Part shown: in pieces, positions 1 through 25,214 of the stretch | Layout: every line of letters begins with the position of its first letter | Position numbering within the stretch: the stretch's first letter is position 1 | From: a virus | DNA: 25,214 nucleotides | Direction: 5' to 3' (one strand) | Virus record (IMG/VR): IMGVR_UViG_3300046804_003958 | Coordinates: 1 to 25,214 of that record | Position numbers and translations under genes: made by a program | The notes under the pieces: generated by a model | Database searches by the model: none | What the model was told of the DNA's origin: nothing | The model's input: the letters and a program-made list of their open reading frames with translations, nothing else

Positions 1-180
1 GTCCTTCAGTCCAATCAGTTTAGCAAAATCAGGAGTGATAGTAAGGTTTTGTTCTTTTACAAGATTACGAACTTCTTTACGAAGATGAAGATACTTGTCT
101 CGGTATTCTGTGAGATACTTTTGTGCTTTGTTCTTTTCATCAAAGTCGCACTGGTGTTCGTAGGTTCTATTATATCTCAT
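1..180 (-). CDS. Small phage protein, partial (C-terminus beyond window)
   Basis: The minus strand is open from an ATG at 180-178 to the left edge, giving 60 residues that begin MRYNRTYEHQ and include the charged stretch KYLTEYRDKYLHLRKEV. The start is well supported: it shares ATGA with the stop of the upstream 62-aa gene (177-180), the same coupling seen throughout this block. The visible part is rich in Lys, Arg, Glu and Tyr and looks helical and soluble, with no membrane segment. I do not recognise a family. The end of the gene lies outside the window, so length and function are unknown. Confidence 0.75.
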   Translation of the reverse strand, partial: MRYNRTYEHQCDFDEKNKAQKYLTEYRDKYLHLRKEVRNLVKEQNLTITPDFAKLIGLKD

Positions 181-365
181 TTTTTTAAGTCATCCAAACA
201 AGCAATAAGTTTTACGATGTGATAGTTTTCTTTGAAATGCTCTGTGTTATTCAATTCCTCATAGGCATCTTCTATTGTAAGGTAAATGACTTGATTGGTT
301 TTGTGTAAATCAGCATAGACCTTACCATCCTGCCTTTTCAACATAATCACATAGAATTCAGTCAT
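177..365 (-). CDS. Small hypothetical phage protein, 62 aa
   Basis: This encodes 62 residues starting MTEFYVIMLKRQDGK. The N-terminal half reads like beta strands (FYVIMLKR, KVYADL, QVIYLTI), followed by an acidic helix-like part (EDAYEELNNTEHF). The ATG at 365 overlaps the stop of the upstream 86-aa gene as ATGA, and its own stop overlaps the next ATG in the same way. That fixes the start and suggests translational coupling at both ends. There is no signal peptide, membrane segment or metal motif. The family is not recognised; the alternating strand and helix pattern fits a small cytoplasmic phage protein, but no role can be assigned. Confidence 0.78.
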   Translation of the reverse strand: MTEFYVIMLKRQDGKVYADLHKTNQVIYLTIEDAYEELNNTEHFKENYHIVKLIACLDDLKK

Positions 366-622
366 TTCAGTTCCTCTTCTACTTTTTCAATCTCAAAGAT
401 TTCATTTAGAAACTCCAGACCATACTTACCCACAACCCAAGCATCTTTATCTTCAAAGAACCTATCACCTATGGTTCTCATATCATAAGACTCTTTGCCT
501 TTATCAAAGAAAGCAATCACATAACAATACTCTTTCTTTTCTTTTGGACATTCATACCACCTAACGAGTTCATACTTGTTGTTGAATTTACACCAACGGA
601 ACTCTATATTACGGAACCTCAT
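362..622 (-). CDS. Small hypothetical phage protein, 86 aa
   Basis: This encodes 86 residues starting MRFRNIEFRWCKFNNKYE. It is rich in aromatic residues (several Trp, Phe and Tyr) and has a strand-rich middle (YCYVIAFFDKGKESYDMRTI, then GDRFFEDKDAWVVGKYGLEFL) and an acidic tail ending VEEELK. It resembles a conserved cyanophage protein of unknown function that I recall only by its GDRFF..DAW-type motif; this was not checked by search. Its ATG overlaps the stop of the 58-aa gene (ATGA, 619-622), and its stop overlaps the next ATG. It is probably soluble. Confidence 0.82.
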   Translation of the reverse strand: MRFRNIEFRWCKFNNKYELVRWYECPKEKKEYCYVIAFFDKGKESYDMRTIGDRFFEDKDAWVVGKYGLEFLNEIFEIEKVEEELK

Positions 623-795
623 TCTTCATCCTCTTCATATGGAAAGAGAGCATCATACTCTTCATCAGTCAGAGTCAGATACTGAACATTAGAATTTTTG
701 TGTTCTTCAGCATACACTAACTGATAGTGAGCAAAACTACTTTCAGAAGTGCTGGCATACTCTATAAGTCCATCAACCAGGCAAAGGTAGTTCAT
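619..795 (-). CDS. Small acidic phage protein, 58 aa
   Basis: The reading frame runs from ATG 795-793 to TGA 621-619 and encodes 58 residues beginning MNYLCLVDGLIEYAS and ending DALFPYEEDEE. It is short enough for automatic callers to miss. Support comes from context: it exactly fills the hole between the 69-aa and 86-aa genes, its stop overlaps the 86-aa start as ATGA, and its start lies 23 bases inside the end of the 69-aa gene. The protein is acidic (run of Asp/Glu at the C-terminus), without a membrane segment. No family is recognised. Confidence 0.75.
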   Translation of the reverse strand: MNYLCLVDGLIEYASTSESSFAHYQLVYAEEHKNSNVQYLTLTDEEYDALFPYEEDEE

Positions 796-982
796 TATTC
801 TCCAAGATAATTTTGATTTGTTTGAGGTCTTCTATTCTTTGTTTGACTTCATCATATTGTTCGCAATACCAGTCAAGATCATTTACTTCGCAATTAGTTT
901 GTTCTCTGATTTCCCATTCAAAATCTTGAAGGTCTCCTTCTTGGTCTTTAATAAAGTAGTTGAGAGTATCAATCATAGACAT
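773..982 (-). CDS. Small acidic helical phage protein, 69 aa
   Basis: I start this gene at ATG 982-980 (MSMIDTLNYFIKDQEGD). The A is shared with the TAA stop of the upstream 64-aa gene (TAATG), and a strong Shine-Dalgarno, GGGAGGTG, precedes it at good spacing. A TTG five codons upstream (997) is possible but unnecessary. The product is very acidic and probably mostly helical (DLQDFEWEIREQ, EQYDEVKQRIEDLKQIKII), ending ELPLPG. There is no membrane segment or metal site. It is a hypothetical phage protein; family and function are not recognised. Confidence 0.8.
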   Translation of the reverse strand: MSMIDTLNYFIKDQEGDLQDFEWEIREQTNCEVNDLDWYCEQYDEVKQRIEDLKQIKIILENNELPLPG

Positions 983-1176
983 TAGAGCACCTCCCAATCA
1001 CATTCCCAGAAGTCGTTGATATTCACCCAGAAGAAGTATTTGCCGTTCTCTGATGCGAGAAACAGCATACCATCACCCTTGTCCTGCTCAACAATACAGA
1101 TAGGATTGTTGTCCATCATATTCGCAAGGCGGTTCTTAGCCTTCTTGCTTTTGGGTCTGACTGTTACTCTTCTCAT
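982..1176 (-). CDS. Small basic hypothetical phage protein, 64 aa
   Basis: This encodes 64 residues. A strongly basic N-terminus (MRRVTVRPKSKKAKNRL) is followed by a strand-rich half with NNPICIVEQDKGDG, MLFLASENGKYFFWVN and a Trp-rich end (DFWECDWEVL). The pattern resembles a conserved cyanophage protein of unknown function, from memory only. The basic start could contact nucleic acid, but this is inference. Its first 41 bases overlap the end of the 85-aa Cys-rich gene in another frame, and its stop overlaps the next start as TAATG. Confidence 0.82.
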   Translation of the reverse strand: MRRVTVRPKSKKAKNRLANMMDNNPICIVEQDKGDGMLFLASENGKYFFWVNINDFWECDWEVL

Positions 1177-1393
1177 TTTGAATCTCCAGTTTCAGTTTGC
1201 GAATACCAGTAATAAAGTAAGCAAAGTCACGGGATTCGGTCACCCGTTTGTCTTCACCACATACACCACATTTACCATTCCATACAGAGGAACAACCAAC
1301 CGAATAAACACCATACTTTTGCCCACAATCCATACAGGTTGTGCCTGTTTGTTCAAGTCGTTTGAGTAGTGCCTTCTTCTCTTTGAGAGTCAT
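1136..1393 (-). CDS. Small CxxC/CxxC (zinc-ribbon-like) phage protein, 85 aa
   Basis: This encodes 85 residues, MTLKEKKALLKRLEQ onward. Two cysteine pairs stand out, C20-x2-C23 and C42-x2-C45, each followed by Gly as in zinc knuckles (CMDCG, CGVCG), with one extra Cys at 34. The 18-residue spacing fits a small treble-clef or zinc-ribbon metal site, probably for Zn, with helical flanks and a basic, Gln-rich tail. Proteins like this usually bind nucleic acid or protein partners; the partner here is unknown. A TATAAT box lies 21 bases upstream of the ATG. Its last 41 bases overlap the start of the next gene. No clear Shine-Dalgarno is present. Confidence 0.83.
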   Translation of the reverse strand: MTLKEKKALLKRLEQTGTTCMDCGQKYGVYSVGCSSVWNGKCGVCGEDKRVTESRDFAYFITGIRKLKLEIQNEKSNSQTQKQEG

Positions 1394-1414
1394 CGGGGTG
1401 TTTCAGATAAGGAT

Positions 1415-1420
1415 ATTATA
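1415..1420 (-). promoter_or_regulatory. Possible early promoter -10 box (TATAAT)
   Basis: A perfect TATAAT on the minus strand lies 21 bases before the ATG of the 85-aa gene, in the gap after the 121-aa gene. No good -35 hexamer is seen at 16 to 18 bases; that position is instead occupied by a perfect inverted repeat (1428-1445). A leader starting about 7 bases downstream would be only about 15 bases long and lacks a Shine-Dalgarno. The call rests on the -10 box and location only. Confidence 0.4.
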
Positions 1421-1425
1421 AGGCA

Positions 1426-1791
1426 TCAAGACTCTTCGGAGTCTTCTGGTGTGACAGTTTCGGAAGTGTCCTCATCATCAATAAGTTCTTTGATTCTATT
1501 AAAGAAATCTTCATCTACGGGATATACCTTTTCTTCACCTCTATCAATTCTATCACACATTTCCATCAGATACTCTAGAAACTCTTTGGGATATGTTTCA
1601 TCCATATTGATGCTGCACCAGAACCACTGATAACATTCTTCATATGGATCGTCGTTTTTCAGCAGAGCATAATCAGCATAGTTTCCACTGATAAGGTCTC
1701 TCCACATTTTGAAGTTGTTCCACATTTCTCTCCAACCAGTCTGGAAACAATGTCCAAAATAATACTCAAACCAGTTTAGTTTCGTCTTCAT
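1426..1791 (-). CDS. Hypothetical phage protein, 121 aa, aromatic and acidic
   Basis: I start at ATG 1791-1789, which shares its A with the TGA stop of the 99-aa gene (TGATG); a GTG two codons upstream (1797) is an alternative. The product begins MKTKLNWFEYYFGHCFQTGW. It has an aromatic N-terminal half (many Trp, Tyr, Phe), a middle with ECYQWFWCSINMDETYPKEF, and a very acidic tail that ends in Asp/Glu/Ser/Thr. It is probably soluble. No family is recognised. The last codons form the inverted repeat at 1428-1445. Confidence 0.8.
   Translation of the reverse strand: MKTKLNWFEYYFGHCFQTGWREMWNNFKMWRDLISGNYADYALLKNDDPYEECYQWFWCSINMDETYPKEFLEYLMEMCDRIDRGEEKVYPVDEDFFNRIKELIDDEDTSETVTPEDSEES
1428..1445. 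repeat. Perfect inverted repeat, 7-bp stem with TTCG loop
   Basis: On the plus strand AAGACTC-TTCG-GAGTCTT forms a perfect 7-bp stem with a C(UUCG)G-type tetraloop; read on the minus strand the loop is CGAA. It lies over the last codons (Asp-Ser-Glu-Glu-Ser) and stop of the 121-aa gene and just upstream of a TATAAT box. No U-tract follows on either strand, so it is not a canonical terminator. It could be an operator or an RNA-stability hairpin. Confidence 0.5.
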
Positions 1792-2090
1792 CAACACTCA
1801 TCCATTCCAAGATAATCAGTATCCTCTTCATCCAATTCCGTCAAATGATCCCAGTTCCAAGTACGTGAAAAAAAATCAATATCAAACCCAAACTTATATA
1901 CCCAGAAAAGAATACTAAAAAATCCATTGGAACCAAAAGTAATTTGCAGATAGGGCCAACCAGGAAAATCATTCCAACTTACAGAAAACTGAAGTAGTGA
2001 CCACTGAGACTTTATAGGTCTAATACTAAGAAGTTGGACATAATACTCGTGTCCAAAGTCATATCGATGCTTAAATTGAATTAGGTTCAT
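1791..2090 (-). CDS. Hypothetical phage protein, 99 aa, aromatic strand-rich
   Basis: This encodes 99 residues, MNLIQFKHRYDFGHEYYVQL onward. It is unusually rich in Phe, Trp and Tyr, with strand-like blocks (VQLLSIRPI, WSLLQFSVSW, PYLQITFG, FFSILFWVYKFGFDID) and a short acidic tail. A beta sandwich or barrel is more likely than a membrane protein, though FFSILFWVYKF is hydrophobic enough to leave doubt. It resembles a conserved cyanophage protein of unknown function, recalled by its GHEYY and FSILFWVYKFG-like motifs but not checked. Its ATG overlaps the stop of the 53-aa membrane protein as ATGA (2087-2090). Confidence 0.82.
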   Translation of the reverse strand: MNLIQFKHRYDFGHEYYVQLLSIRPIKSQWSLLQFSVSWNDFPGWPYLQITFGSNGFFSILFWVYKFGFDIDFFSRTWNWDHLTELDEEDTDYLGMDEC

Positions 2091-2248
2091 TGTTCTTTAA
2101 TTACACAAGATGTAGTGCATTTAAGGTCACCAGAAGACCCAGAGACCGTAGATGTGTGGTGTGGGGTCTTTTCTGGTGTAAGATTATAAGACACCAACAG
2201 ACCTACAGCAAATCCAAGCAAAACAACAGCAATATTACGTCGATTCAT
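2087..2248 (-). CDS. Small single-pass membrane protein, 53 aa
   Basis: I start at ATG 2248 (MNRRNIAVVLLGFAVGLLVS) because GAGGAG lies four bases before it and this gives a classic N-terminus: a short basic head followed by about 16 hydrophobic residues (6-21). An in-frame ATG nine codons upstream (2275) would put extra polar residues in front and lacks such a site. After the membrane segment comes a Thr/Ser/His-rich tail with two Cys (CTTSC). It could be a membrane anchor or an uncleaved signal peptide. The gene overlaps the 61-aa gene by 14 bases and contains a long imperfect stem-loop (2128-2178). Function unknown. Confidence 0.75.
   Translation of the reverse strand: MNRRNIAVVLLGFAVGLLVSYNLTPEKTPHHTSTVSGSSGDLKCTTSCVIKEQ
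2128..2178. repeat. Imperfect long inverted repeat within a coding region
   Basis: CACCAGAAGACCC (2128-2140) is matched by GGGTCTT-TT-CTGGTG (2164-2178), giving a 13-bp stem with a 2-base bulge and a loop of about 23 bases. It lies wholly inside the 53-aa membrane-protein gene. It could fold in the mRNA and affect translation or decay, or be chance from codon choice; no U-tract follows, so it is not a simple terminator. Confidence 0.45.
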
Positions 2249-2420
2249 TGTTCTCCTCAAAGTCAAACCATTCATACAAAGAGTTCATCGCACCTTCAAC
2301 TACACAATCAACCACAGCGTCTTCGTGTGGATTCTCTACGTGTTTATGGGCACGATTGTATCCATAACGGACACCTTCTTCCAGTGCCATCTCCAATACC
2401 TTACGGAAGTTGGGTTTCAT
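2235..2420 (-). CDS. Small hypothetical phage protein, 61 aa
   Basis: This encodes 61 residues beginning MKPNFRKVLEMALEEGVRYG. It is mostly helical in appearance, with an alternating charged and hydrophobic first half, then YNRAHKHVENPHEDAVVD and an acidic end (WFDFEENNEST). The motif GVRYG.NRAHKHVENP is one I associate with a conserved cyanophage protein of unknown function (from memory). The start follows the stop of the 67-aa gene by a single base (TGA-T-ATG), so reinitiation is likely. There is no membrane segment or metal site. Confidence 0.83.
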   Translation of the reverse strand: MKPNFRKVLEMALEEGVRYGYNRAHKHVENPHEDAVVDCVVEGAMNSLYEWFDFEENNEST

Positions 2421-2421
2421 A

Positions 2422-2625
2422 TCAGTAAGGAAGAGACTTCAGACCATCCAGAACTTCCTGAAAGCGTTCGGCACGACTTTTATGATGCTCCACATTTTCT
2501 TCAAGCACACCAACAATATCGTCCAGAATGACATCCAGGGACGCATCAGTATCAAAGTATTGTTGGATTGCTTCGGCAAGATACCGCCGCCGACTCCATT
2601 CCATACTATAGGGTTTGTAGTCCAT
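2422..2625 (-). CDS. Small helical phage protein, 67 aa, first gene after a consensus promoter
   Basis: The frame can be extended upstream to 2778, but that extension covers the 51-aa gene and the promoter. I place the start at ATG 2625-2623 (MDYKPYSMEWSRRRYLAEAI), 22 bases after a perfect TATAAT. The product has a basic, aromatic start and then acidic helices (ASLDVILDDIVGVLEENVE, RAERFQEVLDGL), which could pair or form a coiled coil. No clear Shine-Dalgarno exists; the predicted leader is only about 16 bases. Function unknown. It is the first gene of the transcript predicted from the 2648-2676 promoter. Confidence 0.75.
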   Translation of the reverse strand: MDYKPYSMEWSRRRYLAEAIQQYFDTDASLDVILDDIVGVLEENVEHHKSRAERFQEVLDGLKSLPY

Positions 2626-2630
2626 AATAA

Positions 2631-2650
2631 TGGGTGTATTTGGGTGTATT
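2631..2650. repeat. Tandem 10-bp direct repeat at the start of a transcript
   Basis: TGGGTGTATT occurs twice in direct succession (2631-2640, 2641-2650). On the minus strand it reads AATACACCCA twice, one copy overlapping the end of the -10 box and the other forming the short leader before the 67-aa gene. It may be an operator, a translation-start element, or a recent slippage duplication. Confidence 0.7.
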
Positions 2651-2676
2651 ATAGGGTATTTACTCTTGGTTGTCAA
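2648..2676 (-). promoter_or_regulatory. Consensus sigma-70-type promoter TTGACA-N17-TATAAT
   Basis: On the minus strand a perfect -35 (TTGACA, 2676-2671) and a perfect -10 (TATAAT, 2653-2648) are separated by exactly 17 bases. The -35 overlaps the last codons of the 51-aa gene (Leu-Asp-Asn), whose TAA stop lies in the spacer. The promoter points at the 67-aa gene and the operon beyond it. This is the best promoter in the window and would be read by unmodified host RNA polymerase, which fits early phage genes. Confidence 0.82.
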
Positions 2677-2815
2677 GTTCTGCCAAATAATCGACCCACC
2701 ACTGGGGGTCTCTTTGATACTTCCAGTTGGGAACTTCTTTGCCGTGTTCAAAGTACCATCGCCATATTGCTTCATCAATCACTTCAGCAATCTCAATCCT
2801 TCTCTGCCTCTTCAT
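2660..2815 (-). CDS. Small Trp-rich phage protein, 51 aa (longer 72-aa form possible)
   Basis: The frame is open from ATG 2878 (72 aa), but that start would overlap the previous gene by 86 bases. I prefer ATG 2815 (MKRQRRIEIAEVIDEAIWRW), which has GGAG six bases upstream and overlaps by only 23 bases; ATGs at 2833 and 2827 are further options. The protein has a basic head, a helix (IEIAEVIDEAIWRWYF) and a Trp-rich second half (VPNWKYQRDPQWWVDYL). It is probably soluble and small. No family is recognised. A consensus promoter overlaps its stop. Confidence 0.68.
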   Translation of the reverse strand: MKRQRRIEIAEVIDEAIWRWYFEHGKEVPNWKYQRDPQWWVDYLAELDNQE

Positions 2816-2984
2816 CAACGTCTCCATATGCATTTTCCACGTAGGGTCCGTGCTCTCGTTTGGAATCTTCTCGGACATAATTGACTTCTGATACGCTAGA
2901 GGACAACCAGACAGATACTTTCATTATAAGATATATAACCGCTAGTGGAAGAAAACAAAGTGAAAGTATGACGGCGTGTTTCAT
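2793..2984 (-). CDS. Small single-pass membrane protein, 63 aa
   Basis: This encodes 63 residues starting MKHAVILSLCFLPLAVIYLI. One strong hydrophobic segment (about residues 4-26) follows a single Lys. After it comes a polar, acidic tail (SKREHGPYVENAYGDVDEEAEKD) that should lie on one side of the membrane. The ATG overlaps the stop of the HiPIP-like gene as ATGA (2981-2984), so the start is firm. Position next to a predicted iron-sulfur protein could be meaningful, but a link is only speculation. No known holin or lysis motif is recognised. Confidence 0.78.
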   Translation of the reverse strand: MKHAVILSLCFLPLAVIYLIMKVSVWLSSSVSEVNYVREDSKREHGPYVENAYGDVDEEAEKD

Positions 2985-3181
2985 TGATTTTTTCGATCAT
3001 ACTGATGCCACTTACACCATCCGTCAGGGGAAATCTTACCTTTTACGGCAGTGCAAGCATTGGGTGGTCTCCACATATTACAATTAGAGCACTTTTCATT
3101 GCCTTTTGGTTCATTCTGATATTTTGCAGTCGCTTTTGATGCTTTTTCTTCTTCTGATAAAAATTCTTGAAATGATTTCAT
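2981..3181 (-). CDS. HiPIP-like iron-sulfur protein with T4-type capsid-targeting-like N-terminus, 66 aa
   Basis: I start at ATG 3181, coupled by ATGA to the upstream gene; a GTG at 3199 would add six residues. The C-terminal half carries four cysteines, C31-x2-C34-x8-C43-x12-C56. They sit in the context YQNEP..G..KCSNC...PPNAC..V.GKISPDGWC.W, which matches the signature of high-potential iron-sulfur proteins (HiPIP), small electron carriers with one [4Fe-4S] cluster. Bacterial HiPIPs are normally exported through a Tat signal, and none is present. Instead the N-terminus MKSFQEFLSE closely resembles T4 internal-protein leaders (MKTYQEFIAE), with LSE fitting the prohead-protease L/I-x-E cleavage rule. 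I infer a phage HiPIP that may be packaged in the capsid. Family call good; packaging speculative. Confidence 0.78.
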   Translation of the reverse strand: MKSFQEFLSEEEKASKATAKYQNEPKGNEKCSNCNMWRPPNACTAVKGKISPDGWCKWHQYDRKNQ

Positions 3182-3378
3182 TGTTCTTTCTCCAAACACT
3201 TCTCAAATTTATCTCTCAACTCATTTAACTTAGTTTGATGTTGAAACTCCATAATATGTTCGTTAATTTCTTTTTCTTGATCAGTGAATTCCATACGATA
3301 CTTTGTCTTAATATCAATCAAGCGCACCATATCCATATAATGCTCTGGACTTTTATTTACAAACTCTTCGTAGGTCAA
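3178..3378 (-). CDS. Small charged phage protein, 66 aa, probable TTG start
   Basis: No ATG lies near the beginning. I favour TTG 3378, which overlaps the stop of the 105-aa gene as TTGA (the same geometry as the ATGA joints here) and has GGAGG eight bases upstream. A TTG at 3393 would add five residues. The product reads M-TYEEFVNKSPEHYMDMVRL and continues with highly charged helical sequence (YRMEFTDQEKEINEHIMEF, KLNELRDKFEKCLEKEQ) that could form a coiled coil. It overlaps the HiPIP-like gene by ATGA at its end. Function unknown. Confidence 0.72.
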   Translation of the reverse strand: MTYEEFVNKSPEHYMDMVRLIDIKTKYRMEFTDQEKEINEHIMEFQHQTKLNELRDKFEKCLEKEQ

Positions 3379-3692
3379 TCCCGAGTCCTCCAATCGGTTT
3401 CGTCATCATCACGCTTAAACCAATCAAGGAGTTCATCAGGACTATCAAATCCCCTCCTACCAAATCTTTCGTGCCCTGTTCCACCAATATCAAGTTGGTT
3501 AAGGAAATCATCCATTTCATCCATATTGGGATTTTCTGCTTTCCTTCTTGCCTGGCGGAGTATTGTAGCAGCAGAGCGGTTTGCCTTCGCAAGTTTTTCT
3601 GCCCAGATCATATCTTCCAAACTCACTTCTTCGTGAAGAACAATCTTCTCACAGATTGCTTCAAGTCTCAACCGATACTGCGTAGAGAGCAT
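3375..3692 (-). CDS. Hypothetical phage protein, 105 aa
   Basis: This encodes 105 residues, MLSTQYRLRLEAICEKIVLH onward. The first 55 residues are helical and well patterned, including SLEDMIWAEKLAKANRSAA followed by a basic patch (ILRQARRKAENP). The second half is acidic and more flexible, with DEMDDFLNQLD, a Gly/Arg-rich part and DELLDWFKRDDDETDW. The motif SLEDMIWAEKLAKANRSAA belongs to a protein I recall as conserved in T4-like cyanophages with no assigned role (unchecked). It is preceded by an AATAAATA box (3714-3721), so it may head a late transcript. Confidence 0.85.
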   Translation of the reverse strand: MLSTQYRLRLEAICEKIVLHEEVSLEDMIWAEKLAKANRSAATILRQARRKAENPNMDEMDDFLNQLDIGGTGHERFGRRGFDSPDELLDWFKRDDDETDWRTRD

Positions 3693-3712
3693 AAGAATTA
3701 CCAGATATAGGT

Positions 3713-3943
3713 CTATTTATTTTCATATTCGTCCATCAACTCTTTTGCGAGTTTCATAGAACGACGATGCATCATATATTTTACCACAGGATTGCGTGGA
3801 TTGTTCAATAACCACCACTTTTGTTTCTCATAGTTAGCTTTTGCTAACTTAAGCACATAATAAAAAGCAGCAGCGACACTATCATCCGTTGCGATGAAGT
3901 ATGCCACTACTGCAAATACGATAAACCAAGCGTAATAAGTCAT
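3713..3943 (-). CDS. Small membrane protein with basic tail, 76 aa
   Basis: This encodes 76 residues. A hydrophobic N-terminus (YYAWFIVFAVVAYFIA, about 3-18) should form one membrane segment; a second, weaker hydrophobic part (VAAAFYYVLKLA, about 23-34) follows after DDS. The remainder is basic and aromatic (YEKQKWWLLNNPRNP, KYMMHRRSMKLAKEL) and ends DEYENK. By the positive-inside rule the tail would be cytoplasmic. The start overlaps the stop of the 56-aa gene as ATGA (3940-3943). I do not recognise a family; with one segment and a charged tail, a holin is conceivable but unsupported. Confidence 0.8.
   Translation of the reverse strand: MTYYAWFIVFAVVAYFIATDDSVAAAFYYVLKLAKANYEKQKWWLLNNPRNPVVKYMMHRRSMKLAKELMDEYENK
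3714..3721 (-). promoter_or_regulatory. Putative late promoter octamer AATAAATA
   Basis: AATAAATA on the minus strand overlaps the stop of the 76-aa membrane protein and lies 21 bases before the ATG of the 105-aa gene. It differs from the T4 late consensus TATAAATA only at the first base, a position I recall as variable in cyanophages. Two other identical octamers in the window also sit just before genes. Confidence 0.45.
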
Positions 3944-4110
3944 CGTCTGATTGTTTTTAGATAGTCTAACACGTGCTCACGCACTGCCATCAATTCGTGA
4001 TAGCATTTCTGATTATGAGCACATTGACGAAGTTCGTGATCTGGTTTATGAACACTCTCAATAAACAGATCAAGACCACGATTCCATTTGACTTCAGGAG
4101 ATTCTTCCAT
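3940..4110 (-). CDS. Small hypothetical phage protein, 56 aa
   Basis: The frame runs from ATG 4110-4108 to TGA 3942-3940, which overlaps the next ATG as ATGA. It encodes 56 residues that begin MEESPEVKWNRGLDLFIESV and end YLKTIRR. It has two Cys (RQCAHNQKC) and several His (HKPDHE, YHELMAV, REHVLDY), but no classical metal motif. The sequence looks helical. It fills exactly the gap between two better-defined genes and resembles a conserved cyanophage protein (MEESPEVKWNRGLDLF, from memory). It is too short for many gene callers. Function unknown. Confidence 0.8.
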   Translation of the reverse strand: MEESPEVKWNRGLDLFIESVHKPDHELRQCAHNQKCYHELMAVREHVLDYLKTIRR

Positions 4111-4130
4111 AATGTGTAATACTGCTACAC

Positions 4131-4138
4131 TATTTAAC
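4131..4138 (-). promoter_or_regulatory. Weak late-promoter-like box (GTTAAATA)
   Basis: On the minus strand the TAA stop of the 76-aa gene is part of GTTAAATA, which keeps the TAAATA core of T4-type late promoters but departs at the second base. It lies 20 bases before the ATG of the 56-aa gene, similar spacing to the three AATAAATA boxes. A small inverted repeat GTGTA/TACAC lies between it and the ATG. Confidence 0.25.
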
Positions 4139-4364
4139 CGAAAAATTGTTCAACAGTTGAAGTTTTCTTTTTAGAAGCCTTAACTTGTTTTAAAATATAA
4201 GATTTAGCAGTTGCATAGTTGTTGGCAGTGTGAACTTGTTCTCCGTTATGAATGATAACAAATTTCTTACCCCACGGAACTGCTGCCCACATTCCATCCT
4301 TAGTCACATAACCATTCGGACTTCCTGGTTTAGGATTAAAAATACCTTCGTTTTGGGTGTTCAT
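4134..4364 (-). CDS. Small hypothetical phage protein, 76 aa
   Basis: This encodes 76 residues beginning MNTQNEGIFNPKPGSPNG. The first part is polar and Pro/Gly-rich, then comes a strand-like core (GMWAAVPWGKKFVIIHNGEQ), a helix (NYATAKSYILKQV) and a Lys-rich stretch (KASKKKTS) before the end VEQFFG. The start overlaps the stop of the 47-aa gene as ATGA (4361-4364), which fixes it. The core resembles a small nucleic-acid-contact fold only in charge, and I would not name a function. It is probably cytoplasmic. Confidence 0.82.
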   Translation of the reverse strand: MNTQNEGIFNPKPGSPNGYVTKDGMWAAVPWGKKFVIIHNGEQVHTANNYATAKSYILKQVKASKKKTSTVEQFFG

Positions 4365-4504
4365 CCAAATACCGCAGTTACACTGATAATTTTAGCCTTA
4401 GGATTACGAGCAAGTGCAGTTTGTTTTGCATCTTGGTAGTCACGTGCTTCAACAATTTCATCAAAGACTTTACCAGCAACAAAAAGTTGAACTTTGCAGC
4501 GCAT
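4361..4504 (-). CDS. Small conserved-type phage protein, 47 aa
   Basis: The frame runs from ATG 4504-4502 to TGA 4363-4361 and encodes 47 residues: a strand-rich start (MRCKVQLFVAGKVFDEIVE), a helix (RDYQDAKQTALARNP) and a final strand (KAKIISVTAVFG). A strong Shine-Dalgarno AGGAGG (4519-4514) lies nine bases upstream and the stop forms ATGA with the next gene, so the gene is well supported despite its size. The beta-alpha-beta layout and the ARNP-K-I-SVTAV ending recall a protein common in cyanophages with unknown role (from memory). It is the first gene after the helicase terminator. Confidence 0.85.
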   Translation of the reverse strand: MRCKVQLFVAGKVFDEIVEARDYQDAKQTALARNPKAKIISVTAVFG

Positions 4505-4530
4505 TGGGGGATTCCTCCTGATGTGTAGGT

Positions 4531-4559
4531 AGTTTAGCAGAAAAATCAGCGTTTGACAA
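4531..4559 (-). promoter_or_regulatory. Possible promoter TTGTCA-N17-TAAACT overlapping the helicase terminator
   Basis: On the minus strand TTGTCA (4559-4554, five of six bases of the -35 consensus) is followed after exactly 17 bases by TAAACT (4536-4531, four of six). It would start a transcript about 20 bases before the ATG of the 47-aa gene, with AGGAGG in the leader. The -35 lies in the loop region of the intrinsic terminator. Confidence 0.45.
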
Positions 4560-4566
4560 CGCTGAT
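4541..4566 (-). terminator. Intrinsic (Rho-independent) terminator of the helicase gene
   Basis: The minus strand reads ATCAGCGTT-GTCA-AACGCTGAT followed directly by TTTT: a perfect 9-bp stem, a 4-base loop and a U-tract. The arms are at 4558-4566 and 4545-4553 and the U-tract runs to 4541. The helicase stop codon (TGA, 4548-4546) lies inside the second arm, so the last codons Val-Val-Lys-Arg-stop also encode the terminator. The strong stem and correct strand make the call confident. Confidence 0.85.
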
Positions 4567-5781
4567 GGCAGGTTGCCCTTGGTTGAACACGGTATCGACC
4601 ACCGCCTGCACCTTCTTAGCGGTGCTGATGCCCACAGAAGAGTAGACAGGAATGCAGACCAGTCCGAAGGACTTGGTGTAGTCCTGAAGGGCACCAGGGG
4701 CGATCCTGCCGCTGCTGAGACCCTCTGCATCGTCCTTATGCAGGCGAATGACCCGCCCAATGGTCTGGGAGATCCCAATGTAGTCCATCGACCGCATAAA
4801 CAGTACTGCCTCCAGACCAGACACGTTGATACCCTCGCTCAGAATGCTGTGGTGAAGAACCACAAACTTCTTGTCGCTGTCCTTGCCCCAGGCGCTCAGA
4901 GTGTCGAAGAACACCTCACGGTTGACCTTCTGACCGTCGATCACGGCACCAGTCTTAGACGTGATATACATCCAGGAGAAACCACGATCCTCCAGTTGCT
5001 GACAGAAATCAGTCTCAGAAACCAGGGAAACGATCTGCTTGGTTGCCTTAGAGCAGATCAGAACCTTGCCCACCTCCTGAGCATCAATCGTCTGAATCAG
5101 ATTCTCACAGTCAACATCAGCAACGATCTGACCTTTGGAGAGCATTTCAAACTGCTGAACAACAACTTTAGGAGGAACAATGAAACCACCGTCCACCAGT
5201 TCGGGAGCAGGCACATTGCAAATCACGTTGCCATAAACGGCAGCGTCATTCATACCAGGTTTGGAAACAGTAGCAGAATGCTTAGGAGTAGCAGTGAAGA
5301 AATAGCAGCGGTCAGCATTAACAGCGAAGTGCTCCGTAGCAGGGAAAAAGTGACGCTGAACGCTGTTATGTGCTTCATCGAAATAGATAGTATCAACCTT
5401 AAGATCTGCCTGCTGAAGACGCTGCAGAGAGTTGTAGGTGGTGAAAATCAGTTGATGCTTGTAGGCACGGCGGGACCAGTTGTAGATCTCAGAAGGTTTG
5501 GTCGTGCTTTGATGATGAGTTTCACCACTATGGACGTGCAGAACAGCAGCAGTCGTGATAAACTCAAGGAACTCACTAGAGAGTTGCTCTGCTAACAGAA
5601 TGCGAGGAGCAACCACTACAATAGTCTTAGGAGCGTCAGACTGAAACTCACGCAGAGCATCAAAGATGGCAACGTTGGTCTTCCCGCCGCCAGTCGGAAT
5701 GATGATCTGACCTTTACGATACTGCAGCAGGGCATCCAGAGCACGTTGCTGGTGGGGACGGAGTTGAATCACTGACCTCAT
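4546..5781 (-). CDS. SF2 DEAH-box helicase / type III restriction-like ATPase, 411 aa
   Basis: ATP-dependent superfamily 2 helicase or translocase with the full motif set: a Q-motif-like RPHQQRALDAL (8-18), Walker A PTGGGKT (29-35), VVVAPRILLAEQ (motif Ia), FDEAH (134-138), FTATP (162-166), LSEGINVSG (314-322) and QTIGRVIRLH (339-348). These hallmark residues look intact. The fold matches the ResIII/UvsW group, but it starts almost at the Q-motif and lacks the N-terminal domain expected of T4 UvsW (about 500 aa), so I do not give that symbol. Likely work is on branched DNA or in recombination and replication; this is inferred. Base composition is visibly richer in GC than its neighbours (about half on sampled lines). 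It has a TATAAT just upstream and its own terminator. Confidence 0.9.
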   Translation of the reverse strand: MRSVIQLRPHQQRALDALLQYRKGQIIIPTGGGKTNVAIFDALREFQSDAPKTIVVVAPRILLAEQLSSEFLEFITTAAVLHVHSGETHHQSTTKPSEIYNWSRRAYKHQLIFTTYNSLQRLQQADLKVDTIYFDEAHNSVQRHFFPATEHFAVNADRCYFFTATPKHSATVSKPGMNDAAVYGNVICNVPAPELVDGGFIVPPKVVVQQFEMLSKGQIVADVDCENLIQTIDAQEVGKVLICSKATKQIVSLVSETDFCQQLEDRGFSWMYITSKTGAVIDGQKVNREVFFDTLSAWGKDSDKKFVVLHHSILSEGINVSGLEAVLFMRSMDYIGISQTIGRVIRLHKDDAEGLSSGRIAPGALQDYTKSFGLVCIPVYSSVGISTAKKVQAVVDTVFNQGQPAISVVKR

Positions 5782-5794
5782 TGCGTATAGGACT

Positions 5795-5800
5795 ATTATA
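5795..5800 (-). promoter_or_regulatory. Probable helicase promoter -10 box (TATAAT)
   Basis: A perfect TATAAT on the minus strand lies 13 bases before the helicase ATG. With an 18-base spacer the -35 would be GTCACA (5824-5819), four of six consensus bases. Transcription from here would give a leader of only about 6 to 8 bases, so the mRNA would be nearly leaderless; no Shine-Dalgarno is seen before the ATG. It is divergent from the plus-strand 717-aa gene. Confidence 0.5.
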
Positions 5801-5856
5801 GCAGAAAACCGCTCCTGGTGTGACCCAGTGGACGGTTCTTAAAGTGTCCTCATAAC

Positions 5857-5864
5857 AATAAATA
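5857..5864 (+). promoter_or_regulatory. Putative late promoter octamer AATAAATA
   Basis: AATAAATA on the plus strand lies 15 bases before the ATG of the 717-aa gene. The context AATAAATAATAGAAAAAAC is nearly the same as that of the box before the collar gene on the other strand (AATAAATAAAGAAAAAAC). The octamer matches the T4-type late promoter except at its first base. This would let the plus-strand tail gene be expressed with the other late genes. Confidence 0.6.
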
Positions 5865-5879
5865 ATAGAAAAAACGGAA

Positions 5880-8033
5880 ATGGCATTAAAGACATACAAA
5901 AGAATTGGAATAAGGAGAGATAGAAACTTATCCGATGTCTCAGATCCTACCGCTTCATTGAATAATCTTTTAGATACTCTTGTTGATGATGCCAATTCAA
6001 CGTTTATTTCAGAAGACTTAAATCCTATTAGAAATATTTTTTCTAATGGGTTAACAAACGATGGATATAGGCAGATTATAGGAAGTGCAGAAGTATTCAC
6101 GGATTCTAATGGAGTTACCCAATCATTTTTTCCAAGAATTACATATCAAAATCGTTTAGATAGATTTAGATCATTCTCGGGAGAACCTAGAATTAATGGA
6201 GGTGGTGGATTAACAGCAAAATATTATGATAAAACTCAAGTTTTTGAAAATACAACAAATATTTTCTCTGGAAGCCCATTTAAAGTTGATAACTTTTGGG
6301 AAGCTGGGCAATTCACTTATAGTGGAAAAATCACTCCAGAATCATCTGACGTGAATGGTGGTGTAGAATGGGAAGGATACTTTATTCCAACAGATACAGG
6401 AGCACATACTTTTTATGTGAATGGAAGCGCACTGTTAACTGTCGATTTTCAAACTGAAGGATATGTTTCTGGTGTTGGAACATACACAGAAGTATCAAGA
6501 GTTGGTTTATCCAGTGTTTTTTCTGGTTCTGGTACTATCGACACAAACACGATTACACTAGCAAGCCCTGCAAATACAAAACATATAGGTGTTGGGCAAA
6601 GTGTCTCTGCTTCGGGTATTGTTGCTGGAACGACAGTTGATTCCTATGATAGAGATAGTGGTATTATAACACTTCTACCACCTTCTGGCACTACATATGC
6701 ACTTTCTTCAAATGTAAGTGGAAACATTACATTCTTTAAAACAATCGGACAAAGTACCCGAGTTTATTATACCACATATGTACTTGAAGCCTATCAAAAA
6801 TATAGAGTCCGATTCAGATATTATATTCCACAGTCAGTCGATGCCATTGGTGCTCAAAGAAGTATTAGTTTTATTTTATTAAGACCGGGGGCATCAGCTG
6901 CGGATTTCTTTAGATATCAATATCTTTATGATCTAAATTATGATTTCAGTGACAGTGCAAAAGGTTCTTTTCCAATCTTCTTAGATAATTCAATTAATTT
7001 TGGTGGGGGTACAATCGGAGGAACAGCAAGTTCTAATGATTATGTAAGAATTCAAACTTCTAAAAAAGTTGATGTTACCTATCAACCAAAAACATCTCTT
7101 GATGCTATTACGAAAGCAACTACAACAGGAACAACGGTTAATTCATCAAAAGTTATAACGATTTCGAATACTTCTGGAATTGAAATTGGTAATTATGTGT
7201 TTGGAAATGCAATTCCAACAAATGCACGAGTATCTCAAATTGTTATCAATACTTCTGTCATTTTAGATACAAGCGCCACTGCATCGGGAACAGAGACACT
7301 CACTTTTATTGATCATCGGGGATTTGTTAAAAGAGCAGTTGGAAGTGGAAGTGCTGGGTCGTTCACATTAAGCAGTGGCGATACAACTAATTTAAAATCT
7401 GGAATGGTAATCATTGGTTCTGGTGTTCAAGCATACACAGGAATTACAACCACAGGATCAGCGTCTGCATTCACGATATCTCCTTCACAGACTGTTGGTG
7501 CAGGTACAACTGTTTATTTTTATCAATCAAGAGGATTGATTAATAACGCACTTGATGCTTTCTGTCTTCCAGCAAATACTTCCTGTTTGATTGTTTCTTC
7601 ACTTACCTCTTCTGGATCAACTGTAATTCCTGTTACCAGCACTACAGGAATTTCAAATGGTTGGACTGTTCAAGGATTTCAATTTGATTCTGGCACTACT
7701 ATTTCATCTTTCACAGCAAATAGTATTACAATCAATAAACCAACAATTCGTAGTTTAATTTCAGGATCAAACTTCACTGTTACAAATGCAAGTGGTGATA
7801 GAACTTTATGCTGCCCACCAACAGATACTTCTCCACCATTTAGCCCTACTTTAGATGGACTAGAAACAGTTTCTGCGTCACCAAGTCTTAAAATTCATTC
7901 TGGAAACATTGTTTTTGATGCTCTCAGAGTTGGAATTGCAAATACAATTACAACCTACAGTTCCTCTGACAGATCTGCTTGTAGATTACCAATTCAAACA
8001 CCATCAGGAACTTTTAAAATTCTATGTACGTAG
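5880..8033 (+). CDS. Tail-fibre/adhesin-type protein with interrupted PA14-like domain and beta repeats, 717 aa
   Basis: This is a probable virion protein on the opposite strand to its neighbours. Residues 1-60 carry a motif (G..RDRNLSDVSDPTASLNNL) shared with the 306- and 804-aa proteins. Residues 108-193 look like the first half of a PA14 domain (GLTAKYYDKTQVF, then VEWEGYFIPTDTGAHTFYVNG), which often binds carbohydrate. The second half seems to resume near 293-345 (VYYTTYVLEAYQKYRVRFRY). Between them lies a beta module that recurs at about 412-477, 487-547 and 572-636, with the pattern ITI..TSGI..G..V.G..I...T.V. The C-terminus has Cys pairs but no known motif. It has a late-promoter box upstream and converges with the 306-aa gene, overlapping by 12 bp. 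The receptor or sugar is unknown. Confidence 0.85.
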   Translation: MALKTYKRIGIRRDRNLSDVSDPTASLNNLLDTLVDDANSTFISEDLNPIRNIFSNGLTNDGYRQIIGSAEVFTDSNGVTQSFFPRITYQNRLDRFRSFSGEPRINGGGGLTAKYYDKTQVFENTTNIFSGSPFKVDNFWEAGQFTYSGKITPESSDVNGGVEWEGYFIPTDTGAHTFYVNGSALLTVDFQTEGYVSGVGTYTEVSRVGLSSVFSGSGTIDTNTITLASPANTKHIGVGQSVSASGIVAGTTVDSYDRDSGIITLLPPSGTTYALSSNVSGNITFFKTIGQSTRVYYTTYVLEAYQKYRVRFRYYIPQSVDAIGAQRSISFILLRPGASAADFFRYQYLYDLNYDFSDSAKGSFPIFLDNSINFGGGTIGGTASSNDYVRIQTSKKVDVTYQPKTSLDAITKATTTGTTVNSSKVITISNTSGIEIGNYVFGNAIPTNARVSQIVINTSVILDTSATASGTETLTFIDHRGFVKRAVGSGSAGSFTLSSGDTTNLKSGMVIIGSGVQAYTGITTTGSASAFTISPSQTVGAGTTVYFYQSRGLINNALDAFCLPANTSCLIVSSLTSSGSTVIPVTSTTGISNGWTVQGFQFDSGTTISSFTANSITINKPTIRSLISGSNFTVTNASGDRTLCCPPTDTSPPFSPTLDGLETVSASPSLKIHSGNIVFDALRVGIANTITTYSSSDRSACRLPIQTPSGTFKILCT

Positions 8034-8942
8034 AAGCAAATAATAAGTTTCTCCGTTAACAACAACTGGAATTTTATGAGTGAATGACGTGACTAAGACT
8101 TGTGATGCAGATTCCGTACCAAATCCAGTGATTCGAATATCATTTGCAAAATAAAGTTCTCCAACGGAAACGGAACTGCTCATTGTACTTAATGCAGTTC
8201 CTACTTGAGTCCAAGGATTATTATCGCTTGAGAATGCTCGTGTGTTACCAATAAAAATTCCAGGAGATTTTGCGTTTGCAAGACCTGTTGAATCAGTGTT
8301 TAATTTAACTGGATCATTAATCACTACTGATCCTTCATACTTTAAATCATCGACACTGGTTATTGTATTTTCATTTGCTTTATATTTTCTACCAATCAAA
8401 TAATTTGCAGTGTCATTATTTGCCTGTACTGTATCAAATACTCCAATACCCGCACCACTATAAGAAAAATTTTGAGTATCTTGAATGACTGGTTGAATAA
8501 AATTAATTAAGTTTTCTTGTTGGACAGCATCTTTTCGAATAAAATAAAAGTCTGTTAAAGATACAGAACTTACATTAATTGTGTTAATTCCAACTGATGA
8601 TGTTGACGGAGTTGTTGAAAGTTTAAATTGATTCTGCCCATTAGAATTACAAACGTAATAATCTACACCAAAGAATAAAGTTGTTCCCGAACCTACAGTA
8701 ACGGTTTTGCTTACACCTACAACATCATCATTGGTGAATACAAATTGATTTGATGCTCCAAAATAGAAGAATCCTGTTGAAAGACTATTATAAGAAACAG
8801 TAGATATGTTTCTTAAATTATTTTGAATAATTCTAAGATCATTAGCAATACCAGCACCACCCAAGTTGTTAAGTGTTGTAGTATCATTTGTGTTTTCTTC
8901 TAGATTTAAATCTTTTCTAAATCCTTGATTCTGTATTGCCAT
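8022..8942 (-). CDS. Virion-associated protein with shared N-terminal motif, 306 aa
   Basis: The N-terminus GFRKDLNLEENTNDTTTLNNL (residues 7-27) matches the opening motif of the 717- and 804-aa proteins, pointing to the same docking module. Residues 48-125 contain a phage-tail type beta module with FTNDDVVGV, GTTLFFGVDYYVCNSNGQ and FKLSTTP; related YY-type modules occur in the giant protein. The second half (VVINDPVKLNTDSTGL, PGIFIGN, VSVGELYFANDIRITGFG) is strand-rich and ends in YYLLLRT. It starts one base after the 804-aa stop and has only a weak Shine-Dalgarno, so it is likely coupled. It is the last gene of the structural operon. A short fibre or adaptor role is inferred. Confidence 0.82.
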   Translation of the reverse strand: MAIQNQGFRKDLNLEENTNDTTTLNNLGGAGIANDLRIIQNNLRNISTVSYNSLSTGFFYFGASNQFVFTNDDVVGVSKTVTVGSGTTLFFGVDYYVCNSNGQNQFKLSTTPSTSSVGINTINVSSVSLTDFYFIRKDAVQQENLINFIQPVIQDTQNFSYSGAGIGVFDTVQANNDTANYLIGRKYKANENTITSVDDLKYEGSVVINDPVKLNTDSTGLANAKSPGIFIGNTRAFSSDNNPWTQVGTALSTMSSSVSVGELYFANDIRITGFGTESASQVLVTSFTHKIPVVVNGETYYLLLRT

Positions 8943-8943
8943 A

Positions 8944-11358
8944 TTATTCGTAAGTGATGGTCCAACCTCTAGATCTTAAAAATTCAATTCTATCCAAGGA
9001 TACACCACTTGGAAGAGCATTACCACGCAAATTAACCGTAACTCCACGACGATTGACGGCAGTATAATTCGTGAACAAATCAGAAATAATCGCGTTTATC
9101 GCTTGCTGAGTTAGAGTATTTCCAGAAACATCAATATATCTGATGTTATAAATTCTTGCAAATGCACCAGAAGCATAATCTGTGAATCGATTATTAAAAA
9201 GAATCAAATAGTATAATCTTGGGCATCCTGTGAAATCTGGGATTTGCCCAGAAATTAAATTATTATGAGCATAAAAATAATATAAGTTTGGAAGATTTTC
9301 AAACTTCTGTAAGGATGTGAATTGATTATTATAAAGATATAGATAGGTTAATCTTGAGAGATTCTTATATGCAGGTATTGTTCCACTAAAAGCATTGTAA
9401 CTTAAATCTGCATAGTAGATATTTCTATTTGCTGCGAAATTAGGTACACTTCCACTAAAATTATTAGATTGAAGTACAAGATAAGTTAAATTCGAACAAG
9501 CGGCAAGACTTGGGAAATTACCTGTTGTTCTACCATAGGAAACATACCAAAGATAATATAGATTTGGAGTATAAGAAAAAGCGTTTGGATGAATTGGTGT
9601 CGTTAATAAATTACTTGATTGAAGTAGGAAGTATTGAATATTTGGTGATAATTCAAATGTCTTTTCTGGAATTACATAACTGGTGTCGCCACTTATATCT
9701 CCACCAGTGAGTGATGTATATCTAAGTTCAACATAAGAAAGACTTGTATTCGTGAATTTTGGCATTGCACCAGTTAATGGTGACGAATAAAAATATAAAG
9801 TACTTAATGAACTACAACCATTAAACTTATAAACATTACTACCTGTGAAAATACTTCCAATATTTCTACAATAATGTGCATAGAATGTAGTTAAAGATGT
9901 TCTTGCACTTAAATCTGGGCAAGGTAATCCAGTACTATGAATGCTTACATATTGAATTTTTGTATTTGAAGATGATAAACTAAAACCAGCATCGGTTAGA
10001 TAATAATTTCCACCTAATTCCAATGAGATCAAGTTTGTAAGATCTTTAACATTATAAGAACTTCCGCTTGTTGTTCCAAATGCTCTAAAATCATTATTAT
10101 AAGCATTATAAGTTTCGCAGGTATTTGGTACATTAGGTAGAGTACAGTTTGAATCCGCATTATCTGGATGAAAATATGGACCACTGCTTCTTGATAGATT
10201 CAGAGTTGTAAGTGTTGTGAAACGATTACTAATTAAATTCTGTGCAATAGATCCATAAAAAGTTCCTCCAAGGGTTAAATTCTTAAGTCCTGTTGGTATC
10301 TTTGAAACAATATTTGAATTCAAACTCCTTTCTGTTGAGGTCTCACTTAGATAAAGAGGATTTTGGTTTAAAAATAGATTCTGCAAACTAGGTGTAACAA
10401 AAGTTAAGTCTGGAAAATTAGCAATACTATTACTTGCAAGATTAAAACTAGTTAAATTTTGAAACTTAACTATAGGTATATTTGAAATATTTGCAGAATT
10501 AATGGTTACAGATGAAACATTATTAGGATTATAATAAAACTGAATATATCTTTCTTTTGAAACTGCAGAACGATAACGAATTGTTGATCCTTGATTTGGA
10601 AATCTTGTGAATGAATTTGCGTTATCTGTATCTACAATTTTCCAACTTGCTGGAGTATTATTAATTAAAGATGTGAGTTGAATATTTGCATCAAGATTTC
10701 TAAAGAATCCCGTGAATACAACGGGAATACCTTTCATTGCATAAAGAGATATTGTTCTTCCATCAATGTTACACATTATTTTATGTGTAGGAAATTCCGA
10801 ATCAAATTCCTTTGCTTGAGGAACTAGGGTTGTTTGAAGTCTTGGACCTGTTACACTTGGAGATTGAGTTCCAAATTGTAGTAATCCGCCAGTAATAATT
10901 CCAACTCTTGCGCCGTAAGAGATTGGAGATGTATCTAGTACTGGAGAAGCACTTGAACTCCAAGCACTGACTCTTGATGTTGAAATATCTGCAATTTTAA
11001 CTGTAGCAGAAGGTCCTGTTCCATCAAGATAACGATAACGAATTGCATTACCACTTAATGCACCATTTAGAACAATATTTCCAAATAAAGTTCGATTTGT
11101 TCCTGCCTTTAAATCTAAAATTGAAGAGTATAATTGAGAGTCATAATAAAAGCGATCAAGAGTTTTATACAGAGGATTTGTTAATCTAGAAAGACTAATC
11201 CAATCACCTCTTGTTGCTCCTGCATTCTGAGATCCTCTGATAACATCAAGATCAAGTGGTGGAAGATTTAAGGAAACAAGTGAGGTATTTCTATCTTGAA
11301 CATCAGAGAGAAAGCTTAATACATTTAAACCAAATAACTTTGGATTAGTAATTGCCAT
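8944..11358 (-). CDS. Leucine-rich-repeat tail/adhesion protein, 804 aa
   Basis: Residues 1-60 hold the shared N-terminal motif (GLNVLSFLSDVQDRNTSL) and a baseplate-facing head. From about residue 283 to 790 the protein is a long run of leucine-rich repeats of roughly 21-24 residues with the pattern L..L.L..N..SG.IP. Clear examples are NLTYLVLQSNNFSGSVPNF, YYADLSYNAFSGTIPAY and YFYAHNNLISGQIPDF. The SG-x-(I/V)-P form is typical of plant-type LRRs. The tail (IEFLRSRGWTITYE) looks like a cap. LRRs form a curved binding surface, so a receptor-recognition role is likely. The gene is the most AT-rich of the window and starts one base after the collar gene stop, with GAGGA upstream. Confidence 0.85.
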   Translation of the reverse strand: MAITNPKLFGLNVLSFLSDVQDRNTSLVSLNLPPLDLDVIRGSQNAGATRGDWISLSRLTNPLYKTLDRFYYDSQLYSSILDLKAGTNRTLFGNIVLNGALSGNAIRYRYLDGTGPSATVKIADISTSRVSAWSSSASPVLDTSPISYGARVGIITGGLLQFGTQSPSVTGPRLQTTLVPQAKEFDSEFPTHKIMCNIDGRTISLYAMKGIPVVFTGFFRNLDANIQLTSLINNTPASWKIVDTDNANSFTRFPNQGSTIRYRSAVSKERYIQFYYNPNNVSSVTINSANISNIPIVKFQNLTSFNLASNSIANFPDLTFVTPSLQNLFLNQNPLYLSETSTERSLNSNIVSKIPTGLKNLTLGGTFYGSIAQNLISNRFTTLTTLNLSRSSGPYFHPDNADSNCTLPNVPNTCETYNAYNNDFRAFGTTSGSSYNVKDLTNLISLELGGNYYLTDAGFSLSSSNTKIQYVSIHSTGLPCPDLSARTSLTTFYAHYCRNIGSIFTGSNVYKFNGCSSLSTLYFYSSPLTGAMPKFTNTSLSYVELRYTSLTGGDISGDTSYVIPEKTFELSPNIQYFLLQSSNLLTTPIHPNAFSYTPNLYYLWYVSYGRTTGNFPSLAACSNLTYLVLQSNNFSGSVPNFAANRNIYYADLSYNAFSGTIPAYKNLSRLTYLYLYNNQFTSLQKFENLPNLYYFYAHNNLISGQIPDFTGCPRLYYLILFNNRFTDYASGAFARIYNIRYIDVSGNTLTQQAINAIISDLFTNYTAVNRRGVTVNLRGNALPSGVSLDRIEFLRSRGWTITYE

Positions 11359-11359
11359 A

Positions 11360-11872
11360 TCAGATGGTCCTCATAATAAATGCAAGCGCATAATATGGGG
11401 GTCTGTTTTCGTGGTAGTCGTCTGCACCAGTGCTCTGAGTAGAATCTGGACCAATATCATTACTGGTTGCAAGAGCATATCTACTAGATTGAGTATTAAC
11501 GTTACTATTTCCAGAATACCTAGATAATTGGTGACTGTGAGATGGCATCTCAGCAACTGTCAGTTGATGAGCAGTTTCACCACCAGTATTTCCAGGTGCA
11601 TATGCTCCACTTACAGCGCCAGTATCAGCATTAAATGTAACTCCAGTAGAGGCATCACTGGTTGCACCTACAATGAAACGACTTCTTAGGTCTGGAGTTC
11701 CACTCGAACCATTGCAAAGTGCCCATCCTGTGGGAATACTTGCAATAGAACCAGACCACATAATAATACCACCAATTGGAATCGTTCCATTTCCAACTAG
11801 CCCATCAGAATCTGTCAGTTCTTGTATCTGATTTGCAGCAGCATTAACAATTAAAGGTCTACGAGTTGCCAT
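11360..11872 (-). CDS. Short tail-collar domain protein (gp12-like tip), 170 aa
   Basis: Residues 30-75 match the phage tail-collar domain: GTIPIGGIIMWSGS, PTGWALCNGSSGTPDLRSRF and VGATSD. The C-terminus has HSHQL followed later by ENRPPYYALAFIMRTI, the usual end of collar/short-fibre proteins such as T4 gp12, in which His residues hold metal in a trimer. The head (MATRRPLIVNAAANQIQELTD) looks like a short attachment segment, so this is a compact receptor-binding tip or cap. The gap before it (24 bases) contains a late-promoter octamer; it is followed one base later by the LRR gene. A tail-fibre tip role is well supported; the receptor is unknown. Confidence 0.88.
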   Translation of the reverse strand: MATRRPLIVNAAANQIQELTDSDGLVGNGTIPIGGIIMWSGSIASIPTGWALCNGSSGTPDLRSRFIVGATSDASTGVTFNADTGAVSGAYAPGNTGGETAHQLTVAEMPSHSHQLSRYSGNSNVNTQSSRYALATSNDIGPDSTQSTGADDYHENRPPYYALAFIMRTI

Positions 11873-11890
11873 TATAATTTGTTTTTTCTT

Positions 11891-11898
11891 TATTTATT
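11891..11898 (-). promoter_or_regulatory. Putative late promoter octamer AATAAATA
   Basis: On the minus strand AATAAATA overlaps the TAA stop of the 1219-aa gene and lies 18 bases before the collar ATG. It matches the T4 late promoter TATAAATA except at the first base, and the following AAGAAAAAAC is also found after the plus-strand box at 5857. It likely gives a second late start for the collar, LRR and 306-aa genes. Confidence 0.6.
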
Positions 11899-14800
11899 AT
11901 TGTTCTTTAAAGTTAAGGCTTACCTCAGCAGTTCCACTTCCACCACCATCAATCTTTTTAGCAGTAATAAATGTTGCTTCAAGATTGTTATTATCTGGTG
12001 TGATGACTCTCTTCTCTGGACCAAATATTTTGCTCATATCAATAGTTTCAGTAGAGTTTGCACCAATATAGAGAGTATCTCTTTCAGTATATGGTCTTAA
12101 ACTTTGATCATTTTGAACATCAATAAGAGCAGATGATAATCTGGTTATTTCGTTAAAGTTAGTCGGTGAAACTCCAGTTGTGTCAGCATTTCCATCAGCA
12201 TTTGTAACTTCAATAGCATCACCAAGAATATACCACTTGGGACTAACTGTTCTTTGTAAGTCTCCAATTGTTTCTTTAACAGAAATATTGTTAATCTGAG
12301 CATAATCTCTCAGTTTTGCAACCAAATAGAGAGGATATGGATTGTAGTTATAAAGTTTTGTTGAGTTGACTGATCCTTCTGCAGTTACATTAATAGGTCT
12401 AATTAGAATGGTGAAATTAGATCCAGCACTTAAAGTTTGATCAATTTGAATATAAGAATAAGTATTTCCACTAGAGAAATAACTACTTGTTACTCCAACA
12501 AATCTTGAATTTGTTACATTCACTGTTCCACCAGTTTGCAAAATTGCAATCTGACCACCATTATAATCAATTGCTGGGAATGTTCCTTGAATTTGAACAT
12601 AAAGATTTCCATCACTTAAACCTGTTTTTGGATTCACATTATATTCATTCACATCTGGAATTTGTAATGGATCTTCAACAGTAACCGTTGCTTTTGAACA
12701 AATGCCACCAGCAGGACTTGCAAGAGATGGAATACGGTAATCAATACCCATACGAATTGATGGTTGTTGTGGAGCCCAACCCTCAGCAGTTTCTACACCA
12801 TCCTCATTTGCGGCAGTATAACTATGGGTATGCTCACCATAAAGAATATCAGAGTTTGCTAGAATTGTTGTTGTACCAACTCCAGGAATAATAAATCCGT
12901 TCAATGTATCAGGAAGTGATACATCAGGTTTTTTATCAGTAATTCCAATTAGAAAATCTGCAAAGTGTTCATAATTATCTGCAGATCTTGGATTCACGAA
13001 TTGAATTTCAAGTGTAGATCCAGTGAATCCAAAGTCTGATGCGGCATAACAATCATAGTTACTTAATCTAATTTGATGTGGATATGTTACACCAATACCA
13101 ATTGTAGTTGTAATTCCGAGAACACGATCATAAACAACGTTACTTGGAGATCCAATATTACGGTCAGTTAAAGAGAAACTAGCTAAACCACCAAATCCCT
13201 TCACAGTTGCAGTTTGAGTGTTCACATTCACACTTGTAATATAAGCATTATAAATTGATGGGGCAATAATCTTAGCACCAACATCATCCGCAGTGAAAGA
13301 ACTTACACCAACTGTTGTAATTGTATTTGGATCACTAAATTGAATATCCAAATATCTTCCACTTTCAGTTTTTGCAATTCCTGGTGTATAAACGTGACCA
13401 AATCCTGGGCAGGCAGTACAAGTTACAACCTTAACTTCTGTTAGAGAATCTGTGGAAACATTTAACTCTGTAGGAACAATAATCTTTTTATTCTGAATCG
13501 GAACTCCATCACGATTTAGAATAAAATCTTTTGGTGTAACTCCAAGAAGAGACTTAACTTTCGAAGAACTTATTGTTCTTTGCTTAGAACTTGCTGAATA
13601 GATTTGTGATGTTCCTTCATCACCACCATCAATATAATAAGAAGCACCATACTTATAAATGTATTGTGGTGTTCTTACATCTCCAGTATTTGCAATATTA
13701 AGAGCATACTTAAATCTAAAATAAGAATCTTGCAAACAAGGAGAACCTAAAGAGTTTTCAATGACTAATGTGTGAATAACTACCCATCTTGCGTCACCAT
13801 TATCTGTAGGAATATAAGCATAAAATCTCGCACCAATAGCACCATACCAACCAAATTCAATCTTATACATTGTAACTTTTTCTGGATTCAACAAATATCC
13901 AGAAGGTCCATTTGAATTTAATGGATCTCCATTGAATTTATCTCTAGGTATTTGAATGGTCCAGTATTCAGTATCATCAAATGGATCACCACTTACAATA
14001 CGTGTTTGATCTGCAATTGTCAAACCACTTCTTGCTAAAGCACTACTTTCAAGTGGAATTGTACTTCTGCGTACAATATAAAACTGTCCAGCATCAATTC
14101 TAAAAACATATTGATCTGTTGGGTTAGAAATTCCCCATTCTAGAGTAATACCAGTAACAGGTTCTGTAGAAGATCTTAAACCAAATGTAAATCCGCTGAT
14201 TCTACCAGGTTGATATCTAAAAACTCTTCTTGATTGCAGATATGCGTATCTCTGATCAGAATCAGAATATCCAGGTCTAGTTGTAGTGGAATCTACATAA
14301 TAATTCAAAAGTAAAATAATTGTAGTAAACGTAAAATTATTTCCAGTTACAGGATCAACTAGAAGACTATCTTTAATATCTCTCCAGGTGTCAGTCCAAG
14401 TATCAATCTGTCTAAATGCTGCTTCAGTTCCTGCAGCATAAACAACGTCTCCTCCAAAAATATAAGCAAAAGAAGGTGATAAGAACTTATCTTTCCAATC
14501 AGATGGATATGCAGTTCCACCTGCACCATTAAAGTAATTATAAAGATCGTTTCCTAATTGAATAAAATTTATATACTGACTAAACCGAGTATTATCATAT
14601 AATCCTAATTTTTCAAACTTTGGTCCAAAGGGAAAAGAATATGGCACAGGAAACGCAGTAATTTTAATTGCAGATTCTTGAATCTCTTCTGTTCTTGTTG
14701 CATCATAGCGATTTCCATAAATTTCATTTCCCCTATTATCCCAAGAACCAAAACTAACTCCGGAATCATATGAATAAAATTCAAATTCATCAGGATCTAG

Positions 14801-15556
14801 TCCATAGGATGAAACGTTTGAAAATAAAGCTAATTGAACTTCTAAGCGATTGACACCAAGTAATGTTGTACTAACTTCACTTTGTTCTTTAAATTGCTCT
14901 TCAATCTTCCAAACGATATCAGACTTTCTTGTTGCCTCTGTTGCCCTTTTAATTAAGACTTGAGCAGATTGAACTTGAGATGATGATATATTATTAGATA
15001 AGAATGCCGTGTATGTATTACCAAGACCAACGATTCTCGAAATAAAAGTACCATCAGGAATGTCAGGACCATCAATTTGATCACCAACTCTAATATCTAA
15101 ATTTGAAATTGAATCATCAAAATAGATTTTATTTCCTTGTAGAGTGACTCTATCAACAACTCTGACTTCTAGATATGGATATTCTGCAAGAGTAACGGCA
15201 CCACTTGATACTGTTGAAACAGTGGTTCCAAATCCTACTGTTGATCCGCTTGTTACACCAACACCTGTAGAAACATCAACATCTAAATCACCATAAACTG
15301 CCGTTGCAATACCAACTTGTTGAAATTGAAGTCTAGTATATGCTGCATCACGATCATTAAAAACAACAGAAGTTGATCTTTTTTTGCTTGCATCTAGAGT
15401 ATAATAAGTATCAACTTCAGTAATGAGAGTATTACCAAATTCATCAGTTAAAAGTTCACCATTTGATATATTATATAAGTCTTGTTGATTACTGGGGACG
15501 ATTGATATTCTGCGTTTATCGTCCCCTATTTTTATATCCTTTCCACCTCCGGACAT
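11897..15556 (-). CDS. Large virion structural protein, 1219 aa, paralogue of the upstream 1061-aa protein
   Basis: A long strand-rich structural protein with no signal or membrane segment. It shares three blocks in the same order with its neighbour: QSEV..LLG..R.EV.L near 222, FRYQPGRISGFTFGLRSS near 443, and VTMYKIEFGWYGAIGA near 557 followed by KYGASYYIDGGDEG near 640. Upstream of them lie about 220 unique residues with beta modules (SGVGVTSGSTVGFG, VGDQIDGPDIPDGTFIS). The C-terminal third is strand-rich and ends with a MSKIFGPEKRVITPDNNN stretch. Such WYGA-containing proteins are, as I recall, tandem structural genes in T4-like cyanophages; baseplate or tail-fibre assembly is the likely site. 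A strong Shine-Dalgarno (GGGAGGAG) precedes the ATG, three bases after the previous stop. Confidence 0.85.
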   Translation of the reverse strand: MSGGGKDIKIGDDKRRISIVPSNQQDLYNISNGELLTDEFGNTLITEVDTYYTLDASKKRSTSVVFNDRDAAYTRLQFQQVGIATAVYGDLDVDVSTGVGVTSGSTVGFGTTVSTVSSGAVTLAEYPYLEVRVVDRVTLQGNKIYFDDSISNLDIRVGDQIDGPDIPDGTFISRIVGLGNTYTAFLSNNISSSQVQSAQVLIKRATEATRKSDIVWKIEEQFKEQSEVSTTLLGVNRLEVQLALFSNVSSYGLDPDEFEFYSYDSGVSFGSWDNRGNEIYGNRYDATRTEEIQESAIKITAFPVPYSFPFGPKFEKLGLYDNTRFSQYINFIQLGNDLYNYFNGAGGTAYPSDWKDKFLSPSFAYIFGGDVVYAAGTEAAFRQIDTWTDTWRDIKDSLLVDPVTGNNFTFTTIILLLNYYVDSTTTRPGYSDSDQRYAYLQSRRVFRYQPGRISGFTFGLRSSTEPVTGITLEWGISNPTDQYVFRIDAGQFYIVRRSTIPLESSALARSGLTIADQTRIVSGDPFDDTEYWTIQIPRDKFNGDPLNSNGPSGYLLNPEKVTMYKIEFGWYGAIGARFYAYIPTDNGDARWVVIHTLVIENSLGSPCLQDSYFRFKYALNIANTGDVRTPQYIYKYGASYYIDGGDEGTSQIYSASSKQRTISSSKVKSLLGVTPKDFILNRDGVPIQNKKIIVPTELNVSTDSLTEVKVVTCTACPGFGHVYTPGIAKTESGRYLDIQFSDPNTITTVGVSSFTADDVGAKIIAPSIYNAYITSVNVNTQTATVKGFGGLASFSLTDRNIGSPSNVVYDRVLGITTTIGIGVTYPHQIRLSNYDCYAASDFGFTGSTLEIQFVNPRSADNYEHFADFLIGITDKKPDVSLPDTLNGFIIPGVGTTTILANSDILYGEHTHSYTAANEDGVETAEGWAPQQPSIRMGIDYRIPSLASPAGGICSKATVTVEDPLQIPDVNEYNVNPKTGLSDGNLYVQIQGTFPAIDYNGGQIAILQTGGTVNVTNSRFVGVTSSYFSSGNTYSYIQIDQTLSAGSNFTILIRPINVTAEGSVNSTKLYNYNPYPLYLVAKLRDYAQINNISVKETIGDLQRTVSPKWYILGDAIEVTNADGNADTTGVSPTNFNEITRLSSALIDVQNDQSLRPYTERDTLYIGANSTETIDMSKIFGPEKRVITPDNNNLEATFITAKKIDGGGSGTAEVSLNFKEQ

Positions 15557-15559
15557 AGA

Positions 15560-18500
15560 TCACTGCTCCTCCCAGGTGATGCTTGCAGATATATCTGCAT
15601 ATGCTGCTCCGCTATTATATATTGATTGTGTTGAAGCGCATAGATATAAACTATCTACTTTGTTTGTAAGTGGGAAAGAAAGATATTCCTTATTATAATC
15701 AAAGTATGGTGATAAATCATACTGTGCTCCAGAAGCAGGTACGAAAATACTTGAAACTACAGTTCCAGTTCCAGGAATTGGGCTTCTGACTTGAGGATTA
15801 ACCTTAATTGAAGATAATTGTGCAAGAGTAAATTCAGTTGTAATACCAGAAACTCCATTTCCAGTTGGATCACTATTCTCTTCTTTCAGGAAGTTATTGG
15901 TAGTGGTTAGAATAATATTATCTGAAGATGAATTTAAGGCGTAGAAATAATAACCACTGACTGTTCCTCTGTTTTCAAGATATCCAAGAACTGAAATTGG
16001 TTTTTGAGTTACATCATTTTGATAGTATCCTCTGAAATAACCATATACACCAGTGTTATCTGAAAGATAACTTGAATTGCTAACTCCGACTTGAGTTGGA
16101 TTGCCAGTCTTTCCAATATTTGTATTGGATGAAAGTGCAAGTGTTCCAGTTGTTGAAGCAGTTGTTTGGAAAATAGGAGTTTTCAGAAGGTCTAGTTTAA
16201 GAACTCCAGTGGAACCAGAAGAGAGGCGTGTTGGATAAACCTGAGTTCTGTTCCTTACATTCCTTCCAGTGCTACTTTGAATATAATCTCTACACTTTAA
16301 TCCAATCAAAGGTGTAAGACGATTTGGAATAATCGTAATCGTAGATAATGAAGTTGAATTTAATGGAGCGTTTAGATAAAGTCTTCTATTTGATATATCT
16401 ACAAAGTTAACTTTAATGTTTTGATCTAGGACATTTGAAGTAATAACTTGAGATCCAACATAGAAAGATGTGGAAAGACCAGAAGATGTTCCAGCAGTGA
16501 TATATGGATCACTTGAACTGGTTGCATTTGTAAGTACAACCTCAGTGACTCCAGCACCTACAGTGTATAATCTCTTTGAACCATAGACACTTAAAGTTGA
16601 TGGCGTGGAGTAACTAAACAGTTTAACAGTTCCTCTGTCTCCACCATCAATGTAGTAAGAAGCGCCATACTTAACAATGTGCTCAGATGCAGAACCATAA
16701 GAGAATGTTGATGCAAGTCTCTTCGTGTTTGTATAACCGAATCTATTTGCACCTCCACCACCATAAACAAGATAGGTAATTGGTAGAGTTGCATTTCCAA
16801 GAGATGAAACCTTAAGTTGGTTTGATGCTCTTAAATGATGAACCCTTACCCATCTTGCTTCACCATTACTGACAGGAACATAAGCAAGGAATAGAGCACC
16901 AACAGCACCATACCAAGAGAATTCAATCTTATACATTGTGACCTTAGTAAGATCAATATCCCAGATGCTGGTATCAGTCAGCAATTCCCCAGTATCTGGA
17001 TCAGTAACATTTTGACCTGCTCTCTTGTCACTTACAGCATCACTATAAAGTAGATCTTCAGTTTCACCATCTAGTCTATCTCCGCTAAATCTAGATCTTG
17101 GAATACGATATTCATAAACGTTCCAATAATCTTTTTTAACGTTTTGATTCACCCACTTATCATAATAAGTATTAACAGCATCAATTTGATCTTTCAGAGT
17201 TGATGTATCTGAAGCCCCTAGAGTTGTATCAACATATCCTTCATTATTTCCATCACCATCTTCATACATATAGGGGAACATTCCCGTTGGTTTAACGGTT
17301 GTGTATTTTGTTCTCGATGCATTAATTAGAGCACCGCTTGTAGGTTGTACAAAAGGAACTGGAGTAATTATGACGTGAGAAGAAATACCAGTAACGTTTG
17401 TAATACCAGTTACAGAACTTCCATCAAGATTATTAAGTGTAAGTGTTCCTCTACCCGTTGAACTGTTCACAGAAACAGATGCAAGTCTGTAAATCTTAGT
17501 ATCTGTGAGTCCAGTAATGACTCCAACGTTCGTTCCTTTGGAATAGGATACATATTGCCCAGTAGAAAGACCAACTGCCATTCCACCAGATTGATAATAA
17601 GTTGGAACAGTTGAAATACCAATGTTAACAGTAAATGAAGTGCTTGAATTAACTTGAAGAACGTTATAACCAAAAGTTCTGTTTGGATAATATTTTGGAG
17701 TAACTGGATCAAGATAACAAGTCATTCCAATACCACTTAAGGTAATAAACTTACCTTCTTCAAATCCGTGAGCTACAGAAGTGGTAATGACCATTAATCC
17801 AGTACTAATGTCATATGTGGCATTAGTAATGGTTTTTCCAAGTCCAGCAATTGAAATCGTATTTCCACCAGTAACTGATGTAATACCAACCTGAGACTCA
17901 CTTTGAAGTAAAGATGGATCATAAACTGCTGCGTGAGTCATCAGCAGATTATCTCTTAAAATTACAAGATCACCGAATTTCTTAGGTGTTGCAACAGGGT
18001 TTTGAAGTGCCGTTGCATTAGATTGCGACTCAGATCCTCTTGCAGATAATGGATCTAGAGGGTTTGTTCTTCCATAATCTTGAGTTTGTTGTCCAGCAGC
18101 AGTACCAAAAGTTAGTGGATTTTCATAAATGATAGACTGTGTTCTTCTAACGACACAGAAGTTATCTCCAGTTCCATCATTTCTAGATTCCCAGTAATAT
18201 CCATCATAATTATCAAAAATTCCATACTTACGAACTGCAGGGTTTTGTACTGATGCACCATCATCGCTGATGAGTGAGGTTTTAACACCAAATGTTGCAG
18301 CAGATACACGACCTGGTTGGTATCTAAAGAATCTTTTTGATGTTAAAATTGCAGTTCTATCTGCAGGTCCTTCGATCAATGCTCCAGATTCTTCAGGAAC
18401 GTGAGTCAGACCCCAACCCATTGTTTGTCCAATACCAGCATAAACACCAGTATTTGAAACTGTAGAGTATTGTTCAGGTGATGGTGACCATTCCGTTGGG

Positions 18501-18745
18501 TTCACATCATAGGTGTTAACGTCAGCAAAGATACCAAGAGCAACTTCGGAACGGGGAATACCAAGAAGAGAAAGAGCAACTTCAGACTGAACTTTATTCT
18601 GTTCAGCAACTGGAATTGTTGATTGATCACTTGCAATTACAACAGGAATAGATTTTTCAGACGTTTGCTGCCCAGGAGGTACAGGAGCAGTTCTACCTAC
18701 AACGACAACTGCTGCATTATTATTAACGTTTGTGTTATCTGGCAT
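15560..18745 (-). CDS. Large virion structural protein, 1061 aa, paralogue of the 1219-aa protein
   Basis: A strand-rich structural protein. The head (MPDNTNVNNNAAVVVVGRTA) leads into the shared blocks: QSEVALSLLGIPRSEVALG near 51, FRYQPGRVSAATFGVKTS near 143, VTMYKIEFSWYGAVGALFLA near 600 and KYGASYYIDGGDRG near 690. A VITTSVAHGFEEG module near 330 belongs to the same repeat type as in the giant protein upstream. The C-terminal third has alternating strands and turns and ends SASITWEEQ. It starts one base after the giant-gene stop, with GGAG ten bases before the ATG. The mix of a common core with unique ends suggests duplication followed by divergence within the operon. Confidence 0.85.
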   Translation of the reverse strand: MPDNTNVNNNAAVVVVGRTAPVPPGQQTSEKSIPVVIASDQSTIPVAEQNKVQSEVALSLLGIPRSEVALGIFADVNTYDVNPTEWSPSPEQYSTVSNTGVYAGIGQTMGWGLTHVPEESGALIEGPADRTAILTSKRFFRYQPGRVSAATFGVKTSLISDDGASVQNPAVRKYGIFDNYDGYYWESRNDGTGDNFCVVRRTQSIIYENPLTFGTAAGQQTQDYGRTNPLDPLSARGSESQSNATALQNPVATPKKFGDLVILRDNLLMTHAAVYDPSLLQSESQVGITSVTGGNTISIAGLGKTITNATYDISTGLMVITTSVAHGFEEGKFITLSGIGMTCYLDPVTPKYYPNRTFGYNVLQVNSSTSFTVNIGISTVPTYYQSGGMAVGLSTGQYVSYSKGTNVGVITGLTDTKIYRLASVSVNSSTGRGTLTLNNLDGSSVTGITNVTGISSHVIITPVPFVQPTSGALINASRTKYTTVKPTGMFPYMYEDGDGNNEGYVDTTLGASDTSTLKDQIDAVNTYYDKWVNQNVKKDYWNVYEYRIPRSRFSGDRLDGETEDLLYSDAVSDKRAGQNVTDPDTGELLTDTSIWDIDLTKVTMYKIEFSWYGAVGALFLAYVPVSNGEARWVRVHHLRASNQLKVSSLGNATLPITYLVYGGGGANRFGYTNTKRLASTFSYGSASEHIVKYGASYYIDGGDRGTVKLFSYSTPSTLSVYGSKRLYTVGAGVTEVVLTNATSSSDPYITAGTSSGLSTSFYVGSQVITSNVLDQNIKVNFVDISNRRLYLNAPLNSTSLSTITIIPNRLTPLIGLKCRDYIQSSTGRNVRNRTQVYPTRLSSGSTGVLKLDLLKTPIFQTTASTTGTLALSSNTNIGKTGNPTQVGVSNSSYLSDNTGVYGYFRGYYQNDVTQKPISVLGYLENRGTVSGYYFYALNSSSDNIILTTTNNFLKEENSDPTGNGVSGITTEFTLAQLSSIKVNPQVRSPIPGTGTVVSSIFVPASGAQYDLSPYFDYNKEYLSFPLTNKVDSLYLCASTQSIYNSGAAYADISASITWEEQ

Positions 18746-18746
18746 C

Positions 18747-21700
18747 TTAAATTACTCCGACTCTTCCTTTTGCGATGGTAAAGATGTTCCTTATAGATAT
18801 ATATCCAGTCTGAGCTCCGTTAGTTACTGAAGTTGTTGTAATTCCAGTAAGTCTAAGTCTCTTCGTTGTAGCTCCTGCATCAATCTTCTGAGCCACTGTA
18901 AATTCAACTGTTGATAAGTCTGGTGAAACTGAGTGGTTCACCAATTTAACAATATCACCCGTTGAAATACCACTGAATTGCGTATAATCATCAAGAGTTA
19001 CCGTGTACTGAGTTGCTCCAGCACCGATTGTATTCCAGGTGCCTGTTCCAATACCAATATATGTAGTGAATCCTGCTGGTTGGGTAAGAAACTCCTTGGC
19101 AATAATATCATAACCAAGAGCAGAAGTGAGTCCAAGAGTATTGGTTTGAGTTGATGTGAGACTCAGTTGAATGTATCCATTCTGTCTTCCAAATGTTCCA
19201 GAGTCTGGAGTTGTAATATTGAAGTTCAGGAATCTTGATCCAAGAGTTTCATTTGTGGTTCCTTGTCCAACTATAGTACCAATTCCAGCGGAAATAATTG
19301 AAACCTTAGTGCTGCTAATATCTTTCGCAGCACCATCTTCAACATAGAGAAGTACAGGGCTATTAAATGTAACTCCTCTTTGAATGGTAAAGTTCACTGA
19401 GTTGTAATCACTATCATAAATGTCAGGTGTTGGAATCCACTCATCAGATGGTCCAAGAATGATATTATTTGTAGTTGTAATCTTACCAGAAGCATAAGTT
19501 CTAAGACCAGTTCCACAGTTGCGAATAATATTACCGCTAGTAGAAACAACTGAAGTTACAGATAGATCAACAGGTCCTGGATAGTTTTCAAATAAAGAAT
19601 CATTAACTCTCAGAGTTTGTGATTGCTGAGCATTTAATGGTTGGAATGGATATCTATCTGTAATGCATCCATCAACAAAAGATGAATCCTCGATTGAAAG
19701 TCTTCTAGAATCATAGACATATAATCCGTGACCAGATGAGTTACGAACTTCAATTCCTTTGATAAGTGATGAATCTATTTCTGGGAAGTACATCAAGTAA
19801 TTATCAAGATCATCATTAAACAGGATATTATTTCCAGAGTTTCCGTCGATTGTCAGATTGCTAATTGTAATGTCAGTTGGATTTGTGGTTGCGATACCAA
19901 CTAAGTTACCATTAAACTCTAATGAATTTCCACCACCATCTGTTGAGTCAGTAGCAAAATACTGCAACTTAACAACAGTATTCTTTCCATTACCTTTCAA
20001 ACTAAATCCAGTTGGAATTGTAATGTTATTTGTTAGGTAAGTTCCACTTGAAAGATCGAGTTGATTTCCACCATTTGCAATGGTAGAATTAATCGCTTGA
20101 TTTAGTGCATAAGTGTTATCGTGAACAACTTTAACTGCTCCATCAGGATTAACTCGATACTGTCCATTTAGAGTAATGAAACTTGCACCGATTCCAACAA
20201 TTCGATCAATTGCCCAACCTCTTCTAGATGTTGTAACTCCAACTAATGGGAAGTGAACTTGATTACTTGTATATTCATTTGAAGTTCCCTTTGTTGACCA
20301 CTCAGTCTTTTCATATAAACCATAGTCTATCCAAATGATTCCTGAAGTGGAAGATCCAAGTTCTTTTGGTCCAAGAATTCCAACAAGTTTTGCATTGTTG
20401 ATATTTGCAGTTCCACTTGTTCCAGCACTTTCTTGACGATAAACCAGAATACCATAATTTGTGTTCGTTCTGGCAAGAGTTAATGTAATGTTGTTTAGGT
20501 CATTCCAATTTGCAATGGCTACCTGCCCAATTCCTGCAAGTGGTGCAATCTGTGCTGCAGGTCCAACCTTACCATTTCTAAAGTGATACTGAGCAACCCA
20601 ATAAAAATATGTTGAAACAGTTGCCGCAGTTCCAACTTTTGCAGCACTACAAGATGCTGTAACTGGACTTTCAACTAAAGTGCTGTCACTAAAATCAGTG
20701 GCACCAAAGACCTTAACTCTTTGATTAACTGCAAACTTAGCAGTAGAAATTCCACTAATTTGAAGACGGCTGCTAACTGTAGATCCAATACCAGCATAAA
20801 CTGTAGGATCATTGCTTACACCAAAACTTCTGAGTTTGTAGATGTCTAATTCGTGAGGATCAGTTAATTCATATCCAGTTGCAGCATCATTAACTTTTAA
20901 AACACGATCCTGAGCAAATGTTGGTTCATCTGTTGTTGGAAGATCGCTTAGCTTGAAATTCTCATAAGTAGCGGCACGAATTGATTCTGCAACATCAATG
21001 TTCTTTGCTCTGACTTGCTTGTTGAAGCTAACTGGACCATCAAACTGTGATAGAACAGTTCCTGATGCTCCACCTTCAACCCAAAGTCTGTTTCTAATTG
21101 TAACATTATCAAAGATAGCATTGGTAGATTCTGGATCTTCACCAGTTTCAGTTGGAGCTGGTATATCAAACCTCGTCCTACCACTGAAGATATCTCCAGC
21201 ATTATTCATACCACTATAAACTACAAGTCCACAGGAACGCTTCTGACCCTGTGCTAGAAGGTTTTCTTGTTCATTAAGTGTTTTGACCTGTACTTGAGGG
21301 AGACCCGTTGAATAGTTACCAGGACCGTAACCAAGATATTCAAATGTATGACCAGAAGCACGAAGAATCGAAGGTCTACGGAATTCAATCGCTAGAGGTT
21401 CAATTTTGCGAATTAAAGAGTTTGCATCGTGACTTTCTTGGCGAGTTCCAAGAGAACCACGAATTACAGTTGCAGTAGAATTATTATTGCTACTGACCAC
21501 TCTCATAATTTCATTATCAATCTGAATGTAAGAACCAAGAGGAAGTCTTACAGCAGTACCAATTCCAGTGCTCTGAATACTAATGGATGTTCCAGTTGTA
21601 ATTGCAGAACTTAAAGTGAATTTATCATTTCCATAGAATGATACGTGTCTGATTCCATAATTTTCTTGTGAACTATCAGATACACCATCATTTGCAGATA

Positions 21701-24700
21701 ATCCGTGCTTCATTACAAAGCCATTGGTAATGGATAACTGCTTATTCGTAGTAATTGTAAATTGATTATATGCTAACTTTTCTTTTACAACATACTCACC
21801 AACATTATTATAGGAAGAATCTAGAATTTGGAATCTGTTTCCAGATAATAGACCGTGTGCAGCAGTTGTTCTGACTGTTGTAATTCCAGATACAGAATCG
21901 TAATAAGTCAGCAGAACACGTGAGGATGGTCCAACAACAAATGCATATTGTGTTGGTAGAATATCTGGGTCACCTGCGGTTTTTGCAACTGCAACTTGAG
22001 TTGATGAAGGTACTGAGGTAATCAGATAGTGATTACTTGCGGTAGTACCAATACCAGTGAGTTGTACAACGTCACCAACATTCGTTGAAATACCTGTCGT
22101 AGCAATTGTATATCTTGCAGCACCGTTTCCAGCACCGATTGCAGTTTGATCAAAGTATAGTCCAGCAGCACTGTATCCAGAACCTGGTGCAATGATATCA
22201 ACAGAAGTAACTGCACCACTAGAAACAACAACCTTTGCAGTGGCACCATTCCAAGTTCCAGTCTGAGAACCATTTAGAAGTTTTACATTATAATAGGTTC
22301 CATCGACATATCCACTACCTGCAGTAACTGTACCTGTTGCAATTCCTGAAAGCCCGTGGAATCTTGGAAATGTAATCGTTGCGGTTCCACCACCAGTTGA
22401 AACTGAAGAAATAGTAAGACCCAAACCAACTGTTTTCAGAAGAAGGTCTGCACTTTCTCTAGTGATACTCTTCTTCAGATCATTTGTAACAATAGCACCG
22501 ATTGGAGAACGCTTTGCAAATGTCTTTGCTGTTGGTGGGTTTGATGTAACATTATCTCTATCCAATTCTGGATAAAGATTTGTCGCTAACTGACCAAATT
22601 CAAGATTTGTGAACTCGGCATTCATTGCATTGCTTGCATTCAACACATAAAGGTGATAAATGCCGTCTTGCTGATTATAAATGTATGGAGAAATGATATC
22701 GTGATCATAGATGTAGAGATTGCTCTGGAAATCATTTCTTTCAAATCTTGGAAGATTTGTACTTCTGATTCCAACATTATTTGAGAATGTTCCTACTAAG
22801 TGGGAAGTTCCATTAATATCAGTTTGCCCATATTGGAATGAATATGAGTTTGGAACTCCAGTAACAACGAATGTACCATTGTATCCACTATTTCCAACAC
22901 CACTTGTATTTGTAGTGGACTGTACATTCTTAATGTTAACGATTTCGCCAACTTGAACATTATGAGGAAGTTCTGTTAATACGGTAATTGTTCCAGAACT
23001 TGATGAACACGTTGCAATGAATCTTGGATTTTTGTTATACTCATAATCTGTAGTCGCAATGCTTGTTCTTGTGAAATCAACATTGCTTCTTGCACCTGTT
23101 GTGCTTGATTCCTGAATTACAAATCCAATCTCAGGATCTCTAGCATTTTCCTGCTCTTTTGGAATAACAACACGGAACTTATAAAGTCTTTCATCTAGAC
23201 TTCTTTGGTCAATAAATCTCTTAAGATATCCAAGTTCTCTTGTAGAAGAATAGTTTGGAATCGAATTATTTACAAAGGCATTATAAATGTCATTATTTGC
23301 ATTAACGTGAACAAACCAATTTCTATTTTGAGCATCATATTGAATTGGTGAACCCAGTTCTCCAGAATCCTTATCTGATACTCGACTTAAGATATGAAGT
23401 TTTGTACCACCATAAACTGTAATTGCTTGCCCCTGAGAAGCATTTGTGAAAGACGAAGCAAGTTTAACAGTATTATTATCACCATTGTTAATGGCATAAT
23501 ATGTTACGTGCTCAGTGATGTTTTCTGGAAGATCTCCATCGTCACTAATAATTTTAACCTTTTCTCCAGTTAAGAGTTTGTTTGCACCAATTGTGAAGGA
23601 ATCAGATGTAGGTCCAGAAGTAACATCATAAATTTTTACAGCACTTGTAGTTCCTAATGCTGTTGTAAGTCCACTTGTGCTGATCACATTATCGCACATA
23701 TAAATGGATGCCGAGAATGTAGATCCAGCAGACACTAAGTATAGAGTATCGTTTGTTTTCGCACCAACTCTACATCCTTGCGCTTGAGATGGTGGAAGCA
23801 CATCAGGGGAATTAAATCCAGAAAGATAAAGATGACTTGAAATACCAATGGTCTTCGTTAGTGTATCATCAAACGATAACCATTGAACTTCGGTTTCTGT
23901 TTCCGAAACTGCTCTTGGAGGCAGAACTGATGTAATGAAAGCTTTGTTATCTTTACTAAATGCTTCCTTTTTAAATCCAGTTGCCGTCAGTGAAATCTGT
24001 CCAAAGTTAGAGTTGGAATTTGTAATCGACCCATCACCACCAGCATTTGCATCAAAGTGACGATTAAATCCGATTGCAAAGACAGAAACAATCTGAATGA
24101 AACTGTCGTTTGAAATTTTAATATGACTTGTTTCCCATCCTTTACGATAAACAGCGTCTGGATCTAAGTGATAGACCTTTGTAGAGTCTGTCTGTGATGC
24201 ACCTTCTGGAAGTGAAGACCCATAAACAGTCGTATAATTAACTCCCTGATATGTTCTAGAAGACTTATCATATTTTACAAACGCACGGTCATCTTTTTGT
24301 AGAGAGATTGCCGTGAACTGTGCAACAACAGTACTTCTAAATCCAGCAGACTTATTACCATCGGCGTGAAGTCCATTCATACCCCATACTGAACGTAAGG
24401 AGCAGTTAAAGATGTATGGAGATGCACCGGAAACAGTATCAGTTTCAACAGTAACCGTCGCTCCAGCAGCACTTGGGCTTGGGTTAATATTTGGATATGA
24501 TGAAAGTGATGGAAGAAGATATGTGAATGTAGTCGCGTCTACAACATTCTGAACTATTGTAGAGATATTATAAGGAGCAACAACACCAGAACCACTGACT
24601 CCTTTAATCTTAATTGGAGTTCCCTGGTTTAAATTATGAGGAACTGCTGTGGTAACTGTTACAACGCTTGTTGGAGTTGCACCATTTCCAGAGATAATTG

Positions 24701-25214
24701 ATGAAATACTAATTGGATCTGAAGCAAAAGCACCAACAATCTGCCACTCAGGATTTCTCTTATTGAATCCTCTAGGAGAACTTGGAAACTTCTGGTCAAT
24801 GTCACGATATTGATTATAAGCATTTGATACTTTGCTATAATACATATCAAGGTCAGTCAGACCCGTTGTAGCACCATTTGATAAAGTAATTTGATTTACA
24901 CCATCACAGAATTCAAAGCAAGTGAGTTTATGGTGTGAGAAGTTTGGCGTTGAACGATAGTTTGATGCAAAGTTATCAGGGTTTGTATAAACTACATCTG
25001 TCGAATCGGCATCAAAGAACGAAAACTGCCAGAAGTAGCAAGCACCAGTGATTCTAAAAATCGCTGCAGTATCTACAGTTGGATCAGTAGGATTTGGTAC
25101 ATATTTTGGACGTAGCTTAGTCTTACGGAGGTCGAGTCCAACAATTGAAGTTCCTCTTGGAACTACAACACCACCATAAACACTATTAAACTTATAGAGA
25201 ATATTATCTTCTTG
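18747..25214 (-). CDS. Giant virion protein with beta-helix region, partial (at least 2155 aa; N-terminus outside window)
   Basis: The frame stays open from the stop at 18749-18747 to the right edge. The ATG at 24845 is therefore internal, and 123 more codons lie upstream of it, including GGVVVPRGTSIVGLDLRKTK and CYFWQFSFFDADSTD. The conserved EFRRPSILRASGHTFEYLGY segment near residue 1275 recalls large structural proteins of T4-like cyanophages. Repeated modules of the form TA.PHNL..G, with later YNG.F.V, occur near 190, 740, 950 and 1118. Residues about 1690-1930 (ALNQAINSTIANGGNQLDLS, SGTYLTNNITIPTGFSLKG, then short repeated strands) look like a right-handed beta-helix of the pectate-lyase/tailspike type. 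It is likely a baseplate-attached tail fibre or spike; enzymatic activity cannot be judged. Confidence 0.88.
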   Translation of the reverse strand, partial: QEDNILYKFNSVYGGVVVPRGTSIVGLDLRKTKLRPKYVPNPTDPTVDTAAIFRITGACYFWQFSFFDADSTDVVYTNPDNFASNYRSTPNFSHHKLTCFEFCDGVNQITLSNGATTGLTDLDMYYSKVSNAYNQYRDIDQKFPSSPRGFNKRNPEWQIVGAFASDPISISSIISGNGATPTSVVTVTTAVPHNLNQGTPIKIKGVSGSGVVAPYNISTIVQNVVDATTFTYLLPSLSSYPNINPSPSAAGATVTVETDTVSGASPYIFNCSLRSVWGMNGLHADGNKSAGFRSTVVAQFTAISLQKDDRAFVKYDKSSRTYQGVNYTTVYGSSLPEGASQTDSTKVYHLDPDAVYRKGWETSHIKISNDSFIQIVSVFAIGFNRHFDANAGGDGSITNSNSNFGQISLTATGFKKEAFSKDNKAFITSVLPPRAVSETETEVQWLSFDDTLTKTIGISSHLYLSGFNSPDVLPPSQAQGCRVGAKTNDTLYLVSAGSTFSASIYMCDNVISTSGLTTALGTTSAVKIYDVTSGPTSDSFTIGANKLLTGEKVKIISDDGDLPENITEHVTYYAINNGDNNTVKLASSFTNASQGQAITVYGGTKLHILSRVSDKDSGELGSPIQYDAQNRNWFVHVNANNDIYNAFVNNSIPNYSSTRELGYLKRFIDQRSLDERLYKFRVVIPKEQENARDPEIGFVIQESSTTGARSNVDFTRTSIATTDYEYNKNPRFIATCSSSSGTITVLTELPHNVQVGEIVNIKNVQSTTNTSGVGNSGYNGTFVVTGVPNSYSFQYGQTDINGTSHLVGTFSNNVGIRSTNLPRFERNDFQSNLYIYDHDIISPYIYNQQDGIYHLYVLNASNAMNAEFTNLEFGQLATNLYPELDRDNVTSNPPTAKTFAKRSPIGAIVTNDLKKSITRESADLLLKTVGLGLTISSVSTGGGTATITFPRFHGLSGIATGTVTAGSGYVDGTYYNVKLLNGSQTGTWNGATAKVVVSSGAVTSVDIIAPGSGYSAAGLYFDQTAIGAGNGAARYTIATTGISTNVGDVVQLTGIGTTASNHYLITSVPSSTQVAVAKTAGDPDILPTQYAFVVGPSSRVLLTYYDSVSGITTVRTTAAHGLLSGNRFQILDSSYNNVGEYVVKEKLAYNQFTITTNKQLSITNGFVMKHGLSANDGVSDSSQENYGIRHVSFYGNDKFTLSSAITTGTSISIQSTGIGTAVRLPLGSYIQIDNEIMRVVSSNNNSTATVIRGSLGTRQESHDANSLIRKIEPLAIEFRRPSILRASGHTFEYLGYGPGNYSTGLPQVQVKTLNEQENLLAQGQKRSCGLVVYSGMNNAGDIFSGRTRFDIPAPTETGEDPESTNAIFDNVTIRNRLWVEGGASGTVLSQFDGPVSFNKQVRAKNIDVAESIRAATYENFKLSDLPTTDEPTFAQDRVLKVNDAATGYELTDPHELDIYKLRSFGVSNDPTVYAGIGSTVSSRLQISGISTAKFAVNQRVKVFGATDFSDSTLVESPVTASCSAAKVGTAATVSTYFYWVAQYHFRNGKVGPAAQIAPLAGIGQVAIANWNDLNNITLTLARTNTNYGILVYRQESAGTSGTANINNAKLVGILGPKELGSSTSGIIWIDYGLYEKTEWSTKGTSNEYTSNQVHFPLVGVTTSRRGWAIDRIVGIGASFITLNGQYRVNPDGAVKVVHDNTYALNQAINSTIANGGNQLDLSSGTYLTNNITIPTGFSLKGNGKNTVVKLQYFATDSTDGGGNSLEFNGNLVGIATTNPTDITISNLTIDGNSGNNILFNDDLDNYLMYFPEIDSSLIKGIEVRNSSGHGLYVYDSRRLSIEDSSFVDGCITDRYPFQPLNAQQSQTLRVNDSLFENYPGPVDLSVTSVVSTSGNIIRNCGTGLRTYASGKITTTNNIILGPSDEWIPTPDIYDSDYNSVNFTIQRGVTFNSPVLLYVEDGAAKDISSTKVSIISAGIGTIVGQGTTNETLGSRFLNFNITTPDSGTFGRQNGYIQLSLTSTQTNTLGLTSALGYDIIAKEFLTQPAGFTTYIGIGTGTWNTIGAGATQYTVTLDDYTQFSGISTGDIVKLVNHSVSPDLSTVEFTVAQKIDAGATTKRLRLTGITTTSVTNGAQTGYISIRNIFTIAKGRVGVI

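What the first reader, a model, noticed from the sequence alone, without database searches (positions are those of the whole stretch)
2981..3181. HiPIP-like iron-sulfur protein carrying a T4-type capsid-targeting leader
Seen: four Cys in C-x2-C-x8-C-x12-C within a YQ.EP..G..C..C...PP..C..V.G.ISP.GWC.W context, and an N-terminus MKSFQEFLSE. Known: HiPIPs are exported one-cluster electron carriers; T4 internal proteins use the leader MKTYQEFIAE, cut by prohead protease after L/I-x-E. Inference: the phage packs a redox protein in its head and delivers it to the cyanobacterium with the DNA. I know of no described function for a capsid-borne HiPIP.
Basis: partly seen in the sequence, partly recalled or inferred. 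Interest (0 to 1): 0.78.

Follow-up and report, generated by a model that had tools for sequence, protein, structure and literature searches.

The report
Virus-carried iron-sulfur electron-transfer protein
A virus of freshwater cyanobacteria encodes a tiny iron-sulfur electron-carrier protein with an address tag like those T4-type viruses use to load proteins into their heads, which suggests it is carried in the particle and perhaps injected into the host.

Summary
Window 2981-3181 (minus strand) encodes a 66-aa protein: a 10-residue leader MKSFQEFLSE plus a PioC-type HiPIP domain (Pfam HIPIP 23.4 bits, cut-off 22; PioC E=5.5e-11). 89 IMG/VR stretches and the isolated Synechococcus phage S-SRM01 encode it; all 45 distinct versions examined (81 of these loci) keep leader and domain. 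T4's IPII and IPIII match the same leader pattern. In cyanophage S-CREM2, 4 of 4 matching genes are in the published virion proteome (pattern written after seeing that genome); in S-SCSM1, tested afterwards, 1 of 2. S-SRM01 encodes a T4-type prohead protease, carries the leader on three other proteins, and has a late-promoter motif before the HiPIP operon, as the window does. No HiPIP passed the cut-off in 299 host-order genomes. Packaging is therefore likely; cluster content, cleavage, presence in virions and delivery are untested. A second viral HiPIP family turned up; one member is part of a large protein encoded between portal and head-protease genes. I rate it a new variant of a known kind (T4-type capsid-targeted cargo): a redox metalloprotein as cargo.

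The parts
2981..3181 (-). HiPIP gene, 66 aa, ATG at 3181
   Evidence: SD-like GGAG at 3190-3193; orthologue annotated from the same ATG in S-SRM01
3152..3181 (-). Leader MKSFQEFLSE, predicted T4-type capsid-targeting sequence; predicted prohead-protease cut after E10
   Evidence: positions 1, 2, 10 invariant in 45 of 45; cleavage itself inferred
2984..3151 (-). Predicted mature protein, 56 aa, 6.5 kDa (apo), calculated pI 9.2: HiPIP domain
   Evidence: Pfam HIPIP residues 12-57; PioC aligned to residues 12-59; pI and mass
3014..3091 (-). Four predicted cluster-ligand Cys codons: C31 (3089-3091), C34 (3080-3082), C43 (3053-3055), C56 (3014-3016)
   Evidence: invariant in 45 of 45
3178..3393 (-). 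ORF of 71 aa directly upstream (start codon uncertain), no clear family; absent in S-SRM01, where the HiPIP ATG overlaps the end of the phrog_507 gene
3375..3692 (-). First gene of the operon, phrog_507 family, unknown function
   Evidence: E 5.5e-37; its counterpart directly precedes the HiPIP gene in S-SRM01
3714..3720 (-). Late-promoter-like motif ATAAATA, 21 nt before the operon's first ATG
   Evidence: only 3 copies in the window against 8.5 expected, each just before a gene start

Best explanation
It is a small high-potential iron-sulfur protein of the PioC/Iro type whose N-terminus carries a T4-type capsid-targeting leader in the place where cellular HiPIPs carry an export signal. Most likely it is made late, acquires its cluster in the host cytoplasm (inferred), is drawn into the prohead core by the leader, is cut after Glu10 by the phage prohead protease (inferred), stays in the head beside the DNA as a 56-residue basic protein and enters the next host with the DNA (inferred from T4). 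There it most likely acts as a one-electron carrier early in infection, or as a redox buffer for packaged or entering DNA; which of these is open.
For: HiPIP; same Cys spacing as PioC. Leader: invariant or class-conserved at positions 1, 2, 4, 7, 8 and 10 in 45 of 45 versions, some reading MKSYQEFIAE against T4 MKTYQEFIAE. Pattern test: T4 returns IPII, IPIII and gp61.1; S-CREM2 4 of 4 matching annotated CDS are in the published virion proteome (52 detected of 219 CDS; hypergeometric 0.003); S-SCSM1, tested after the pattern was fixed, 1 of 2; the S-SM1 virion cytidylyltransferase begins MKKFSAFLNE. Same genome: S-SRM01 has the protease (phrog_207), scaffold and major head protein, the head protein carrying FLSE|A (cut site inferred), and the leader on three other CDS of different make-up. 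Late-type motif: 66 of 81 loci upstream in the sense direction, 0 of 81 on the other strand. Mature pI median 9.05 in 45 versions; T4 IPs calculated the same way 9.0-9.7.
Against: No virion proteome of a HiPIP-bearing phage was found. The pattern was written down after S-CREM2 N-termini had been seen; the independent genome gave 1 of 2 (the miss is the 106-aa phrog_1742-like protein), and without the K/R2 requirement S-CREM2 gives 5 of 6. T4 IPI is missed by the pattern. One leader-bearing cargo, the 102-aa protein, is acidic (pI 4.8), unlike T4 IPs. The predicted P1' residue is Glu; whether the protease accepts it is unknown. The structure model is poor (pLDDT 63, pTM 0.35), so the fold rests on sequence. 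Only 3 of 10 HiPIP-bearing IMG/VR contigs show the protease (no completeness estimate). No partner or function was found.
Confidence: 0.66

Rival explanations
1. Late intracellular electron carrier: a genuine HiPIP made late in infection that works in the infected cell, the leader-like N-terminus being a helix with another role (docking, stability) and not a packaging signal.
For: A late-promoter motif fits any late protein; no virion data; the leader pattern is not a perfect predictor (S-CREM2 gp175 matches without the K/R2 requirement and was not detected; S-SCSM1_30 matches and is not labelled virion).
Against: The leader recurs on other proteins of the same phages, matches T4 internal proteins, and 5 of 6 bearers in two proteomes are virion proteins. 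The positions needed for T4 targeting and cleavage are the conserved ones.
Confidence: 0.17
2. Packaged but not redox-active: a HiPIP-derived small fold that binds zinc or no metal and serves as a basic internal protein (DNA packing or an inhibitor like T4 IPI).
For: Low margin over the Pfam cut-off; no cluster can be seen by sequence; other leader-bearing cargos here are mostly very basic, calculated pI 9.99-10.8 in 5 of the 6 measured.
Against: All four Cys, the Tyr at 21 and the GWC motif are invariant, the core is the most constrained part (pN/pS 0.057), and the closest solved relative is a functional HiPIP with identical Cys spacing.
Confidence: 0.13
3. Chance resemblance on both counts.
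For: Short motifs; modest Pfam score.
Against: 89 encoding stretches in IMG/VR, purifying selection, leader pattern absent from 3907 internal ATG positions in four genomes.
Confidence: 0.04

Closest known systems
PioC (Rhodopseudomonas palustris HiPIP, PDB 6xyv) and the Iro iron-oxidase family NF041615
   Same: Small HiPIP, identical C-x2-C-x8-C-x12-C spacing (PioC); E 5.5e-11 single sequence, 1.8e-12 by profile; Iro model 45.6 bits
   Different: Below the Iro equivalog cut-off of 100 bits; no export signal but a capsid-type leader; encoded by a phage; PioC is periplasmic and passes electrons from PioA to the reaction centre (PMC10304953, abstract and passages)
Phage T4 internal proteins IPII/IPIII with capsid-targeting sequence MKTYQEFIAE
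   Same: Leader length and residue classes at positions 1, 2, 4, 7, 8, 10; small basic cargo; T4-type prohead protease in the related phage genome
   Different: Cargo is an iron-sulfur-type domain, not an IP; packaging and cleavage not shown
Cyanophage virion cytidylyltransferase/NMNAT (T4-GC190) and the S-CREM2 virion SAM hydrolase and kinase
   Same: Same family Kyanoviridae, same type of leader, found in virions (PMC3037559 and PMC9602691, passages; PMC10665884, Table 3)
   Different: Enzymes much larger than the HiPIP. The S-CREM2 paper has 0 occurrences of 'leader'; in the other two I read passages only and did not search for it

Membership tests
HiPIP (PF01355) | Curated profile score | tested here: met
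   23.4 bits against 22 for the window protein; 44 of 44 members match at E<=0.01 (their scores against the cut-off were not listed one by one)
HiPIP (PF01355) | Four Cys with HiPIP spacing and G-W-C at the last one | tested here: met
   C31, C34, C43, C56 and G54-W55-C56 invariant in 45 of 45; same spacing as PioC
HiPIP (PF01355) | HiPIP fold | tested here: inconclusive
   AlphaFold2 model of low confidence, pLDDT 63.3, pTM 0.35; no fold search run on it
HiPIP (PF01355) | [4Fe-4S]3+/2+ couple at positive potential | not testable with these tools
   needs spectroscopy and voltammetry
HiPIP (PF01355) | Twin-arginine export signal (usual in cellular HiPIPs, from recall and PMC4361764; not part of the Pfam definition) | tested here: not met
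   N-terminus MKSFQEFLSEEEK, no RR, no hydrophobic stretch; it lowers 'exported periplasmic carrier', not 'HiPIP domain'
Iro iron oxidase (NF041615) | Equivalog cut-off 100 bits | tested here: not met
   45.6 bits
T4-type capsid-targeted (CTS) cargo | N-terminal leader with hydrophobic/aromatic 4 and 7, aliphatic 8, Glu 10 | tested here: met
   45 of 45 versions; T4 IPII and IPIII found by the same pattern
T4-type capsid-targeted (CTS) cargo | T4-type prohead protease in the same genome | tested here: met
   S-SRM01 and 3 of 10 HiPIP-bearing IMG/VR contigs; the 25-kb window itself was not searched for it and by its long ORFs holds tail-type genes
T4-type capsid-targeted (CTS) cargo | Cleavage after Glu10 by the protease | not testable with these tools
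   virion N-terminal mass spectrometry needed
T4-type capsid-targeted (CTS) cargo | Presence in the mature head and delivery on infection | not testable with these tools
   no virion proteome of a HiPIP-bearing phage found

The most novel reading that the evidence does not exclude
Tailed viruses have loaded HiPIP electron carriers into their heads more than once: T4-like cyanophages through a capsid-targeting leader, a second group of large phages with T4-type proteases through a different leader ending in L-S-E, and one virus by building a HiPIP domain into a large protein encoded between its portal and head-protease genes. The shared job would be a capsid redox function: a one-electron donor that quenches oxidative damage to packaged or entering DNA, or a carrier injected to feed the first redox steps of takeover.
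Probability: 0.3. Interest if true: 0.88.

Novelty: new variant of a known kind. Interest (0 to 1): 0.67.

Why it matters
T4-type heads are known to carry and inject proteins, but the cargo described for T4 in the review passages I read (PMC9026906) is an ADP-ribosyltransferase and small basic proteins. An iron-sulfur electron carrier as cargo would be a new class and would mean that a virus particle carries a redox centre. It is directly testable: a cultured phage, S-SRM01, has the gene. The leader test also suggests a simple rule for predicting which unknown cyanophage proteins ride in the head, and it connects scattered proteomic finds (cytidylyltransferase, SAM hydrolase, kinase, perhaps Cas9) to one targeting mechanism. 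My searches for a viral HiPIP or a cyanophage capsid-targeting sequence found no paper on either (open-licence PMC library only).

Tried and rejected
Structure: AlphaFold2 on 44 homologues gave a low-confidence model; I did not run a fold search on it. HiPIP in the host order: 0 of 299 genomes over the Pfam cut-off, 3 below it; with the phage profile 7 of 299 gave partial matches at E 0.0017-0.0098. I translated all ten places: none has four Cys at HiPIP spacing (one has four Cys at other spacing, one has three). Considered and rejected: gene taken from the host (no host homologue found), misread strand, overlapping-ORF artefact (purifying selection, conserved order). The late-motif comparison in S-SRM01 used gene lists that I picked by hand: 13 of 29 late or structural genes, the list including the leader genes and the HiPIP operon, against 2 of 29 early genes. 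PADLOC was not searched.

Full report
What is there. The gene is on the minus strand, 2981-3181, 66 aa, with a GGAG 8 nt before the ATG. Its protein is MKSFQEFLSE followed by a 56-residue domain. Pfam HIPIP matches residues 12-57 at 23.4 bits against a cut-off of 22. The best solved structure is PioC, a HiPIP of Rhodopseudomonas palustris, E 5.5e-11, and 1.8e-12 with a profile of 44 homologues. The cysteine spacing C-x2-C-x8-C-x12-C is the same in both. All 44 aligned members match HIPIP at E<=0.01. PHROGs has no family for it at E<=1. NCBIfam's Iro iron-oxidase model matches well below its cut-off (45.6 against 100 bits).

Who has it. tblastn in 50,697 phage records finds one isolate, Synechococcus phage S-SRM01 from a Singapore reservoir (89.4% identical; two accessions of the same genome), plus a distant hit in an uncultured 484-kb phage (E 4e-3) and four records at E 5-8 that I take for chance. 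IMG/VR gives 89 encoding stretches, of which the best 80 were kept. With the S-SRM01 copy these hold 45 distinct proteins, all full length. The gene is under purifying selection: pN/pS 0.11 overall, 0.195 in the leader, 0.057 in the core (50 distinct nucleotide sequences). In the order of a Synechococcus genome (G012) 0 of 299 genomes have a HiPIP over the Pfam cut-off, and none of ten weaker matches has four Cys at HiPIP spacing. The phage protein itself scores only just over the cut-off, so a diverged host copy could be missed.

The leader. Over the 45 versions M1, K2 and E10 never change; position 4 is F (40), L (3) or Y (2), position 7 F (44) or Y (1), position 8 L (43) or I (2); positions 3, 5, 6 and 9 vary. 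In T4, positions 4 and 7 of the IPIII leader govern targeting and 8 and 10 processing (PMC9026906, passages). Some relatives read MKSYQEFIAE; T4 IPII and IPIII read MKTYQEFIAE. The PioC chain aligns from its residue 3 with phage residue 12, just after the predicted cut, so the leader stands where cellular HiPIPs have their export signal. That HiPIP is a Tat substrate handled as a folded protein is from PMC4361764 (passages).

Is the leader a packaging tag in this virus family? I scanned four genomes with M[KR]x[FYLMI]xx[FY][LIMVF]xE. T4 gives three ORFs: IPII, IPIII and gp61.1 (IPI is missed). S-SRM01 gives four, all annotated genes: the HiPIP, a 102-aa protein (phrog_1742), the cytidyltransferase, and a 447-aa protein of calculated pI 10.8. 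S-CREM2 gives four, all annotated genes (SAM hydrolase, gp13, kinase, cytidylyltransferase); all four are among the 52 proteins of its published virion proteome (PMC10665884, Table 3), hypergeometric 0.003 with 219 CDS. Without the K/R at position 2 it is 5 of 6 annotated genes. I had seen S-CREM2 N-termini before writing this pattern, so that test is not blind. S-SCSM1, fetched after the pattern was fixed, gives two genes: the NMNAT, a labelled virion protein, and a 106-aa phrog_1742-like protein (by eye), not labelled: 1 of 2. The S-SM1 cytidylyltransferase T4-GC190, found in virions (PMC3037559, passages), begins MKKFSAFLNE. Internal ATG positions match 0 of 960, 885, 950 and 1112.

The machinery. 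S-SRM01 encodes the T4-type protease (phrog_207, E 8.5e-82), scaffold and major head protein. The head protein has FLSE-A at residues 51-55, which by position I take for its cut site; the window HiPIP leader ends in the same FLSE. Three of ten HiPIP-bearing IMG/VR contigs show the protease; none of the ten has a completeness estimate. A DNA form of the leader pattern occurs 32 times in those ten contigs, always on one strand per contig, against 3 for the pattern read backwards. Several of these contigs share the same matched sequences and are not independent, and some of the 32 are no leaders (one runs into a stop codon; one ORF looks SbcC-like by eye). Besides the HiPIP it marks proteins of 157, 283, 97 and 216 aa with calculated pI 9.99 to 10.55, and relatives of the 102-aa protein, which is acidic (pI 4.84). 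None of these five has a Pfam match at E<=0.01.

Timing. The window holds three ATAAATA motifs (8.5 expected), each just before a gene start; one lies 21 nt before the first gene of the operon phrog_507 - 71-aa ORF - HiPIP. In 80 IMG/VR loci and S-SRM01 the motif lies upstream in the sense direction in 66 of 81 and on the other strand in 0 of 81 (162 to 2500 nt of upstream DNA available; in most, but not in all of the 66, it stands just before the phrog_507 gene). In S-SRM01 the HiPIP operon and the other three leader genes have it within 80 nt. That this is the T4-type late promoter is recalled knowledge; the search supports it by position.

How it would work. Shown here: homology, leader conservation, late-type promoter motif, protease in the genome, association of such leaders with virion proteins. 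Inferred: cluster insertion in the cytoplasm, targeting, cut after E10, retention, ejection. T4 IPI folds into a small structure said to allow passage through the portal while folded (PMC9026906); the mature HiPIP, 56 aa and 6.5 kDa, is smaller than the 76-residue IPI (IPI cut at residue 19 by recall). Its calculated pI, median 9.05, is close to the 9.0-9.7 of T4 IPs. HiPIP couples lie at about +50 to +500 mV (PMC7462912, abstract start in the listing). Inside the host cytoplasm such a protein could take or give single electrons to partners I cannot name; in the head it could reduce oxidised bases or radicals. I favour 'packaged redox protein' (0.66) and leave the two uses open.

A second viral family. 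The distant hit led to 12 more loci. Their core differs; Pfam HIPIP is over its cut-off in 6 of 6 records scanned whole, but hmmscan of single proteins puts L231 (21.9), L233 (17.4) and L234 (16.9) under it. In contig G313, whose HiPIP begins MYLSKKKLRSVVEEEVKKLLSE, a similar N-terminus starts 6 ORFs including the HiPIP, two of them beside a T4-type protease; 1 of 643 internal ATG positions matches that loose pattern, which I wrote after seeing the sequences. Members L231 and L234/L235 lack the leader. In L233 the HiPIP domain sits in an 866-aa ORF with DUF192 in front and, behind, a stretch that matches the end of a portal-protein profile (phrog_2662, E 4.7e-7) and weakly head-morphogenesis profiles. 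That ORF lies directly after a terminase and a portal gene (phrog_18178, E 4e-159) and before a head maturation protease and the major head protein. This makes a head-linked HiPIP in another virus plausible, not proven.

Not in print, as far as searched: no paper holds 'cyanophage' with 'HiPIP' or 'high potential iron-sulfur' with 'auxiliary metabolic' and 'virus'; ten papers hold 'HiPIP' with 'bacteriophage', none about a viral HiPIP by title and abstract start; one holds 'cyanophage' with 'capsid targeting', a T4 review.

Noticed in passing
L233:70-2670 (IMG/VR contig of 104 kb); L247:7274-9874: HiPIP domain inside an 866-aa ORF (DUF192 - HiPIP - portal/MuF-like C-terminus) encoded between a portal gene and a head maturation protease: a HiPIP domain in a putative head protein of another virus.
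   Followed up: partly
L224-L235 and L092:4791-5186 (LR756508, 484-kb phage): Second viral HiPIP family; some members have a leader of the type KLR.IIREE..LLSE, others lack it.
   Followed up: partly
L236-L246 (contig G313): The N-terminal motif KLRRIIREEV..L..E starts six different ORFs, two of them next to a T4-type prohead protease: looks like a second kind of capsid-targeting leader.
   Followed up: partly
L088:3837-5081, 7704-10313, 10310-10546, 10579-12846; L090:24608-25468 (S-CREM2): Virion-detected SAM hydrolase, gp13, kinase and cytidylyltransferase carry T4-type leaders; the virion-detected Cas9 has a leader-like stretch (FASFMAE) about 18 residues inside its annotated start.
   Followed up: partly
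L093:18966-19130 (T4 gene 61.1): T4 gp61.1, 54 aa, annotated hypothetical, begins MKTFKEFIKE and may be an unnoticed internal head protein.
   Followed up: no
L202:1501-1794 and 1813-2463; L200:1501-1974; L206:1501-2352: Pairs of neighbouring genes with leaders and very basic products (97 and 216 aa; 157 and 283 aa) in HiPIP-bearing contigs, no Pfam match at E<=0.01.
   Followed up: partly
window 5858-5864 (+) and 11891-11897 (-): The two other ATAAATA motifs of the window lie 15 and 18 nt before long ORFs at 5880 and 11872 (tail-fibre-like by eye), as expected of late promoters.
   Followed up: no

Follow-up and report, generated by a model that had tools for sequence, protein, structure and literature searches.

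A fixed set of three cyanophage virion proteins with a common N-terminal head and separate bodies

A 25.2-kb virus record (25,214 nucleotides, analysed over its full length and referred to here as the window) contains three neighbouring genes whose protein products begin alike and continue differently. The question raised by this locus is whether its proteins are interchangeable parts, as a sequence-only reading had proposed (a common head attached to one place on the virion and joined to swapped bodies, making a modular host-range locus), or components that are inherited together. We assigned the window to an uncultured relative of the T4-like cyanophages on the strength of its phrog_1645 virion proteins and its S-SKS1-like helicase, and because a Gp23 capsid gene is present (by Pfam) in a close, 236-kb relative; unlike that relative, S-TIM5 contains no Pfam match to Gp23.

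The list of open reading frames places the gene for a 717-aa PA14-type protein at positions 5880-8033 (plus strand), that for a 306-aa protein at 8022-8942 (minus strand) and that for an 804-aa LRR protein at 8944-11358 (minus strand), in agreement with the sequence-only reading. The 306-aa and 717-aa genes are convergent and overlap by 12 bp (positions 8022-8033). An overlap of the same length is conserved at the related loci L004, L007, L012, L013 and L023; it measures 4 bp in S-TIM5, and the genes do not overlap in S-TIM54 and L024.

Head profiles, built from orthologues over the first 90-100 residues of each protein, were compared with profiles covering the whole length of the other two. 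In every such comparison the best alignment ran from N-terminus to N-terminus. The LRR head matched the PA14-type protein with an E-value of 8.4e-7 (probability 92%) and the 306-type head matched the same protein at 5.4e-5 (67%); the comparison between LRR and 306-type heads was weaker (E 0.003-0.013, probability 3-11%), and runner-up alignments gave E-values of 0.15-0.6. The related block noticed at the start of all three proteins is therefore real and above chance. It is also N-terminal in relatives, beginning no more than 35 residues after the preceding stop codon in 312 of 317 head-bearing ORFs and no more than 48 residues after it in the remaining five.

The head spans approximately 45-70 residues, exceeding the motif originally picked out. 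As delimited by the head profiles, it comprises residues 1-70 of the 717-aa protein (5880..6089, plus strand; GIRRDRNLSDVSDPTASLNNL...SEDLNPIRNI), residues 1-48 of the 306-aa protein (8799..8942, minus strand; GFRKDLNLEENTNDTTTLNNLGGAGIANDLRII) and residues 1-60 of the 804-aa protein (11179..11358, minus strand; FGLNVLSFLSDVQDRNTSLVSLNLPPLDLDVIRGSQNAG). When 69 heads (23 genomes) were aligned, all three head types shared an invariant G, an NLSD motif and an ALxNL motif, and a second block (DLxxIRG) was found mainly in the LRR and PA14 heads. Identity between head families is only ∼17-25%, and the head has no significant match in Pfam or PHROGs.

The bodies that follow these heads differ between the three genes, as had been claimed. 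That of the 804-aa protein (8944..11178, minus strand) contains LRRs in its C-terminal half (Pfam LRR_4, E 7e-16, above the curated cut-off), which are found in all 23 of its 23 orthologues. The body of the 717-aa protein (6090..8033, plus strand) is predicted to form a PA14/flocculin-like fold plus further beta modules: its structural model was matched by Foldseek to yeast Epa/Flo adhesins and a Marinomonas PA14 domain (E ∼1e-5 to 5e-4, probability 1.0), and a Pfam PA14 domain is present in 21 of 24 orthologues (best E 6.4e-6), the match in the window protein itself being weak (E 0.077, below cut-off). The predicted fold is like that of the yeast Epa/Flo proteins and of Marinomonas primoryensis PA14, but identity to PA14 adhesins is 9-16%, and inspected aligned segments of the PA14-type body contained no conserved pair corresponding to the Asp-Asp calcium motif of flocculin-type lectins. 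The body of the 306-aa protein (8022..8798, minus strand; its orthologue is S-TIM5 gp117) was modelled with one confident beta domain (residues ∼45-139), for which we found no significant fold match and no recognised family or known relative. All heads were modelled at low confidence (as single chains), with short helices at residues 23-33, 44-55 and 60-66 in the model of the PA14 head.

A search of cyanophage genomes, which the sequence-only reading had suggested, found the head confined to this locus, in three genes per genome. A combined head model recovered exactly three genes in each of the complete genomes of S-TIM5, S-TIM54, S-TIM61 and S-TIM66. The 236-kb relative yielded three head genes and a fourth partial match, its LRR head being split by a frameshift; in this contig (L005, L031) the LRR, 306-type and other nearby genes are frameshifted, possibly through sequencing errors. 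The same model detected no head in nine T4-like cyanophages (S-SKS1, S-PM2, syn9, P-SSM2, S-CRM01, S-SRM01, DSL-LC02, SynMITS9220M01 and S-SM1) or in the siphovirus isolates S-CBS4 and Cr-LKS4, from which the trio is absent despite a pair of upstream paralogues described below, and no head on other ORFs within the relative loci collected at that stage. A tblastn search with the three proteins against 50,697 phage records gave real support to Aurunvirus alone, all other matches being weak or attributable to chance.

Within Aurunvirus, gp118, gp117 and gp116 of S-TIM5 and their homologues in S-TIM54, S-TIM61 and S-TIM66 correspond to the window trio in genes, order, orientation and heads, and are annotated as virion structural proteins. 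In S-TIM5 they follow gp120 and gp119, which match the 1061- and 1219-aa proteins of the window. As these are its nearest true relatives, we regard the window trio as a member of the unnamed S-TIM5 gp118/gp117/gp116 family. The S-TIM5 bodies are longer than those of the window (1193, 644 and 1392 aa) and share only 22-24% identity with them. The head family, previously unnamed as well, identifies a set of three genes that is conserved both in Aurunvirus and in uncultured T4-like cyanophages; the recognition of this trio family, of its shared head and of its fixed composition is new here.

We collected 121 distinct head-bearing ORFs from isolates and from IMG/VR scans (conducted with separate head alignments and with whole proteins), and classified them using body models from which the head had been removed. 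Head class and body class agreed in all 120 assignable ORFs (the remaining one is truncated), and none of those 120 paired a head with a foreign body, bearing in mind that the scans seek short conserved peptides that are then confirmed by tblastn, so that a strongly diverged head on a new body could escape. The gene order (LRR+, 306+, PA14-) was identical in 91 of 91 loci holding three heads, these loci being overlapping and drawn from fewer contigs. Pairwise distances of head and body within a gene were correlated at 0.88-0.93, and body distances between genes at 0.967-0.978. In a head tree (based on few columns, its finer forks unsure) the three gene classes were separated by the minimum of two changes, with heads clustering by gene and not by genome. 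Together, the class test, the distance correlations and the head tree weigh against body swapping.

Heads from the same genome were not significantly more alike than heads from different genomes (p 0.06-0.72), and for want of such an excess we rejected the idea that the three heads are homogenised, or co-evolve, within genomes.

Given that heads cluster by gene, that head and body distances agree and that no swaps were seen, we conclude that the three heads had split earlier than the common ancestor of the sampled phages, and that the trio has been inherited as a unit since then. The occurrence of the same three proteins, together and unswapped, in every relative found makes them look like an adhesion set of three fixed parts and not like a swappable host-range cassette. 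The bodies are thus different from gene to gene, as the sequence-only reading held, and are not exchanged between genomes, as it had supposed. Relatives of the 306-aa protein with long insertions after the head (ORFs of ∼400-700 aa) occur at L037, L039, L041, L043, L044, L046, L048 and L050, so that body length behind this head is variable and body identity is not.

The proposed role of the locus in host range fared no better. The trio has diverged about as fast as neighbouring genes, and its proteins are 98.3-99.7% identical between S-TIM5 (isolated on Synechococcus strain WH8102) and S-TIM61/66 (isolated on strain CC9605), a near-identity that is suggestive rather than final, since isolation host does not equal full host range. 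A gp126-type fibre (L002:755-6115, L057:576-5828, L058:436-5691) is only 19-45% identical between S-TIM5 and S-TIM61/66 over residues ∼200-600 and otherwise near-identical. This variable segment is a candidate host-range segment, and the fibre a better host-range candidate than the trio in the Aurunvirus lineage.

The layout of the locus does have a published counterpart. In the branched tailspike complex of Ackermannviridae, several clustered receptor-binding proteins carry conserved N-terminal assembly modules (the XD and TD domains), and their C-terminal bodies are exchanged from phage to phage (PMC11414711). In contrast, no body replacement was seen in the trio, and the sequence of its head is different from those of XD and TD. 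A shared head with different bodies in one genome tempts one to infer exchangeable host-range parts; comparison of genomes says the opposite.

The core of the head resembles the NLSDLxNxxxARxNL repeats of the solved short tail fibre gp92 (PDB 9zd7). In a profile comparison these repeats matched the PA14, LRR and combined heads with E-values of 1e-4 to 1.5e-5, above all 150 column shuffles, and matched the 306-type head weakly (E 0.0036, with two of 150 shuffles as high); as the comparison was picked after a database search, we treat the match as a lead. The motif is internal and repeated in gp92, whereas in the trio it occurs once, at the N-terminus, mostly accompanied by the second block. Mean pairwise identity in the head and body of the three proteins is 0.56 versus 0.43, 0.50 versus 0.40 and 0.57 versus 0.47, placing the head on average above the body in conservation, yet the head does not in every case rank first when each protein is divided into eighths. 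Judging from its likeness to the fibre repeat, its N-terminal place, its higher-than-average conservation and the annotation of orthologues as structural proteins, the head most likely serves as a virion-side oligomeric anchor, perhaps a trimeric one, or as a trimerisation element. Attachment to the virion through the head, as first envisaged, is plausible. The baseplate family of T4 gp9/gp10 (Pfam PF07880) has no match in the 236-kb relative, and in S-TIM5 scores 16 bits, under the cut-off of 25, at a different locus.

The reading that we favour, with moderate confidence, is that the locus encodes a fixed, co-inherited trio of virion proteins in which ancient specialised heads carry their own bodies and the head most probably acts as a virion-facing oligomeric anchor. 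On this account, the trio, which lies beside the large structural genes in a T4-like cyanophage, would have arisen when the head was triplicated and its copies then specialised. Each member would combine one of three ancient head copies (∼45-70 residues) with its own body (LRR, PA14 lectin-like or small beta); the heads would form a virion-facing, oligomeric and perhaps trimeric anchor, from which the bodies would reach outwards and contact the cell surface or each other. We base this on the homology of the heads, their presence three per genome and nowhere else, the complete agreement of head and body classes and the single gene order, and further on the correlated distances, gene-wise clustering and conservation of the heads, the virion annotation, the fibre-repeat match, the PA14 fold and the LRRs. 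Counted against it are the low-confidence head models, heads that do not always rank first in conservation, a fibre match chosen after the search and weak for the 306-type head, the lack of a conserved Asp-Asp motif in the PA14-type body, and the fact that a similar layout in published tailspike clusters does go with swapping (PMC11414711). A bolder form of the same idea, which we offer tentatively, is that a single distal complex has quasi-equivalent sockets for the three specialised paralogous heads, so bringing together three chemically different recognition modules (LRR, PA14-type and small beta protein). Instead of swappable fibres, Aurunvirus and the uncultured T4-like cyanophages would then have an obligate hetero-adhesin machine that is passed on as a unit.

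The likeness of the head core to the gp92 repeats in 9zd7 would also suit a rather unlikely alternative, in which the head is no more than a generic motif for the folding or trimerisation of fibres (one NLSDL-type repeat), taken up separately by three unrelated virion proteins without any need for a common site. That alternative also agrees with the lack of excess head likeness within genomes, an excess that a shared, fast-evolving partner might produce; however, the head is a single N-terminal copy restricted to the trio, the LRR and PA14 heads extend past the repeat into the DLxxIRG block, and a generic motif would be expected on other fibres of these genomes, where none was found. It is quite improbable that the head is a gene-duplication relic, devoid of present common function, with each protein attaching in its own way: the heads diverged anciently, cluster by gene and have low cross-family identity, as a relic might, but every genome keeps each of them, conservation is on average higher in the head than in the body, and all three families retain the same set of residues (G, N, L, D). 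Least probable of all is a modular host-range locus, in which a common head fits one virion socket and phages change host by exchanging bodies. This reading would account for one locus with a shared N-terminal head and three different bodies and has its precedent in the Ackermannviridae tailspike clusters (PMC11414711), but is already largely contradicted by the distance correlations and the head/body class test, and is opposed by the constant gene order, the neighbour-like divergence and the near-identity of the trio in phages isolated on two hosts.

Upstream of the trio lie two paralogous virion proteins of 1219 and 1061 aa (11897..18745, minus strand) that lack the head and that are likewise upstream in S-TIM5 (gp119 and gp120); the pair is a candidate platform for the trio. 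Relatives of the pair (L067, L068) are found in Synechococcus phage S-CBS4 and in Cylindrospermopsis phages, again as adjacent virion genes. A 170-aa collar-type gene (positions 11360-11872) separates the LRR gene from that for the 1219-aa protein; it is present in L004, L005 and L007-L010 and missing from L012, L013 and L024. At L054 and L055 the trio is very divergent, and adjacent proteins start with a different common N-terminus (INIGRIANDGTGDDLREAF).
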